A stretch of 64,000 bases of DNA from Candidatus Gastranaerophilales bacterium (GTDB taxonomy: Bacteria; Cyanobacteriota; Vampirovibrionia; Gastranaerophilales; Gastranaerophilaceae). Location: positions 62,001 to 126,000 of the forward strand of contig CALUUI010000003.1 in the NCBI GenBank assembly GCA_944323925.1. The letters are read 5' to 3'. The notes beneath the pieces are model-generated. The model was not told where the DNA came from and made no database searches. It saw only the letters and a list, made by a program, of their open reading frames with translations. The translations under genes were made by a program, and so were the position numbers. This document shows positions 1 to 64,000 of this stretch, in pieces. Within the stretch, counting starts at the first letter, position 1, and every line of letters begins with the position of its first letter.

Positions 1-150
1 TTCAATTCTGACAGAATGGTTATTGAATACTATAACAGATTGTATAAACCTATCGCTCACGATGATACTAGTGCAGGCGAAAAAAGAAAAGAAATGAGTC
101 TTTCTGAAACTCCTACTTTTGATGCTTGGACTTTTTCTAACATCAAGTAG
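1..150 (+). CDS. C-terminal end of probable alpha-glucan (glycogen) phosphorylase, partial
   Basis: The window opens inside an open frame that ends at TAG 148-150. The visible 49 residues begin FNSDRMVIEYYNRLYKP. A motif of the type [FS]SDRMV.EY...Y is usual at the extreme C-terminus of short GT35 alpha-glucan phosphorylases, which release glucose-1-phosphate from alpha-1,4-glucans. That would fit the GH57 branching enzyme 9 kb away. Only this tail is seen, with no catalytic residues, so another GT-B fold glycosyltransferase is possible. It is followed at once by a hairpin terminator. Confidence 0.4.
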   Translation, partial: FNSDRMVIEYYNRLYKPIAHDDTSAGEKRKEMSLSETPTFDAWTFSNIK

Positions 151-168
151 TGTTTAGATTGATTTACT

Positions 169-202
169 AAAAAAAGAGCCTTATTTATAAGGCTCTTTTT
201 AT
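169..202. terminator. Bidirectional intrinsic terminator
   Basis: An 8-bp stem GAGCCTTA/TAAGGCTC (176-183 and 188-195) with loop TTTA is flanked by an A-run on the left and a T-run on the right. It can end both the plus-strand gene finishing at 150 and the convergent minus-strand gene whose stop codon (199-201) lies in the T-run. Confidence 0.85.
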
Positions 203-1722
203 GTTAATAACGTTAATGCTCGTTCTATGTCATTGTTTAGTGTAAGAACATCCAGTTTACTTTTTACCTCCGGAAGTATATTTGCTCTTACTTCTTCATA
301 ATTTACAATACCATTTTTTAACATATGTGTTTGTATATATGGTGATGTTGTTTCTCTGAAAAGATTTGTTTTTTGGGCTTTACTTAGTTGGCTAAAGAAT
401 TTTTCTACTTCTTCAGGTGTGGATGATTTCATGACTTCTACCAATTCTTTGTCATTGCTACAATCTTTGAAGGTTTTAATTGTACTTGATATTGGTTTTG
501 TTTGATATGCTGCTGTTGTTTTTACATAATTCCTAAATGTTGCTTTGTACGAATTGTTTTCTGTGGTGTCAACAATTCTTGTATTTTCTTTTTTCTTAGT
601 TGATGTTTCCGGTGTGTTTTGTGTGGTCGCTGCATTTTGTGTTTGCAGCCCTTCAGCTTCCGGTTGTATTGTTGCTCCTGTTTCTTGAGTTGGTTTAGTA
701 ACTTCTCTGGTTAATTCAGGTTCTTTAATTCCGTTTTCTTCTCTGTATATTTTTTGAGCTTGTTCTATATTATCTTTTGTAAAAGATTGTTTTACATTAT
801 CGTATTGTGATTGTTGCAAGTTTGCCATTGCTTGTTGTCTGACATCTTCTTCCGCATAATTAGCTACTTGATTTACGACTTCATTAACTACCGTTTCGTG
901 TCTGTGTAAGTTGTTTGCAGTATATGTGTATGCATCTGCCTGTTGGCTTTTATCTAAATTGATGATTTCTCTTGCTGTTTGACAGCCTAAGCCCGATTTA
1001 GTTTCATCATTATAATTTTGGTTTGCTTCTATACCTAATGTGGTTTGGTTTACAATTTCTGCTTGATATGGAACAGCACAATTCCTTATTTCGCTTATTA
1101 ATGTACTAACAGGTTCTTCACCAACTGAGTATGTTGCGATGTTATTTGCAATTCCTGCTTGGTTTTCTGCATGCATTCTTGAGATATTTTGTGCATATCC
1201 CATTCTAACATCGTCATCTCCTTCTTTAGTGTGGCGTTTTGCAACTTCTAATTGCGTATGTATGTCTCTAATTTTGCTTACTACTTCGCCTGCTTTTTTA
1301 CGAAAGTTTTGAAACTCTGATTCTACATCAACATCAGCCAATCGTTCTAAGTTCCCATCGCTTAAATCTTCAAAGCTGTGTGCATATTCTAAAACTGATT
1401 CACTTCCGGTTAATTCTGCAACTTTGATTACTCCTCGTTTATAAAGTTGTTCTGCGCCTTCCGCTATATTCGTTGCTGTTTCTTTTACCGTACTCCAAGC
1501 GCGTTGTAGAAATGATTTCTTCTCTTTTTTATCTTCGACTTTTTCTGGTGTGCTTGTCGTGGTTACTACTTTATCACTCATATCAGTATCAATAGCATCT
1601 TCTGATACCATTGGAACTGTTATTGTATCAGGAGTGTTTGCCGGTGTGCTGTATTGTGTACTTTGCCATCCGGTTACTCCATTAAGCGTATATATATTTT
1701 TTACTTCGTCTCCTGTTGTCAT
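199..1722 (-). CDS. Hypothetical helical protein of unknown function (507 aa)
   Basis: I do not recognise this protein. It has no signal peptide and no clear membrane segment. The first 70 residues are rich in T, S, D, E and K and probably disordered. Residues about 70-330 look like successive amphipathic helices with recurring pieces such as NNIATYS and NQVANYAEE, suggesting a helical repeat. A T/Q/E-rich linker follows, then a compact C-terminal part containing PEEVEKFFSQLSKAQK. The ATG at 1720-1722 is the first possible start; the upstream AGGATC is a weak binding site about 11 nt away. It is divergent from the SLH gene and ends on the shared terminator. Its upstream region carries a sequence also seen before two other unknown genes (see findings). 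Confidence 0.7.
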   Translation of the reverse strand: MTTGDEVKNIYTLNGVTGWQSTQYSTPANTPDTITVPMVSEDAIDTDMSDKVVTTTSTPEKVEDKKEKKSFLQRAWSTVKETATNIAEGAEQLYKRGVIKVAELTGSESVLEYAHSFEDLSDGNLERLADVDVESEFQNFRKKAGEVVSKIRDIHTQLEVAKRHTKEGDDDVRMGYAQNISRMHAENQAGIANNIATYSVGEEPVSTLISEIRNCAVPYQAEIVNQTTLGIEANQNYNDETKSGLGCQTAREIINLDKSQQADAYTYTANNLHRHETVVNEVVNQVANYAEEDVRQQAMANLQQSQYDNVKQSFTKDNIEQAQKIYREENGIKEPELTREVTKPTQETGATIQPEAEGLQTQNAATTQNTPETSTKKKENTRIVDTTENNSYKATFRNYVKTTAAYQTKPISSTIKTFKDCSNDKELVEVMKSSTPEEVEKFFSQLSKAQKTNLFRETTSPYIQTHMLKNGIVNYEEVRANILPEVKSKLDVLTLNNDIERALTLLT

Positions 1723-1863
1723 GGGTAGAGTGATCCTGTGTTGTATTTATATATATAAAGTATAGAAGATTTGTATAAATTGATAGTTTTAAACAAAATT
1801 TTACAAAAGTTAACATTATGTTTGTTTTATTGGTGGAACGTGTAACAAAGCGTTAATACAGCC

Positions 1864-1892
1864 TTGACAATAGAGGTAGGTTTATTGATAAT
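1864..1892 (+). promoter_or_regulatory. Sigma70-type promoter of the SLH-protein gene
   Basis: TTGACA (1864-1869), a 17-nt spacer and GATAAT (1887-1892) form a near-consensus promoter. The transcript would start near 1899, about 53 nt before the ATG at 1952. Confidence 0.8.
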
Positions 1893-1901
1893 ATCTGTAT
1901 G

Positions 1902-1930
1902 TTTGTTCCAGCTTTTTAAGTAGGAACAAA
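1902..1930 (+). promoter_or_regulatory. 5'-terminal mRNA hairpin before the SLH-protein gene
   Basis: TTTGTTCC (1902-1909) and GGAACAAA (1923-1930) are perfect reverse complements, with a small CTT/AAG pairing inside the 13-nt loop. The hairpin would begin within a few nucleotides of the predicted transcript start and end just before the GGATAGGAG binding site (1937-1945). Such 5' hairpins stabilise abundant mRNAs (ompA type); the role here is inferred. Confidence 0.6.
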
Positions 1931-1951
1931 AAGTAGGATAGGAGAAGAAAT

Positions 1952-3370
1952 ATGAAGAAATTTTTGACTACTGCGGTTGTGCTATTGGGAGTAGCTGCTG
2001 TTGCACAAGCAGGACCTTGTCATAAGATTCCTAAAGTGGAAACTTATGCACATCCGACATTATTCAGATCGCAAGCTCAAGCTCTTGTTGATGCGGACTC
2101 TGTTTATGTGACAGGTGCAAAGGCTTTAAAACCAAATTTTGCTATTAATGTAAGCAAAAAAGATGACGTTTATATTGCCGGTCATGCAAAAGATGTAATG
2201 AAAAAAGTTGCAAAACGTCACGAAGATGCAGGTTTAGGAAAGATGGCAATTAATGCCCCTACAATGCGTTCAGAGGTTGCTGCAATTATGGCAGAAGGTT
2301 TGGATGTTGCAACTCCGGAAAATTATAAACCATATTCAGATATTAATTCAAACTATTGGGCGAAAGATTATATTTATAGAGTAACAGAAAAAGGCATTAT
2401 GATAGGTTATCCGTCAGGTGTATTTAAACCGGACCAACCTATTACTAAGGCAGAAGTATTTGCTACCGTTGCTCAATTGATTAATGTTGAACATAATCAA
2501 GGTACTCCAATATACGCCGGAGAAGAAATGAAGTTCATTCCTACTTGGGCAGAAGATTGTACAAATGAAGTAATTGCTTCAGGTTTATTGCAATATTTGC
2601 CGGATCAAAAATCAGTTGTTAAAAATGAATTCTTAACAAAAGAGCAAGTTGCATATTTAATTAGTTCATTAAGAGCACATTGGAATGAATTGACTGAAAA
2701 TAGCGGATTTGCAGATGCTTGTCCAGCATCTTTAGGTTCTGTTAAAGTAAAAATGCTAGATAGATTGAGTGCAAAACATTCAAATATCGGTGATGCGTTC
2801 CAAGTAAAAACTACTGAATCTGCAACAATAGATGGTGTTGTATTCCCAGCTGGTTCAATTGTAAAAGGTGAAGTAGTTGCTGTTAACAGACCTGGAATTA
2901 AAAATCCTGGCTATATTAAGGTTAAGTTTAAAACTATTTCATCCGGTGATTGTGTAAAAGAATTGCCGAAGAAAGTTAAAGGTGTAGATTCTGATGTTAT
3001 TAAGAATCCTAATATTCTTGCAAGAATTCTAGGACTTCCGTTTAGCGCATCAGGTAGAGTAGTTGGTGTTGTCGGTCGTTCTGGTGCGGCAATTGTTGAT
3101 GTTGCAGGTAATGGACTTGAACAATTCGGTGATAACTTAAGTAATACTTTTGTAGAAACTGCTTGTTTACATCCGGGACGTGGTGCGGCTAGTTTTGGTC
3201 AAGCTATTGTTACCGTATTCAAAGGCGTTTTTGACGTAACTAAAGTTGTTGTATCTGGAGCATTCGGTGTTATTTACGAATTATGCGATGAAATAGTTTA
3301 TTGCATTGTTCCTAGCTGCTCTAATTCTTCTAGTTTAAATCCGGATGAAGAATTTACTATTTTATTTTAA
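1952..3370 (+). CDS. Secreted S-layer-homology (SLH) domain protein
   Basis: A 472-aa exported protein. Residues 1-20 are a classic signal peptide (MKKFLTTAVV...AQA, then G). A full SLH domain covers about 128-176 (YSDINSNYWAKDYIYRVTEKG, then FKPDQPITKAEVFATVAQL). Half an SLH repeat precedes it (TMRSEVAAIMAEGLD, about 104-118) and a degenerate one follows (about 196-240). Residues about 266-335 (SAKHSNIGDAFQVKT, VVFPAGSIVKGEVV) resemble the TrbI/VirB10-type beta domain. SLH domains bind pyruvylated wall polymers, or in cyanobacteria-like envelopes link outer membrane to peptidoglycan. The final 130 residues are unassigned and Gly/Val/Cys-containing. Strong promoter, GGAGAAG binding site and own terminator indicate a highly expressed monocistronic gene. 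Confidence 0.85.
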   Translation: MKKFLTTAVVLLGVAAVAQAGPCHKIPKVETYAHPTLFRSQAQALVDADSVYVTGAKALKPNFAINVSKKDDVYIAGHAKDVMKKVAKRHEDAGLGKMAINAPTMRSEVAAIMAEGLDVATPENYKPYSDINSNYWAKDYIYRVTEKGIMIGYPSGVFKPDQPITKAEVFATVAQLINVEHNQGTPIYAGEEMKFIPTWAEDCTNEVIASGLLQYLPDQKSVVKNEFLTKEQVAYLISSLRAHWNELTENSGFADACPASLGSVKVKMLDRLSAKHSNIGDAFQVKTTESATIDGVVFPAGSIVKGEVVAVNRPGIKNPGYIKVKFKTISSGDCVKELPKKVKGVDSDVIKNPNILARILGLPFSASGRVVGVVGRSGAAIVDVAGNGLEQFGDNLSNTFVETACLHPGRGAASFGQAIVTVFKGVFDVTKVVVSGAFGVIYELCDEIVYCIVPSCSNSSSLNPDEEFTILF

Positions 3371-3385
3371 ATTTAATTTTGAAAT

Positions 3386-3418
3386 AAAAAGTACGGTCGA
3401 TTTCGACCGTACTTTTTT
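3386..3418 (+). terminator. Intrinsic terminator after the SLH gene
   Basis: GTACGGTCG (3391-3399) pairs with CGACCGTAC (3404-3412) around an ATTT loop, flanked by A5 and T7. Confidence 0.9.
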
Positions 3419-3424
3419 TATTAG

Positions 3425-3433
3425 TGATATAAT
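3425..3433 (+). promoter_or_regulatory. Extended -10 promoter, probably giving a leaderless mRNA
   Basis: TGATATAAT (3425-3433) is a perfect extended -10 element. Only 6 nt separate it from the ATG at 3440, so the normal start of transcription falls on the A of ATG. There is no ribosome-binding site. No good -35 is visible; that position lies in the preceding terminator. Confidence 0.6.
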
Positions 3434-3439
3434 TCAATT

Positions 3440-4237
3440 ATGAAAAAGTTTTTATTATTAATTTTAATTGTTATATTTTCTTCAAACATTGTATTTGCAA
3501 GTGGTGAAAATTTGGGTTTCCGCGGGCCACTTAACTTTATACAATGTAAAGTTTTAGAGTATGTTATTTCTCGTGAAGTTAAAGAATTTACGGGCGGGTA
3601 TGTTAAGGTTCGAGTTGAGTCTTATGGTGCAAAGGCTTTGAGAAATGGTATTTTTAAATCCTTTTCTATGGAGGGACGGAATCTTAATATTGATGGTATG
3701 AATATTTCTAAGTTTTCTGCTGATACGATAACTGAAAATAATAGATTAGATATTTCTGATCTACATAATATTAAACTTATTACGGATATTCTTGCGGAGT
3801 ATACTGCTGAAATTACTAATGAAGATATTAATACTATTGTTTCTTCTAAAGAATATAAGAATGAGATTGCTGTTATTAATAAAAAATTAGCACCATTTTT
3901 AAGAATTTATAATACAAGTATTTACAGTGAAAATAATCGTTTACATATAAAATTATGGTTAGCATCTGATATCATTGGTTCAACTTTTACTGTTAGCATG
4001 TCTACGGATATATATTCTGACGGCTATAAGGCTGGCTTGAATGATATTAAGTTTAGTAAAAAAGTTAAAATAGGTATTTCTGATAGTATTTTGACCGTCG
4101 CAGAAACTTTAAATCCAATTAATTTTGTTATAAAAGAACTAGATGATGCTAAGATTTCGACATCGGTTAAGTCTATAAATATTGTTGATGACAAAATTCA
4201 AATATCTGGTATCATAAAAGTATATAAGGATAAGTAA
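3440..4237 (+). CDS. LmeA/DUF2993-like exported lipid-binding protein
   Basis: 265 aa with a signal peptide (residues 1-20, hydrophobic LLLILIVIFSSNIVFA, cleavage near FAS). The pattern FKSFSMEGRNLNIDG followed by MNISKFSADT resembles the DUF2993 (LmeA) family of periplasmic lipid-binding proteins, common in Cyanobacteria and Actinobacteria. The assignment rests on this pattern alone, so it is moderately sure. It heads a co-oriented run with very tight spacing: its TAA shares a base with the next ATG (TAATG at 4235-4239). The promoter is too close for an untranslated leader. Confidence 0.6.
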   Translation: MKKFLLLILIVIFSSNIVFASGENLGFRGPLNFIQCKVLEYVISREVKEFTGGYVKVRVESYGAKALRNGIFKSFSMEGRNLNIDGMNISKFSADTITENNRLDISDLHNIKLITDILAEYTAEITNEDINTIVSSKEYKNEIAVINKKLAPFLRIYNTSIYSENNRLHIKLWLASDIIGSTFTVSMSTDIYSDGYKAGLNDIKFSKKVKIGISDSILTVAETLNPINFVIKELDDAKISTSVKSINIVDDKIQISGIIKVYKDK

Positions 4238-4770
4238 TGAGAAAGAAGAAAAAGGAAAATCATTTTGTATTGTATTTGTTTTGGCTAGTATTTTTAGTGG
4301 CTATGTTAGCAATAGCGGGTTTTGTATGGCAAAATAAGTATGAATTTTTTCCGAATCTTATAAAAAACGGTGTCTCTGTTTGTTTTCTTGGGGTTGATGG
4401 AGAGAATAAATTTGTTAAGTATAATTATTCTGAAGAATTAGGGCAGACAAAATTTGAATTTGCTACAAGAAAACTTATTGAAGGTCCTTCTCAAATACAG
4501 AAATTTTTAAATACTTATTCAGAGATTCCTGCTGGTACAAAAATTATTGCGATTATTCAAGAAGATGATAAAAATATAATTGATTTAACTTCTGAGTTTA
4601 ATACCGGCGGAGGTACCGAGGGAATCTATAAAAAGTTAAATCAGGTTATTGAAACAGTTTTATTAAATACTGATAAGCCAACATATTTGTTTATTAATGG
4701 TAAACAAGTAGAAGTTTTTGGTGGAGAGGGAATTATGATTACTCAGCCACTTAGTAAAAATTCATTGTAG
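4237..4770 (+). CDS. GerMN-domain membrane-anchored protein
   Basis: 177 aa. Lysine-rich N-terminus, one membrane segment (about 11-31, VLYLFWLVFLVAMLAIAGFV), then an extracytoplasmic GerMN domain: SVCFLGVDGENKFVKY, a central KLIEGPSQIQKFLN, IPAGTKIIAIIQEDDKNIIDLTSEF split by a turn, and a final GKQVEVFGGEGIMITQPL. GerMN is a small alpha/beta domain in GerM, LpqB and cyanobacterial envelope proteins, with no known enzymatic activity. Overlaps the preceding gene by one base and is preceded by AAGGA, so the two are probably translationally coupled. Confidence 0.7.
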   Translation: MRKKKKENHFVLYLFWLVFLVAMLAIAGFVWQNKYEFFPNLIKNGVSVCFLGVDGENKFVKYNYSEELGQTKFEFATRKLIEGPSQIQKFLNTYSEIPAGTKIIAIIQEDDKNIIDLTSEFNTGGGTEGIYKKLNQVIETVLLNTDKPTYLFINGKQVEVFGGEGIMITQPLSKNSL

Positions 4771-4775
4771 GGATT

Positions 4776-5051
4776 ATGACACAAGAAAAAAACTTAGATT
4801 ATTATTTAAATTTGGATTGGACCTTGATAGAGGGTACTGATTTGGATTTTAATGGAAATCCTTATTATTATGTTGAGATAAAAGAAATACCAAGTTTTAC
4901 TTTCTGTGCTAAAACAAGAGAAAAAGCTCTTGAAAATTATAAATCTCAATTAAAATTGATGTTGATGTTAATGTTAGAAGATGGGGAGCATATAGTTGAA
5001 CCTGGTGAAGAAATTGAAGATGACATTGATTGGGAAAGCATATGTCCATAG
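4776..5051 (+). CDS. HicB-like domain protein, no HicA partner
   Basis: 91 aa. The core YYVEIKEIPSFTFCAKTREKAL...DGEHIVEPGEEI matches the HicB/UPF0150 layout (Y.v.v.elP, T.eeAl, G..iPeP). HicB is normally the antitoxin of a HicA RNA-binding toxin. No 60-aa HicA frame lies on either side and the HicB C-terminal DNA-binding part is missing, so a toxin-antitoxin role is unlikely. The gene is five bases after the GerMN gene and overlaps rimI by 10 bases. Confidence 0.5.
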   Translation: MTQEKNLDYYLNLDWTLIEGTDLDFNGNPYYYVEIKEIPSFTFCAKTREKALENYKSQLKLMLMLMLEDGEHIVEPGEEIEDDIDWESICP

Positions 5052-5578
5052 ATAACAAATTAAAAATAAGTATAAAAAATCTTGAAAAAGATGATATTGA
5101 CGAAGTCGATAAAATTGCGCAGCTGGCTTATGGAACTCACCATTGGTCTAAGGATGCTTTCTATAGTGAACTTCAAAATAGATTAGCAAGATATTATGTT
5201 GCGAGGTTAGATAATCAAGTAGTTGGTTTTGCTGGATTTTGGAGTATTATTGATGAAGCACATATTACTACGATTGCCGTTTCTCCAGAGTTTAAACGTA
5301 AGCATATTGGTGAAACTCTTTTAAAGGCAATATTAGATGAATGTTATGAGCAAAAGGTTAAATATTTAACTTTAGAGGTCAGAGAAAGTAATATTCCTGC
5401 TATTTCTATGTATGAGAAATATGGATTTCAGTCTTTTGGAGTAAGAAAAGGGTATTATCAAGACAATAATGAAAATGCTCTTATTATGTGGACAGAAAAT
5501 ATTTTTTGGGATAAATTTAAAGAAAAATATAATGATAATATTTTAAGATTAAAAGAGAGTATTGATATAAATGATTAA
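5042..5578 (+). CDS. rimI: RimI-type N-alpha-acetyltransferase (GNAT)
   Basis: 178 aa from ATG 5042 (MSIDNKLKIS). An upstream in-frame TTG at 5030 is less likely. GNAT fold: GFAGFWSIIDEAHITTIAV (beta strands 3-4), the acetyl-CoA loop FKRKHIGETLLKAIL (R..G.G-like with a His), LEVRESNIPAISMYEKYGF and a terminal YYQDNNENALIM. The EVR.SN..A..(L/M)Y..GF signature is that of RimI, which acetylates the N-terminal alanine of ribosomal protein S18. A 30-residue charged tail follows the usual domain end. Overlaps the genes on both sides. Confidence 0.85.
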   Translation: MSIDNKLKISIKNLEKDDIDEVDKIAQLAYGTHHWSKDAFYSELQNRLARYYVARLDNQVVGFAGFWSIIDEAHITTIAVSPEFKRKHIGETLLKAILDECYEQKVKYLTLEVRESNIPAISMYEKYGFQSFGVRKGYYQDNNENALIMWTENIFWDKFKEKYNDNILRLKESIDIND

Positions 5579-6236
5579 AAGAATTACTCCGGAAATAGAA
5601 AGTTTTAAGTATTCTGGTGAACCTGTAAGGTTTACGATTGGGACTATTGTGTTGGTAATTTTTTGTATTTTATTAATTATTATGTCAACATTTACTCAAC
5701 TTCCAATTTTAGATATATCTTCTTTAAAAAATCAGGCAGATGGTTTTTCATTAAGTAATTATCTTGTAGATGCTTCGTGTTATTTTTATATTCCGCAGTT
5801 ACCGGCGGTATTCTTTATAATTGCATTATTAGACAGAAAGTTTGGATTATTAACGATTATCCTATATATAATAATTGGTTTATGTGGTTTACCTATTTTT
5901 GGTATGGGGGGCGGAATAAATTATATTTCAGAGTATGGTTTCGGATATATTTTAGCCTATATTCCTGCAACATTTATAACAGCTACAATTATTAAGCATA
6001 ACATCGGTTTCCTAAATGTATTAAAAGCCGTTGTTTTGGGCGTATTAACTATTCATATAATAGGCGTATTATATATGTTATTTATTTCTACTTTGTTTAA
6101 TACTTCTGTGGATATGATAACTGGTTGGATAACTTCACAAAGTGGTGTGAAAGTTGTTTACGATATCATATTTTGTATTGTTGCTATTTATTTAGCTAAG
6201 TTTATAAAAAGATTTTTGTGGTTAATTATGTGTTAG
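5571..6236 (+). CDS. bioY: Biotin transporter BioY
   Basis: 221 aa with about six membrane helices. The family signature is clear: YIPQLPAVFFIIALLDRKFG, then LPIFGMGGGINYISEYGFGY, matching the BioY Y(I/L)P.QLPA and GLP.F..GGG...(I)...GY motifs of the biotin-binding S component of energy-coupling-factor transporters. No ecfA or ecfT is adjacent, so it works alone or with a shared module encoded elsewhere. It overlaps rimI by 8 bases. It is the likely biotin source for BirA (48.1 kb) and OadA (49.2 kb). Its stop overlaps that of the convergent TOPRIM gene. Confidence 0.85.
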   Translation: MIKRITPEIESFKYSGEPVRFTIGTIVLVIFCILLIIMSTFTQLPILDISSLKNQADGFSLSNYLVDASCYFYIPQLPAVFFIIALLDRKFGLLTIILYIIIGLCGLPIFGMGGGINYISEYGFGYILAYIPATFITATIIKHNIGFLNVLKAVVLGVLTIHIIGVLYMLFISTLFNTSVDMITGWITSQSGVKVVYDIIFCIVAIYLAKFIKRFLWLIMC

Positions 6237-7204
6237 TGTATTTTGGTATTACTAAGTTCATTAAATATAATTCTGATTTCTTCCGAAATATCGTTTTCAT
6301 CGAATAAGTTTTCTTCGACTTTTTGTGCAAAATCTGCTTTTTTAAACTCGTGCAATCCCTTCAGTCTGAATATTTCCACCAGATTAGCGACTGCAGATAA
6401 TTCCGGATTGAATTCTTTTTCTGTTATTGTAGTAAAATTTTGAAATTCATAATTAATTGTTTTTAAAATAAGATTTTGTGGAAGTAAATCCTCAAATTCG
6501 CCGCTGGAAATTAAGTGTACTTGGTCTATTTCTCTTAGTTTGGGTTTTATCTGGTTTAGATTAGCATCGGCATCGTTATCCAGTAAAACAAAAATAGGAA
6601 TTTTAAGTTCTTCTGCTAACTTATAATAAGTTTTTACTACTTGATTTTTTCCTCCGGCACCAATAACTTGGATTCCTTCTTCATCGAAGTTATAACCTAG
6701 AAGTCTGCCAAATTTTGGTAGTAATATTTCTTCTGTTATTCCTTCTGCAAGTATTACTTTTGAAATTGGATATCTCGTTGAGTACTTTTTTCTAATATCT
6801 TTCAATGTAAGATTTTCTGATAAATGTTTCAACCATCTTAAATTTATTGGTTTATTTATTTCTTGGATTTTTAGGGCTGATTTATAATTTAATTTATTAT
6901 TAAGCAGTTTTTGAGCTTCGTCAGAAAGATTGTATATATTATTTTCGTTCTCTTTTAGCCTGAAATTTATTGTATAATCGCCGTCTGATTTAGGTAGAGA
7001 ATCATTAAAAATTGTTTCTGCAATATTTTTTATCTCATCATAATCCATTGAATCTAATTCTGACTTCTTGATTATTGGATTTATAAGATTAGAAATTATA
7101 ATATCTTTAAAAACCCTAAGATACTTGTCCTCGGTGTATTTAAACCGAGTTAGTCTATCAATTGAAATTATTATTTGTTGATTTGTAAGTGATTTATATT
7201 TCAT
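6233..7204 (-). CDS. Stand-alone TOPRIM-domain protein (OLD-nuclease type)
   Basis: 323 aa. The C-terminal half (from about residue 149) is a TOPRIM domain: VILAEGITEEILLPKFGRLLG (catalytic Glu), a central VIGAGGKNQVVKTY, and the DxD motif in FVLLDNDADANL. This resembles the TOPRIM of OLD-family nucleases, normally C-terminal to an ABC-type ATPase. No Walker motifs are present; the N-terminal 145 residues are charged, helical and unrecognised. A DNA-processing role is likely. No helicase (GajB/UvrD) or other defence gene is nearby. It converges on bioY with a 4-base overlap and no terminator. Confidence 0.65.
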   Translation of the reverse strand: MKYKSLTNQQIIISIDRLTRFKYTEDKYLRVFKDIIISNLINPIIKKSELDSMDYDEIKNIAETIFNDSLPKSDGDYTINFRLKENENNIYNLSDEAQKLLNNKLNYKSALKIQEINKPINLRWLKHLSENLTLKDIRKKYSTRYPISKVILAEGITEEILLPKFGRLLGYNFDEEGIQVIGAGGKNQVVKTYYKLAEELKIPIFVLLDNDADANLNQIKPKLREIDQVHLISSGEFEDLLPQNLILKTINYEFQNFTTITEKEFNPELSAVANLVEIFRLKGLHEFKKADFAQKVEENLFDENDISEEIRIIFNELSNTKIH

Positions 7205-7270
7205 CTTAAACTTTCTTAATAATAAACTTTAGTAAAGCAAATTTTGTATTTGGGCGGTTTTAATATATAT

Positions 7271-8659
7271 ATGGTAAGTGTGCAAATAAACAGTATTAAT
7301 TCATATTTTAAACCAAATGTTACAGGAATAAAAGCAGTTGGTGAAAATTCTTCTGTTGAAAAAGTTTTAGCCGAAGATAAATCAAATAAAATAAGTTCAC
7401 CGAGTTTTTGTTCATCTGTGCCATTTGTAGATTTTAGAACAATACTTACTCCAGAAGAATCTGTAAAATATAATGAAGTTTCATCAGTATTACCCAAGAA
7501 GGATAGAAAACTTTTAAATATTGCATTAAATAGCGGCATATTATTAAAGAAAGATGCTGAGGATCAAAGTACGGTATTGGATAATTTACATAAGATTATA
7601 TCTACTCCCAGAGTAAAAGGATTAGATGCTGAAAAAATTGCTTCTGATGTATTAGAAACAATAGTTAATCCAAGCAAAATTACTCAAAAATTCGGAGATA
7701 TTCCGGATATAATAAAACCAAGAGTAATAGATTATATGACAGACAATTCTAAAGATGCAAGAGAAAGAAAAATAAAGGAAACAGAGTTAGAAGAAATGTA
7801 TTCCGGTTGTTGCGTAGCGGCAAGTGTAGAATTTAACTTGGCACATCGTCATCCGGCAGAATTTAGCCGTTTTGCAGAAGGGCTTACTTCTCCTAAAATG
7901 GAGGTCAAGAAGACAATAGATTTGGAACAGCTGTCTAAAAATATGGTTGATGCAGTTTGGTTATTAAATGCATTTGAAGTGCCTTATGAGTTAAAAGGTC
8001 TTAAACAGGCAGTATTAACATTAAAACCAGATAAAGAAGCAATACTAAGAGCAAGAATTCAAAATAATTATCAAGATAAGTATGAGCGGAATTCAGTAGA
8101 TGTAATGCTACAATCAACCTTGATGCAGTTGGGTACAGAGCAATCATATTCTTCGCTTATAGATAAGCGAGGAGGGAAGTTTAGCAGAGAAGATAAAGGA
8201 TTAATAGATTTTGAAAAAACATTTATAGAATCAGTTGTAAAAAATCAAGATACAACATCAGTAATCTATCAAACAGTGGATGAGAATCAACGAGTAATAG
8301 GTCGTGAGGCTGATTATCAAACGGTTAAATCACAAATCCTTGAAGCTCTTAATATGGGTGAAAATGTAATTATAGGATATATATTAACAGATGGTGCAGG
8401 GATTATAGAAAATGCTCATGAAATAACAATTACAGGTGCGAGAAAAACTTCTACGGGTGAAACAATATTTATTTGTAATGATACGGATGATGATATACCG
8501 TTTCCTATAGAATATTCTGAAAGTTATTTAATCCCGAAAATACATCATGCAGGATTGCCAACTAAAATAGCAGAAAAAAATCTTGATTTGACTGAAAACT
8601 GGCAAATTGCAATGCGTGATTTTGATGAGTATAAAGAACAAAATAAAAACGTAGCGTAA
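7271..8659 (+). CDS. Unknown protein, candidate papain/C39-like cysteine peptidase
   Basis: 462 aa from ATG 7271 (MVSVQINSINSYFKPNVTG); an in-frame TTG at 7244 is weaker. The N-terminus resembles the lineage tag seen in other unknown genes here. Three spaced elements fit a papain/C39-like fold: GCCVAASVEFNLAH (Cys180-Cys181), IIGYILTDGAGIIENAHEIT (His383) and FICNDTDDD (Asn403/Asp404). The order Cys...gap of about 200...His...about 20...Asn/Asp is that of C39-like peptidases, where His precedes a G.R....G...F..ND strand pair. This is pattern reading only. No signal peptide, so it would act in the cytosol or leave by an unknown route. The binding site before 7271 is poor (GGGCGG, 7253-7258). 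Confidence 0.45.
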   Translation: MVSVQINSINSYFKPNVTGIKAVGENSSVEKVLAEDKSNKISSPSFCSSVPFVDFRTILTPEESVKYNEVSSVLPKKDRKLLNIALNSGILLKKDAEDQSTVLDNLHKIISTPRVKGLDAEKIASDVLETIVNPSKITQKFGDIPDIIKPRVIDYMTDNSKDARERKIKETELEEMYSGCCVAASVEFNLAHRHPAEFSRFAEGLTSPKMEVKKTIDLEQLSKNMVDAVWLLNAFEVPYELKGLKQAVLTLKPDKEAILRARIQNNYQDKYERNSVDVMLQSTLMQLGTEQSYSSLIDKRGGKFSREDKGLIDFEKTFIESVVKNQDTTSVIYQTVDENQRVIGREADYQTVKSQILEALNMGENVIIGYILTDGAGIIENAHEITITGARKTSTGETIFICNDTDDDIPFPIEYSESYLIPKIHHAGLPTKIAEKNLDLTENWQIAMRDFDEYKEQNKNVA

Positions 8660-8754
8660 GAATTAAAATATATGTTTATTTTTGTAAAAGTTTTTATTTA
8701 AACTGGTAAAAAAAATTTTTTACGAGTATTCTTTAAATGAAAGGAAAAATAAAA

Positions 8755-9228
8755 ATGATAGAAAACAATTATTTTAATTATAAAAATTACAGTTTAAGTG
8801 TAAAACGAGATGGCGAAAATTCAAAAGTTAGATTATGGCAAAATGATGATAATTCAAAGAAGTTAGTAAGTGTAAAATATTACGATAAAGAAAATGATTA
8901 TATAACAAGGAATTCAGAAAATAGAAGCTCAATGTTACCTAAATCTGGTATAATACAAAGAGGAAAGAATTCTAATTTCTTTATATTGGATAATCAATTT
9001 AAATTACAAGGAAAGTTAAAAAGAGGAGAAATAACAGGGATTTATGATATGATGCATTATCCTCAAACAGAATCAGAGTTTAACAAATTAGGTGCATTAG
9101 CACGAAAATTTTGTAAAAAAGTTGCAGTTTTTGCAAGTAAGGCAAATATAGAGAAAGAATTATCACCAGAGATTCTCGAAAAAGTAAGAAAATCAAAAGT
9201 TTTTGAAACTTTAGGTAAGATAAAATAA
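8755..9228 (+). CDS. Hypothetical protein (157 aa)
   Basis: Not recognised. ATG 8755 is chosen over the in-frame ATG at 8737 because AAGG (8741-8744) sits 10 nt before it. The N-terminal half is rich in N, Y, K and S and reads like beta strands (NYSLSVKRDGENSKVRLWQ). The C-terminal half is basic and helical (LARKFCKKVAVFASKANIEKEL). No signal or membrane segment. It lies 95 bp after the candidate peptidase in the same direction and ends on a strong terminator; a TTTTGTAAA sequence at 8680-8688 resembles upstream elements of other unknown genes here. Confidence 0.6.
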   Translation: MIENNYFNYKNYSLSVKRDGENSKVRLWQNDDNSKKLVSVKYYDKENDYITRNSENRSSMLPKSGIIQRGKNSNFFILDNQFKLQGKLKRGEITGIYDMMHYPQTESEFNKLGALARKFCKKVAVFASKANIEKELSPEILEKVRKSKVFETLGKIK

Positions 9229-9247
9229 GTTTTGTAGTATTTATAAA

Positions 9248-9281
9248 TAAAAAGCCCGATTTTTAAAATCGGGCTTTTGTT
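9248..9281. terminator. Bidirectional intrinsic terminator
   Basis: AAAGCCCGATTTT (9251-9263) pairs with AAAATCGGGCTTT (9265-9277), with A/T runs on both sides. It separates the convergent genes ending at 9228 and 9297. Confidence 0.9.
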
Positions 9282-9296
9282 TATTTTTATATAAAA

Positions 9297-11015
9297 TTAC
9301 GAGTATAATGGTGCAAGTTTTGACGCTTGTTGAGGAATAACTCCATCTTCAATTGGCATATAAACTCTGTAGTCTATATCAGGGAAACAATTGTCAATGC
9401 TTTCAATTTCACTTAATTTATTTTCATCAATAGAGTTATTTTCAATCATATCAGCAATTGTTTCAAATCTATCAACATGTTCTCTGAAACGATCTGTAGC
9501 ATAGTCTTTAGCTTGCCAAGTTGTGATTAGGAACGGCCAATCAGAACTTTGTAATAGCAAGTTTTCTCTAGCCATTTGATTTAAGGCTCTATGCAATAAT
9601 TTATCTTCAGGGATTTTTTCATATTTTTCAACAATACTGTTAATACGTTTTTCGCAAGAATGTATAATAGGCCACATCCATTCAGTAAGGTGATTTTGCC
9701 ATACATAGAAGTGTCCGCCTTGCCCCCAAGAACTTTCAGGGATTTGAATGGCTTCTTTAGGTGGATATTTTTCAAGATATTCACCAGCAGTGAGTCTTTC
9801 TACTTCAGGAAGGTATTGATTGAATTTTTTAATAACTTGTTTAATAAATTCAACGCCTTCAAACCACCAGTGTCCAAATAATTCCGTATCAAACGAAACC
9901 ATAACTAATCCTTCTTTGTTATGAGCTAACTTATAATCATTTAATAAATGATAAATTAAAGTTGTATAGTGATCAGAGTTTTCATTTATTTTATTAAAAG
10001 CAAGAACCGGATCATAAAGCATTTTATCTCCTAAATCTGTAGTAGGAGAAGTAATTCTCCAATAGTGCATGCCGGACTTGTCGTCACGCTTATGGAATTC
10101 TCTGAAACATCCATCACCAGGGTATCCGTCAGCAGCAGACCATACTTGATAACCTGCTCTGTCATTTCTGCCCATAACCGCAACTTGTGCGTCAGGTAAC
10201 CAATAAGCAGAATATGTATCATAGCCGGTAGCAGCTCTTTCAGGAAGCGGAATATATTCAATATTTCCGTAAACACCTATAACACGTCTGTTTCCAATAG
10301 AGTTTCCGCCTTCAATAACATGTGATTCTGTAAAGAAGTATTCAATGTCATTATTTTGAAGCGTAACTTCAATAGCAGGACGCCAATGTTTTTTACCATC
10401 TTTGCCAACATATTCATAGCCTTGTCTATAAGCACATTCAGGTAGCCAGCAACCTTTTGCTTTTTTACCGAAAAGTCTTTTTGTAGTATCAGAACCTACT
10501 TTAAATTGAGCGTTGAGGTTACTGTCAGTAGCTAACAACGGTGAAAATCCGTGAGTAGCACCTGAGGTTGTAATTTCAATACATCCTAAGTCTTGATATT
10601 TTTTGAAATGCCCAATTAGGTCCATGCCATATTTATTTACATAATCATCACGGAGTTTATTCCATAAATCAAAATAATATTTAGCAAGATATTTAAGGTG
10701 CTGTGAATGAGCAACTTTAGGATCTGGATATCTTTCTAAATCTTTAGAGACAGCGGCAATTTGTGCATCAATATATTTAACGAATCCGTGTTTTAAATGT
10801 TCATCGTTAAGTTGTTCGGCAAGAATAGGGGTTATACCCACTGTTAATTTAGCTTTAATACCTTCGTCATATAATTCGGAAATGGCATTTAGTAAAGGAA
10901 CGTATGTTTCAGCCATACATTCATAAAGGTTTTCTTCACCAAACGGCCACATACCTGCTTTTCTATAATATGGCAGGTGACTGTGTAACATAAATACAAA
11001 TTGTCCAACTGACAT
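9297..11015 (-). CDS. GH57 1,4-alpha-glucan branching enzyme
   Basis: 572 aa from ATG 11013-11015, which has GGAGG seven bases upstream; a 24-residue upstream extension is open but non-conserved. GH57 signature regions: HSHLPYYRKAGMWPFGEE (11-28), TSGATHGFSPLL (150-161), WLPECAY with the expected nucleophile Glu193, and VSFDTELFGHWWFEG with the acid/base Asp376. The C-terminal domain (WGQGGHFYVWQN, LLLQSSDWPFLITTWQA) is that of GH57 branching enzymes, which create alpha-1,6 branches in glycogen. It probably works with the phosphorylase whose end opens the window. The gene stands alone, diverging from the 748-aa unknown gene. Confidence 0.9.
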   Translation of the reverse strand: MSVGQFVFMLHSHLPYYRKAGMWPFGEENLYECMAETYVPLLNAISELYDEGIKAKLTVGITPILAEQLNDEHLKHGFVKYIDAQIAAVSKDLERYPDPKVAHSQHLKYLAKYYFDLWNKLRDDYVNKYGMDLIGHFKKYQDLGCIEITTSGATHGFSPLLATDSNLNAQFKVGSDTTKRLFGKKAKGCWLPECAYRQGYEYVGKDGKKHWRPAIEVTLQNNDIEYFFTESHVIEGGNSIGNRRVIGVYGNIEYIPLPERAATGYDTYSAYWLPDAQVAVMGRNDRAGYQVWSAADGYPGDGCFREFHKRDDKSGMHYWRITSPTTDLGDKMLYDPVLAFNKINENSDHYTTLIYHLLNDYKLAHNKEGLVMVSFDTELFGHWWFEGVEFIKQVIKKFNQYLPEVERLTAGEYLEKYPPKEAIQIPESSWGQGGHFYVWQNHLTEWMWPIIHSCEKRINSIVEKYEKIPEDKLLHRALNQMARENLLLQSSDWPFLITTWQAKDYATDRFREHVDRFETIADMIENNSIDENKLSEIESIDNCFPDIDYRVYMPIEDGVIPQQASKLAPLYS

Positions 11016-11481
11016 GATGCCTCCGTTCTTATTTTTTAGTACACTTACATTTTCATATATTATTACATTTATATATATAGCACACACAGGTTAAAAAAGT
11101 AATCCTTTAGTATTAATACTGTCGAATATTTGTTACAAATGTTAATCAAGTTTTGGATCTTTAAATCGCTGTAGTTGTTTGTTTATGGTGCTTAAGCACG
11201 AATCAAGATAGAATGTATTTTGAACACTTTATGTATTTGAATATAATTCTAATTAACTATATTGATAGATATAAAATGTATAGCAAGAAATATTGCTAAA
11301 TGTAAAAAAATTGTTTAAAATACACTTTTCCTATTGCAAAATTTGTAATAAAAGTATACTCTTTAATTAAGGAATTTTTGTAAAGAAAAGTAAAAACAAT
11401 CAAAAAATCAAGCAAATTTTTTTTATCAGGTAACTTTTTTTATATGTGTAGAATTACATTGGGCGAAGGAAGGATGTATCG
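11016..11481. other. 466-bp divergent intergenic region with two inverted repeats
   Basis: No coding sequence or RNA gene was seen. It holds the start regions of two divergent genes. Two inverted repeats could be operators: GTGCTTAAGCAC, a perfect 12-bp palindrome at 11188-11199, and TAGCAA-N6-TTGCTA at 11281-11298. A TTTTTGTAAA...AAAACAATCAA element lies at 11376-11402. A four-codon frame ATG-TAT-CGT-TGA (11474-11485) overlaps the TTG start at 11482. Confidence 0.5.
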
Positions 11482-13728
11482 TTGAACATTAAAGCAATAA
11501 GTACATACGATTTAAAGAAGGGATATTCAAATTCAGAAACTAATAATAAGCCAATTAATACAGTAACAGTACCGACGCCTTCGGACGTTAGTGATGGTGT
11601 GGCATTTAGTGCGAATGGTAATCCAACAACGTTTGAAAAGCTAATGGAGGGGGTTAGAAGTTTTGATCCTCTTACAGCATTGGGAACATTAAAACAAAAA
11701 ATTGAAACAGCAGGGTTTGTTGCATTGTTTTTAATTCAAGATGGTTTAGGCATGACGCTTCCAAGGACTTGGACCGGTTTTAATCGAGATAGAGAGATAA
11801 CCGGCAAGTATCATATTCAAGAAGGTTTTGAAGTTCTTGGCAGAGAAGGTTTAACTGGTCCGATGATGATGGCAATTCCTGCAGGTGTTTTTGCATTAAC
11901 GAAAGCCTCGATGGGAAAATCTACATATATAAATACAAGGCTTATAAAATCATTTGGTAAGACTGTATCTAATTTAGTTAAAAATAATTCTTATAAAAGT
12001 GCAGAAGAATTAAAGTTTGCGGTCTTAGAAGATGGCTTCAGAAAAATGTATAAAGAAACGATAGGTACTGACGCTTCTAAGGATGTTATTTCCAAAGTTA
12101 TGTCAAAACTCGAAAAAGTTGCTCAAACAAAGAATTTCAATAGGCCAAGCAGTATGACTATTGATGAAATTAAGAGTACTTTTGGTGAGGAATATGGCTT
12201 AGATGCAATAAAAATATTTACGCAAAACGAGGCATTAAAAGCTGATGATGTTATTGAAGGTAAGGTTTTAAAGAAAGTTATAAAATCAATCAAGAACGAT
12301 TTAAGCAATCCAATGCAACCAGTCATTAATAATGCGCTATTAGAAACAAATGGAGCTGATTTATCAAGATTAAATAAAGTTATTCTGGATGGAAATAAAT
12401 TTGATGTGAAAGATGCAACCAACGGTTTATTAGCTTACGCACATGATTCGGCAACCAGAGTAAAAAATATTTCAGAATTTAACGCTGAAAAGGCGGAAGA
12501 TTTTATGAATTCAATGATAGGTAAGCGTTGGACTTCCAACATTGCGGCAGGTGCTACCGTTCTAGGTGTAATGAATTATTTACCTAAATTATATGCCTTT
12601 GGAGATAAGCCGCCCGGAGAAACTTCGAAATGTGAAGCAGAGCATAGACATCATCATGTTGAAGGTGAGCATCACAGGCATAATGATAAACTAATCCATC
12701 ATAGGCATGATAAAATTGGTGGTAACGAGCCGGATAAATCTAAAGATGTAAAGAAAGGCGATGTTGCTTTTACGGGTTTGTTCTCAGCAATGGGTAAGAA
12801 AATAGCAAATTGGAAAGATTTTGCGTTAGCAGAAGGTGAGTTTCACGGATTTAATTTCTCAAATACGTTAATGTCAGCAATTTCTATTGTTGGGCTAACT
12901 ATTCCTCGCGCCTCAAGAGCTTATGATCGTGCACCGGTTAAAGATCCTGAAACAAGGAAAAATGAAGGTTGGTTTGACAGGCTTTTCAAAAAAGATATTT
13001 CTGAAATAAAAGAAATAGCATTGAGAGATCCATTATCGGCCTTGTTTGTAGTCTTTGCTGTTCCACTGGCTACAAGAGGAATGATTAAATCTTATGAAAA
13101 AACTTCCGGATTTGTACTAATTAATCATGAACAGGATGAAGGTAAAGGATTTAAGAAATTTTTAAAATATTTAAATCCATACAACGGCATAAGTGTAATT
13201 AGTAATGCTGAACTAGATGCTTTATATGGTGGAATCGATTCTCATAACAAATTAGTTAATGTTTGTGAATATCTTGATAAAAAAGGTGGAGATTTAGAAA
13301 AGATATTCTCTAAGGCTGAATTAAAAGAAGAAGTATTTAATGAGAATAGTTTTACTTTAAAATCGCTTAGAAAATTAAAGGCCGCTGATAAAAATAAACA
13401 AATTATTGATTATATCAAAGGTGCGGATGCCGGACTTCAATCTAAAATGGTTGATTCATTGTTACCTGCGCTTAAGAAATTGAAAAATAATAAAGCATTA
13501 GGCATTGCAAAATCTTTAAGCTCATTGCCGTTCTTGTTAAACTTAATAGTTGTATCGCCATTCTTATTAGGTATAACAATTCCAAAATATACTTACAAAT
13601 TAACAAGAAAATCCGGAGATAAGGCAAAGGTTAATGCAGAGCAAAATAATAAGGCTCAAGAAATAGCAAAAGAAGATGCTATTAAAAAAATGGCAGACGA
13701 TAGTAAATTAGTGAAGCAAACAGCATAA
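11482..13728 (+). CDS. Unknown 748-aa protein with internal duplication and His-rich linker
   Basis: Not recognised. Start is TTG 11482, supported by GAAGGAAGGA just upstream and an N-terminus (MNIKAIS) like other tagged proteins here. Two halves share landmarks: VAF[ST] at 40-42 and 428-430, then G[ML]T[LI]PR at 90-95 and 471-476, then an RDPL or REGL helix entering a hydrophobic stretch ending in K. A third copy, GITIPK, is at 697-702 after a long hydrophobic segment. Between the halves, residues 384-411 hold a Cys and about ten His, a possible metal site. Several hydrophobic stretches of 15-25 residues suggest membrane association. The C-terminus is basic. It is monocistronic with its own terminator. 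Confidence 0.7.
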   Translation: MNIKAISTYDLKKGYSNSETNNKPINTVTVPTPSDVSDGVAFSANGNPTTFEKLMEGVRSFDPLTALGTLKQKIETAGFVALFLIQDGLGMTLPRTWTGFNRDREITGKYHIQEGFEVLGREGLTGPMMMAIPAGVFALTKASMGKSTYINTRLIKSFGKTVSNLVKNNSYKSAEELKFAVLEDGFRKMYKETIGTDASKDVISKVMSKLEKVAQTKNFNRPSSMTIDEIKSTFGEEYGLDAIKIFTQNEALKADDVIEGKVLKKVIKSIKNDLSNPMQPVINNALLETNGADLSRLNKVILDGNKFDVKDATNGLLAYAHDSATRVKNISEFNAEKAEDFMNSMIGKRWTSNIAAGATVLGVMNYLPKLYAFGDKPPGETSKCEAEHRHHHVEGEHHRHNDKLIHHRHDKIGGNEPDKSKDVKKGDVAFTGLFSAMGKKIANWKDFALAEGEFHGFNFSNTLMSAISIVGLTIPRASRAYDRAPVKDPETRKNEGWFDRLFKKDISEIKEIALRDPLSALFVVFAVPLATRGMIKSYEKTSGFVLINHEQDEGKGFKKFLKYLNPYNGISVISNAELDALYGGIDSHNKLVNVCEYLDKKGGDLEKIFSKAELKEEVFNENSFTLKSLRKLKAADKNKQIIDYIKGADAGLQSKMVDSLLPALKKLKNNKALGIAKSLSSLPFLLNLIVVSPFLLGITIPKYTYKLTRKSGDKAKVNAEQNNKAQEIAKEDAIKKMADDSKLVKQTA

Positions 13729-13734
13729 CAGATG

Positions 13735-13763
13735 AAGAACCGCTTATAGCGGTTCTTTTTTTT
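13735..13763 (+). terminator. Intrinsic terminator
   Basis: AAGAACCGC (13735-13743) pairs with GCGGTTCTT (13749-13757), loop TTATA, followed by a T-run. Confidence 0.9.
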
Positions 13764-13863
13764 ATTTTGTAATTGTGCTAAATTCCCTGTTTATTTACGT
13801 TTATTTTTGGAGTATAAATATAGATATAGATAGAGTAATTATTGACATTGAAAGGATATTAAG

Positions 13864-16359
13864 ATGCAGGTTGCTATTAGTTGGTTAAATGAATTTGTAG
13901 ATTTAGATGACAAGACTCCTGAGCAAATAGCTCATGAGCTTACAATGAGTGGGTTAGAGGTTGAAGAAATAGAGGAAATAAAACCAAAGTTTACCAATAT
14001 AGTAACGGCAAAGATTGAAAAAATAGATCAACATCCAAATGCAGATAAACTTCACCTTGTGACGATAAATAACGGTTCAGGATTAAAAACGGTTGTTTGT
14101 GGAGCTCAAAATATTAAGGAAGGTCAAATTATTCCTTATGCTTCAGTAGGAAGTAATGTTTTAAACAGAAAGACAGGCGAACAATTTACATTGACACCTG
14201 CAGTTATTAGAGGTGTTGAATCTCAAGGCATGTTATGTTCAGCGGATGAGTTAGGTGTTGATGATAGAAATTACCAAGAAGAAGATGGTATTTTAATCCT
14301 TAACAGAATATTTCCTGATGTTAAAATTGGTGAGGATGTAGAAAAAGTATTAGGTTTTGATAATGACGTGGTTTTACATGTTGCACCTACCGCAAACCGT
14401 GGTGATGAAATGTCTGTTATTGGTATTGCAAGAGAGTTGTGCGCAATCTTTGATAAACAGTTAAAACAAAATTATGTAGATGTTAAAGATGATTACAAAA
14501 ATACAGGATTTGAAGTTGAAATAAAAGATAAAGAAGCCTGCAAATATTATTCTATAGCTGTTTTAAAAGGAATAAATATAAAACCGTCACCTGATTGGAT
14601 GAAGCAAAGACTTTTGAGCTCAGGAGTGAGGGCTATAAATAATGTAGTTGATATTACAAATTATGTATTATTGGAATACGGAACACCGCTGCACGCTTTT
14701 GATTACGATAAATTGAACGGGTATTTATCCGTAAGATATGCCAAAGAGGGTGAAAAACTTGTAACATTAGATGAAGTTGAAAGAGAATTGACATCAGAAT
14801 CGGTAGTAATAGCGACAAAAGATGAGCCTGTATGTTTAGGTGGTGTATTTGGCGGTGCAAATTCAGAGATTGATGAAAATTCAAAAAATCTTGCTTTAGA
14901 AGCAGCATATTTTGTCCCGTCAGCAAACAGAAAGAGTTCAAGGAGCGTTGGTTATCGTTCAGAAGCGTGTGCAAGATTTGAAAGAGGTGTTGACTTATTA
15001 GCACTTAAGTCTGGCATGCAAAGGGCGATTGATTTACTTATAAAATATGCTGATGCAAAAGTAGAATGTGTTGTATCAGATGGTAGTGCTGATTATGAAC
15101 CGATTGATATTACATTAAGGTTTAGTGAAATAAAAAGAATGTTAGGTTGCGAAATCGAGAGGGAAAAATGTATTAATATTCTTGAAAGATTGGGCTTTAA
15201 ACTTTTAGGTAAGAATGATGCAGCAGCAAAATTTGAAGTTCCGTCATTCCGTTCAGGTGATGTTACAAGAGAGATTGATTTGATTGAAGAAATCGCAAGA
15301 ATAAACGGTTACGATAAAATAACACCGACATTACCTTCAAAGTCTGCTACTCCTCAGATTTCTCTAGAGGAAAGAGTTATTAAAAAGATTAGAAATATTT
15401 TCTCAGCATCAGGATTTGATGAAGCGGTTACAAATTCATTAATAGGTGAGCCTTTATTAAATCAATTTGGAATAAAATTTGACAGAGAAAATGCAATATA
15501 CGTGGAAAATCCTCAAAGTGAAGATTATACAATGTTAAGACAAACTCTTGCCGCTAATATGCTAAACTGTCTTAAATATAACTGGGATAATGGCCAAAAG
15601 ACAGTTTGGTTTTATGAATTAGGTAAAACCTATTTAAAGGTAGCGCCAAGTGATAATAAAAATGCCGGAGTTGAAGAAAGACAAGTTTTATCTGGTATAA
15701 TGTGCGGGAACAGAGAAAATAGAAAATGGAGTTCTAACACCTCAAAGATAAATTCTAATATAGATTTTTACTCTATAAAAGGCGTGGTAGATAAAATATT
15801 ATCAGAATTAAATCTTGACAAAAGAGTTAAGTATCAATTATTAAGTGAATCAAAATTGGCAGATACGCATATAGTTCTTCATCCATATAAGACTGCAGTT
15901 TTAACGTTACTTGGTAAAACCCCTCAAGTTATCGGATATTATGGTGAAATTCATCCTGAGTTAGCTAATAAAATGAAGATTAATCAACCTGCATTTTTAT
16001 TCAAACTTGATTTAGATGCAATGATTGCCGCAGTTAATGAAACAACGGTTCGTTATAAGAAGCTGCCTCAATTCCCTGAAGTTCAAAGGGATTTAGCGGT
16101 TATTATTCCTGATAGTTATCCTTGGGCAGAGTTAGAAAAACTTATCAAAAAGGGTGTTGCTAACAATCTATTCAATGGCAGTGAAATTTTTGATGTTTAC
16201 CAAGGTGAGCATGTAGAAGCAGGGTTTAAAAGTGTTGCATTTAGAGTTAAAATGCAAGATGCAAATGCTACGATGACAGATGAATTAATTGAACAACAAA
16301 TGGCAAATATTCGTTCTGTTATTAAGAAATCAATCCCTGATGCTACGTTTAGAGAGTAA
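13864..16359 (+). CDS. pheT: Phenylalanine-tRNA ligase beta subunit
   Basis: 831 aa, usual length for bacterial PheT. The N-terminal tRNA-binding EMAP-like domain is visible (about 40-150: VTAKIEKIDQHPNADKLHLVT, then VVCGAQNIKEGQ), followed by the B3/B4 editing domain, B5 domain (EIDLIEEIARINGYDKI), the catalytic-like core and a C-terminal ferredoxin-fold anticodon-binding domain (LPQFPEVQRDLAVIIP; FRVKMQDANATMTDELI). PheT pairs with PheS to charge tRNA-Phe. pheS is not adjacent, whereas many bacteria keep pheST together. GAAAGGA precedes the ATG. The next gene starts 2 bases after its stop. Confidence 0.95.
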   Translation: MQVAISWLNEFVDLDDKTPEQIAHELTMSGLEVEEIEEIKPKFTNIVTAKIEKIDQHPNADKLHLVTINNGSGLKTVVCGAQNIKEGQIIPYASVGSNVLNRKTGEQFTLTPAVIRGVESQGMLCSADELGVDDRNYQEEDGILILNRIFPDVKIGEDVEKVLGFDNDVVLHVAPTANRGDEMSVIGIARELCAIFDKQLKQNYVDVKDDYKNTGFEVEIKDKEACKYYSIAVLKGINIKPSPDWMKQRLLSSGVRAINNVVDITNYVLLEYGTPLHAFDYDKLNGYLSVRYAKEGEKLVTLDEVERELTSESVVIATKDEPVCLGGVFGGANSEIDENSKNLALEAAYFVPSANRKSSRSVGYRSEACARFERGVDLLALKSGMQRAIDLLIKYADAKVECVVSDGSADYEPIDITLRFSEIKRMLGCEIEREKCINILERLGFKLLGKNDAAAKFEVPSFRSGDVTREIDLIEEIARINGYDKITPTLPSKSATPQISLEERVIKKIRNIFSASGFDEAVTNSLIGEPLLNQFGIKFDRENAIYVENPQSEDYTMLRQTLAANMLNCLKYNWDNGQKTVWFYELGKTYLKVAPSDNKNAGVEERQVLSGIMCGNRENRKWSSNTSKINSNIDFYSIKGVVDKILSELNLDKRVKYQLLSESKLADTHIVLHPYKTAVLTLLGKTPQVIGYYGEIHPELANKMKINQPAFLFKLDLDAMIAAVNETTVRYKKLPQFPEVQRDLAVIIPDSYPWAELEKLIKKGVANNLFNGSEIFDVYQGEHVEAGFKSVAFRVKMQDANATMTDELIEQQMANIRSVIKKSIPDATFRE

Positions 16360-16361
16360 TT

Positions 16362-16985
16362 ATGAAGAAAAAATTATTAACTTTATTAATGATATTGATA
16401 ACAGCGTTATCAGTTAATGCAAATTATATGCCGTATTATTCTGATGCAATTCCAAATGATGCGTTAGGTTTATATCAAACATTAAATGAAGTTAAAATAT
16501 ATGATAGTCCATCATCAAATGCCAAGGAAAAAGTATATTTAAAATGGGATTATAATGATATGCCTGAAGGTGTTTTTGCGGCATTTGTACCAGAAAAGAA
16601 ACTTTCATTCTTGTATGTAACAGATGTGGACGAAGGTTGGGTAGAAGTAATTTATGATAAAGGTAAAAACCTAAGAGGTTGGGTAAAGTTAGATGATCCT
16701 TTTATGTTTTCATCTTGGCTGACATTTTATAATATGTATGGCAGAAAGTATGGTTTAAAACTAATGAAGGATTTACCGTCTGATTATAAAGTGCTAAAGT
16801 CTGCGCCTGAAGACAATTCTCAAGTTGTATCAAGAATTAACTATCCTACCAAAATTAATTTAACAGCTCTAAGAGGTAATTGGGCATTAGTTTCAGTTAT
16901 GGACATGGATAGAACACCAAAGACCGGCTATTTAAAATGGCGCAGTTCAATGGGTGAGATATACGCATTTCCTGAAATAAAATAG
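16362..16985 (+). CDS. Secreted protein with SH3-like repeats
   Basis: 207 aa with a signal peptide (KKKLLTLLMILITALSVNA). Two bacterial SH3-like stretches: residues about 38-105 (VKIYDSPSSNAKEKVYLKW, ending EGWVEVIYDKGKNLRGWVKL) and about 140-200 (YKVLKSAPEDNSQVVSRI, ending GNWALVSVMDMDRT...GYLKW). Bacterial SH3 domains usually bind peptidoglycan or act as modules of wall proteins; no catalytic domain is present. Begins two bases after pheT stops, so probably co-transcribed. It is convergent with argS with only 14 bases between and no hairpin visible. Confidence 0.65.
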   Translation: MKKKLLTLLMILITALSVNANYMPYYSDAIPNDALGLYQTLNEVKIYDSPSSNAKEKVYLKWDYNDMPEGVFAAFVPEKKLSFLYVTDVDEGWVEVIYDKGKNLRGWVKLDDPFMFSSWLTFYNMYGRKYGLKLMKDLPSDYKVLKSAPEDNSQVVSRINYPTKINLTALRGNWALVSVMDMDRTPKTGYLKWRSSMGEIYAFPEIK

Positions 16986-16999
16986 TTTAAATATGTTCC

Positions 17000-18709
17000 C
17001 TACATTCTTTCCGGAGCAGTTACTTGAAGAATGTTAAGAGCATTATTAAGAACTTGTCTAATAGCTTCAATTAATGCTATACGCGATTTCATAAGTTCTT
17101 TGTCTTCAGAAATTACTCTGTTAGCATTGTAGAAGGAGTGGAATTCTGCTGCAAGCTCTTGAACATATCTGCAAATTGTGTAAACTGTTCTGTTTTGAGC
17201 AGAAAGAGTAACTACAGATTTGAATTCTTCAAGTTTTAACAGAAGTTTTCTTGCCTCACTTACTCTACCATCCATAAGAGATAAATCAAAATTAGATTTT
17301 AAATCTTCAAGTTCTTCTTTAGTAAGTGGTGCAGGTGATTTTTCTCCTGTTTCAGGATTTAGCTTTTCGTTAATAGCGTTTCTTAAAATAGAACAAGCTC
17401 TAGCGTATGCGTATTGAACATAGAAAACAGGATTTTCATCAGTTGAGCGTTTAGCAAGTTCAATATCGAAATCAAGAGTTGTATCTATATTTCTCATTTC
17501 CATCCAAAATCTTGTAGCATCAACACCAACTTCATCAATTAAGTCTTCAAGGGTTACCATGTTTTTGCGTTTGCCCATTCTGACTTCTTCTCCGTTGATA
17601 ACAAGATTTACTAATTGACCTAACAATACTTCAAGTTTATTAGGATCATAACCCAATGCTTCAATAGATGCCTTAACCCTTGCAACATACCCGTGGTGAT
17701 CAGCGCCCCAAATATTAATAAGTCTGTCATACCCTCTTTGAAGTTTATCAATGTGGTATGCAATATCAGCTGTAAGGTATGTATTAGAACCATCTGCTTT
17801 TTTAAGGACTCTATCTTGGTCATCACCGTATTCGCTTGACTTAAACCAGACAGCACCATCTTTTTCATAAAGCTTGCCTGCTGCTTGCAGTTTTTTAACA
17901 CATTCTTCAACCTTCCCTGATTTATGAAGGTCAAGTTCAGAGTAAAAATTATCAAATTCTACTCTAAAATTCTTTAATAATTCTTTTTGCAGATTTTCCA
18001 TTTCTTTTTTTGCATAATCTGAAAGAATCTTTGTATCCTCAGTTGGTTCGTGTTCTTCTAAGAACTTTTTGGCAACCGGAATAAGATATTCGCCCGGGTA
18101 ATAGTTTTTTCTTTCAATTTCATCAGTCGGGAAGTCAATATTTTCACCAAGTTGCTGCTTAATTCTTATTTTAAGAGAGTTGCCAAGTTTTTGAATTTGA
18201 CTTCCTGCATCGTTAATATAAAATTCCTGATAAACTTCGTGTCCATAAAATTTTAATAAATTAGCAAGAGCACTTCCCATAGCAGCCCAACGTCCATGCC
18301 CAATGTGGAATGGTCCTGTAGGGTTTGCTGATACGTATTCAAGAAGAATTTTTTCTTTTTCAATTTTTTCAGGTCTGCCATATTCTGATTTTTTATCAAG
18401 AATTTCTTTAAGTTCTTTTGCTAATAAATTGTCAGATATTTTAAAATTGATAAATCCACCTATAATTGAAACTGTATAATCTTCGGATTTAAGATATTCT
18501 GCAATAACGTTTGCAATAGCAGGCGGTGCAATTTTTGCAACTCTAGATAGTGATGAAACATTTATTGCAAAATCACCAAAGTCAGGGTTTTTAGGTTTTT
18601 CGACTATAAGCGAAACGTTTTCTTCGCCGGTCATTTGCCCCAGTTTATTTGATTTACATCCTTCTGCTATTCCATTTTTTACCGCATTTAATAAAATATC
18701 TTTTATCAT
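17000..18709 (-). CDS. argS: Arginine-tRNA ligase
   Basis: 569 aa class I synthetase. The N-terminal Add1 domain precedes the HIGH motif (SANPTGPFHIGHGRW, near residue 115). The KMSKS site is the degenerate MGKRKNMVTLEDLIDEVG form typical of ArgRS. A DALR anticodon-binding domain closes the protein (ELAAEFHSFYNANRVI, ending LNILQVTAPERM). Strong GAGGAAG binding site before the ATG. Divergent from mgtE with 71 bp between. Confidence 0.95.
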   Translation of the reverse strand: MIKDILLNAVKNGIAEGCKSNKLGQMTGEENVSLIVEKPKNPDFGDFAINVSSLSRVAKIAPPAIANVIAEYLKSEDYTVSIIGGFINFKISDNLLAKELKEILDKKSEYGRPEKIEKEKILLEYVSANPTGPFHIGHGRWAAMGSALANLLKFYGHEVYQEFYINDAGSQIQKLGNSLKIRIKQQLGENIDFPTDEIERKNYYPGEYLIPVAKKFLEEHEPTEDTKILSDYAKKEMENLQKELLKNFRVEFDNFYSELDLHKSGKVEECVKKLQAAGKLYEKDGAVWFKSSEYGDDQDRVLKKADGSNTYLTADIAYHIDKLQRGYDRLINIWGADHHGYVARVKASIEALGYDPNKLEVLLGQLVNLVINGEEVRMGKRKNMVTLEDLIDEVGVDATRFWMEMRNIDTTLDFDIELAKRSTDENPVFYVQYAYARACSILRNAINEKLNPETGEKSPAPLTKEELEDLKSNFDLSLMDGRVSEARKLLLKLEEFKSVVTLSAQNRTVYTICRYVQELAAEFHSFYNANRVISEDKELMKSRIALIEAIRQVLNNALNILQVTAPERM

Positions 18710-18768
18710 TTTCTTCCTCTTTGTTTTTTAGTGTTATTCTAATTATAGAATAAAAAATTTATTTTATA

Positions 18769-18774
18769 TATAAT
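18769..18774 (+). promoter_or_regulatory. -10 element of mgtE, possible leaderless mRNA
   Basis: TATAAT at 18769-18774 ends 6 nt before the mgtE ATG (18781), the same spacing as before the gene at 3440. The predicted transcript start is at or beside the ATG. No good -35 is visible and only AGG is available as a binding site. Confidence 0.5.
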
Positions 18775-18780
18775 AAGGCT

Positions 18781-20154
18781 ATGTTAAATATTCAAAACTC
18801 AGTAGACAGAATAAGGGAATTAGTATCCGAGAATAACATTGACTCATTGAAAACAGAGCTCAATGGATACCACTCTGCGGATTTGGCAGATATATTTCCT
18901 GATTTGGATACGCAAGAAAGAATAACTTGTTTTAATCTGATAGACGAAGATAAATCAGTTGAATTATTAGAATATTTACCTCCACAACTACAGGTCGAAA
19001 TTTTAGGTGATATAGATGCGGGCAAAGCATCGGAATTATTGTCAAAACTTCCTCACGATGACGCAGCTGACGTTCTTGGAGAACTGGAAGAAGACGAAAG
19101 TGCAAGTTATTTAGAGAAATTACCTCAAAAGTTTTCAAGCGAGGTAAGAGAACTTTTAAAATATGACGAAAGTACGGCAGGTGGTATTATGACACCGCTT
19201 GTGTTGACTGTAAATGCAAGTATGGATGTTGAAGGTGTACTTTCTACTATTAGAATTAAAGCTGAAAAAGAGAACATGGATTTGTATTATGTCTATGTTG
19301 TTGATAATCAAAATCATTTGGTAGGAGTTTTATCTCTAAGAGATTTATTAACAAGTCCTATACATAAAAATGTTAAAGATATTATGCAACGTGATATTGT
19401 CAAATTGCATATTGATGATTATCAAGATTACATAGCAGATGTATTTATGAAATATCAATTTAATGCACTGCCTGTTGTTGATATGTATAATCATCTTAAA
19501 GGTATTGTTACTTGGGATGATGCTCAAGATATCGTAGAAGAGGAAACAACAGATGAAATCTATACATCATCAGGTATCATAGTGGATTTGGCAGGTGATG
19601 ATGAGGATATATTGAGCGGTAATATATTTAATTCAATCAAAGCTCGAACTCCTTGGTTGTTTATAACTTTGATAGGAGAGTTTATAGCAGTAACTGTAGC
19701 CAATCATTTTACTTCAACGGTGAATGCATTACCGATAGTAGCTGTATTTATGCCATTATTAGCTGGATTAGGCGGAAATATTGGTACTCAAAGTATTACT
19801 CTGATGGTTCGTGGTCTATCTACAGGACAAATAACTTTGCGTTCGCAATTAAGACAAATTCTAAGAGAAAGTGCTGTTGGTTTATTGATAGGTTTGTTTT
19901 TTGGATTTATGGTAGCAGTAGTAACAATGGGCTGGCAACATAATGTAGCATTTGGTGTAATTGTAGGTGTCGCAATGGCATTGAATATGATGATTGCCGC
20001 TATAATTGGTGCAATGACACCTTTTATTCTGAAAAGATTAAAAATAGATCCGGCAGTGGCATCCGGCCCTGTTATTGCAACATCTATTGATGTTGTCGGA
20101 CTGTTTGTTTATTTCTCGCTGGTCACGTTTTATTTGATAAAGATAATGAATTAA
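18781..20154 (+). CDS. mgtE: Magnesium transporter MgtE
   Basis: 457 aa. MgtE layout: an N-terminal superhelical domain of about 130 residues with charged repeats (LLSKLPHDDAADVLGELEEDES), two CBS domains (GGIMTPLVLTVNAS; DIMQRDIVKLHIDDYQD; FNALPVVD) about 135-255, then five membrane helices with the pore signature PLLAGLGGNIGTQS. MgtE is a Mg2+-gated channel; the cytosolic domains close it at high Mg2+. Its possible leaderless start is described separately. Ends on a strong terminator shared with pnp. Confidence 0.95.
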   Translation: MLNIQNSVDRIRELVSENNIDSLKTELNGYHSADLADIFPDLDTQERITCFNLIDEDKSVELLEYLPPQLQVEILGDIDAGKASELLSKLPHDDAADVLGELEEDESASYLEKLPQKFSSEVRELLKYDESTAGGIMTPLVLTVNASMDVEGVLSTIRIKAEKENMDLYYVYVVDNQNHLVGVLSLRDLLTSPIHKNVKDIMQRDIVKLHIDDYQDYIADVFMKYQFNALPVVDMYNHLKGIVTWDDAQDIVEEETTDEIYTSSGIIVDLAGDDEDILSGNIFNSIKARTPWLFITLIGEFIAVTVANHFTSTVNALPIVAVFMPLLAGLGGNIGTQSITLMVRGLSTGQITLRSQLRQILRESAVGLLIGLFFGFMVAVVTMGWQHNVAFGVIVGVAMALNMMIAAIIGAMTPFILKRLKIDPAVASGPVIATSIDVVGLFVYFSLVTFYLIKIMN

Positions 20155-20171
20155 TTAAGTTTTTACATAAT

Positions 20172-20212
20172 AAAAATAGCGTTGGATTAATTAAATCCAA
20201 CGCTATTTTTGT
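20172..20212. terminator. Bidirectional intrinsic terminator
   Basis: A 17-bp perfect stem AAAAATAGCGTTGGATT (20172-20188) with its complement at 20194-20210 around a 5-nt loop. It serves the convergent mgtE and pnp. Confidence 0.9.
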
Positions 20213-20227
20213 CCTAATTATAAAGTC

Positions 20228-22366
20228 TTATAGGCATTTAGCTTTATCTTCTTCAGTTACCCCCTTGATAGTAAGGTTAATTCTTCCTTTATCATCAATT
20301 TTGATAACTTTAACAATTACTTCGTCACCGATATTAATGTGAGGTTCAATAGTTTCAATTCTTTCTTGACAGATTTGAGAAATATGAACCATACCGTCTT
20401 TACCACCGCCAAGTTCAACAAATGCACCTATAGGTATAATTCTAACAACTTTACCTTTAATAACCATACCAACTTCCGGCTTGAAGGTTAAATCTCTAAT
20501 CATTTTCTTAGCGATTTCAGCACCCTCTTGGTCGTTAGAAGTTATAGTAATAATACCGTTGTCTTGGATATCGATTTCAGCACCTGAAGCATCGATGATA
20601 GCTCTAATTTGTTTTCCGCCAGGTCCGATAACAGTTCCGATATCTTCAACAGGAATAGTCATTGTTGAAATCGATGGAGCAAATGGTGATAAGTGATCTC
20701 TAGGTTGAGTAATAACTTTTCTCATTTCTCCAAGAATATGTAATCTGCCTTCTTTAGCTTGTTGTAAAGCTCTTCTTAAAGTATCGTTAGAAATACCTTT
20801 AGCCTTCATATCCATTTGAAGAGCAGTAATTGCTTCATCATTACCTGTAACTTTGAAATCCATGTCTCCAAGGAAGTCTTCGATACCTTGAATATCAGTA
20901 AGAACAACAGGTTCTCTTCCTTCTTCGGTAATCATACCCATAGCAACACCGCCAATCATGCACTTAACAGGAACACCCGCATCCATAAGCGCCATAGAAC
21001 TTCCGCAAGTAGAGCCCATAGAAGTAGATCCGTTAGATTCAAGTACATCAGATGTTACTCTTATAACATAACCAAATTCTTCTTGAGAAGGAAGAGCAGG
21101 CACGTTAGCTCTTTCAGCAAGGTTTCCGTGTCCGACTTCACGTCTGCCAGGCCCTCTTAATGGCTTAACTTCACCAACAGAGAATCCCGGGAATATGTAT
21201 TTGTGCATATAAGTTTTTTCAGTTTGTGGATCAACACCGTCAATCTCTTGTTTCATACCGGGACCGGCAAGAGTCGCAACAGAAAGTATTTGTGTTTGTC
21301 CTCTTGTAAATACGGCAGAACCGTGAGCTCTTGGAATTACTCCAACTTCACACCAGATAGGACGAACTTCGTTTGGTTTTCTTCCATCAGCACGAACTCC
21401 TTCATCCAAAATCATGGTTCTCATAACTTTCTTTTCTTCAGCTTTGAATTCTTCAGCTACAAAGTCAATGCCGGTTTCTTCCATCATAACGTTAATAGGA
21501 TGGTCTTCAGGCAATGCTTCGATTTTTTCTTTTACAAGTTTTTTTGCTTCTTCAAGTTTTTCTTGTCTGTATGCTCTGTCAAAATTGTGATATGCATCAA
21601 AAATCATATCATAAGCAGTTTCGTGAATTATGTTTTTAAGCTCGGTTGTATCATACGGATTAACAAATTCTTCTTTAACAACTCCACACGCTTTTGCAAA
21701 CTCAACTTGAGCATCACATTGTTTTCTGATTTCATTTTGAGCGAATTCAACAGCTTCCATAATGTCATCTTCAGTAACGAATTTGCAACCTGCTTCAACC
21801 ATAATAACGCTGTCATGTGTACCTGCAACAACAATGTCTAAATCAGATTTGTCAGCTTCTTGGTGAGTTGGGTTAGCAATAAGTTGTCCGTCAACTTTTG
21901 AAACTCTAACAGCCCCGATAGGTCCTTCAAAAGGAGCACCTGTAAGCATAAGAGCACAAGAAGCACCAAGCATTGCTAAAGTGTCAGGTTGATTTTGTTG
22001 GTCATAGCTAAATAATTGAGCAACAATTTGTATATCATTTCTATAACCTTTAGGGAATAAAGGTCTGATAGGTCTGTCAATAAGTCTTGAAATTAGAATA
22101 GCTTTGTCGCTTGATTTACCTTCAGAACGATTGTAGCCACCAGGGATACGACCTATAGCAGACATTCTTTCTTCATAATCAATAAGTAGAGGGAAGAAAT
22201 CAATACCAACTCTCGGTTCTTTGCTTACAACAGCATGAACAAAAAGCATGGTATCTCCACATCTTACTGTAACACTTCCATTAGTCGATTGTGCGTACTT
22301 TCCTGTCTCGATTGTTACGGTTTTACCACCGATTTCAATCTCGAATTTTTTAGTTTCTGGTACCAT
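20228..22366 (-). CDS. pnp: Polyribonucleotide nucleotidyltransferase (PNPase)
   Basis: 712 aa, standard length. Two RNase PH domains flank an all-helical domain. The second carries the catalytic region (GHGNLAERA, STSMGSTCGSSMALMDAGVP, MDFKVTGNDEAITALQMD). A KH domain (EDIGTVIGPGGKQIRAII) and an S1 domain (IKGKVVRIIPIGAFVELGGGKDG) follow. PNPase degrades RNA 3' to 5' by phosphorolysis and belongs to the degradosome. rpsO, its usual neighbour, is absent. Monocistronic, divergent from the small transcription unit at 22.5 kb. Confidence 0.97.
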   Translation of the reverse strand: MVPETKKFEIEIGGKTVTIETGKYAQSTNGSVTVRCGDTMLFVHAVVSKEPRVGIDFFPLLIDYEERMSAIGRIPGGYNRSEGKSSDKAILISRLIDRPIRPLFPKGYRNDIQIVAQLFSYDQQNQPDTLAMLGASCALMLTGAPFEGPIGAVRVSKVDGQLIANPTHQEADKSDLDIVVAGTHDSVIMVEAGCKFVTEDDIMEAVEFAQNEIRKQCDAQVEFAKACGVVKEEFVNPYDTTELKNIIHETAYDMIFDAYHNFDRAYRQEKLEEAKKLVKEKIEALPEDHPINVMMEETGIDFVAEEFKAEEKKVMRTMILDEGVRADGRKPNEVRPIWCEVGVIPRAHGSAVFTRGQTQILSVATLAGPGMKQEIDGVDPQTEKTYMHKYIFPGFSVGEVKPLRGPGRREVGHGNLAERANVPALPSQEEFGYVIRVTSDVLESNGSTSMGSTCGSSMALMDAGVPVKCMIGGVAMGMITEEGREPVVLTDIQGIEDFLGDMDFKVTGNDEAITALQMDMKAKGISNDTLRRALQQAKEGRLHILGEMRKVITQPRDHLSPFAPSISTMTIPVEDIGTVIGPGGKQIRAIIDASGAEIDIQDNGIITITSNDQEGAEIAKKMIRDLTFKPEVGMVIKGKVVRIIPIGAFVELGGGKDGMVHISQICQERIETIEPHINIGDEVIVKVIKIDDKGRINLTIKGVTEEDKAKCL

Positions 22367-22514
22367 TTTTCCTACTTTCTTCGGCTGCTCGATAGCCGAA
22401 ATTCTTTTTTACTATCTCTTTTTACAATTCTAATTTTACTATAAAAAAGAAATATATACTATCAAAACTATAATCATAAGGGGTAAACTTTTGTTACAAT
22501 AATTCTTAAAAGGC

Positions 22515-22543
22515 TTGCGGAAATCGAGTATTTGCGATATAAT
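22515..22543 (+). promoter_or_regulatory. Promoter of the small transcript at 22.5-23.0 kb
   Basis: TTGCGG (22515-22520), exactly 17 nt, TATAAT (22538-22543). Predicted start near 22550, about 165 nt before the 50-codon frame. Confidence 0.7.
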
Positions 22544-22558
22544 TGCTTTGTAAAAATT

Positions 22559-22652
22559 GTTTCGACAACAACGAAATTTGTTAGGTGTAGTGGAATAATG
22601 GTTGGTTTATAAAAACAAATTTCGATAATAATCAAATCCAGTAGGGTTTGAT
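22559..22652 (+). promoter_or_regulatory. Folded 5' leader with competing hairpins
   Basis: Three pairings are visible. CGAAATTTGTT (22572-22582) is the exact reverse complement of AACAAATTTCG (22614-22624). TTTCG (22560-22564) can instead pair with CGAAA (22572-22576), in competition with the 11-bp stem. ATCAAATCC (22631-22639) pairs with GGGTTTGAT (22644-22652) around AGTA with one G-U. The TTCGAYAAYAAY words at 22561 and 22621 are 60 bp apart. No known riboswitch was recognised. Confidence 0.5.
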
Positions 22653-22714
22653 GTATATAGAAAATATCATGTTTGGTATATATTTAGTGTTACTTAAAAT
22701 GTGGGGGAAGACCT

Positions 22715-22867
22715 ATGATTACAACTGCAACTGAAATGAAAAAGTCGAAACAAACTTTTAATGATGAGTTTGAAAATTATTTGAAAAAACAACAACTTAA
22801 AACAACTTTCAACGGCTCAGAACTTGAAACCTTTTCTTGGTACAAAAAAGTTTTAGGCTTAATATAG
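22715..22867 (+). CDS. Small protein of 50 aa, unknown function
   Basis: The frame ATG 22715 to TAG 22867 encodes a 50-residue polar protein. It begins MITTATEMKKSKQTFNDEF, is rich in K, T, E and Q, and ends with an aromatic-hydrophobic tail (TFSWYKKVLGLI). The strong GTGGGGGAAGA binding site 5-14 nt upstream, the promoter at 22515, the folded leader and the downstream terminator together argue that it is translated. No membrane helix. It is the only frame in an otherwise gene-free 670-bp stretch. Confidence 0.55.
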   Translation: MITTATEMKKSKQTFNDEFENYLKKQQLKTTFNGSELETFSWYKKVLGLI

Positions 22868-23012
22868 TCGATTAATTTATACGGCTAAAATATAATGGTC
22901 TTTTTTTCTCTCACAAGGGAGAGAGAGTGGAATTGTTGTTGTATGAAATGATGTTTGCTCACTATTTTCTGTTGTGAACTGCCGTCGCCTCTCCATCGAC
23001 GGCCTTTTTCTT
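22868..23012 (+). terminator. 3' region and intrinsic terminator of the small transcript
   Basis: Nothing coding was seen from 22868 to 22980, apart from a CTCTC/GAGAG pairing near 22905-22925. GCCGTCG (22981-22987) pairs with CGACGGC (22997-23003), followed by CTTTTTCTTG. The T-run is on the plus strand, so the hairpin belongs to the small transcript, not to ilvD. Confidence 0.7.
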
Positions 23013-23037
23013 GTCTTTTTACTTCCTGTATTTGATT

Positions 23038-24693
23038 TTACACAATTGCCCCGTGGCTGGCATCTTTCACTGAGCGGGCATATTTTGCCAGATAACCGCT
23101 TTTGTGTTTAGGGATAAACGGTTTTAATTTTGCTTTGCGTTCAGCCAGAGTTTTATCATCAACCAATAAATCCAGTGTTCGTTTATTAATATCGATTTTT
23201 ATTTTATCGCCTTTTTCTATTAGTGCGATAGCCCCGCCATCTGCTGCTTCAGGGCATATATGTCCAATACAAATCCCCCTTGTGCCGCCTGAAAATCTTC
23301 CGTCTGTAATAAGTGCCGCTGTTGTTCCAAGACCTTTACCAACAAGCAAAGATGTTGGTGCAAGCATTTCACGCATTCCCGGCCCGCCTTTAGGACCTTC
23401 ATAACGTATTACAATTACATCTCCTGCTTTTATTTCATCATTTTCAAGAGCTTCCATTGCTGCTTCTTCACTATCATAGGGTTTTGCTATCCCTTCAAAT
23501 TCATAACATTTTTCATCTATGCCCGAAATCTTAGTTACGCAGCCTTCGCTTGCAATATTTCCGTACAAAATACCTAATCCGGGTTTAGTTGTAACCGGAT
23601 TTTCGGGGGAGTGAATTAATTCTGTATCGACCCAAGTATTTTTGATTAAATCTTCCATACTTATTTGAATAACGCCTGTTGTATTTTTGAGCTCTTTAAT
23701 TTTTCCATAAAGTGTTTTTAAAACAGCGCTAATTCCGCCTGCATTATGCAAGTCTGTCATTGTCGGAGCTGCTGATGGGTCAAGTTTAACGATTTGTTTT
23801 ATTTTGTTACTAAGTTCTTCAAAGTCGTTAAGATCTACGTTAATATTTCCTGCATTTGCGATAGCAAGAATATGCAAGAAGGAATTTGTAGAACCACCCA
23901 TTGCAAGGTCACAGATGATAGCATTTCTTAGAGAGTCTCTTGTAATTATATCAGAGGGTTTAATGTTGTTTTTAACAAGTTCTACAATTTGTAACCCACT
24001 GTCAAAAGCTATTCTTCTTTTTAGGGCCGAAACAGCAGATGCGGTAGCGCATTGTGGCAGGCTCATTCCCATAACTTCTGTTAAGCAGGCCATAGTGTTT
24101 GCTGTGTATAACCCTTGGCAAGCGCCTGCTGAGGGGCAAGAATTTTCTTCAAGCTCGTGTAATTTTTGTTCGTCAATAATTCCTGCTCTATATTGTCCAA
24201 CGGCTTCAAAAGAGCCCTTTATCATTGTTAGTTTTTGATGTTGGCAAACTCCATCCAACATAGGACCTGCGGTTACTATTATTGTCGGAATATTTAATCT
24301 TAGAGCTGCAATTAGCATCCCGGGGGTTATTTTATCGCAGTTAGACAATAACACGAGTCCATCAAGTTGGTGAGCAGCTGCAACAGTTTCAACACAGTCA
24401 GCGATTAAATCTCTTGAAGGTAGCGAATATTGCATTCCGCTATGCCCCATAGCTATTCCGTCACATACTGCAGGGACTCCAAAAACAAAGGCCTGACCTC
24501 CGCCTGAATGAATACCTTTTTCTATTTGGCGTTCTAAATCTCTCATTCCGATGTGACCGGGTACTAAGTCTGAAAATGAACTGGCTATTCCTATAAAAGG
24601 TGAATTAATATTTTTTTTACTAACTCCTGCGGCATAAAGAAGTCCTCTGTGAGGTGTTCTTGCTATTCCTTGCTTTATTTTATCACTGTTCAT
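23038..24693 (-). CDS. ilvD: Dihydroxy-acid dehydratase
   Basis: 551 aa, standard length. Removes water from 2,3-dihydroxy-isovalerate or -methylvalerate to give the 2-keto acids of valine and isoleucine. The iron-sulfur ligands are seen in [11 protein letters not shown] (near residue 77), [11 protein letters not shown] (Cys119, with Asp120-Lys121 as Mg2+ ligands) and [18 protein letters not shown]-terminal [10 protein letters not shown] and [11 protein letters not shown] motifs are intact. Its ATG overlaps the nagA stop by 4 bases, so it is last in the ftsI-murE-nagA-ilvD run. No other branched-chain amino-acid gene is in the window. Confidence 0.96.
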
Positions 24694-25598
24694 TTTCTTA
24701 CCTCTAATATGTCAAAATTTGTATCCCAAATTATTTCACCATCAAGATTAATATTGTGATATTTATATACATTATTAATAAACTCTAAATTCATAAGCCC
24801 AATGTTATGAAGTCGTTTTATTATTTTGTCTAAAAGTGTTGTGCTTCCTGCTATTGTGCCGGAAAGTGAGGTTGCTGTTTCTCCGTTATAAAAGATTTGT
24901 TCGCCTGCAAATATTGTTTCTTTTATATCGCTATAGGTTATGGGCAGCGCATCACTAATCAATATTATTTTATCAGCAGGTTTAAGTTTAAAAGTGAGTT
25001 TAATTATTTCATCACTTAAGTGTTTTCCATCGCAGATTAATTCTGTATAAATTTCGTCATTCATTAAAGCTGAAAGGGCTGTACTTTTTTCTCTATGAGT
25101 TATTCCTTTCATAGCGTTGAATAAATGAGTTACAGCATCAATCCCCCATAAATCGCTTCCAATACAATGTCCCGCCTGAATTTTTACTTCTTTATTATGA
25201 AGATAGTCAATGAGCCCTTCATCTAATTCGGGCGCAAGAGTTATTATTTTTATGAAGTCATCTTCTATTTTTTTATAATTTTCAACAGTAACAGGTAAAA
25301 AGTATTGAGGATTATGAATCCCTTTTTTAAGTGGATTAATAAAAATACCTTCGAGGTGAATACCTAGAATTTTAGCTGTGTCTTGTTCTTTATATTGAGC
25401 CGCTTTTTTTATTTGTGTAATTTGTCTTTTGATGTTTTCAATACTATCAGTAACAAGTGTCGGGAAATAGCCTCCAATGCCGTGCTTGTATAAGTTTTTT
25501 GACAAGTACATAATTTCTTCGGTATTAGCAGTGCTAAGATCAACACCAAATGCTCCGTGAATATGCTGTTCAATTAAGAGTTTTGTTTTAAGTGTCAA
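24690..25598 (-). CDS. nagA: Short NagA-type N-acetylglucosamine-6-phosphate deacetylase
   Basis: 302 aa, against about 380 for the family. It starts almost at the metal motif (EQHIHG, His12 and His14), so most of the N-terminal beta-sandwich strands are missing. Other motifs are kept: LGIHLEGIF (metal Glu; the usual HLEGPF Pro is Ile), [32 protein letters not shown] and catalytic Asp in LISDALPIT. The start is TTG 25598; an in-frame TAA lies directly before it and murE ends 22 bases upstream, so the shortness is real. It frees GlcN-6-P for wall recycling. Folding without the N-terminal strands is uncertain. Confidence 0.75.
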
Positions 25599-25620
25599 TT
25601 ATTTCACTCTTTCTTTTTAA

Positions 25621-27081
25621 TTATTTAAAAATTTTTCTAACTTCTTCTCTGTCATCAAAATGTATTGTTTTATCTTTTAATATTTGATAGGTTTCATGTC
25701 CTTTTCCTGCAATAATAACAATATCGTCTTTTTTAGCAATCTTTTTAGCAGCTTTAATGGCAGCTTCTCTATCAGGTTCTACAATGACATCTTTTGTAGA
25801 TTTAAAACCTGTAAGAATATCCGATAAAATTTGTTGTGGATCTTCGCTTCTTGGGTTGTCACTTGTTAATATAACTTTATCAGCAAGTTCTTCTGCTATT
25901 TCACCCATTTTAGGTCTTTTGGTTACATCCCTGTCGCCACCGCATCCAAATACACATATGAGTTTACCTTTTGGAGATTTTATTCCTCTGGCTGAGATTA
26001 AAATATTCTTTAAGCCATCCGGAGTGTGTGCGTAATCAACGATAACAAGCGGTGTTTCTTTAACTACTTCAAATCTTCCTGCAACACCTTTTAATGGTTC
26101 AATTGATTGAATCGCTTTTTTGAAATCCAGCCCCATTGCGTAGGCTGCTGTGAGTGCTGCTAATGTATTATAGACACTAAAAATTCCATTCATTTTTAGT
26201 TTAACTTTGATATTTTCTTTAGGAGTGATACAGTTAAATGAAACTCCATTTGACTCATATTTTATATCTTTAGCCATAATATCTGCAGAGCTGTTAACGG
26301 CATAAGTATATATAGAAACAGAAGACGAAACAATATCTTTTAGTTTTTTCCCATATTCGTCGTCAACATTTATTACTGCAAAATCTCCGGCTGCGAGATT
26401 TTCAAAAAGTTTTGCTTTAGCTAGAAAATAATTGTTCATTGTTATATGAAAATCAAGATGGTCTTGAGTAAGATTAGTAAATACAGCTCCATTAAAATCA
26501 CATCCCTTAACTCTATGTAAAGCAAGAGCGTGAGAACTTACTTCCATAACAACATTGTTAATTTGTTGGTTATATTTAAGCTCAGCAAAAATATTTTGTA
26601 GCTCTGGAGCTTGTGGAGTAGTATGACCTGTTTCGTGGTAATCATCTTTTGTTGAATATTTATATCCTAAGGTACCGATAAGTGCGCAGTTACCTTTTTG
26701 GTCTTCAATAATTTTTTGTAACAGATGCGAAACAGTTGTTTTTCCATTAGTACCGGTTACGCCAATTAAATTAAGAGAACTTGATGCGTTACCATTCAAA
26801 ATTATAGCTAAATCTGCAAGAATTTCTTGAGTAGATTCAACTACGATTTGTGGGATATCCGAGTTAAGAATTTTTTCAACGATACAAATGACTGCACCAT
26901 TATTAATTGCTTCTTGGAAAAATTCGTGTCCATCGGTATGTTCTCCAACTATGCATACAAATATGTCGTTCGGCCTTGTTGTTTTAGAATTATAGGACAC
27001 ATTTTCAACATCTATACTATAATCATTAACATTTACAAGCTCTTTATATGGAATCTGTTCAATAAGATTTCTTAACTTCAT
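25621..27081 (-). CDS. murE: UDP-MurNAc-tripeptide synthetase MurE, meso-DAP adding type
   Basis: 486 aa from ATG 27079-27081, with TTGGAGGTT directly upstream; six more residues upstream are possible. Three-domain Mur ligase: the ATP loop GVTGTNGKTTVSHLL (about 109-123), HTTPQAPELQ, the central NVVMEVSSHAL and the C-terminal TSDNPRSEDP. The DNPR sequence is the established mark of enzymes that add meso-diaminopimelate, implying DAP-type Gram-negative-like peptidoglycan. Follows ftsI by 31 bases, as in classical dcw clusters, but murF, mraY, murD and ftsW are not here. Confidence 0.95.
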   Translation of the reverse strand: MKLRNLIEQIPYKELVNVNDYSIDVENVSYNSKTTRPNDIFVCIVGEHTDGHEFFQEAINNGAVICIVEKILNSDIPQIVVESTQEILADLAIILNGNASSSLNLIGVTGTNGKTTVSHLLQKIIEDQKGNCALIGTLGYKYSTKDDYHETGHTTPQAPELQNIFAELKYNQQINNVVMEVSSHALALHRVKGCDFNGAVFTNLTQDHLDFHITMNNYFLAKAKLFENLAAGDFAVINVDDEYGKKLKDIVSSSVSIYTYAVNSSADIMAKDIKYESNGVSFNCITPKENIKVKLKMNGIFSVYNTLAALTAAYAMGLDFKKAIQSIEPLKGVAGRFEVVKETPLVIVDYAHTPDGLKNILISARGIKSPKGKLICVFGCGGDRDVTKRPKMGEIAEELADKVILTSDNPRSEDPQQILSDILTGFKSTKDVIVEPDREAAIKAAKKIAKKDDIVIIAGKGHETYQILKDKTIHFDDREEVRKIFK

Positions 27082-27112
27082 ATAACCTCCAACTGGCAAA
27101 CTTATTTTATCA

Positions 27113-28831
27113 TCATTTTTTATCGGGTGTCAAATTAAGCATTCTGGTGACTTGATTTGCAATTTCTTTAAAAATAGGTACAGCTACAGTATTTCCCCAA
27201 ATTTCATAACCTTGAGCAGAGTCAATGATTACATAAATAAGAATTTGAGGATCAGTTGATGGTAAGTAACCAAAAACTGAAGTATATAGTTTATTGGTAT
27301 AACCGGAACCGTTTTCTTTTGGTTTAATAGATGTTCCAGTTTTAGCAGCGATATTATAATTCCCTTCTTTAAGAATAGTATGTCCTCTATTGACACTTTC
27401 AGTAAGTAATTCTGTAACAATTTTAGCGTGTTCTTCAGTCATAACCTGAGTATATTTAATTTTTTGAGCAGCTTCTTCCGGTGAATATTTTATAACGTGA
27501 GGAGTAACTCTAACCCCTTTATTAGCGAGTGCCGACATAGCTGAAACCATTTGAATAGCAGTTACAGATGTTCCGTAACCGTAGGACATTGTTGCATGAT
27601 CTGAAGAATCCCATTTGTTTGGCGGTTTTAATAATCCTACTGATTCCCCCGGTAGGTCTATTCCTGTTTTTTCTCCAAATCCGAATTTTTTTAGCATATC
27701 GTAAAATTCTTTAGAAGTCATTTTTTGTGCAACAAGTACAGAACCAACGTTGCTAGAGTGTTCAAATAAATATACTAAATCTATTAAACCAGGGTTTGGA
27801 TGGCGATTATAGTCATAATTTTTGATTGTCCACCAACCGATCTTAATTTTTCCGGTATCGTTAACTTTGGTAAATTTGTTTATTTTTCCTGTTTCCATAG
27901 CGCTGGCAACAGTAATAGCTTTGAATGTTGAACCCGGAGGAAATACATCTGTCAGAGTCCAATTCTTTGTTTGTAAAAAAGTTGCATCTTTAAATTTGTT
28001 AGGATCAAAAAACGGATAAACTGCGTATGCAAGTATTTCTCCGTTTTTAGGGTTCATAACAATAACAGCGCCTCTTAGTGCTTTGTGTTTTTGTATTGCT
28101 TTATTTAATTCTTTTTCGCAGATATGTTGAATAGCGGTATCTATAGTCAAAGTAACATTTTGTCCTTTTTGAGGTTTAAGAGCCTCAACAGGGTTTGTAT
28201 TTAAATCATAAATAATTTTTCCTTTAGGAGTTCTTTCAATATTAACTTTATTCTCAACGTGTTCGAGTTTATCTCCTGCGGTATATTCAACTCCTGCAGA
28301 AACATTAGCATCTGCGTTATAGTATCCGAGAACGTGTGAAGCCAATGCTCCTTGGGGATAAATCCGGACATTTTTAGGATCCATAGGAATTTCTCTAAGA
28401 TGAAGTTTGGCTATTTGATTATAAGTTTGGCGATCAACACCTTTTTTGAGCGCAATTAAAGGTTCATTTCGTTTAAGTTTTTCTGTTAATTGAAATTGAG
28501 AAACTTTTAGTATTGGAGCTAGAATTTTAGCAAGTTCTTCTTCATCGTGAATGTAATCTGCCGGTCTTGCAAAAATATCATAATATATGTTATCACCAGC
28601 AAGTTTTATACCATTTCTGTCATAGATATCACCACGAAGAGCGAAGCTACTACCGCGTCTTTGATTAATAGCTTTTATTCTGTATTTTCTTAAGTCAAGT
28701 ACTTGAATGCAGAATAGATATATAATGAACAAAATTATTACGGCAGCAAAGCCTATTTGAAGAAAAATAATTCTTTTTTGAAAAGTTTTTATTTGTGACT
28801 TTTCCTCACTGGTATTTTTACTGTCTTGCAT
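27113..28831 (-). CDS. ftsI: Septal penicillin-binding protein (FtsI/PBP3 class B transpeptidase)
   Basis: 572 aa. Short cytosolic N-terminus, one membrane anchor (about 22-42, IIFLQIGFAAVIILFIIYLF), a dimerisation domain beginning RGDIYDRNGIKLA, and a transpeptidase domain with active-site PGSTFK, SSN and AKTGTS motifs in order. Class B enzymes cross-link peptidoglycan at division. Neighbouring murE supports FtsI over elongation PBP2. Heads the minus-strand operon and is divergent from the ATP synthase operon with 147 bp between. There is no C-terminal PASTA domain. Confidence 0.92.
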   Translation of the reverse strand: MQDSKNTSEEKSQIKTFQKRIIFLQIGFAAVIILFIIYLFCIQVLDLRKYRIKAINQRRGSSFALRGDIYDRNGIKLAGDNIYYDIFARPADYIHDEEELAKILAPILKVSQFQLTEKLKRNEPLIALKKGVDRQTYNQIAKLHLREIPMDPKNVRIYPQGALASHVLGYYNADANVSAGVEYTAGDKLEHVENKVNIERTPKGKIIYDLNTNPVEALKPQKGQNVTLTIDTAIQHICEKELNKAIQKHKALRGAVIVMNPKNGEILAYAVYPFFDPNKFKDATFLQTKNWTLTDVFPPGSTFKAITVASAMETGKINKFTKVNDTGKIKIGWWTIKNYDYNRHPNPGLIDLVYLFEHSSNVGSVLVAQKMTSKEFYDMLKKFGFGEKTGIDLPGESVGLLKPPNKWDSSDHATMSYGYGTSVTAIQMVSAMSALANKGVRVTPHVIKYSPEEAAQKIKYTQVMTEEHAKIVTELLTESVNRGHTILKEGNYNIAAKTGTSIKPKENGSGYTNKLYTSVFGYLPSTDPQILIYVIIDSAQGYEIWGNTVAVPIFKEIANQVTRMLNLTPDKK

Positions 28832-28927
28832 AATTAAAATCTAACCTCTTCCCTATGTTTGATTTTACCATAATAAAAACTATAGTTAAACAAAAAAATT
28901 TTGTTATAAATCATCTTTTTGTGTGAC

Positions 28928-28956
28928 TTGCTATAAGAAAAAAATTGTGTTATTTT
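28928..28956 (+). promoter_or_regulatory. Promoter of the ATP synthase operon
   Basis: TTGCTA (28928-28933), 17-nt spacer, TATTTT (28951-28956), 22 nt before the atpB ATG. Confidence 0.55.
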
Positions 28957-28978
28957 AGAGTTCAGAAGGGTAAGAGAG

Positions 28979-29683
28979 ATGAGCGAACAAGGACATTGGG
29001 TAGTAAGTCATGTGTTTTTAGGGCATACACTTCATTTTAATGTTGATACAATATTAACAATGTGGTTTGCTATGGCAATATTGTTATTATTAGCATTATT
29101 GACAACAAGAAAACTTTCAATATTTCCATCAAAATTACAGTTAGTATGGGAATCTTTTATAAATTATTTTGTTGATATAACGACACAAAGTATGGGTGCA
29201 AAATATTCAAGGAAGCATTCTCCGTTAATATTAACATTGTTTTTCTTTATATTAACAGCAAATTTAGTAGGTCAGTTGCCGTTAAGATTGTTACATCTTA
29301 AGGAAGGGGAATTTGCATCTCCAAATAACGATATAAACATGACAGCAGCAATGGCATTGGTAGTGTCAATATATTATATCTATTATGGAGTTAAAAAGAA
29401 TGGTATGAAATTCTTTTTCCATGGTTGGAGTATAAATGGAATAATGATAACATTAATAGACGCCTTGGAATTGGTGGTAAGACCTTTTTCATTGGCTCTA
29501 CGGCTTTTTGCAAATATATTAGCCGGAGAAATAATGATAGTAACATTTTTATCGTTATTTGCATATTTTGTACCGTTGCCATTTATGTTTTTCGAGTTAT
29601 TTGTAGCGTTAATACAGGCATTAGTATTTGCACTACTGACAACAACATATATAACAATGGCAATCCAAGAAGAGGAAGAATAA
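28979..29683 (+). CDS. atpB: ATP synthase subunit a
   Basis: 234 aa membrane subunit with five or six helices. The essential stator arginine is in PFSLALRLFANILAGE, and QALVFALLTTTYITMAI closes the last helix. It forms the ion half-channels against the c ring. First gene of the operon; no atpI assembly gene precedes it. Order a-c-b'-b-delta-alpha-gamma follows. Confidence 0.95.
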   Translation: MSEQGHWVVSHVFLGHTLHFNVDTILTMWFAMAILLLLALLTTRKLSIFPSKLQLVWESFINYFVDITTQSMGAKYSRKHSPLILTLFFFILTANLVGQLPLRLLHLKEGEFASPNNDINMTAAMALVVSIYYIYYGVKKNGMKFFFHGWSINGIMITLIDALELVVRPFSLALRLFANILAGEIMIVTFLSLFAYFVPLPFMFFELFVALIQALVFALLTTTYITMAIQEEEE

Positions 29684-29711
29684 TAAGTATATATATTTGA
29701 AAGGAGAAATT

Positions 29712-29954
29712 ATGGTAGAAGAAGTAGTACAACAAGGATTAGATGCAGCAAAACTTGGTGCAGGACTTGCTGTATTAGGAGTATTTGGTGGTGGTATAGG
29801 TATTGGTATAGCAACAAAAGGTGTTCTTGATGCAATTGCAAGACAACCGGCAATAAAGGGTGAAGCATTTAAAAACTTTATTATTGGTGCAGGTCTTGCA
29901 GAAGCAACATCAATTTATGCATTGTTCATAGCTTTGTTATTAATCTTCTCATAA
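29712..29954 (+). CDS. atpE: ATP synthase subunit c
   Basis: 80 aa from ATG 29712, with AAGGAG before it; the in-frame TTG at 29697 is not needed. Two helices with the loop AIARQP and ion-carrying Glu in GAGLAEATSIYALFIA. At the positions used for Na+ binding in Ilyobacter-type rings (Gln32, Ser66) this protein has Ile (GGGIGIGIATKG) and Ala (AEATSIY). Proton coupling is therefore more likely, although the same cell encodes a Na+-pumping decarboxylase. Coupling ion is inferred. Confidence 0.95.
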   Translation: MVEEVVQQGLDAAKLGAGLAVLGVFGGGIGIGIATKGVLDAIARQPAIKGEAFKNFIIGAGLAEATSIYALFIALLLIFS

Positions 29955-29975
29955 TATTATATAAAAAGGTGTCTG

Positions 29976-30473
29976 ATGCTAGAGTTTAATACTACATTAT
30001 TAGTTTGTATAGTAAGTTTTGTAATATTTTTACTAATGTTGAATGCAATATTGTATGAGCCATTAGCAAATGTAGTGCAGCGTCGAATGCGATATATAGA
30101 TTCCAATTATCGCGAAGCAGAGAAAGCAAAAGACAGATTAAATAAACTAAGGGATTGGACAGAGGAACGCCGTCAGAAATCCAAAGAAGTAGCTCGCGAA
30201 GTTTATTCAAAGGTAATCACCGAGTATAAATTAAAAAAAGATACACTTATTGAGTATGAGCATAATATTTCAGCAAAAGATATGTCGGGCGTGCGTTTGA
30301 AATTGAAAAACATAGATAGAGAAGCAAAGATACGATTGAAATCATATGTTGGAGATATAGCCGGAGCTATTGCATCAAAAATTCTTGGATATGAGACAAA
30401 AGTAGAAACTGTAGATGAAAATATACTAAATAGTATATTAGAAACAAATACAGAGGAGAGTGCAGATGGATAG
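29976..30473 (+). CDS. atpG: ATP synthase subunit b' (second stalk subunit)
   Basis: 165 aa. One N-terminal helix (TLLVCIVSFVIFLLMLNAILYEPL), then a long charged coiled coil (NYREAEKAKDRLNKL). A b-like gene directly before atpF is the cyanobacterial/chloroplast layout, where b and b' form a heterodimeric stator. In cyanobacteria this gene is called atpG; the gamma gene is atpC there and atpG elsewhere, so the symbol needs care. Overlaps atpF by 8 bases. Confidence 0.85.
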   Translation: MLEFNTTLLVCIVSFVIFLLMLNAILYEPLANVVQRRMRYIDSNYREAEKAKDRLNKLRDWTEERRQKSKEVAREVYSKVITEYKLKKDTLIEYEHNISAKDMSGVRLKLKNIDREAKIRLKSYVGDIAGAIASKILGYETKVETVDENILNSILETNTEESADG

Positions 30474-30975
30474 ATATATTGAAGTCTGGAATTGGTTAAT
30501 GTCAACCAACGTACTAAATTTTATAGTAATGGTTGGAATATTATACTATATCTCGAAGCGATTTGATTTTGCAGGAAAACTAGAGTCCGCAAGAGAAAAA
30601 GTAGTAGCTGAAATCCGCGCATCAGAAGAAGCAAAGCGAGAAAGCGAGAAAGAATATCAAGAGAATGCAGAAATGGCATCACACATTGATGAAGAAATCT
30701 ATAATGCATTAGGGGTAGCAGAAAAAACAGCGAATGCATTAGGTAAGAAGATATTAGATGATGCCAAGGTAATAACACGAGGTATAATAACCTCTACGCA
30801 AAAACGTATTGATGCACAGGTAAATTTATTATATGCAGATTTGCTGAAGAAAACGGCATTGACCTCAGTGGAAGTAGCCAAGGAGCATATAAAGAAAGAA
30901 CTATCGGAACATACAGAGCTTCATGACAAGTTCATATATGAGAGCTTAAATGCGTTAGATGAGGTGAGGCAGTAA
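30466..30975 (+). CDS. atpF: ATP synthase subunit b
   Basis: 169 aa from ATG 30466 (MDRYIEVWNWLMSTNVLNF); GAGGAGAG ends 6 nt upstream, better than for the GTG at 30460. N-terminal membrane helix (LNFIVMVGILYYISKRF), then a coiled coil (REKVVAEIRASEEAKRESEK). Forms the peripheral stalk with b' and delta. Its stop is immediately followed by atpH. Confidence 0.93.
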   Translation: MDRYIEVWNWLMSTNVLNFIVMVGILYYISKRFDFAGKLESAREKVVAEIRASEEAKRESEKEYQENAEMASHIDEEIYNALGVAEKTANALGKKILDDAKVITRGIITSTQKRIDAQVNLLYADLLKKTALTSVEVAKEHIKKELSEHTELHDKFIYESLNALDEVRQ

Positions 30976-31536
30976 ATGAGTACGGAAAATATAAGCGGAA
31001 ATGAACTTGCTGCAAGCAGATGGGCAAAATCGTTATTAGAATTATCTAACGATGAAGGAATGACGAGAGAGCTTTTATTGGAAAATCTTATAGAAGTTGT
31101 AGATACAGTTAATTCATCAGAAGATTTAAAGTTATTATTTGCAAATCCTGTAGTAACAGTAGAAGAAAAGCAAGACATAATAGAAAAAATTTTCAATGAT
31201 AAAGTTCCTGCTACAGTTAAGAATTTTCTGTTTGTTTTGGCATTAAGGAAACGTTTAGAGTTATTAGACAGTATATTAGAAGAATATAAAAAAGAGCTTA
31301 ATAAATGTGAAAATATAGTTAGATTGGAAGTTACTTCAGCAATAGAGATTAACGAAGACAAGAGAGAAGATTTAAAGCAAAGGATAATAGAGAAGTTATC
31401 TAAAAATGCTGAAATAAAATGGAAGGTGGATGAATCTATAATTGGCGGTTTAGTATTTGATATAGACGGCACGATTGTAGATGACAGTATAACGACCAAG
31501 TTAAATAATATGTGCAAACGAATAACGACTAAATAA
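30976..31536 (+). CDS. atpH: ATP synthase subunit delta
   Basis: 186 aa OSCP/delta family. N-terminal helical bundle ([33 protein letters not shown]) and the conserved C-terminal [22 protein letters not shown] segment. Joins the b/b' stalk to the top of F1. Starts on the base after the atpF stop. Confidence 0.93.
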
Positions 31537-31547
31537 AAGGGGAAATT

Positions 31548-33059
31548 ATGGCAGTAATAAATCCAGATGAAATTAGTTCAATAATAAAAGAGAATATTAA
31601 AAATTACGAGAACAGAACCGAGATATCCAATATCGGAAGTGTATTAGAGGTCGGAGACGGTATAGCAAGAGTTTACGGTTTAAGGAATGTAATGTCCAAC
31701 GAATTGGTGGAATTTGAGGATGGACGTGGCACAATTGGTATAACCTTGAACTTGGAAGAAAACAACGTAGGTGTTGTAATCTTAGGTGAATATACTCATA
31801 TAAAAGAAGGAATGACAGTAAAGACAACTGGAAGAATTGCATCAGTTCCGGTTGGTCCAGAACTAATAGGTAGAATAGTTAATCCCAACGGAACCCCAAT
31901 AGATGGTAAGGGAGACATTCATGCAACAAAAACAAGGGCAATAGAACGAGTAGCTCCAGGTATAGTTGCAAGAAAATCTGTATTTCAACCTTTACAAACC
32001 GGTTTGACAGCAATAGACGCATTAACTCCTATAGGTCGTGGTCAACGTGAGTTAATCATTGGAGATAGACAGACAGGAAAAACAGCAATAGCATTAGATA
32101 CAATATTGAATCAAAAAGGTCAGGATGTAATCTGTATATATGTAGCAATAGGTCAAAAAGCATCAACAGTAGCTCAGTTAGCAAAAACCTTAGAGACCCA
32201 TGGGGCAATGGATTATTCAATAATTGTATCAGCGACAGCAAATGAATCTGCTCCATTGCAATATATAGCTCCATTTGCAGGTGTAACAATGGCAGAAGAA
32301 TTTATGGAACAAGGTAAGCACGTTCTAATAATATATGATGATTTAACGAAGCATGCTCAAGCCTATCGTGCAATGAGTTTGTTATTAAAGAGACCACCAG
32401 GACGTGAAGCATACCCAGGGGATGTATTCTATCTACATTCCAGATTATTAGAAAGAGCCGTAAAATTGAATGATGAATTAGGAGGCGGTAGTATAACGGC
32501 GTTACCGATTATTGAAACACAGGCAGGTGACGTTTCTGCGTATATTCCTACAAACGTAATTTCAATTACCGACGGTCAAATATTCTTAGAGTCAGCATTG
32601 TTTAACTCCGGTGTGCGTCCGGCTATTAACGCAGGTATATCAGTATCTCGTGTAGGTGGTGCAGCGCAAACAAAAGGTATAAAACAAGTTGCCGGTAAAT
32701 TGAGATTGGATCTTGCACAATTTAGAGAATTGGAAGCGTTTGCTCAATTTGCGTCAGACTTGGATGCAGCCACAAAGAGTCAGTTGCTAAGAGGACAAAA
32801 ATTGACAGAGGTGCTTAAACAACCGCAATATAAGCCATTATCAGTAGCAAGACAAATAAGTATTTTATTTGCGGCAAATGAAGGATATTTAGATGATGTA
32901 GAAAACAAAAATATTCAGAAATTTAAAGAATCTTGGTTTGAGTATTTTGATGCTAATCTTCCGGAGTTAAGTAAAAAATTAGATGAAGGAAGTGCATTAT
33001 CAGATGAGGATAAAGCAAGTTTAAGAGATGCTCTAAAGAACTTTAAAGCAACAATGTAA
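31548..33059 (+). CDS. atpA: ATP synthase subunit alpha
   Basis: 503 aa, standard. Non-catalytic nucleotide-binding subunit of F1. P-loop [13 protein letters not shown] (about 170-182), [14 protein letters not shown], and the arginine-finger region [30 protein letters not shown]. The beta subunit gene that completes the alpha3beta3 ring is not in this operon. Confidence 0.97.
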
Positions 33060-33076
33060 TTTGTCAGGAAAAAATA

Positions 33077-33991
33077 ATGCCAAATTTAAAAGATATAAAA
33101 AATAGAATACAAAGTGTAGAAAATACAAAAAAAATAACTAAAGCGATGAAAATGGTTGCAGCTGCGAAAGTAAAACGCGCAGAAAATACAGTTAAGGCTT
33201 CAAGACCATATTCAACCGAACTATTATCCTTATTTAAGACAATGCTGGAAAAAGTAAATTTGTCAATAGTAGGAGAAGTTCAAACCGATAGAGCTTTAGA
33301 TAATTATGTAGCATTAATGTCTCCAAGAGAAGTAAAATCAGTAGGTTTATTGGTAATAACTTCTAATAAAGGTTTAGCTGGAGCGTATAATGCAAACATA
33401 ATAAGAGCCGTAAATAAAGAAATTGAAGATAATAAATCTTCAGGAAAGAATACGGTATTGTATATTGCAGGGCTAAAAGGTGTTGCTGCATTTAAAAATT
33501 CTACATCAGGAGCAAAACTAGCAGGTACATATACTTCTGTAATAGATAATCCATCAATGGGTGCATCAGATATGATTGCTCAGGATTTAGCAGAAGCATA
33601 CGTGTCCGGAGAAATTGATGAGATAAAAATTATTACAACTCATTTTAATAATATGATGTCTTATTCTCTAACAGAACAAACATTGTTACCTGTTGATTTA
33701 TCGGAAGTAGAAGGAAAAGAATTAGATCCGATTATGGAGTTTGAGCCGTCTGCAGAAAAAGTATTACAAACACTGGTTCCAATGTACTTTTCTAATATAA
33801 TATATCAAGCGTTATTAGAGGCAAATGCAAGCGAATTAGCATCAAGAATGACGGCAATGTCAGCTGCTTCAAATAATGCAGAAGAAATGATAACAAATCT
33901 AACAATTAACTATAATAAAGCACGTCAAGGTGCAATAACGCAAGAACTTGTAGAAATTGTATCCGGCGCTAATGCGGCATCTAATAATTAG
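33077..33991 (+). CDS. atpG: ATP synthase subunit gamma
   Basis: 304 aa. N-terminal LKDIKNRIQSVENTKKITKAMKMVAAAK split by the usual pattern (rotor helix) and C-terminal ASRMTAMSAASNNAEEMI helix are diagnostic for the central rotating shaft. Last gene of the operon and followed by a terminator, so atpD (beta) and atpC (epsilon) must lie elsewhere, as in the cyanobacterial atp1/atp2 split. No chloroplast-type redox cysteine pair is present. The symbol atpG here means gamma in general bacterial usage. Confidence 0.95.
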   Translation: MPNLKDIKNRIQSVENTKKITKAMKMVAAAKVKRAENTVKASRPYSTELLSLFKTMLEKVNLSIVGEVQTDRALDNYVALMSPREVKSVGLLVITSNKGLAGAYNANIIRAVNKEIEDNKSSGKNTVLYIAGLKGVAAFKNSTSGAKLAGTYTSVIDNPSMGASDMIAQDLAEAYVSGEIDEIKIITTHFNNMMSYSLTEQTLLPVDLSEVEGKELDPIMEFEPSAEKVLQTLVPMYFSNIIYQALLEANASELASRMTAMSAASNNAEEMITNLTINYNKARQGAITQELVEIVSGANAASNN

Positions 33992-34002
33992 TAGTAATAA
34001 TA

Positions 34003-34036
34003 AAAAAAAGACGGTTTTTATAAACCGTCTTTTTTA
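34003..34036. terminator. Intrinsic terminator between atp operon and convergent small genes
   Basis: ACGGTTT (34011-34017) pairs with AAACCGT (34022-34028), extended by A and T runs on the two sides; works in both directions. Confidence 0.88.
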
Positions 34037-34052
34037 GTTATAGATAGTAATA

Positions 34053-34406
34053 TTAGTTTTCGCTAAACTTCCTATAAAGAGCATAAGCAACGCCAGCACC
34101 AATAAATAGCAACCAAGTAGCCATATTCGAATCATCTTTTTGACCTATAGAACGGTTAACATAGGTTTTAAATTGTGAATTATTCCACGGAAGTTGAGCT
34201 TTTTGGGTTTGATCTTCAATAGGAATATATAGTTCAGTTGTTTGTTTTTGTTCATCATTAGCTTTGTTGTCAGATTTTGTAAAAACATCCATCCCTGTAG
34301 CTAACATAGAAGCAGATAAAGCTGCTGCATATAAGGTATTGGTCATGGTTTTATTAAATTTTAACCCTGAAAAATTTGTTTGATTACTAATAGCTTGTAC
34401 GTTCAT
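34053..34406 (-). CDS. Small tagged membrane protein, third of a tandem trio (117 aa)
   Basis: Not a known family. The N-terminus MNVQAISNQTNFSGLKF carries the tag motif; a hydrophobic stretch TLYAAALSASMLATG follows (about 23-37), then a polar linker of some 55 residues, then a C-terminal membrane helix MATWLLFIGAGVAYALY with a basic tail. Same plan as the two genes upstream: tag, hydrophobic segment starting with (L/F)-(Y/A), charged linker, C-terminal helix, basic end. Its ATG directly follows the TAA of the previous gene (TAAATG), with AAGGAG before it, so translation is coupled. Confidence 0.7.
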   Translation of the reverse strand: MNVQAISNQTNFSGLKFNKTMTNTLYAAALSASMLATGMDVFTKSDNKANDEQKQTTELYIPIEDQTQKAQLPWNNSQFKTYVNRSIGQKDDSNMATWLLFIGAGVAYALYRKFSEN

Positions 34407-34715
34407 TTATATCTCCTTGCTTTTTTTATTAACAGTCAAAAGAAATCCAACAGCCGCAGCAATTGCACCTAAAATAAGAGTAGATTTTGTTTTTTGTTCC
34501 CCTTCTATTTTATTTTTGAGCATATTGTCTTCAACCATTTCATTTTGTTGTCTAACGTCATAAGCAAACGAATCAAAATCTTGATATTGTGCTAGAGCCG
34601 GAGCTGTCATCATAATAGGGACAATTGCTGCATATAACTTATTTAAAGAACTTTTATTGGGGTTCTTAAGTATAGAACCTTGAAAATTTTGTTTAGATAT
34701 ATTTTGAATTTTCAT
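34407..34715 (-). CDS. Small tagged membrane protein, second of a tandem trio (102 aa)
   Basis: Begins MKIQNISKQNFQGSILK. Then LYAAIVPIMMTAPALAQ (about 27-43), which could be read as a late signal peptide with AQ|Y cleavage but sits unusually far from the N-terminus. A charged linker (QQNEMVEDNMLKNKIEGE) leads to the C-terminal helix TLILGAIAAAVGFLLTV with a KKSK tail. Architecture matches both neighbours although sequence identity outside the tag is low, suggesting old duplications. Function unknown. Confidence 0.7.
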   Translation of the reverse strand: MKIQNISKQNFQGSILKNPNKSSLNKLYAAIVPIMMTAPALAQYQDFDSFAYDVRQQNEMVEDNMLKNKIEGEQKTKSTLILGAIAAAVGFLLTVNKKSKEI

Positions 34716-34731
34716 ACTTCACAGAACCTTT

Positions 34732-35154
34732 CTAATTGTTTTTACGGACTTCGTTAACCGCGCTTCCTGCAATACCACCGATAATTAAGCCCCCGCCTAT
34801 GATTTTAAGGAAGTCCCATCCGTGTAACCCAGTACCTATGTCATCACGTAATTCTTCTTCACGTTTTTCCCGTCGATATTCCATATAAGCGTCAATTTTA
34901 GCCTGTTCTTCACTCTTTCGAATAAGTTGAGTTATCCTTTCGAGTTCTTCATCGTCCATAAAAGATTGAGCCTTGATTTCGGTCTTCATATCTGAGGCTT
35001 GTTCTTTTTGTGTACTAGGAACAAAGGTGTCAACTGCCGGAATTAAAGCGGCAGAAAAAAGTGCAGAATATGCAAATTTAGTTAACTTGCTTAACTTAGG
35101 TACATTACCTTTAGAACTAATGCTACCATTAGAATTAATTTTTTGTATTTTCAT
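34732..35154 (-). CDS. Small tagged membrane protein, first of a tandem trio (140 aa)
   Basis: Begins MKIQKINSNGSISSKGNVPK; the first four residues equal those of the next gene but the NFxG part has been lost. Hydrophobic FAYSALFSAALIPAVDTFV (about 28-46), then a long charged helix rich in E, R and K (DDEELERITQLIRKSEEQAK), probably coiled coil, then a Gly-rich membrane segment IIGGGLIIGGIAGSAV and a basic end. Has its own good promoter and a GGGGT binding site. Function unknown. Confidence 0.7.
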   Translation of the reverse strand: MKIQKINSNGSISSKGNVPKLSKLTKFAYSALFSAALIPAVDTFVPSTQKEQASDMKTEIKAQSFMDDEELERITQLIRKSEEQAKIDAYMEYRREKREEELRDDIGTGLHGWDFLKIIGGGLIIGGIAGSAVNEVRKNN

Positions 35155-35189
35155 TTTACCCCGCGAATATTATGAAATTATTTTATATC

Positions 35190-35218
35190 ATTATATATAT
35201 AAAGCAAGTTTTTGTAAA
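35190..35218 (-). promoter_or_regulatory. Promoter of the small tagged membrane-protein operon
   Basis: On the minus strand, TTTACA (35213-35218), 17 nt, TATAAT (35190-35195), about 35 nt before the ATG at 35154. Confidence 0.7.
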
Positions 35219-35339
35219 GATATATTTCGAAATTATAAAAAATAACATTAACGAATATATTAAAAAGCGTATAATCGGGAAATAAAAATAACAAATTTAA
35301 AGAAATATTACGAATTATAAAACAAGTTAAAAAGTAGAG

Positions 35340-35368
35340 TTGACATAGTAGAATGTTTATAATACTAT
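35340..35368 (+). promoter_or_regulatory. Promoter of the S10 ribosomal operon
   Basis: TTGACA (35340-35345), 17-nt spacer, TACTAT (35363-35368). A perfect TATAAT also lies 12 nt after the -35, which is too close. The leader to the rpsJ ATG would be about 100 nt. Confidence 0.7.
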
Positions 35369-35416
35369 TTGAAGTGCTATAGTATTAAAACCGAAATATA
35401 ATAATTTTATAGCGTT

Positions 35417-35440
35417 CTAATTGGAGACACCTCTAATTAG
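35417..35440 (+). promoter_or_regulatory. Hairpin in the rpsJ leader
   Basis: CTAATTGGAG (35417-35426) pairs fully with CTCTAATTAG (35431-35440), one G-U, loop ACAC. No T-run follows, so it is not a terminator. It sits mid-leader and may serve feedback control by a ribosomal protein (L4 in E. coli), an inference by analogy. Confidence 0.5.
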
Positions 35441-35476
35441 GTTAGTGTTACAAAAGTCAGTGAAAAGGATTAAAAA

Positions 35477-35800
35477 ATGGCAAGTCAAGAACAAGGACAA
35501 AAAATCAGAGTTTGCTTACGTTCTTATGAACATAAACTGGTAGATATATCAGCAGAAAAGATCGTAGAAGCAGCAAAGAGAACAGATGCAAAAGTTGCCG
35601 GCCCGATTCCTTTACCGACAAAACGTCGAATATATTGTGTATTACGTTCACCACACGTAGATAAGAAATCAAGAGAACATTTTGAAATCAGAACACACAA
35701 ACGTATAATCGACATATATGATTCAACTCAACAAACAATGGCAGAGTTGAGCAAGATGGATTTACCGGCTGGAGTCGGCGTAGAAATGAAAGTTTTATAA
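35477..35800 (+). CDS. rpsJ: Ribosomal protein S10
   Basis: 107 aa. [27 protein letters not shown] and [29 protein letters not shown] are S10 hallmarks. S10 sits in the 30S head and also acts as NusE in antitermination. First gene of the cluster, RBS AAAAGGA. Five extra residues precede the usual start. Confidence 0.97.
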
Positions 35801-35976
35801 TATACGAAGTATATTGTAGATTGAAAATTAAATAAGCATTATGCATATAATGTGAACTACAACGTCCCAGCGGCGGAAGGTTAAATCCCTTAGAGGTAAA
35901 GGTTACAAAGGTAGCAATCGCAAGATGTAAAGGTATGCAAGGTACCGTAGGTATTGAGTATGCCGGAAAGGATAAA
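35801..35976 (+). other. 176-nt structured spacer between rpsJ and rplC
   Basis: Not protein-coding by my reading, although the rplC frame is open back to 35935. Hairpin AATATAC-GAA-GTATATT (35799-35815) starts in the rpsJ stop codon; TTGTAG (35814-35819) can pair with CTACAA (35857-35862), enclosing ATTAT-GCAT-ATAAT. Purine-rich, more G-rich sequence follows up to the rplC binding site. In most bacteria rpsJ and rplC are only tens of bases apart. Confidence 0.45.
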
Positions 35977-36612
35977 ATGACACTAGGTGTAATAGGAAAG
36001 AAATTAGGAATGACACAAATTTTCAACGAAGAAGGTTTGGCGATTCCGGTTACTGTAATTAAGGTAGACAAGACTGTAGTAACTCAAGTTAAGACAGTAG
36101 AAAAAGATGGTTACAGTGCGATTCAAGTTGGAACAATTCCTGCGAAAGAAAAACATTTAACAAAAGCAGAAATTGGTCACTTCAAGAAGAACGGATTAGA
36201 CAACTACAGACACTTACAAGAATTCAGAGTTGAAAATTCGGAAGAATATAAAGTTGGTCAAGAGATTGATTTATCAGTATTAGAAAATATTCAAAAAGTA
36301 GATGTAACAGGAACATCAATCGGAAAAGGATTCCAAGGTACAGTAAAGAGATGGAATTTTTCAAGAGGACCAATGGCACACGGTTCAAAGAACCACAGAG
36401 AACCTGGTTCAATCGGAGCAGGTACAACTCCAAGCAGAGTTATCAAGGGCAAGAGAATGGCTGGTAATATGGGAAATGAAAGAGTAACTATTACTAAGTT
36501 AAAACTTGTAAAAGTAGATAGCGAAAACGGATTAATATTAATAAAGGGATCAGTTCCTGGATGTGAAGGCAGATTGGTAACAGTAGTACCTTCAAGAACA
36601 AAATGGAACTAG
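35977..36612 (+). CDS. rplC: Ribosomal protein L3
   Basis: 211 aa from ATG 35977 (MTLGVIGKKLGMTQIF), which has GGAAAGGA upstream; longer in-frame starts do not match the family. RGPMAHGSKNHREPGSIG and the GKRMAGNMGNERVT loop that approaches the peptidyl-transferase centre are typical. Valine codons are mostly GTA, unlike the later genes of the cluster. Confidence 0.97.
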   Translation: MTLGVIGKKLGMTQIFNEEGLAIPVTVIKVDKTVVTQVKTVEKDGYSAIQVGTIPAKEKHLTKAEIGHFKKNGLDNYRHLQEFRVENSEEYKVGQEIDLSVLENIQKVDVTGTSIGKGFQGTVKRWNFSRGPMAHGSKNHREPGSIGAGTTPSRVIKGKRMAGNMGNERVTITKLKLVKVDSENGLILIKGSVPGCEGRLVTVVPSRTKWN

Positions 36613-36716
36613 TGATAAATACAAACAGAAAAGTTTAAAAAATCTCCGACTGCCATATAAAACGGTTAAAACTGAAAGGGGTAGCGGGACGGACAGAAAG
36701 AATAAGGAAAAGAAAA

Positions 36717-37343
36717 ATGTCAAAACAAATATTAAGTACAAAAGGTGAAAAGTTAGGTGAAATTACTTTAAATGAGAAAGTATTTGGAGTAGAACCAAAC
36801 TTACATGTAATGCACTTGGCATTAAGAAGACAATTAAATAATGCAAGACAAGGTTCAGCATGTGCAAAGACAAGAGCAGAAGTATCAGGCGGTGGTAAGA
36901 AGCCTTGGAAACAAAAGGGAACAGGTAGAGCAAGAGCAGGTTCATTACGTTCTCCATTGTTTGCAGGTGGTGGTGTAGTATTCGGACCAAAACCACGTAG
37001 TTATGCTTTTGACATGCCTAAGAAGGCAAGACAAGCTGCATTAAAGTCAGCATTATCATCAAGAGTAGATTCAATGGTTGTAGTAAAAGACTTCTCATTG
37101 ATTGAAGCACCAAAAACAAAATTAATGACAGAAGTTTTAAAATCATTAAACGTAGCAGGCAAGGTATTAGTAGTAGCAGATATCAAGGCACCTGAAAACA
37201 AATATTTGGAATTATCAGCAAGAAACATTCCATCAGTAAAAATGATTTTACCTTCAAACATTAACGTAAAAGATATATTGGAAGCTGATTTTATTGTTAT
37301 AACCGAATCAGCGGTAAATGAAATAACAGAAAGGCTGCAATAA
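36717..37343 (+). CDS. rplD: Ribosomal protein L4
   Basis: 208 aa. The extended loop KTRAEVSGGGKKPWKQKGTG with GRARAGSLRSPLFAGGGVVFGP lines the exit tunnel. L4 is the autoregulator of S10 operons in several bacteria. 104 nt separate it from rplC; its TAA shares a base with the rplW ATG. Confidence 0.97.
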   Translation: MSKQILSTKGEKLGEITLNEKVFGVEPNLHVMHLALRRQLNNARQGSACAKTRAEVSGGGKKPWKQKGTGRARAGSLRSPLFAGGGVVFGPKPRSYAFDMPKKARQAALKSALSSRVDSMVVVKDFSLIEAPKTKLMTEVLKSLNVAGKVLVVADIKAPENKYLELSARNIPSVKMILPSNINVKDILEADFIVITESAVNEITERLQ

Positions 37344-37651
37344 TGAGTAAGACAAGAACAAATACAGAAAAGCTATACGATATAATCAGAAGACCAATTA
37401 TTACAGAAAAGTCAATGACAGCAACCGCAGAAGGCAAATATACTTTTGAAGTAAACATGAATGCAACAAAGGTAGAAATAGCAAAAGCGATAGAATTGGC
37501 ATTTCCTGGAAGAAAGGTAAAGAAAGTACATACGGTATATATGCCGTCACATGCAAAGAGAATGGGTTTACACTATGGAAGAACCGCATCATATAAGAAA
37601 GCGATAGTAACTGTAGTGGGAGATCCAATAGAAGAACTAACAGCAGTGTAG
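37343..37651 (+). CDS. rplW: Ribosomal protein L23
   Basis: 102 aa. IIRRPIITEKSMTATAEGKYTFEV and KVKKVHTVYMPSHAKRMGLHYGR are L23 hallmarks. Located at the tunnel exit, docking site of trigger factor and SRP. TAATG overlap with rplD. A CTCACC-N8-GGTGAG hairpin (37667-37686) follows in the 70-nt spacer before rplB. Confidence 0.96.
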   Translation: MSKTRTNTEKLYDIIRRPIITEKSMTATAEGKYTFEVNMNATKVEIAKAIELAFPGRKVKKVHTVYMPSHAKRMGLHYGRTASYKKAIVTVVGDPIEELTAV

Positions 37652-37721
37652 TTTGTTAGGAAGAATCTCACCGAATAGATGGTGAGGAAAGCCAAAAGAT
37701 ATAAAAAGGAGAAAACAAGAA

Positions 37722-38549
37722 ATGGCACTAAGAAAAATTAATCCGACATCTCCGGGACAAAGAGGTATGACAAAGAGTGATTATCAAGAAATCACTACAC
37801 AAACTCCTGAAAAATCTTTATTAATGAATATAAAGAAGACAGCCGGCAGAAACAACACCGGTAGAATAACATGTCGTCATAAAGGTGGCGGTGTAAAACA
37901 AGCATACCGTATAATTGATTTCAAACGTGAAAAATTTGGAATCCCGGCAGTTGTAAAAACAATCGAATACGATCCATATAGAAATGTTCGTATATCATTA
38001 GTATTTTATGCAGATGGTGAAAAGAGATATATCTTAACACCGGAAGGTTTGAATGTAGGCGACACAATAGTAAGTGGTCCAAATGCAGAAATTCAAACAG
38101 GTAATGCATTACCATTAGACTTAATTCCGTTAGGTTCAATTGTTCACAATATTGAATTAACTCCGGGACGTGGTGGAAAGATGGTAAGAAGTGCAGGTAA
38201 TTTTGCACAAGTAATGGCAAAAGAAGGTAACTATGTAACCATCAAATTACCGTCATCAGAAATGAGAATGGTAAGAAAAGAATGTATGGCAACAATCGGA
38301 ACCTTAGGAAATGCAGAATACAAGAACATTTCGATAGGTAAAGCAGGTCGTCATAGATATATGGGTGTAAGACCAACAGTACGTGGTGTAACAATGAACC
38401 CATGTGATCACCCACACGGTGGTGGTGAAGGAAAGACAGGTCCAGGTGGACATCCTAAGACTCCTTGGGGTAAACCAGCACTTGGTCAAAAGACAAGAAA
38501 GACAAATAAGGCTTCAGACAAGTTAATTGTAAGAAGACGTAAAAAATAA
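37722..38549 (+). CDS. rplB: Ribosomal protein L2
   Basis: 275 aa. The conserved [20 protein letters not shown] and [15 protein letters not shown] segments near the peptidyl-transferase centre are intact, including the histidine of [12 protein letters not shown] and [15 protein letters not shown] regions are also normal. RBS AAAGGAGAAAA. Confidence 0.97.
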
Positions 38550-38579
38550 CAAGTAATCAATTAGATAAAGGAGAAATTA

Positions 38580-38861
38580 ATGGCACGTTCATTAAAAAAA
38601 GGACCATATGTACACGAGTCACTTCAAAAGAAGATAGACAAGATGAATGAAAACAACGAGAAGAAAGTTGTTAAGACTTGGTCAAGGGCGTCTATGATAG
38701 TACCGGATATGTTAGGACATACAATAGCAGTACATAACGGGAAGTCACATGTACCAGTATATGTAACTGAACAAATGATAGGCCACAAGTTAGGTGAATT
38801 TGCACCGACAAGAATGTACAGAGGTCATGCAGGATCAGATAAGACTGCAAAGAGAAAATAG
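38580..38861 (+). CDS. rpsS: Ribosomal protein S19
   Basis: 93 aa. [19 protein letters not shown] and [19 protein letters not shown] are diagnostic. Sits in the 30S head with S13. AAAGGAG precedes the ATG; 30 nt after rplB. Confidence 0.97.
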
Positions 38862-38896
38862 TAGCATAGAAGGCTAGAAAATAAAGGAAACGAAAA

Positions 38897-39235
38897 ATGG
38901 AAGCTAAAGCAAGACAAACAGATATAAAAATGACAGCAAGAAAACTTCGCCGAGTAATCAACGAAGTAAGAGGCAAGTCAGTTGGTGAAGCTCAAGATAT
39001 GTTACGTTTTATGCCTTATTTTGCAGCTAGTGTTGTAGAAAAGAATTTAAAGGCAGCAGTAGCTAACGCATATGAAAAATATGGTGCAAAACCGGAAGAT
39101 TTAAGAATATCTGAAATCTATGCCGATGAAAGCGTTACATATAAAAGAGGTAAGCCAAGAGCGCAAGGTCGTATATATAGAAGACTCAAACGTACATCTC
39201 ACCTCACAATAAAAGTTAGTGATACAGCAAAATAG
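38897..39235 (+). CDS. rplV: Ribosomal protein L22
   Basis: 112 aa. KMTARKLRRVINEVRGKSV at the N-terminus and the tunnel-lining hairpin KRGKPRAQGRIYRRLKRTSH are typical. RBS AAAGGAAA. Confidence 0.97.
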   Translation: MEAKARQTDIKMTARKLRRVINEVRGKSVGEAQDMLRFMPYFAASVVEKNLKAAVANAYEKYGAKPEDLRISEIYADESVTYKRGKPRAQGRIYRRLKRTSHLTIKVSDTAK

Positions 39236-39246
39236 GAATATAAAAA

Positions 39247-39978
39247 ATGGGACAAAAAACACATCCGACAGGATTTAGAGTAGGAATAATCAGACCTTGG
39301 GTAAGCAAATGGTATGCAAAGGTAAAGGATTATGCCGCATTTGTAGCAGAAGATGCTAAGATTCGTAAATTTATCAAGAAAAAATTATACGCAGCAGGTG
39401 TATCAAACATTTTCATTGAAAGAAAAGATAAAGCTACAACAATAACAGTCGTAACAGCAAAACCTGGTATCGTAGTAGGTAGAGGCGGTCAAGGTATTGA
39501 TGAGTTAAAACAAGAAGTATCAAAATACTTAGGCAGACCGGTTATTATTAATGTAGTAGAAGTTGCACGAGTAGATGTAGATGCGTTACTTGTTGCAGAG
39601 TCAGTAGCACAGCAATTAGAAAAACGTGTAGCGTTCAGAAGAGCAATGAAGCAAGCAATGCAAAGAACAATGCGAGCTGGAGCACAAGGTATCAAGATAA
39701 TGGTATCAGGACGTTTAGGCGGAGCAGAAATTGCACGTTCTGAGTGGGCAAAAGAAGGAAGAATTCCTCTACAAACATTCAGAGCTGACGTAGATTATGG
39801 TTTTACCGAAGCAGATACAGTAATGGGTAAAATTGGTGTAAAGGTATGGATTTTCAAAGGTAATTTAATGCCTGGTGAAACAGCAGATATGAATATCAAA
39901 ACAAAATCAGGTAAGGATTCTGGCGAAAGATTCCAAAGACGTGGTGCAAGACAACGTAAAGCGATAGAAACTAAGTAA
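39247..39978 (+). CDS. rpsC: Ribosomal protein S3
   Basis: 243 aa. [19 protein letters not shown] start, a KH domain ([20 protein letters not shown]) and a C-terminal domain ([17 protein letters not shown]). Lines the mRNA entry channel with S4 and S5. Eleven bases after rplV. Confidence 0.97.
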
Positions 39979-40003
39979 AATATAATAACAGGAGTACAAT
40001 ACA

Positions 40004-40414
40004 ATGTTAATGCCTAAAAAAACAAAATATCGCAAAATGATGAAAGGAAGAATGAAAGGTCATGAAACCCGTGGCGTTGATTTTGAATTTGGTCGTTATG
40101 CAATAAAGGCTTTAGAACCTGGCTGGATAACAAGCCGTCAGATAGAAGCTGCAAGACGTGCAATGACACGTGAAATTAAACGTGGCGGTAATGTTTGGAT
40201 AAAGATATTTCCTGACAAACCGATTACCGCAAAACCTGCTGAAACTCGTATGGGTTCAGGAAAAGGTAACGTAGAGTATTGGGTAGCGGTTGTAAAACCG
40301 GGCAGAATACTTTTTGAACTTGATTACTTTGATAGAAGTGTTGCTATCAATGCGTTGGAATTAGCAGCACAAAAACTTCCTATCAATGTAAAAATTGTTG
40401 AAAAAGATGCTTAA
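40004..40414 (+). CDS. rplP: Ribosomal protein L16
   Basis: 136 aa beginning [19 protein letters not shown], the normal family start. [20 protein letters not shown] and the RMGSGKG turn are present. Supports A-site tRNA on the 50S. Confidence 0.97.
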
Positions 40415-40434
40415 TAAATTAAGGAAACAAGACA

Positions 40435-40638
40435 ATGAAATTACAAGAAATTCGTGAAAAAACAGTAGATGAATTAAAGCAAGCTGTAGAAGACTATAAG
40501 AAGCAATTATTTGATATGCGTTTAAAACATTCAATGCATAAATTAGAAAATGTTGCAGAAATAGCTAATACAAAGCGTTTAATTGCAAAGATAAAAACTG
40601 TGTTAACAGAAAAAGAAACAGAGGTAAAAAATGCCTAA
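40435..40638 (+). CDS. rpmC: Ribosomal protein L29
   Basis: 67 aa helical hairpin: LQEIREKTVDELKQAVEDYK, then LFDMRLKHSMHKLENVAEI. Its end overlaps the rpsQ start by 8 bases. Confidence 0.95.
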   Translation: MKLQEIREKTVDELKQAVEDYKKQLFDMRLKHSMHKLENVAEIANTKRLIAKIKTVLTEKETEVKNA

Positions 40639-40876
40639 GAAAGAAAAACAAGGAATTGTCATAAGTGACAAAATGGATAAAACAGTTGTGGTAAAAGTAG
40701 CATCATACGAACCACATCCAAAATACAAAAAGATTATTGAGTTTAACAAGAACTACAAGGCTCATGATGAAAAAAATGAATGCTCAATAGGCGATACTGT
40801 AAAAATCATTGAATCAAAACCAATTTCAGGTGGAAAACGCTGGGTTGTAGAGTCAATAGTAGAAAAAGCTAAATAG
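40631..40876 (+). CDS. rpsQ: Ribosomal protein S17
   Basis: 81 aa. GIVISDKMDKTVVVKV and HPKYKKIIEFNKNYKAHDE, then CSIGDTVKIIESKPISGGKR, fit the S17 OB fold. A 97-nt spacer separates it from rplN. Confidence 0.96.
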   Translation: MPKKEKQGIVISDKMDKTVVVKVASYEPHPKYKKIIEFNKNYKAHDEKNECSIGDTVKIIESKPISGGKRWVVESIVEKAK

Positions 40877-40973
40877 TAATAATCAATTAAGAATAGTCAG
40901 CCGGACGCGGAAAAATCTGAGGTGGATGGCTATAAAAAGTTAAGTAAGTACTTGAGATAAAAGGAAAGTAACA

Positions 40974-41342
40974 ATGATACAACAAGAAACAAGATTAGCG
41001 GTAGCGGATAATACAGGTGCCAAGGAATTATTGGTAATCCGTGTTATGGGCAGCTCAAACAAAAAGTTTGCTTATGTTGGTGATGTTGTTGTTGCAACCG
41101 TTAAAGATGCGACACCGAATATGACAGTTAAGAAATCAGAAGTTGTTAAAGCGGTAATCGTAAGAACAAAACATGATATCAAACGTCAAGACGGATCAGT
41201 AATCAGATTTGACGAAAACGCAGCAGTAATCATTAACAAAGACGGAAACCCGAGAGGAACTCGTGTTTTTGGACCTGTAGCGCGTGAATTAAGAGACAAA
41301 AACTTTATGAAGATTGTTTCACTAGCGCCGGAAGTAATATAG
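40974..41342 (+). CDS. rplN: Ribosomal protein L14
   Basis: 122 aa. [20 protein letters not shown] start, [15 protein letters not shown] and [20 protein letters not shown] are standard. Part of the 50S face meeting the 30S. Confidence 0.97.
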
Positions 41343-41351
41343 GAGTCGAAA

Positions 41352-41690
41352 ATGGCAGATAAGAATAAAAACAGCTTGCATGTAAAATCAGGTGACAGAG
41401 TAGTCATCCTTGCAGGCAAAGATAAAGGCAAAATGGGTAATGTTAAAAAGACCATTCCTTCAGAATCAAAAGTTGTTGTTGAAGGTTTGAACATGATAAC
41501 AAAATCCCAAAAGGCACAACCTGCTTACGGAATCAACGGTGGTTTAATTAAGTTGGAAGCACCTATCGATAGCTCTAATGTTATGATAGTATGTCCTGCT
41601 TGCGAAAAACCAACCAGAGTAGCTCACAAAGAAGTTGATGGTAAAAAGGTTCGTGTTTGTAAAAAATGTGGCGAGACTTTAGATGTTTAA
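41352..41690 (+). CDS. rplX: Ribosomal protein L24 with Cys4 zinc motif
   Basis: 112 aa. KOW motif ([19 protein letters not shown]). The C-terminal half has CPACEKPTR and CKKCGETL, a four-cysteine zinc ribbon seen in many L24 proteins. Codon use is intermediate between the A-ending genes before it and the T-ending ones after. Confidence 0.96.
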
Positions 41691-41748
41691 TGTGTTAGGC
41701 ATTTGCCAAAACGACATTAAGTTCATCTTAAATTAAAGGATAAGAAAA

Positions 41749-42303
41749 ATGACAAAGACAAAAAGTTTAAGAGAAAAATATAACGAAGAAGTTAAATCAG
41801 CATTAAAAGAAAAATTTGGTTATACAAATGACATGATGATTCCAAAATTAAGCAAGATTGTTATCAACATGGGTGTTGGTGAAGCTTCTCACAATTCAAA
41901 GATTGCTGAATCTATTCAAGCTCAGTTATCTAAAATTGCAGGTCAACACGCTGTAGTTACTAAGGCAAAAAAATCTATTGCTTCTTACAAGTTAAGAGAA
42001 GGTATGCCTGTTGGTGCTATGGCAACTTTGCGTGGTGAAAGAATGTATGATTTCCTTCAAAAACTTATTTGTATTATTCTTCCTCGTATCAGAGACTTTA
42101 GAGGTATTTCAGCTAAGAGTTTCGATGGCAGAGGAAACTATACTTTAGGTTTGAAAGAACAATCTCTTTTCCCTGAAATCTCTTATGAAGAAGTTGATTT
42201 AGTAAAAGGTATGAACATATCTATTATTACAACTGCTAATACTGATGATGAAGCAAGAGAATTGTTAAGATTATTAGGAATGCCATTCAAAGGTTTAAAA
42301 TAG
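41749..42303 (+). CDS. rplE: Ribosomal protein L5
   Basis: 184 aa. [35 protein letters not shown] and [20 protein letters not shown] are typical. Binds 5S rRNA with L18. From here on T-ending codons dominate. Confidence 0.97.
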
Positions 42304-42337
42304 TAGGTATTGAATTAAAAATATAAAGGAGAAAATC

Positions 42338-42544
42338 GTGGCAAAAAAAGCGATGATAAACAAAGAAAACAGAAGACGCGAACTTGCTGAAGCAGGTAAA
42401 TATCCGAAAGTAAGATTGCACAACAGATGCAGTATTTGTGGCAGACCACACGGGTTCCACAGAGATTTCGGACTTTGCAGAATTTGTTTAAGAAAAATGG
42501 CTCATCAAGGTTTGTTGCCCGGTGTAACCAAAGCTAGCTGGTAG
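42338..42544 (+). CDS. rpsN: Ribosomal protein S14, zinc-binding type
   Basis: 68 aa starting at GTG 42338 (AAGGAG upstream). [20 protein letters not shown] with CxxC...CxxC pairs marks the short zinc (C+) form, with [16 protein letters not shown] at the end. Confidence 0.96.
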
Positions 42545-42635
42545 TACCGCTTCTTTGGCTATACTGCTAAAACAAGCTCTTGTTTGATGCATTATTTTTA
42601 TTTAGTAAGTAGTAAAAAGAAAAGGAAATTTTGAT

Positions 42636-43031
42636 ATGAATACAGATCCAATAGCAGATATGCTAACTAGAATCAGAAACGCTAATATGGTTTCTCATCC
42701 AACTGTTGAACTTCCTTCTTCAAAGTTGAAATTGGAATTGGCTAAACTTCTTAAAGCTGAAGGTTTCATTTCAGATTACTCTGAAAGAGTTGAAGGCAAG
42801 TTTAAGTATTTGACTATAACTTTAAAATACGATAATAACAATAAACCGGTTATCACAAATTTACAACGTGTTTCTAAGCCAGGTTTAAGAACTTATATGA
42901 AAGCTAAAAATCTACCTCAAGTATTTGGCGGCTTAGGTATTGCTATCATTTCTACAAGCAAAGGTTTGTTAACTGATAGAAAAGCTCGCAAAGAAAACTT
43001 GGGTGGTGAAATCCTTTGCTATGTTTGGTAG
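42636..43031 (+). CDS. rpsH: Ribosomal protein S8
   Basis: 131 aa. [18 protein letters not shown] start and [20 protein letters not shown] end with ILCYVW, typical S8. S8 is the autoregulator of the spc operon in E. coli. Directly followed by an intrinsic terminator, which is unusual inside this cluster. Confidence 0.97.
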
Positions 43032-43055
43032 TTAATTGGATTTAGTTATAAAATT

Positions 43056-43085
43056 AAACAGCCATATTATATGGCTGTTTTTTAT
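43056..43085 (+). terminator. Intrinsic terminator inside the ribosomal cluster (rpsH/rplF)
   Basis: AAACAGCCATA (43056-43066) pairs with TATGGCTGTTT (43070-43080), loop TTA, followed by a T-run (six T with the stem end). It separates rpsJ-rpsH from rplF-rplR. Confidence 0.88.
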
Positions 43086-43109
43086 TGCTTAAAAATCCTT
43101 AATAACAGG

Positions 43110-43138
43110 TTTACAAGTAGTTAGATTTGTGTTACTCT
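43110..43138 (+). promoter_or_regulatory. Promoter of rplF-rplR
   Basis: TTTACA (43110-43115), 17 nt, TACTCT (43133-43138). Predicted start near 43145, about 98 nt before the rplF ATG. Confidence 0.5.
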
Positions 43139-43145
43139 TTCTAAG

Positions 43146-43211
43146 TACGGGTGCAATTGGTAGAAAAGCCCGTAAGGTAATACTTTTAAGCCGAAATATT
43201 TTGTATTACCT
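43146..43211 (+). promoter_or_regulatory. Two adjacent hairpins in the rplF leader
   Basis: TACGGG (43146-43151) pairs with CCCGTA (43169-43174). The very next base opens AGGTAATAC (43175-43183), which pairs with GTATTACCT (43203-43211). The stems abut, so they could stack coaxially at the 5' end of the transcript. This is a candidate ribosomal-protein leader. Confidence 0.5.
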
Positions 43212-43242
43212 AGCGTATAGATATACTATAAGGAGAAAAATT

Positions 43243-43782
43243 ATGTCAAGAATAGGAAAGAAACCTATTGAAATCCCATCAGGTGTTGAAGTTAAGATTG
43301 AAGGTCAAACAGTTACTGCTAAAGGTTCTTTAGGAACTGAAGTTGTTAATGTTCGTTCTGAAATCTCTGTTAAAATTGAAGATAACCATGTAATTTTAAC
43401 AAGAAATGTTGATACTCGTGAAGCGGATGCTTTATATGGGTTATCAAGAACTTTAGTTGCTAACGCTATTCAAGGTGTAAGCAAAGGGTTTGAAAAGAAA
43501 CTTGAAATCGTCGGTGTTGGTTACCGTGCAGCTATGGAAGGTTCTAAACTTAACATGCAGCTTGGTTATTCTCATCCGGTTATTATCGAACCGCCTGCAG
43601 GAATTACTATTTCTGTTGAACAAAACACTAAAGTTACTGTTAAAGGTAGCAACAAACAATCTGTTGGTGATGTTGCAGCTTTCATAAGAAGTAAACGTCC
43701 TCCTGAAGTTTATAAAGGTAAGGGTATTAAATATGAAGGCGAATACATCAGACGTAAAGCTGGTAAAGCTGGTAAAAAATAG
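43243..43782 (+). CDS. rplF: Ribosomal protein L6
   Basis: 179 aa from ATG 43243 (AAGGAG upstream; MSRIGKKPIEIPSGVEVKI); the open frame extends further but without family support. Two L6 repeats, KGFEKKLEIVGVGYRA and RSKRPPEVYKGKGIKYEGE near the end. Valine is almost always GTT. Confidence 0.97.
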   Translation: MSRIGKKPIEIPSGVEVKIEGQTVTAKGSLGTEVVNVRSEISVKIEDNHVILTRNVDTREADALYGLSRTLVANAIQGVSKGFEKKLEIVGVGYRAAMEGSKLNMQLGYSHPVIIEPPAGITISVEQNTKVTVKGSNKQSVGDVAAFIRSKRPPEVYKGKGIKYEGEYIRRKAGKAGKK

Positions 43783-43895
43783 GTAGCAGAAAGTTAGGAC
43801 AAACTTAGTTTGTTTTAATTTAGTATGTAAGAAAATGCCCATATAAACCCTTGAGGTTCTGCTAATCAAGAAGGTTTGGGTGAAAGGATTAAAAA

Positions 43896-44264
43896 ATGAT
43901 TAAATCTGAAAACAGAAAAGCAAAAGTACAAAAGAGACACAAATCTCTTCGTGTTAAATTGTCAGGAACTGGTGAATTCCCACGTTTGGCAGTTTACAGA
44001 AGTACCAAACACATTTATGCTCAATTAATTGACGATGAAAAAGGTGTTACTTTAGCATCTGCATCTTCTGTAGATAAAGATCTTAAAGAAAAACTTTCTC
44101 ACGGTGGTAATATTGATGCGGCTAAGGCTGTTGGTGAAGCTATTGCTAAAAAAGCTAAGGCTGCAGGTATTGAATGTGTTGTATTTGATAGAGGCGGATT
44201 CCTTTATCACGGTAGAATTGCTGCTCTTGCAGATGCTGCTCGTGAAGCTGGTTTGATGTTCTAA
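43896..44264 (+). CDS. rplR: Ribosomal protein L18
   Basis: 122 aa. [21 protein letters not shown] split across the basic 5S-binding N-terminus and [20 protein letters not shown] end are diagnostic. 113-nt spacer after rplF. Followed by a terminator; the usual next genes rpsE, rpmD, rplO and secY are not in the window. Confidence 0.97.
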
Positions 44265-44282
44265 TCTTATACATAGGATTTT

Positions 44283-44321
44283 AAGGCGGACTAAAATATA
44301 GTATTTTAGTCCGCCTTTTTT
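44283..44321 (+). terminator. Intrinsic terminator ending the ribosomal cluster
   Basis: A 16-bp perfect stem (44283-44298 with 44302-44317), 3-nt loop TAG, followed by T's. Confidence 0.93.
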
Positions 44322-44323
44322 AT

Positions 44324-44351
44324 TTGCACTATTTGCCTATTTAGCTATAAT
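44324..44351 (+). promoter_or_regulatory. Promoter of the GT8-FkbM gene
   Basis: TTGCAC (44324-44329), 16 nt, TATAAT (44346-44351); ATG at 44375 with GGAG at 44365-44368. Confidence 0.65.
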
Positions 44352-44374
44352 TAAGTTATGTATTGGAGTGCTTT

Positions 44375-45973
44375 ATGATTCCTATTATTTTTATTACTGA
44401 TGAAAATTATGCTATGCCTACTGCTGTTGCGATTACTTCTTTATTAAAAAATAAAAATAAAGATACTCAGTATGATATTAATGTTTTGGGGGTTGGACTT
44501 TCTAAAGATAGTGTTTTAAATCTAAATAAAGCTGGTAAAGGATTTGTAAAAATTTTAGAACAATCGGATTGTTTTAGTGTGTATCTTGCATCTCATGAAT
44601 ATGTTTCTCCGGCAGCTCTTTTTAAATTTAAGATTCCCGAAATATTTTCTCAGTTTGATAAAGTAATTTATTTGGACTCTGATATTATTGTTCAAGATGA
44701 TTTGACTGAGTTTTATAATATCAATCTAGGTGATAAATATGCAGGTGTTATTAAAGATTTTTACTCACATATACTAGAATTTGATTATTTAAGAGTTAAG
44801 AGAGAGTTTTATTTTAATAGTGGGGTTATGCTTTTAAATATTAAGAAATTAATTGAGGATAATATTTCTGAAAAATTAATTTTAGAAAAATCTTCAAGTT
44901 CTTGTTTAAAGTATATGGATCAGGATGTTTTTAATATTGTATTTAATCATAATGTAGAATTGTTATCATTTAAATTTAATTATATGCTGCGCTCTAATAG
45001 TGATAAAAAATTTTTTTCAAAAGTTTATGATGAAAACTTGCCTGTTAATCCTGTTATATTACATTGTACACCTGTTAAACCGTGGTTAGATAATGAACCT
45101 ATTTATCATAAGATTTGGTATAAATATTATAAATTATCACCTTATAAAAATATTGAATTGCCTTTTAAAAAATCAAAATTTATAAAATTTAGACAAAAAA
45201 TAGTAAATTCTGTTTTTGATTTTTTGGGGTATAAATTAATTAAAAAGATTTCTGCGGTGTGTGAATATAAAGCACTTTCATCGAAAACCGGATTGAAAAT
45301 AGATGATAATAGCGTAAGTCTTTTAAAGAACGGAATTAGAATAAAATATGAAACGGATGAAGAACTAAAATCTATTTATGAAGTTTTAGGGTTAGAAAAA
45401 TATGGTGTAAGTTTAGTTGGAGATTCTTGGCAAGTTCTTGATATTGGTGCAGGAATTGGTGATTCTCCTCTTTATTTTGCATCTAAAGTTAATGTAGAAA
45501 AGGTTTATGCTTTTGAGCCTGTAAGAAAAAATTTTGATAATTTAGTTAATAATCTTAAGTTGAACTCTAAATACAAGGAAAAGATTGAAGAATATAATTA
45601 TGGGCTTGGGCGGTATAATAAAAAAGTTAAAGTAAGTTATTTGCCGCAGCAAATGCTTCAATTAAGCTCTTGTTATAATGAATATTATAATTCTTCTCAA
45701 GAGCTTGAATTAGAAATAAAGAAGGTTTCAGAGGTTTTAGAAAAAATAAGACCGGATGTCCCTGTTTTGTGCAAAATTTCTTGTAATGGTTCTGAACTTG
45801 AAATAATTGATGATTTAGTTTCAACTGGAAAGATTGATTTAGTAAAAATGTTTATTATTGAAAGTAAATGTTTTACATTAAATTTAGTAATAAAACTATT
45901 AAATAGCAAAGGTTTTTATGTCATTTATAATAAGATTGGTAATGATTCAGGAATGTTAGTTGCTACAAAATAA
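44375..45973 (+). CDS. Bifunctional GT8 glycosyltransferase - FkbM methyltransferase-like protein
   Basis: 532 aa from ATG 44375. Residues 1-260 are a GT8 (LgtC/glycogenin-like) enzyme: IIFITDENYAMPTAVAI, metal motif YLDSD (99-103), FNSGVMLLN (148-156), DQDVFN and HCTPVKPW (231-238). Residues about 350-530 resemble the FkbM SAM-methyltransferase fold: VLDIGAGIGDS (355-365), AFEP (380-383). The usual FkbM motif K-(I/V)-D-x-E-G is replaced by KISCNGSE, losing the acidic pair, so methylation is doubtful. Likely modifies a surface glycan. Very T-rich codons compared with the ribosomal genes before it. No other glycan gene adjoins. Confidence 0.75.
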   Translation: MIPIIFITDENYAMPTAVAITSLLKNKNKDTQYDINVLGVGLSKDSVLNLNKAGKGFVKILEQSDCFSVYLASHEYVSPAALFKFKIPEIFSQFDKVIYLDSDIIVQDDLTEFYNINLGDKYAGVIKDFYSHILEFDYLRVKREFYFNSGVMLLNIKKLIEDNISEKLILEKSSSSCLKYMDQDVFNIVFNHNVELLSFKFNYMLRSNSDKKFFSKVYDENLPVNPVILHCTPVKPWLDNEPIYHKIWYKYYKLSPYKNIELPFKKSKFIKFRQKIVNSVFDFLGYKLIKKISAVCEYKALSSKTGLKIDDNSVSLLKNGIRIKYETDEELKSIYEVLGLEKYGVSLVGDSWQVLDIGAGIGDSPLYFASKVNVEKVYAFEPVRKNFDNLVNNLKLNSKYKEKIEEYNYGLGRYNKKVKVSYLPQQMLQLSSCYNEYYNSSQELELEIKKVSEVLEKIRPDVPVLCKISCNGSELEIIDDLVSTGKIDLVKMFIIESKCFTLNLVIKLLNSKGFYVIYNKIGNDSGMLVATK

Positions 45974-45976
45974 TTC

Positions 45977-46005
45977 TTGTTAAATATTGGTATGTAATAT
46001 ATAAT
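45977..46005 (+). promoter_or_regulatory. Promoter of the acidic anchored protein
   Basis: TTGTTA (45977-45982), 17 nt, TATAAT (46000-46005); GGGAG and ATG follow at 46010-46031. Confidence 0.7.
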
Positions 46006-46028
46006 GACAGGGAGAAAGAGAGGAAATA

Positions 46029-46946
46029 ATGAAAAAGAGATATATATTAACTTTTTTAATACCAATAATTTTGGCAGCTATAATTGCTTTAATACTAACT
46101 CCTTCTGCCAAAGATTCTTGTGTTAAAAATCTAACAAAGTTTAATAATTTACCTTATGTTTATTATACAGTACAAATAAATACTCCTGAAGGAGAGCAGC
46201 AAATCCAGCAATATAAGGCAGGTGACGTATATTTAGCAAAATATTATATAGGAAAAGAACCTTTAATGATTATTGATAAAAAAGGAAGTTTAAGGTTTGG
46301 TGTTAATTCATTAGCTGTAAGTTCTTCTGTTGAAGATTCTAAAGCCGCAAACAGTGTATTTTGGTTAGATAAATTGTCAGTTGACGATATTGATAAGAAT
46401 TCAATTAAGCGAGTTTCAGAAAGCAATGAGAATAAATTTTCAGCAAAATTAAATAATGGTACGGATATAGAATTAATTTTTGATAAAGCAGGTATGGTCA
46501 GTAAAATAGTATATAAGAATATATCATATCTTCTTCAGTTGTATCCGCTAAATTCAGTGCAAAAAGAATCAATAGGTGATGTTGAGGTTATTATTTCAAA
46601 TTATAATGTTGACGGGCAAGTAGACCCTTCATATAAATTGCCTGATGAAAAACAAGCTATTTCTTATGAAGAATTTTTACAAGCGTTGCAAGATGATAAT
46701 ATAGAAGAAGGGTTAGAAGAAGATTTTTCTCAACTAAAGAGTGCTTTGGGTATTGGAGAAGAATTTATAGATAATGAAGAAGATGAATATGATGAAGAAG
46801 AAAATGTTTCTAACGAAGAAGAACAAAGTTTGGATATTCCAACTGAAGATTTTCAGAATAAACTAGATATCAGTGAAGACGAATTTAACTCACAAAGGGG
46901 TAATGGTGAGAAAGAGGTTCCTCCTGATTTTGAATTAATGGAGTAA
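46029..46946 (+). CDS. Membrane-anchored protein with acidic tail, unknown function
   Basis: 305 aa. N-terminal anchor or uncleaved signal (YILTFLIPIILAAIIALIL, 5-23), then a beta-rich domain to about 190 (YYTVQINTPEGEQQIQQYKA; KLNNGTDIELIFDKAGMVSK), somewhat reminiscent of LolA-like lipoprotein-carrier folds, though no motif proves it. The last 100 residues are extremely acidic (IDNEEDEYDEEENVSNEEEQ), probably disordered and perhaps cation-binding. Own promoter and an imperfect terminator (46969-47003), so monocistronic. Confidence 0.6.
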   Translation: MKKRYILTFLIPIILAAIIALILTPSAKDSCVKNLTKFNNLPYVYYTVQINTPEGEQQIQQYKAGDVYLAKYYIGKEPLMIIDKKGSLRFGVNSLAVSSSVEDSKAANSVFWLDKLSVDDIDKNSIKRVSESNENKFSAKLNNGTDIELIFDKAGMVSKIVYKNISYLLQLYPLNSVQKESIGDVEVIISNYNVDGQVDPSYKLPDEKQAISYEEFLQALQDDNIEEGLEEDFSQLKSALGIGEEFIDNEEDEYDEEENVSNEEEQSLDIPTEDFQNKLDISEDEFNSQRGNGEKEVPPDFELME

Positions 46947-46968
46947 ATTTATTATATCAATTAAGTTT

Positions 46969-47003
46969 AAAGCGTCTGGAGAAAATCTCTTAGGCGCTTT
47001 TTC
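46969..47003 (+). terminator. Imperfect intrinsic terminator
   Basis: AAAGCG...CGCTTTTT outer stem with G-U and unpaired bases toward the loop, followed by T5. Confidence 0.55.
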
Positions 47004-47017
47004 TGATATCAAATTCG

Positions 47018-47046
47018 TTGAATAAAAGTTTTGTCTGTCATATACT
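47018..47046 (+). promoter_or_regulatory. Promoter of the sugar kinase-birA-oad operon
   Basis: TTGAAT (47018-47023), 17 nt, TATACT (47041-47046); ATG at 47083 preceded by TTGGAGGTAAT. Confidence 0.65.
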
Positions 47047-47082
47047 AAAGTTAGCAAAAGTAAAAGGGGCTTTGGAGGTAAT

Positions 47083-48132
47083 ATGCCAGATATAGATGTT
47101 GTAACAATTGGAAGTGCAACTATGGACGTATTTGTAGAGTGCGATGATGCAAATATTGTGTCTGTATGTTCAAAGAAGAAAAATTCAGATTTTATGAGCT
47201 ATCCATATGGCGCAAAGATTGATATGACAAATTTTTCAACTAATATAGGCGGTGGTGGATTAAATACTGCAATGAACTTTGCTAATTTAGGACTTAAAAC
47301 ATCTGCTATATTTAAAGTTGGAGATGATATATATTCTGACGGTATATTTGAGGCTCTGAATAAGACAAAAGTGAATCTTGAAGGTGTTATACAGGATAGC
47401 AGTGTTTCTACAGGGTTTTCAATTATATTAGTAAGTTTCCAAGGCGATAGAACTGTTTTGGCACATAGAGGTGCGAATGCCTCAATTAATATTAATGATA
47501 TAAACTTTGATTTGATAAAAGCTGCAAAACTGTTGTATATCGCACCATTAAACGGGGCGTCAAATGAAGTTCTTGATCCGTTGGTAAAATTTGCACACGA
47601 GCATAATGTAAAGGTTTGCTTTAATGCAGGTACAACAAGTTTAAAGAAAGGGTTTGACGGAATAAAAAAACTGCTTTCGGTTGCGAATGTTGTTGTAATG
47701 AATAAAGAAGAAGCATCAATGTGCAGCGGGATAGTCGTTAGACCGGATACGAAGACAGAGAAGTTTTCGCAAGAGCTTATCCACCCTGATGTAAAGTTAA
47801 TGTTAGAAAAATTAAAGGTCCAAGAGTATCAAGTAATAGTAATTACAGATGGCTCTAAAGGTGCTTATGCTTATGACGGTATGAAATATTATTATTGCCC
47901 GACGTTTGATTCTCCTGTTGTCTCAACATTGGGAGCTGGGGATGCCTTTGCATCTACTTTTTGTGCGGCACTAAGTAGAACCAAGTTAGATATAGGAAGA
48001 GCTTTAATGTATGGTTCTGTTAATTCAGCCTCTGTTGTTTCCGTATTTGGTGCAACAGAAGGATTTTTGACTTTTGAACAAATTGAGAAAAAATTATCAG
48101 ATAATCCTAAATATACATATTTAACGGTTTAA
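47083..48132 (+). CDS. PfkB-family carbohydrate/nucleoside kinase
   Basis: 349 aa. Ribokinase fold: IGSATMDVFVE start, GGGGLNTAMNFANLGLKTS (PfkB signature 1 region) and the anion-hole signature VSTLGAGDAFASTFCAAL with catalytic Asp. A 20-residue insertion follows the first strand (VCSKKKNSDFMSYPYGAKID). The substrate (ribose, fructose, adenosine or other) cannot be told from sequence. It precedes birA by five bases, so it shares a transcript with the biotin/oad genes; no metabolic link is obvious. Confidence 0.8.
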   Translation: MPDIDVVTIGSATMDVFVECDDANIVSVCSKKKNSDFMSYPYGAKIDMTNFSTNIGGGGLNTAMNFANLGLKTSAIFKVGDDIYSDGIFEALNKTKVNLEGVIQDSSVSTGFSIILVSFQGDRTVLAHRGANASININDINFDLIKAAKLLYIAPLNGASNEVLDPLVKFAHEHNVKVCFNAGTTSLKKGFDGIKKLLSVANVVVMNKEEASMCSGIVVRPDTKTEKFSQELIHPDVKLMLEKLKVQEYQVIVITDGSKGAYAYDGMKYYYCPTFDSPVVSTLGAGDAFASTFCAALSRTKLDIGRALMYGSVNSASVVSVFGATEGFLTFEQIEKKLSDNPKYTYLTV

Positions 48133-48137
48133 ACTTT

Positions 48138-48866
48138 ATGGATATAAACAAAATTTATCTTGAAGAAATTGATTCTACAAATTTATATGTAAAACAGCAT
48201 ATAAATGAAATTCCTGACCGTAGTATAGTATATACTTATAATCAAACATCAGGTAGAGGTAGACTTCAACGTTCTTGGAAATTTGTTGGGCAAGATAATA
48301 TTTATATGACATTTGTCTTAAAGCCATCAAATAGGTTGGAAAAATGTCATGCTAATTTAACTCAGTATTTATCGGTTGTTTTGGCTAGTGTTCTTGAAAA
48401 AGATTATGGATTGTCTCCGCAAATAAAGTGGCCAAATGATGTACTTTTAAATGGGAAAAAAGTTTCGGGAATTTTATCAGAAAGTGTTATAAGAGGAAGT
48501 GAACTTTTTGGTATTGCTCTTGGTATAGGAATTAATTTAAATTGCAAAAAAGATGTGTTTTTAGATGTAGAAAAACCAGCTACTTCACTGAATTTGGAGC
48601 TTGATAAAGATATTGATAAAGAAAAATTTTTTGAAAAACTTTATTCAAACTTTTTTTTGTATTATGATAAATTCTTGAGAGCAGGTTTTTCTTCAATTCG
48701 TGAAGAATATTTATCAAAAGCCTCTTTCTTAAACAAAGTTATCAAAGTCTCCGGCTTTGACAGTGTAGAAGAAGGGTTAGCGCAAGACGTAACTGATGAA
48801 GGAGCACTGGTTTTGAAAACAAATGATAATAACGTTATCACACTATGGATAGGAGATATATTATGA
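48138..48866 (+). CDS. birA: Biotin-[carboxylase carrier] protein ligase BirA, without DNA-binding domain
   Basis: 242 aa. Catalytic core only: SGRGRLQRSWKF (biotinyl-AMP loop GRGR), IYMTFVLKP, QIKWPNDVLLNGKKVSGIL and GIGINLNC, then a small C-terminal SH3-like domain. Lacks the winged helix, so it is a ligase and not a repressor. It overlaps oadG by 4 bases (ATGA), placing the ligase right beside its likely substrate OadA. Confidence 0.93.
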   Translation: MDINKIYLEEIDSTNLYVKQHINEIPDRSIVYTYNQTSGRGRLQRSWKFVGQDNIYMTFVLKPSNRLEKCHANLTQYLSVVLASVLEKDYGLSPQIKWPNDVLLNGKKVSGILSESVIRGSELFGIALGIGINLNCKKDVFLDVEKPATSLNLELDKDIDKEKFFEKLYSNFFLYYDKFLRAGFSSIREEYLSKASFLNKVIKVSGFDSVEEGLAQDVTDEGALVLKTNDNNVITLWIGDIL

Positions 48867-49126
48867 GTGGACTATTAAGCAAATTAGCTGAGATGTTTAT
48901 GGCAAACATTGCAGATGCTTTAAACCTTATGGTTATTGGTATGGGAACGGTTCTTTTGTTCCTTTGTATTATGATTTGTGTAATGTTTTTTATGTCAAAA
49001 ATTGTTCTTTATTTGAACAAAATTTTTCCGGAAGCAATTCCAGAAGTTGTTAAGAAACCTGCAAATAAGATCTCAGATGATGCTGATGTTGCTATTGCAG
49101 TATTATCGGCGATGTTAAAGAAATAG
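48863..49126 (+). CDS. oadG: Oxaloacetate decarboxylase gamma-like subunit
   Basis: 87 aa from ATG 48863, with AGGAG eight bases upstream and an ATGA overlap with birA; an ATG at 48845 is less likely. One membrane helix (MVIGMGTVLLFLCIMICVMFFM), then a short charged tail, as in OadG/MmdD small subunits that anchor the alpha subunit and join it to beta. Short proteins of this kind diverge much; context supports the call. Confidence 0.75.
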   Translation: MSGLLSKLAEMFMANIADALNLMVIGMGTVLLFLCIMICVMFFMSKIVLYLNKIFPEAIPEVVKKPANKISDDADVAIAVLSAMLKK

Positions 49127-49152
49127 TTAGTACTAAAAGAGAGGATATAATA

Positions 49153-50943
49153 ATGACAAAACAAATTAAAGTTATGGACACATCTTTCCGTGACGGTTTC
49201 CAGTCAGTATACGGAGCAAGAGTGTTTGTTGATGATTTTTTACCGGCATTAAAATCTGCAGTAGAAGCTGGTATCAGACATTTTGAGGTTGCTGGTGGTG
49301 CTAGATTCCAATCACCAATTTTCTACTGTAATGAAAATGCTTTTGAAACAATGGATAAAATCAGAGCAGCAGTTGGTCCTGATATTAACCTTCAATCTTT
49401 AGCAAGAGGAGTTAACGTTGTAGGGCTTGATTCTCAACCTAGAGATATGATTAATTTACACGCTAAGATGTTTAAAAAACACGGTGTAACTACTATTAGA
49501 AACTTTGATGCTTTAAATGATGTGAACAATCTTATCTACTCTGGTCAATGTATAGTTGATAACGGTTTGAATCATGAAGTTACTATCACAATGATGGAAT
49601 TACCTATTGGATGTACAGGTGCTCACGATGTTGCTTTTTATGAAAGAGTTTTACGCTCAATATTAGATGCTGGTATTCCTTTCACTTCATTAGCATTTAA
49701 GGATGCATCTGGAACTTCTTCTCCGAGAAAAGTTTATGAAACAGTAAAACGTACAAGAGAAATCTTAGGCTCAGATGCTCACATCAGATTCCATTCTCAC
49801 GAAACTGCAGGTACTGGTCTTGCTGCATATTTAGCAGCATTAGATGGTGGTGCTGACGGTATTGACTTGGCTATGAAACCGGTTTCTGGCGGTACTGCTC
49901 AACCTGATATTGTTTCTATGTGGAATGCTCTTAAGGGTACTGAATATGATTTAGGTATCGATATTAAGAAAATCTTGGAAACTGAAGAAATATTCAAGGA
50001 ATGTATGAAAGATTACTTTATGCCTCCTGAAGCGTTAGCTGTTAATCCAATGATTATCCAATCACCATTACCAGGTGGTGCATTAACTGCTAATACTCAA
50101 ATGTTAAGAGATAACGGTATAATGGATAAATATCCAGAAATCGTAGCAGCAATGGAAGAAGTTGTTGAAAAAGGCGGTTTCGGTACTTCTGTAACTCCTG
50201 TTTCTCAATTCTACTTCCAACAAGCATTTAATAATGTTATGTTTGGTTCTTGGAAGAAAATTGCAGAAGGTTATGGAAAGATGGTTCTAGGTTACTTCGG
50301 TAAAACTCCTTGTGAACCTGATGCTGAGGTCGTTAGAATAGCTTCTGAACAATTGAATATGCAACCAACTACTGAAAAAGTTGTTGATATCAATGACAGA
50401 GATCCGAACAAAGGTATTGAAGCAGCTAAGAAAATGCTTGCTGATGCAGGTTTGGAACAAACTGAAGAAAATATCTTTATTGCAGGTGCTTGTAAAGAAA
50501 AAGGTATTATGTTCTTACAAGGAAAAGGACAAATCGGTGTTCGTAAGAATTGTCCACAAACTGAATGTGCGCCTGTTTCTAAATCAGGTTCTGAATATAC
50601 AGTTGCCGTTAACGGTAAAAAATACGCTATTAAACTTGAAGGCGACGGAAAAGCTATGGTTAATGGAAAAGAATATACTGTTAATGTTAAAGAAGGTATT
50701 GATGCAGCTCCATCATCAGGAAGTGGAGAAGGCACTCCTGTTAATGCAGCATTACCGGGTGTTATCCTAAGAACATGTGTTTCTGAAGGTGATGAAATTG
50801 CTGAAGGCGATGTAATTCTTGTTTTAGAAGCAATGAAGATGGAAACAGAAGTAAAATCACCTGTTGCAGGTGTTGTTAAATCTATCGAAGTAGCTCAAGG
50901 TGATAAAGTTATTACCGGTCAAACTTTGGCTACCATCGGTTAA
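49153..50943 (+). CDS. oadA: Oxaloacetate decarboxylase alpha subunit / biotin carboxyltransferase
   Basis: 596 aa. N-terminal HMGL-like TIM barrel (MDTSFRDGFQSV, AFKDASGTSSPRKVYE, RFHSHETAGTGLAAYLAALD, MKPVSGGTAQPD), a conserved carboxylase domain, a Gly/Ser linker and a C-terminal biotinyl domain with VLEAMKMETEVKSPV, whose central Lys carries biotin. The usual catalytic D-x-T-x-R-D start is D-T-S-F-R-D. Transfers CO2 from a 2-oxo acid to biotin; oxaloacetate is the likeliest substrate, but a pyruvate-carboxylase B-like role cannot be excluded. T-ending codons, probably well expressed. Confidence 0.9.
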   Translation: MTKQIKVMDTSFRDGFQSVYGARVFVDDFLPALKSAVEAGIRHFEVAGGARFQSPIFYCNENAFETMDKIRAAVGPDINLQSLARGVNVVGLDSQPRDMINLHAKMFKKHGVTTIRNFDALNDVNNLIYSGQCIVDNGLNHEVTITMMELPIGCTGAHDVAFYERVLRSILDAGIPFTSLAFKDASGTSSPRKVYETVKRTREILGSDAHIRFHSHETAGTGLAAYLAALDGGADGIDLAMKPVSGGTAQPDIVSMWNALKGTEYDLGIDIKKILETEEIFKECMKDYFMPPEALAVNPMIIQSPLPGGALTANTQMLRDNGIMDKYPEIVAAMEEVVEKGGFGTSVTPVSQFYFQQAFNNVMFGSWKKIAEGYGKMVLGYFGKTPCEPDAEVVRIASEQLNMQPTTEKVVDINDRDPNKGIEAAKKMLADAGLEQTEENIFIAGACKEKGIMFLQGKGQIGVRKNCPQTECAPVSKSGSEYTVAVNGKKYAIKLEGDGKAMVNGKEYTVNVKEGIDAAPSSGSGEGTPVNAALPGVILRTCVSEGDEIAEGDVILVLEAMKMETEVKSPVAGVVKSIEVAQGDKVITGQTLATIG

Positions 50944-50958
50944 TGGAAGGAGTAAGAA

Positions 50959-52134
50959 ATGAATTTGTTAGAAGGTTTTAAAAGTCTATGGAATTCAACC
51001 GGTATTGCAAACTTCGTTCTTGCACCGGATCCAAATATTACCTCCGCAGCAGAACAATTCATGCACCAATATGGTCAAGGAATTATGATATTGGTATGCT
51101 TGTTCTTGTTATGGTTAGGTATTAAAAAACAATTTGAACCGCTTTTGTTGGTTCCTATTGCATTCGGCGGTTTGTTATCAAATATCCCTGTTTGTGATAT
51201 AGCTGGACCGCACGGCTTCTTAGGTATCATATATGAAGCAGGTATTCACCAAGGACTATTCCCGTTAATCATCTTTATGGGTGTTGGTGCTATGACTGAC
51301 TTCGGTCCGTTAATAGCTAACCCTAAAACTGCATTATTGGGTGGTGCTGCTCAGTTTGGTATCTTTGGTGCCTTATTGTTAGCATTATGTATCTTTGGAT
51401 TTACTCTGCCTCAATCAGGTGCTATAGGTATCATTGGTGGTGCTGACGGTCCGACATCAATATTTGTTACAACTAAATTGGCTCCTGAATTATTAGGTGC
51501 AATCGCAGTTGCTGCTTATTCATATATGGCTTTGGTTCCGGTTATTCAACCGCCTATTATGAAGCTGTTAACTACTGATGAAGAAAAAAGAATTCAAATG
51601 AGACAGCTAAGAGAAGTTTCTAAACGTGAAAAAATTGTTTTCCCGTTAGTTGTTCTTCTTCTTTGCGTTATCCTTTTACCGGATGCTTGTCCGTTAGTTG
51701 GTGCTTTAACTTTCGGTAACCTTTGTAAAGAATGCGGTGTTGTTGAAAGACTTTCTGATACTATGCAGAATGCTTTAATTAACATCGTTACTATTTTCTT
51801 AGGTTTATCTGTTGGTTCTAAGTTATCAGCTGAACAATTCTTGACTCTTCAAACTTTGTTTATATTGTTCCTAGGTATTATGGCATTCTCTCTTGCTACA
51901 GCAGGCGGTGTTATAATGGCTAAGATTATGAACTTGTTCTCAAAAGAGAAAATCAATCCGCTTATCGGTTCAGCAGGTGTTTCTGCTGTTCCTATGGCAG
52001 CACGTGTTTCTAACAAAGTCGGTTTGGAATACAACAATCAAAACTACTTATTGATGCACGCTATGGGACCTAACGTTGCCGGCGTTATCGGTTCTGCGGT
52101 TGCTGCAGGTGTATTGCTTGCTCTTTGTAAATAA
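50959..52134 (+). CDS. oadB: Na+-translocating decarboxylase beta subunit
   Basis: 391 aa, about nine to eleven membrane helices. Family marks: [54 protein letters not shown] and [18 protein letters not shown]. This subunit decarboxylates carboxybiotin and drives Na+ outward. Found in OadB, MmdB and GcdB; the alpha partner is OAD-type. GGAAGGAG upstream; ends on a terminator. Confidence 0.93.
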
Positions 52135-52155
52135 GCAAAGTGATATTATAAGTTT

Positions 52156-52187
52156 AAGACCGGAATATCTTATTCCGGTCTTTTTAT
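52156..52187 (+). terminator. Intrinsic terminator of the oad operon
   Basis: AAGACCGGAATA (52156-52167) pairs with TATTCCGGTCTT (52171-52182), loop TCT, T-run. Confidence 0.92.
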
Positions 52188-52203
52188 ATTTAGAAGTAAT
52201 ATA

Positions 52204-52225
52204 AAGGCGCATATTAATGCGCCTT
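52204..52225 (-). terminator. Hairpin after rubrerythrin, probable terminator
   Basis: AAGGCGCAT (52204-52212) with ATGCGCCTT (52217-52225), loop ATTA. On the minus strand it is followed by a weak T-rich stretch. Confidence 0.6.
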
Positions 52226-52241
52226 GCTTTCGGGGAGAAAA

Positions 52242-52787
52242 CTAGTAATTTTCTGCTTTTACAAAGAAAAATGCTTTTGGATGTTTGCATACAGGACATA
52301 TTTCAAGTGCTTTATCACCTTCATAAACATGACCACAGTTTGCACATTCCCATCTTACTTTTTCTGATTTTTCAAATACCTTGCCTGTTTTTACATTTTC
52401 AAGTAGTTTTCTGTATCTTTCTTCGTGTTCTTTTTCTATCTTTCCTACTAATTCAAATAATGCAGCTATTCTGGTAAAACCTTCCTCTTTCGCTTCTTTT
52501 GCAAATTTTGCATACATATCGGTCCATTCGTAATTCTCTCCCGCTGCTGCATCCTCTAAGTTGATTAGTGTTTCCGGTATTCCGTCACCGTGTAATAACT
52601 TAAACCAGATCTTTGCGTGTTCTTTTTCATTATTTGCTGTTTCTTCAAATAATTTGCTTATTTGAACATATCCTTCTTTTTTTGCTTGTGATGCATAATA
52701 GGTATATTTATTTCTTGCTTGTGATTCACCTGCAAATGCTTCCATTAAATTCTTTTCTGTTTTTGTCCCTTTTAAGTTTTCTTCCAT
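52242..52787 (-). CDS. rbr: Rubrerythrin
   Basis: 181 aa. N-terminal di-iron four-helix bundle ([55 protein letters not shown]) and C-terminal rubredoxin-like site ([22 protein letters not shown]). Reduces hydrogen peroxide in anaerobes. Lies 17 bases after perR on the same strand, so the regulator and its usual target share a transcript. Confidence 0.96.
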
Positions 52788-52804
52788 AACGTATTCCTTT
52801 CTGT

Positions 52805-53176
52805 TTACTTATTTGAACATTCTTTGCAAATTCCTTTAAATATAATATCGTAGCTTAGTACCTTAAAATCATTTTCTATATTTAATTGTGGAATTTGTGT
52901 TGTTTCTTTCTCTATATCAAATATACGGTTGCATTTTGTGCATATTAAATGGTAATGCTCGTGTATATTGTGATCAAAGTGCGAGCTACTATCTAAGCCG
53001 TCTATTTTTTTTATTATTCCTTCCTTTGCTAAACGGTTGAGATTTCTGTATAATGTGCCTTTACTTATATTTTTGTCTTTTTCGTGCACTTTAATATACA
53101 ACTCTTCCGCATTCGGATGAATAGCATATTCTTTTAATGTCTCTAAAATAAGTTCGCGTTGTCTAGAATAATTCAT
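52805..53176 (-). CDS. perR: Fur-family peroxide regulator (PerR-like)
   Basis: 123 aa. Winged helix ([39 protein letters not shown]) and a dimerisation half with [16 protein letters not shown] and GICKECSNK, giving the two CxxC pairs of the structural zinc site. The rbr gene downstream favours PerR over Fur or Zur. Metal sensing by histidine oxidation is established for PerR; whether the sensing ligands are all present was not aligned. Confidence 0.85.
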
Positions 53177-53209
53177 CTTTCACCAAAAGTAGTAATAATT
53201 CCTATTTTT

Positions 53210-53237
53210 ATTTTAAACTATTTTTGAAATTTGTCAA
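53210..53237 (-). promoter_or_regulatory. Promoter of perR-rbr
   Basis: On the minus strand TTGACA (53232-53237), 16 nt, TAAAAT (53210-53215). The surrounding sequence is AT-rich; no convincing TTATAAT-N-ATTATAA box was found. Confidence 0.6.
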
Positions 53238-53343
53238 CCCTATTATATTGTCTTGGTATACTAGCTCGAATTATTAATAAAATCTTAAGTAATTTTTTGA
53301 TTAAATAGTTTGTGATATGATATATCTAATATGAGGAGTAGAC

Positions 53344-55983
53344 ATGATTGGATTTTTATTAAAATTACTTGGGAACCCAAATGAAAAGAAAATAAAACAT
53401 ATGATGGGGATTGTGGATAGAATAAATTCACTTGAGCCTGAGTTTGAGAAATTATCGGATGATGAATTAAGGGCAAAGACTGATGAATTTAAATCAATTT
53501 TGGCGAAGCGCCCGACTTCAGATAATCCTAAGGCTGATAGGATTTTAGAAAAAGAAGCATTAGATTCAATATTACCGGAAGCATTTGCGGTTGTAAGGGA
53601 AGCTGGTAAACGTGTTTTAAATATGCGACATTTTGATGTACAGTTAATTGGCGGATATTTTTTGCATAATGCTCATATAGCCGAGATGAGAACAGGTGAA
53701 GGTAAAACATTAGTTGCAACATTACCTGCGTATTTAAACGCTCTTACAGGTAAAGGTGTTCACGTTATTACAGTAAATGATTACCTTGCAAAGCGTGATA
53801 GTGAATGGATGGGTAAGATATATAAATTTTTAGGACTTAGTGTTGGGGTAATATTATCTAATCATAGCTCACCTACCGAATTTGAAGATAAGAGAGCAGC
53901 GTATGCTTGTGATATAACTTATGGTACGAATAATGAATTTGGTTTTGATTATTTGCGTGATAATATGGCTTCAAGTGAGGATATGCTTGTTCAAAGACCA
54001 TATAATTATGCAATTATCGATGAAGTCGACAGTATTTTGATTGATGAGGCAAGAACTCCGCTCATTATAAGTGGTAGAGTTGAGCAATCAGCTGATACAT
54101 ATACTTTGATGTCAAAAGTTGCTCCACAGCTTAAAAAAGATGTGGATTATGAAGTTGATGAAAAAAACAAGAATATCATTTTAACAGAAGATGGTATAGA
54201 TAGAGCGCAGGAGCTTGTAGGGTGTAAGGATTTGTTTGATATAAATACTCAGTATGCCCACCATTTATTACAGGCTCTTAAGGCAAAAGAATTATTTATA
54301 AAAGATACTGATTATGTAGTAAAAGATAATCAGGTTGTAATAGTTGATGAATTTACAGGTCGTTTAATGCAGGGCAGACGTTGGTCAGATGGTTTGCATC
54401 AGGCAATTGAAGCAAAAGAAGGTGTAGAAATTCAAGATGAAACGCAAACCCTTGCAAGTATTACCTTCCAAAACTTATTCAGACTTTATCCGAAATTATC
54501 AGGTATGACTGGTACTGCAATGACTGAGGAAGCTGAATTTGGTAAAATTTATAATTTGGAGGTTACATCAATACCGACAAATAAACCGGATATAAGAATT
54601 AATTATCCAGACGTTATATTTAAGACAGAGGTCGTAAAGTATAATAAGGTTGTTGACGATATTATAAAGCAGCACGAATTAGGTCGTCCTGTTTTGGTTG
54701 GTACTATAAGTATTGAAAAATCAGAATACTTGTCATCTCTGTTGAAAAAACGAGGTATAAAGCATAACGTATTGAATGCAAAGCAGCACGAGCGAGAAGC
54801 ATATATTATTGCGCAAGCAGGTCGATACGGAGCAGTGACGATTGCAACCAATATGGCAGGTCGTGGTACCGATATTTTGTTAGGTGGTAATGCTGAGTAC
54901 TTGGCAAAAGAGAAACTTGAAGAAATGAAGGTTACTCCAGATACTCCTGATTATGAAAATATCAAAAAACGAGTATTAGAAGAAACGAAGAAACTGACCG
55001 AAGAGGAACACAGAAAGGTTGTTGAAGTAGGCGGTTTGCATGTCATTGGTACGGAAAGACACGAATCAAGACGTATAGATAACCAGTTAAGAGGTCGTGC
55101 GGCACGTCAGGGAGATCCTGGGTCAACAAGATTTTTCTTATCTCTGCAAGATAATTTGATGAGAATTTTTGGCGGGGATAAAATGACTGCTATTATGAAT
55201 ATGATGAATGCAGATGAAGATATGGAAATAGAATCGTCTATTATTACACGTCAAATTCAAGCTGCACAAAAGAAGGTTGAAACTTATCACTTTGATATAA
55301 GAAAGAGCGTATTAGAATACGACGACGTTATGAATATTCAAAGAGAAAAATTCTATGCTCAACGTAGAAAGGTTCTTAAGGGTAAAGGTTTAAGAGAAGA
55401 TATTAAGTATATGATAGAACGCGAAATAGATAGACTTCTTAAATCTTATATTACACCTGAAATGAATCCTGAGGAATATGTAAAAGAGGATTTGGAAACG
55501 CTTGTAAAAGAGCTTCATTCAACAATTCCGCAACTTTCTTATATTGGGTTTGATGATATTAAAAATTATAAATATCAAAGAATTTATGATAATTTAAAAG
55601 ACGCAGCACTGAAGGCTTATGATGATCATGAAGAAGAAATTATTAATTTCTATAATAGTATAATGAAACAGTATAATGGTGAGGCTTATGTAGAGCAGGT
55701 TCCATTTACTGATGATAATCTTGTTCGTTCGCTTGAAAGAGATATTTTACTAAGAGTCGTTGATAATCGTTGGATTGATCATCTTCATAATATCGATATG
55801 CTAAGAGAAGGTATTGGTCTAAGGGCTTATGGGCAAAAAGATCCTTTGATTGAGTATAAAAAAGAAGCGTATGATTTATTTAACAATATGATGTATGAAA
55901 TTCAAGGTAATACCGTAAAACATTTGTTCAGAGCAAAATTCGGTATTCAGTTTGTGGATGGAACAGAGCAAGAAATGGTGTAG
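53344..55983 (+). CDS. secA: Protein translocase ATPase SecA
   Basis: 879 aa. DEAD-type motor: [20 protein letters not shown] (Walker A), [20 protein letters not shown] (Walker B DEVD), the preprotein cross-linking domain, [35 protein letters not shown]. The helical scaffold [20 protein letters not shown] is present. The C-terminal zinc SecB-binding tail is absent; the protein ends [12 protein letters not shown]. Drives secretion through SecYEG. GAGGAG precedes the ATG. Confidence 0.97.
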
Positions 55984-55984
55984 A

Positions 55985-56569
55985 ATGTTTACATTTGATG
56001 AGAAGAAAAAGATTATTGATACATTAGAAAACGATGGTGTGATAGCTTTTGTTACAGATACGGTCTGGGGGCTTGGGTGCTTGCCTGAAAGCAGTAAGGC
56101 TGTAAAGAAAATATATGAAATTAAAAACAGAGAAGCAGAAAAACCGTTAATTTTAATGTCTAATGAAGTATACAATCTTCTTCCTTATGTAAAACCTGTT
56201 CCAATGGTTGCTCAACGATTGATTAAAGCTCATTTCCCTGGGGCTCTTACTGTTGTGCTTGATAAAAGTTCTTTAACCCCTGATTATATGACTTCAGGCA
56301 TGAAAACAGTTGGGATAAGGGTTCCGGATAATGCAGTGTTTGCTGAGATTTGTAAAATTATTCCTAATCATGTATTAGCGACGACAAGTGCTAATATATC
56401 ACACGAGCCTCCTGCATTAACATACGAGGAGGCTGTGGATTGTGTAGGAAGTAAGGTTGGTTATATTGTTAGGGATTATGGCTATAAATCTCAGGGTATT
56501 GCATCAACTGTTATTGGTATTGTTAATGATGAAGTAAAGATTTACCGCCAAGGAGTTATTGAGATTTAA
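55985..56569 (+). CDS. tsaC: Sua5/YciO/YrdC-family threonylcarbamoyl-AMP synthase
   Basis: 194 aa from ATG 55985, one base after the secA stop; an in-frame ATG within secA is less likely. GVIAFVTDTVWGLGC, YEIKNREAEKPLILM and FPGALTVVLDKSS followed by TVGIRVPDN and LATTSANISHEPP are YrdC-fold motifs. Makes threonylcarbamoyl-AMP for the t6A37 modification of tRNA. Lacks the extra C-terminal Sua5 domain. No strong binding site, so it may be coupled to secA. Confidence 0.88.
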   Translation: MFTFDEKKKIIDTLENDGVIAFVTDTVWGLGCLPESSKAVKKIYEIKNREAEKPLILMSNEVYNLLPYVKPVPMVAQRLIKAHFPGALTVVLDKSSLTPDYMTSGMKTVGIRVPDNAVFAEICKIIPNHVLATTSANISHEPPALTYEEAVDCVGSKVGYIVRDYGYKSQGIASTVIGIVNDEVKIYRQGVIEI

Positions 56570-56573
56570 TTAG

Positions 56574-58043
56574 TTAAGCGGATGCTGCTCCTGTAGAACT
56601 ATTGTTCGAACCTTTAAAGAGTTTTTGAAAAATTCTCTTTATAAAGTTGGTTTGTTCTGTGATTGTATCGTTTGCTACTGTTTGTTCAGGCTGAACCTCC
56701 GGAATTATTGAAGGTTGGGGTTCAGGGATTATTGGAGGCATTTCAGCTACTGCTTCTGCAATATCTTCTTTCATTTTAGGAGCACCAAACCTTCTGTTTG
56801 TTTTCTGGAAGTATTCTATTACATCTTCAAACATTTCTTGTGTAAGTTTTATTGCTTCAGGATCTTTGTTCGCATTTGCTGCTGCAAGTTTTTGCTGCAT
56901 CATTAATTCTACTGCATTATCAATAATATGTGTTACGTCTCTGAAGGATGCTCCGACAAGTTGTTGTGAAAGAGCTTCAATAGCTTCCTGATTTTCAAGT
57001 AGTTCTTTTGCACTTGGATATTTTTCCAGATACATTTTTACAGCGCTCTTTAATGCTTCTTTATCAGGATTGTCTACAAAGATTTTTGTGCCAAATCGGC
57101 TCATTGCAGCTTCATTCATATTTCCTATTTTACCTGTTGAAGTATTGAGAGTTAAGTTTGTTGTTGCAAAGACTTTGATGTTTTTATATTTTTTGAAACT
57201 ATCCATTACTTGTAAGTATGTTTTTATTACTTCTTGTCTTGATAAAGCAGTGTTGCTGTCAAGGTTTTTACTTTCTGCAAGTATTGATTCAATTTCATCA
57301 AATAACACAAAGAATTCTCGATTTGGTTCTTTTTTCGCACATTCTATTATTGCATCTGCTTTTTCTTTTAAGTTTACAGATGTTTGATACATATATGCAG
57401 AACCTTCTTGAGCCAGTGCAAATGTTGCAACATTTGCGTCAACTTCTTTTGCTGCTGATTTTACAAAGTTAGTTTTACCTGTTCCCGGAGGTCCGTGTAA
57501 GATACAAGCCATTCCCGGGTCAACGTTTTCTTTCATAAATAAATCTCTATGCTTTAGAGGATTAATTACTTTGGTTTGGAATTGCTGTTTTGCTTCTTCC
57601 ATTCCAGGTAATTTGCTTAATGTTATTATAGATTCATCATTTTTATAGTTTTCAAATAATGTTTTAGGTGTGTTCTTTTTACCTAATCCGCCAAGTAAAG
57701 GCTTTAAGCTAATTGCAATAAGAATAGTAAGAACTACAGATGTGACTAAACCTGCTACTTTATAAAAATTATCCCAATTAAATTTCTTTTTGGGTTGTTG
57801 CGTATATTGTAAAGAACGAGGATTATTAACAGGTAACATAATCACGTTTGGTCTTGGTGGAGTGTTTGTTGTACCTGCCTTAGAACCATTTGGTTGATTA
57901 TTAATAACCGGTTGACGCTTAAATGTATCTTGCTGTGGTTGTGCTATCATAACTACAGGCGTTCGTTTCGGTTGTGAATTGTTGGTATAATTCTCAGTTT
58001 GTGATTGAGATATTGGGCTTGCACCAAAATTGACTTTATACAT
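56574..58043 (-). CDS. Membrane-tethered AAA+ ATPase, no protease domain
   Basis: 489 aa from ATG 58041-58043, with AAGGAAGTG upstream. Order: tag MYKVNFGASPISQSQ; Q/P/N-rich disordered part to about 88; membrane helix 94-119 (FYKVAGLVTSVVLTILIAIS); AAA module with Walker A HGPPGTGKT (183-191), Walker B FFVLFDE (244-250), sensor ATTN (293-296) and arginine RFGTK (316); a helical lid; Pro-rich tail. Resembles the AAA core of FtsH or spastin-type proteins, but there is no HExxH peptidase or MIT domain. Probably remodels proteins at the membrane. It converges on tsaC and has a long AT-rich upstream region. Confidence 0.75.
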   Translation of the reverse strand: MYKVNFGASPISQSQTENYTNNSQPKRTPVVMIAQPQQDTFKRQPVINNQPNGSKAGTTNTPPRPNVIMLPVNNPRSLQYTQQPKKKFNWDNFYKVAGLVTSVVLTILIAISLKPLLGGLGKKNTPKTLFENYKNDESIITLSKLPGMEEAKQQFQTKVINPLKHRDLFMKENVDPGMACILHGPPGTGKTNFVKSAAKEVDANVATFALAQEGSAYMYQTSVNLKEKADAIIECAKKEPNREFFVLFDEIESILAESKNLDSNTALSRQEVIKTYLQVMDSFKKYKNIKVFATTNLTLNTSTGKIGNMNEAAMSRFGTKIFVDNPDKEALKSAVKMYLEKYPSAKELLENQEAIEALSQQLVGASFRDVTHIIDNAVELMMQQKLAAANANKDPEAIKLTQEMFEDVIEYFQKTNRRFGAPKMKEDIAEAVAEMPPIIPEPQPSIIPEVQPEQTVANDTITEQTNFIKRIFQKLFKGSNNSSTGAASA

Positions 58044-58245
58044 AATAAACACTTCCTTAGTACATCTACACACTTATAAAAAAACTCTTAAATAATAAAA
58101 ATTGATAGTTTTCTTATATTGTGTTTACAAAAATTTACAATGTTGTAATCTGTTTAAAATGCCTAAAAGATAAGAAAATTTTAGCAAATTTTTATCCTTG
58201 AAAAACTTATCTTGATTGAATTTAAAGGCGACGAGTTATTAAAAT

Positions 58246-58274
58246 TTGATTTTTAATTTTTTTAACTATATAAT
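58246..58274 (+). promoter_or_regulatory. Promoter of the glyQ operon
   Basis: TTGATT (58246-58251), 17 nt, TATAAT (58269-58274), 38 nt before ATG 58313. Confidence 0.65.
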
Positions 58275-58312
58275 TAACAAGTGTAAAAATTACAATGTAT
58301 AGTTGGGAAAAA

Positions 58313-59194
58313 ATGGCTTTAAATTTTCAAAATCTAATACTTAATTTATCAAAGTTTTGGTCAGATTACGGTTGTATAATTCAACAACCGTACGATATAG
58401 AAAAAGGAGCATCAACGATGAATCCTGCGACGTTCTTACGTTCGTTGGGACCTGAACCTTGGTCAACTGCAATGGTTGAACCTTGCCGTCGTCCGACTGA
58501 TGCCAGATATGGTGAAAATCCAAATAGGCTGGGGCATTATTTCCAATATCAAGTTATTCTAAAACCTTCACCGGATAACGCTCAAGAGCTTTATTTAAAG
58601 AGCTTGGAAGCAATGGGTATAGATTTATCAAAGCACGATGTAAGATTTGTTGAAGATAACTGGGAATCTCCGACTTTAGGTGCCGCAGGTGTAGGTTGGG
58701 AAGTTTGGCTTGATGGTATGGAGATTACACAATTTACTTATTTCCAACAAGTTGGTGGTTTAGAAGTTAAGCCGGTTGCTCTTGAATTAACATACGGGCT
58801 TGAAAGAATTGCTATGTATTTGCAAAATAAAGAGTCTGTTTATGATGTTATGTGGAATGATGAATTGAAATATGGTGATATTTATCTCCAAAACGAAATT
58901 GAACAGTCTAAGTATAATTTTGAATATTCAAATTCGGAATTATTATTTAAGTTATTTGATTTGTATCAACAAGAAGTTAATAACTGTGTGAATGCTGAAT
59001 TGGTTTTACCTGCATATGATTATGTATTAAAGTGTTCACATACATTTAATTTATTGGACGCTCGCGGTGTAATATCAAAAGATGAGCGAATTAATTTTAT
59101 AAATCGAGTACGTACAATGGCATCTGCTGTAGCAAGTTTGTATGTAGAACAACGTAGGAAACTTGGATTTCCGTTATGTAAAGGAAATAATTAA
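58313..59194 (+). CDS. glyQ: Glycine-tRNA ligase alpha subunit
   Basis: 293 aa from ATG 58313 ([20 protein letters not shown]); ATG 58295 would add six residues and neither has a good binding site. [20 protein letters not shown] with [33 protein letters not shown] across the class II core is diagnostic; GAST replaces the common GAGT. The tetrameric enzyme needs GlyS, which normally follows but is absent here; two transporters follow instead. TAATG overlap with the next gene. Confidence 0.95.
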
Positions 59195-60786
59195 TGACAG
59201 AAAAAAACGACTATCACATTCAATCTTCTCTTATGAGAAGTCTTCTGAAACGTAAAAACCCTGACGAGATGATGGCTGATGCAGCAAAGGGTGGTCTGGA
59301 AAAAACACTTGGTGTCTGGGATTTAATAATTCTAGGCGTAGGCGCTATTATTGGTTCAGGTATCTTTGCTGTCGTTGGAACGGCTGCTGCAAATCCTGGG
59401 ACCGGCGCTGGACCTGCTTTAATGCTTTCAATGGTTATTGCAGCTATTGCTTGTGTTTTTTCAGCTTTATGTTATTCGGAATTCTCATCAATGATTCCTG
59501 TTGCGGGTGGTGCTTACACTTATACTTTTGCAACTTTAGGTGAATTTGCAGCTTGGATGGTTGGTTGGATTTTAATGCTGGAGTACGCAATTGGTTATAT
59601 CGCAGTTGCTTGTGCTTGGTCAAACCATTTTATGCAGTTTTTAGGTGGATTCAAGTCGATTTTGCCGCATTGTGTTACAAATCCTCCTATCTGGTTAGTT
59701 TCAGATTTTCGTTCTGCCAGTGAGTTTTTAACTGCTCAAGGTATTGACCCATCAAGTATTATTCCTAGTTTTGCAGGTATTCCACTATGTATTAATTTAC
59801 CTGCTTTTGTTATCGTTGCAATTATTACTATGATTCTTATAAAAGGTACTAAAGACTCTACCAAGATGGCTGCTATTATGGTTGTTGTTAAACTTGGAGT
59901 TATTGGGCTATTTGTGCTGGCAGGTGCATTTTATGTTCGTCCTGAAAATTGGGTACCTTTTGCTCCTAACGGTTTTAATGGTATATTTATGGGAGCATTT
60001 ATTATCTTCTTTGCATATATAGGTTTTGATGCTCTCGCTACTGCTGCTGAGGAGTGTAAAAATCCGCAAAAAGATTTACCTATTGGTATTATTGGATCTT
60101 TACTGGTTACAACAGTTGTTTATGTTTTAGTTGCTCTTGTTTTAACAGGTGTTATTAAAACAAATGCGGGGGCTGTTCCTCAAGAATTCCTAAAAGCACC
60201 AATGGCTTATGTTATGGAAATGGTTGGGCAAAATTGGGTTGCTGGTTTAATCTCGGTTGGTTCCCTTGCTGGTTTGACTTCTGTATTATTAGTTTTACAG
60301 TTAGCTGCTACCAGAATTCTTTTTGCGATGAGCCGTGATAATTTCTTACCAAGTATTTTTCAAAAACTTCACCCTAAGTTTAATACTCCATATATTTTAA
60401 CTTGGGTTGTAGGTATTATTTGTATGATTGGTACTTTGACTCTGGATTTGAATGTGGCTTCTGAGCTTTGTAACTTTGGTACATTTACTTCATTTATAAT
60501 AGTTTGCGTAGCCGTTTTGATTTTGAGGAAAATAGACCCTGACAGACCAAGACCTTTTAAAGTTCCTTTCTCACCTTGGTTCCCGCTTGCCGGAATTATA
60601 CTCTGTTGCGGGCTTATGATTTTCTCTATGGTGATAAAGCATTCTCTTTCTGCTTTATTATTCCCTGTTTGGGTTATTGTAGGCATTGCTATTTATGCTT
60701 GCTATGGCTATAAGAAAAATAGATTGGTTGAAAATAATTTTGCACTGGATGAAATAGAAAAAGATGAACATAAAATTACTACTTAA
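59194..60786 (+). CDS. APC-family amino acid permease, first of a tandem pair
   Basis: 530 aa, about 12 membrane helices. APC signature VWDLIILGVGAIIGSGIF, then YSEFSSMIPVAGGAYTYTF, FFAYIGFDALATAAEECKNP and RKIDPDRPRPFKVPF, as in YfnA/cationic amino-acid-transporter-like proteins. Substrate not predictable. Starts within the glyQ stop codon, so co-translated with it. Strongly similar along its length to the next gene. Confidence 0.88.
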   Translation: MTEKNDYHIQSSLMRSLLKRKNPDEMMADAAKGGLEKTLGVWDLIILGVGAIIGSGIFAVVGTAAANPGTGAGPALMLSMVIAAIACVFSALCYSEFSSMIPVAGGAYTYTFATLGEFAAWMVGWILMLEYAIGYIAVACAWSNHFMQFLGGFKSILPHCVTNPPIWLVSDFRSASEFLTAQGIDPSSIIPSFAGIPLCINLPAFVIVAIITMILIKGTKDSTKMAAIMVVVKLGVIGLFVLAGAFYVRPENWVPFAPNGFNGIFMGAFIIFFAYIGFDALATAAEECKNPQKDLPIGIIGSLLVTTVVYVLVALVLTGVIKTNAGAVPQEFLKAPMAYVMEMVGQNWVAGLISVGSLAGLTSVLLVLQLAATRILFAMSRDNFLPSIFQKLHPKFNTPYILTWVVGIICMIGTLTLDLNVASELCNFGTFTSFIIVCVAVLILRKIDPDRPRPFKVPFSPWFPLAGIILCCGLMIFSMVIKHSLSALLFPVWVIVGIAIYACYGYKKNRLVENNFALDEIEKDEHKITT

Positions 60787-62299
60787 CAATTTGCTCAAAT
60801 GCAAAAGTACTGATGAATTAATTGAAGCAACTCAAAAATCAGAGCTTAAAAAAACATTAAATGTTTTTGATTTAATTGTAATCGGTATAGGTGCAGTTGT
60901 TGGTACGGGTATTTTTACAATAATTGGTACGGCAATAGTCGGGACGCCTGATTCTGCCGGAGCAGGACCTGCTATTATACTTTCGATGGTACTTGCTGCC
61001 ATTGCCTGTGTGTTTACTGCTCTTTGTTATTCTGAAATTGCTTCTATGATTCCGGTTGCCGGTAGTGCATATACTTATACTTATGCTACTATGGGTGAGT
61101 TTATGGCGTGGATGGTAGGCTGGATTTTGATGCTTGAGTACGCTATTGGCAATATTACTGTTGCAAGCGCTTGGACAGGGTATTTGGTACAATTATTAAG
61201 AGGTTTTAAACAATATTTGCCTGATTTTATTGTTCATTTCCCTCTATGGCTTAGAAATGACTATATAACAATGCTTAGAATGTGTAAGCACTACGGATGG
61301 GATATTCATGATAAAATTCCTCATTTGTTTGGAGTGATTCCTATATCTGTTAATTTACCGTCGGTGTTTATCGTTTTAGCTCTTACTCTTTTACTTATTA
61401 GAGGGGTGAAGGAGTCAACCAGAGTAGCAAGTATCATGGTTGGTTTAAACTTATTTATGATTATAAGTTTTGTTCTCGTCGGTTCTTTCTATGTTAAACC
61501 TGAGAATTGGACACCGTTTATGACAAATGGATTTGAAGGTGTATTTATGGGCGCTTTCTTAATCTTCTTTGCATATATTGGCTTTGATGCAATTTCTACT
61601 ACAGCTGAAGAAACAGAAAATCCTCAAAGAGATTTGCCTATAGCAATATTGGGAACACTTATTATTTGTACTATTTTATATGTTTGTGTAGCCCTTGTTT
61701 TAACAGGAATAGTTCCGATTAATCAGATTGATACAGGTGCACCTATTGCCCATGCTATGAGCTTTATTAAAAAAGACTGGTTTGCAGGATTTATTTCTGT
61801 TGGTGCATTGGCTGCATTAACTTCAGTATTATTGATTTATCAACTTGGAACTACAAGAATTTTATATGCTATGAGCAGAGATAGATTTTTGCCGAAAGGT
61901 TGGAGACTTATTCATAAGAAATTTAGAACTCCTTATGTTATGACTTGGTTTGCCGGTATTGCAGTTATTGTGTTCTCTTTGTTTATGGATTTGAGAATCT
62001 CTGCCGAGTTGTGTAATTTTGGTACGTTTACTTCATTTATTATTATTTGTATTGCGGTTCTTATTTTAAGAAAAACTGATCCTGACAGAAAAAGACCATT
62101 TAAAGTTCCATTTTCACCATTGTTCCCTATATTAGGAATTCTGGTTTGCGGTGGATTGATGATTTATTCGCTTAAGTCTTTACATGAGTCTTCTATTTAC
62201 TTCCCGCTTTGGCTTTTAGCAGGACTTCTAATTTATATATTTTACGGCTATAGACAAAAACGTATTGAAGATGCTCAAAAGGATCGTTCTAACAATTAG
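60764..62299 (+). CDS. APC-family amino acid permease, second of a tandem pair
   Basis: 511 aa, about 12 helices, clear paralogue of the preceding gene: VFDLIVIGIGAVVGTGIF, YSEIASMIPVAGSAYTYTY, FFAYIGFDAISTTAEETENP, RKTDPDRKRPFKVPF. ATG 60764 lies 23 bases inside the end of the first gene. Differences cluster in the loop after the fourth helix and around residues 170-195, plausible specificity regions. Ends two bases before comF. Confidence 0.88.
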   Translation: MNIKLLLNNLLKCKSTDELIEATQKSELKKTLNVFDLIVIGIGAVVGTGIFTIIGTAIVGTPDSAGAGPAIILSMVLAAIACVFTALCYSEIASMIPVAGSAYTYTYATMGEFMAWMVGWILMLEYAIGNITVASAWTGYLVQLLRGFKQYLPDFIVHFPLWLRNDYITMLRMCKHYGWDIHDKIPHLFGVIPISVNLPSVFIVLALTLLLIRGVKESTRVASIMVGLNLFMIISFVLVGSFYVKPENWTPFMTNGFEGVFMGAFLIFFAYIGFDAISTTAEETENPQRDLPIAILGTLIICTILYVCVALVLTGIVPINQIDTGAPIAHAMSFIKKDWFAGFISVGALAALTSVLLIYQLGTTRILYAMSRDRFLPKGWRLIHKKFRTPYVMTWFAGIAVIVFSLFMDLRISAELCNFGTFTSFIIICIAVLILRKTDPDRKRPFKVPFSPLFPILGILVCGGLMIYSLKSLHESSIYFPLWLLAGLLIYIFYGYRQKRIEDAQKDRSNN

Positions 62300-62301
62300 T
62301 T

Positions 62302-62943
62302 ATGAAAAAATTTTTTTCTGGTTTATTAGATTTGATATACAAGCAAAAGTGCTATTGCTGCGGACGTTCCTATGAAAATAAAATTCTTTGCTCAAATTGT
62401 TATGATGAGTTAGAAAAATCGGCATTTCTGCCTTCTAAATTTGTCGCAGGTGTTGATGTGTATTGTGCCGGTAGATATAATAAGTCTTTGCAGAAAATTA
62501 TCAGAGGTTTAAAATATCACAAGAAAAAAGAATTAGCATACTATATTGCACAATTTATGTATGAATATTGGTGTGGCTTAAATCTAAAAGGTGAGTTCGA
62601 AATAGTACCCGTACCTCTGCATAAATCACGCTTGAAAAAACGAAAGTATAATCAAGTAGATTTAATTGCAGATGAATTCTCTAAATTGTCAGGATATACT
62701 GTTAATAAATCTTTAATTGTAAGAACAAAAAATACTAAGCCCCAATACAAATTATCACGAATTGAACGCTTGGAAAATTTGAAAAACTCATTTGAAGTTC
62801 ATAAAGAAAATTATAACGGTAAAAGGTTGTTAATAGTTGATGATATTTCTACAACCGGTTCAACTTTTGAGGTGATTGTAAATACACTAAAATATAACGG
62901 AATAAATAATATGTTATGTTTTGCAGCTGCAACACCGTTTTAA
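62302..62943 (+). CDS. comF: ComF-family phosphoribosyltransferase-like protein
   Basis: 213 aa. N-terminal zinc finger CYCCGRSYENKILCSNC and C-terminal PRPP-binding loop RLLIVDDISTTGSTFE, preceded by VPVPLHKSRLKKRKYNQVDL. ComF is needed for DNA uptake in naturally competent bacteria, but homologues are common without competence, and no other com gene is here. Last of the glyQ-APC-APC-comF run. Confidence 0.88.
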   Translation: MKKFFSGLLDLIYKQKCYCCGRSYENKILCSNCYDELEKSAFLPSKFVAGVDVYCAGRYNKSLQKIIRGLKYHKKKELAYYIAQFMYEYWCGLNLKGEFEIVPVPLHKSRLKKRKYNQVDLIADEFSKLSGYTVNKSLIVRTKNTKPQYKLSRIERLENLKNSFEVHKENYNGKRLLIVDDISTTGSTFEVIVNTLKYNGINNMLCFAAATPF

Positions 62944-63017
62944 TTCAAATATTTCCTAATATTGAGAGGATATAGACAAATAAAATTTACTTGATAAAAT
63001 AAAAGGTAAAGAGGTTA

Positions 63018-63260
63018 ATGATGGATAAAATTGTTAAAATAGCTTGGGATTTGAATGAAAAATCCGATAACAGATATGAATTAGTATATGAAATTGCTGA
63101 ATTGGCAAAGAAACTTGTTGATGAGACTCAAATGAAAAAGGAACGTGAAGATTTTGGGTTTGAAGAAGTTTCAGACAGCTCTTATAAAAAGGAGAATCCA
63201 ATTGAGCATGCAATTATGGTAAAAGCATCAGAATCTGATGATGAGGGTCTTATAGGTTAA
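63018..63260 (+). CDS. rpoZ: RNA polymerase omega subunit-like protein
   Basis: 80 aa. The core DNRYELVYEIAELAKKL matches the omega pattern (N)RY.L...(A/V)A..AK, and the end NPIEHAIMVKASESDDEGLIG parallels the cyanobacterial omega ending KPV.RAI.EMSDE...EIIG. Omega stabilises beta' in RNA polymerase. Start ATG 63018 or 63021, with GAGG upstream. Assignment rests on these two segments, so moderately sure. TAGGTT-AATA-AACCTA (63253-63268) at the stop may act as a weak terminator. Confidence 0.6.
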   Translation: MMDKIVKIAWDLNEKSDNRYELVYEIAELAKKLVDETQMKKEREDFGFEEVSDSSYKKENPIEHAIMVKASESDDEGLIG

Positions 63261-63288
63261 TAAACCTAATTTAATCAATAAAATACAG

Positions 63289-63302
63289 TGCACGTTCGTG
63301 CA
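63289..63302. repeat. Short perfect inverted repeat before the phosphorylase gene
   Basis: TGCACG-TT-CGTGCA. No T-run follows. It could be an operator or leader hairpin of the gene starting at 63345. Confidence 0.35.
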
Positions 63303-63344
63303 TGGTGTAGTGTGGTTTGATTATAGTGTAGTAGAGGTAAGTTT

Positions 63345-64000
63345 ATGCAGGATGCCGTTTCATTTATAAAAAATAAAATCGGTGACTTTTTACCTGAAAT
63401 CGGTATTATACTGGGCTCGGGATTAGGTTCTTTGGCTGATGAATATTGTGGCGTGTCTGTTCCTTATTCTGAAATCCCAGGTTTTAAAGCATCTACGGTT
63501 GCGGGGCATAAAGGTCAATTGGTTTTTGCGGAAATTTGTGGCAAAAAAGTTGTTATGATGCAAGGTCGTTTCCATTTTTATGAAGGTCATTCGATGGAAA
63601 CGGTTGTTTATCCTGTTAAGGTTATGAAGCTACTTGGGGTTAAAACTCTTATTATTACTAATGCCGCAGGTGGTGTAAATCCTGAATTTAAGCCTTCTGA
63701 TTTGATGATTATAACTGACCATATCAACTTTATGGGTACAAATCCGCTTATAGGTAAAAATGATGAAAATCTTGGTGTAAGATTTCCTGATATGAGTGAA
63801 GTGTATTCTAGAAATTTGGTTAATCTTGCAAATGATTGTGCAAAAAAATTAGGAATAGATGTAAAACACGGTGTATATATGGCTCTTACCGGTCCTTCGT
63901 ATGAAACACCTGCAGAGGTCAGAATGGCAAGAACTCTGGGCGCGGATGCAGTTGGTATGTCAACAGTTCCTGAGGCAATTACTGCTCATTACTGTTCGAT
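63345..64000 (+). CDS. punA: Purine nucleoside phosphorylase, 3' end outside the window
   Basis: 218 complete codons from ATG 63345 (GAGGT upstream), open to the window edge. IGIILGSGLGSLAD (phosphate loop), TVAGHKGQLVFAE, MQGRFHFYEGHSM, TNAAGGVNPEFKPSDLM, GPSYETPAEVRMAR and MSTVPEAI are marks of the trimeric PNP/MTAP family, which splits inosine and guanosine to the base and ribose-1-phosphate. About 270 residues is usual, so some 50 residues are missing at the edge. Confidence 0.92.
   Translation, partial: MQDAVSFIKNKIGDFLPEIGIILGSGLGSLADEYCGVSVPYSEIPGFKASTVAGHKGQLVFAEICGKKVVMMQGRFHFYEGHSMETVVYPVKVMKLLGVKTLIITNAAGGVNPEFKPSDLMIITDHINFMGTNPLIGKNDENLGVRFPDMSEVYSRNLVNLANDCAKKLGIDVKHGVYMALTGPSYETPAEVRMARTLGADAVGMSTVPEAITAHYCS

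What the first reader, a model, noticed from the sequence alone, without database searches (positions are those of the whole stretch)
34372..34406. Recurrent short N-terminal tag on otherwise unrelated proteins
Several unknown proteins in the window start alike: MNVQAISNQTNFSG (34406), MKIQNISKQNFQG (34715), MKIQKINS (35154), MYKVNFGASP (58043), MNIKAIS plus VAFSANG (11482) and MVSVQINSIN (7271). The bodies behind the tag differ: AAA ATPase, candidate peptidase, repeat protein, small membrane proteins. None has an ordinary signal peptide. A common short N-terminus ending in F-x-G or FGA before unrelated domains suggests a sorting, anchoring or processing signal. The last three matches are loose.
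Basis: partly seen in the sequence, partly recalled or inferred. Interest (0 to 1): 0.75.

Follow-up and report, generated by a model that had tools for sequence, protein, structure and literature searches.

The report
Class-wide N-terminal F-x-G targeting tag
Many unrelated proteins in a group of uncultured gut bacteria (Gastranaerophilales) start with the same short floppy tag ending in phenylalanine-(any)-glycine, kept by natural selection across whole orders; it looks like an address label of a kind not described before, but where it sends the proteins has not been shown.

Summary
The recurrent N-terminus is real and goes well beyond the window. Its form is M-[KRN]-[IV]-x-x-[IV], then a polar N/Q/S/T/K/P-rich spacer of about 3-60 residues, then [NPSVIT]-x-F-(x)-[G/A]. 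In 864 kb of the window's genome a fixed rule finds 27 tagged proteins, against 5.2 in shuffled N-termini and 4.9 at internal methionines. Across three genomes, 39 tagged proteins fall into 35 body families. Two unrelated families prove selection. One is a helical, probably membrane-embedded family (44/45 keep F, 43/45 keep G). The other is a group of AAA ATPases (F in 12/12). In both, spacers vary freely, codons vary synonymously and AlphaFold leaves the tag disordered. FtsH homologues lack it. In other orders the membrane protein is split into two genes, and usually both halves carry their own tag. So it is a portable signal needed per polypeptide. Two corrections apply: the three adjacent window genes are tandem paralogues (one lacks the F), and 7271 is not supported. 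Function is inferred. The leading candidate is export through a second, reduced flagellar-type type III system kept even by members that lost the flagellar FlhA. E. coli flagellar substrates lack the tag, so non-export docking remains almost as likely.

The parts
34365..34406 (-). Tag MNVQAISNQTNFSG of the 117-aa gene 34053-34406 (small protein with two weakly hydrophobic segments); covers the coordinates of the finding
   Evidence: orthologs MNVQAIKNTDQTNFSG, MEVNAINNVNQTNFKG, MKVNTINPAQQANFSG, MKIQAINNQNFSG
34677..34715 (-). Tag MKIQNISKQNFQG of the 102-aa gene 34407-34715
   Evidence: orthologs MKIQAISKQQFKG, MKVSAITNNNQSNFTG, MKISALSGCEQTNFKG
35107..35154 (-). Degenerate tag MKIQKINSNGSISSKG (F lost) of the 140-aa gene 34732-35154, third paralogue of the cassette
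   Evidence: ortholog in L008 reads MKIQAINTAHGFTGN
34053..35154 (-). Three-gene cassette of tagged paralogues between the ATP synthase genes (gamma-subunit-like gene ends at 33991) and a ribosomal-protein gene run (from 35477); conserved in the genus
58020..58043 (-). Tag MYKVNFGA of the AAA ATPase 56574-58043
11482..11613 (+). Tag MNIKAIS...SDGVAFSA (F at residue 42) of the 748-aa protein 11482-13728, a remote relative of the tagged membrane-protein family

Best explanation
The tag is a portable, intrinsically disordered N-terminal targeting peptide with two anchor points: a short start M-[KR]-[IV]-x-x-[IV], and, after a free polar spacer, F-(x)-G. A receptor reads it in trans. I put the existence of such a portable signal under selection at about 0.85. 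The most likely reader, at about 0.35, is the export gate of the second, reduced flagellar-type type III secretion system that this lineage keeps even where the flagellar FlhA is gone. The tag would then mark some 50-90 proteins per genome (extrapolated from the sample: lineage-specific proteins, AAA ATPases, pentapeptide-repeat proteins, weakly hydrophobic membrane proteins) for export to the cell surface or the surroundings. Shown here: the motif, its position, selection on F and G, disorder, portability, and co-distribution of the A2 family with the second FlhA. Inferred: recognition in trans, export, and the identity of the receptor.
For: Enrichment at N-termini only, in 35 body families among 39 tagged proteins. 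F15 and G17 are near-invariant in 45 A2-family proteins whose spacer varies (F at residue 12-35) and whose mean column identity is 32%. F is invariant in 12 AAA ATPases with F at residue 11-64. F codons are both TTT and TTC and G codons all four GGN, so selection acts on the protein. The tag is unmodelled (pLDDT below 50) in both AlphaFold models, although the A2 body is at pLDDT 87. FtsH homologues found by the same search have no polar tag. In families f9 and f15 the A2 protein is two adjacent genes and most of both halves start with their own F-(x)-G tag. For type III export: all 58 sampled genomes of the order have FHIPEP proteins, and about 14 family genomes that lack the flagellar-type FlhA keep the second one with FliE, FliF and FliH and, where searched, FlhB and FliI. 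The A2 family was found in f9, f15 and the order, which carry the second FlhA, and not in f8 or f13, which lack FHIPEP. The polar, acid-poor, hydrophobic-start composition and weak hydrophobic segments (median best peaks 1.89-1.17 vs 2.71-2.03 in polytopic controls) fit what PMC6110835 reports for membrane substrates of type III/IV systems. Gut Melainabacteria lack type I secretion (PMC3787301).
Against: The tag model does not recognise E. coli early flagellar substrates (FlgB-FlgG, FlgJ, FliE; no score beats its own shuffles). The known dual flagellar signal places the gate recognition motif at least about 27 residues from the N-terminal hydrophobic residues (PMC8983047), whereas F often lies at residue 6-20 here. 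G041 and f14 carry the second FlhA, but G041's sample shows little tag excess and f14 has no A2 family. PMC6110835 reports that type III substrates have few transmembrane segments, while A2 seems to have about five. Adjacency of tagged genes to type III genes is anecdotal. No receptor was identified, and all organisms are uncultured.
Confidence: 0.35

Rival explanations
1. The tag is a docking motif that holds proteins at an intracellular site (inner-membrane patch, pole, cytoskeleton or a scaffold) without export. A folded adaptor would bind F-(x)-G, and the spacer acts as a flexible leash.
For: Disorder, a free spacer and a two-residue core are typical of short linear motifs. Tagged A2 proteins look like multi-helix membrane proteins and AAA ATPases often act inside the cell. 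A conserved QF-x-G also persists inside fused A2 proteins (F in 45/45), which an export signal at the start would not need.
Against: No candidate scaffold was found. Docking motifs are often internal or C-terminal, whereas this one is enriched at the N-terminus only. The internal F may be purely structural.
Confidence: 0.33
2. The tag is a cleavable leader: a protease cuts after F-(x)-G/A, releasing a mature N-terminus.
For: The residue before the would-be cut is small (G or A, sometimes S) in nearly all cases, and the following residue is free.
Against: No maturation protease was identified. The alternation between F-G and F-x-G moves the site by one residue, unusual for a protease. The conserved start M-[KR]-[IV]-x-x-[IV] is not needed for a cut.
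Confidence: 0.1
3. The tag is an N-terminal degron read by a AAA+ protease such as ClpX (the lambda O degron, recalled from memory, also contains N-F-G).
For: Disordered N-terminal position and resemblance to a remembered degron; no computation supports it directly.
Against: It would put a large set of constitutive, partly membrane proteins under one degron; the ClpX motif does not have the conserved two-part layout with a long free spacer. Not tested here.
Confidence: 0.07
4. Artefact: compositional bias of AT-rich N-termini plus paralogy, with no function.
For: The three window genes that caught the eye are paralogues, and about 5 of 27 strict hits are expected by chance.
Against: Shuffles keep composition and are exceeded about five-fold. 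Body families are unrelated. F and G are conserved across orders, in genomes of different spacer composition, with synonymous change.
Confidence: 0.04

Closest known systems
Dual export signal of early flagellar (type III) substrates: N-terminal hydrophobic residues plus gate recognition motif (PMC8983047)
   Same: Unchaperoned N-terminal, two-part signal with hydrophobic residues at the start and a second motif behind a spacer; the lineage has two flagellar-type export systems.
   Different: Spacer often far shorter than the roughly 27 residues reported; the conserved element is F-(x)-G; E. coli substrates do not match the tag model.
Type III/IV-secreted membrane effectors with sub-threshold hydrophobicity (PMC6110835)
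   Same: Export-type N-terminus followed by weakly hydrophobic segments.
   Different: About five weak segments in the A2 family; no export shown; no host membrane known.
Sec signal peptides and lipoprotein signals
   Same: N-terminal, with a basic residue near the start.
   Different: No hydrophobic core inside the tag, no lipobox cysteine; in the cassette proteins a hydrophobic segment follows only after the tag.
Peroxisomal PTS2 signal (PMC12173945)
   Same: N-terminal address label on unrelated soluble proteins.
   Different: Eukaryotic and of different sequence; an analogy only.

Membership tests
Flagellar-type T3SS early-substrate signal | Small hydrophobic residues at the extreme N-terminus | tested here: met
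   I/V/L in alignment column 5, near the start, in 44 of 45 A2 proteins; M-R-I/M-K-I in nearly all tagged AAA proteins
Flagellar-type T3SS early-substrate signal | Second motif at least about 27 residues downstream (PMC8983047) | tested here: not met
   F at median residue 27 (12-35) in A2 and 14 (11-64) in AAA; residue 6 in the window AAA protein
Flagellar-type T3SS early-substrate signal | Sequence resemblance to proven flagellar substrates | tested here: not met
   PSSM scores of E. coli FlgB-G, FlgJ-M and FliE do not exceed their own shuffles
Flagellar-type T3SS early-substrate signal | Export through the type III gate | not testable with these tools
   An export gate is present in all sampled genomes of the order, but transport needs an experiment
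Sec signal peptide (SPase I) | Hydrophobic core of 7-15 residues within the N-terminal peptide | tested here: not met
   The strict rule requires a polar prefix (at least 75% of NQSTKYHPIVDRE) and most tagged proteins have no predicted segment there
Lipoprotein signal (SPase II) | Lipobox with Cys after a hydrophobic core | tested here: not met
   No hydrophobic core followed by cysteine at F-(x)-G in the listed tags
ClpX N-degron | Degradation dependent on the N-terminal motif | not tested
   Resemblance to the lambda O N-terminus is from memory only

The most novel reading that the evidence does not exclude
A previously undescribed protein-targeting code, shared by orders of the class that contains Gastranaerophilales, in which a disordered N-terminal F-(x)-G peptide sends a large set of unrelated proteins, including membrane proteins, to a dedicated export machine derived from a flagellum that no longer makes a filament.
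Probability: 0.28. Interest if true: 0.92.

Novelty: new variant of a known kind. Interest (0 to 1): 0.72.

Why it matters
N-terminal address labels are few, and each defines a transport route. A conserved one in abundant but uncultured gut bacteria would give a list of probable exported or specially localised proteins that standard signal-peptide predictors are not built to find. If the route is the second flagellar-type system, it would explain why non-motile members keep a partial flagellar gene set (a puzzle noted in PMC5877343), and each step can be tested with a two-residue change.

Tried and rejected
A bare F-x-G scan without prefix rules is only weakly enriched (34 proteins vs 19.9) because many housekeeping proteins contain it. 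FliI and FliD hits were rejected as false positives: conserved-domain sequence such as LYQFKGSVSKLLGL and MTISFSGLASGLD. A second motif D-[ST]-F-x-[KRP] seen in the cassette and the AAA protein is not clearly enriched genome-wide. The idea that FliE of E. coli (MSAIQGI...TISFAGQL) is a tag relative failed scoring. The A2 fold found no PDB match: Foldseek nothing at E<=0.001, VIA best Z 6.7 over 140 residues to a membrane pyrophosphatase, not above the noise for helical models. The A2 halves align over only 30 columns (probability 38-44%), so internal duplication is unproven. The scan with the AAA protein gave one named relative, a Candidatus Gastranaerophilales MAG.

Full report
Source. The window is G000:C3:62001-126000 of a 1.94-Mb, 42-contig genome with about 33% GC. 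The nearest named relative is a Candidatus Gastranaerophilales MAG, 87% identical over the AAA protein. Below, 'family' f1 and 'order' refer to the handles of the genome search; the order is presumably Gastranaerophilales.

Observation. The gene starts at 34406, 34715, 35154, 58043 and 11482 read as reported. The first three are tandem paralogues with one layout: tag, basic linker, a weakly hydrophobic segment, D-x-F-x-K or similar, and a second weakly hydrophobic segment near the C-terminus. They are conserved side by side in other genomes of the genus. The third has lost the F (SSKGN), and one ortholog still has GFTGN. The 7271 protein is not supported.

Chance. I called genes with a codon-usage script on 864 kb of this genome (782 genes) and on about 240 kb each of G013 and G016 (same family, other genera), G041 (same order, other family) and G058 (same class). 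With a fixed rule (polar, acid-poor prefix then F-[KTSGQNR]-[GA] within 60 residues) G000 has 27 proteins vs 5.2 in composition-preserving shuffles (maximum 12 of 100), G013 6 vs 1.6, G016 6 vs 1.6, G041 3 vs 1.6 and G058 0 vs 0.5. Starting at internal methionines instead predicts 4.9 for G000, and replacing F by Y, L, I, V, M or W gives 11, 16, 16, 14, 4 and 1. A PSSM trained only on G000 is enriched in the held-out genera: at threshold 9, 8 vs 1.6 and 5 vs 2.05 in shuffles. The 39 strict hits of three genomes form 35 families by body similarity.

Selection, family 1 (called A2 here). L026, L042 and L084 hold 511-568-aa proteins, mostly in tandem pairs, without a Pfam match, present in 54 of 60 genomes of the family and in nearly all other sampled genomes of the order. 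In 45 members from many genera, mean column identity is 32% and the spacer is unalignable, yet F is kept in 44/45 and G in 43/45. F codons are TTT or TTC and G codons all four. AlphaFold models the body well (pLDDT 86.6, pTM 0.84) but residues 1-18, tag included, at pLDDT below 50. The tag is therefore conserved although the model gives it no place in the fold.

Selection, family 2. Relatives of the window's AAA ATPase start MRIQSINNTVNFGYNK, MRISRVTPYGTAFGYNK, MNVNGISRISFGYNK, MQISKISFPRSLTTFGHS, MKILPVQNY...NVCFTGN and so on. F is invariant in 12 aligned proteins while its position runs from 11 to 64. FtsH homologues caught by the same search (L254, L257, L258, L260) have no polar tag, a built-in control. 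Residues 1-12 are again disordered in the model. This family shows that F-G and F-x-G are alternatives.

Portability. In two other families of the class (f9, f15) the A2 protein is split into two adjacent genes. Most N-half and C-half genes carry their own polar N-terminal extension ending in F-(x)-G, e.g. L212 MKVAPLPISSYYPVTQPKPAPPTPRFQG and L227 MINASPLDAMKPHW...PPVKFSG; L225 MNIGNTRPVMTKMLPKQTQFSGG; L224 MVNMNNLTLPVRFRGA; L216 MKLMAPHFPPANQPRFGY. One C-half (L217) reads RLGG instead. The spacers there are P/S/Q-rich rather than N/K-rich, so the composition changed while F-(x)-G stayed. In the fused proteins of the order a QF-x-G or similar remains at the junction (F in 45/45). It may be the remnant of the second tag or simply structural.

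Candidate route. All 58 sampled genomes of the order contain FHIPEP proteins. G000 has a flagellar set (FlhA, with genes that look like FlhB, FliR and FliQ beside it, L111), a second set with FliE, FliF, FliH and FlhA (L112, L079), a second FlhB, two FliI, and a soluble FlhA-C-like protein (L013). About 14 genomes of the family lack the flagellar FlhA and keep the second one; those also searched for FlhB and FliI have FlhB and a single FliI. The A2 family was found in the order, f9 and f15, where the second FlhA occurs, and not in f8 and f13, which lack FHIPEP; f14 has a second FlhA but no A2. These lineages are related, so this is weak evidence. Tagged genes sit beside type III genes in several places: L079 beside FlhA2; L112 beside FliE, with MADVSSNNYNNIAFGGG; L062 beside FliI; and L035, where two pentapeptide-repeat proteins and a kinase-like protein lie next to FliK-like and FlgE/F/G-type genes. 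No count against background was made. The hydrophobic segments of A2 are weaker than in polytopic controls, as PMC6110835 found for membrane substrates of type III and IV systems.

Evidence against the route. The tag model gives no signal on E. coli rod, hook and FliE proteins. The spacing rule of PMC8983047 is not met. G041 has both FlhAs but little tag excess in its sample. I therefore hold export through the second system at about 0.35 and non-export docking at about 0.33.

Known or new. Searches of the open literature for Gastranaerophilales with signal peptide or type III secretion, and for Vampirovibrionia with secretion system, found no description of such a tag. PMC3787301 reports that gut Melainabacteria lack a type I system, and PMC5877343 reports partial flagellar gene sets; neither mentions a tag in the passages read. 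N-terminal targeting peptides are a known kind of thing, and this one fits none of those tested.

Limits. The gene starts come from my own caller, the genomes are MAGs, only samples of genomes could be read, and recognition, localisation and processing are all inferred.

Noticed in passing
L112, L079, L113, L115, L117 (G000, G013, G016, G007, G008); FlhB2 in L036, L164, L168: A second flagellar-type type III system (FliE, FliF, FliH, FlhA, FlhB, FliI) is conserved across the order, and genomes lacking the flagellar FlhA still keep it; in G041 (L114) it sits with rod-type genes.
   Followed up: partly
L013:7955-9421: A 488-aa protein holding only the cytosolic FlhA domain, present in nearly all sampled genomes of the order; could be a spare substrate-docking platform.
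   Followed up: no
L026, L042, L084 and relatives; window 11482-13728: A new helical, probably membrane-embedded family without Pfam or PDB match, fused in the order and split into two genes in f9/f15. The 748-aa window protein is a remote relative whose family also appears split in many genera.
   Followed up: partly
L237-L246 and other tagged AAA proteins: Tagged AAA ATPases end in a conserved C-terminal G-F (mostly [IV]-G-F); two long ones (L239, L252) hold two or three AAA domains.
   Followed up: no
L035:896-5775: Two tandem tagged pentapeptide-repeat proteins and a kinase-like protein (APH E 8e-5) next to FliK-like and hook/rod genes.
   Followed up: partly
L016:9399-16613: A 2404-aa protein with a FliD-like N-terminus.
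   Followed up: no
L079, L090, L113 and others: Many short pilin-like proteins with FTLAEVLITLGIIGIVAA-type N-termini in these genomes.
   Followed up: no
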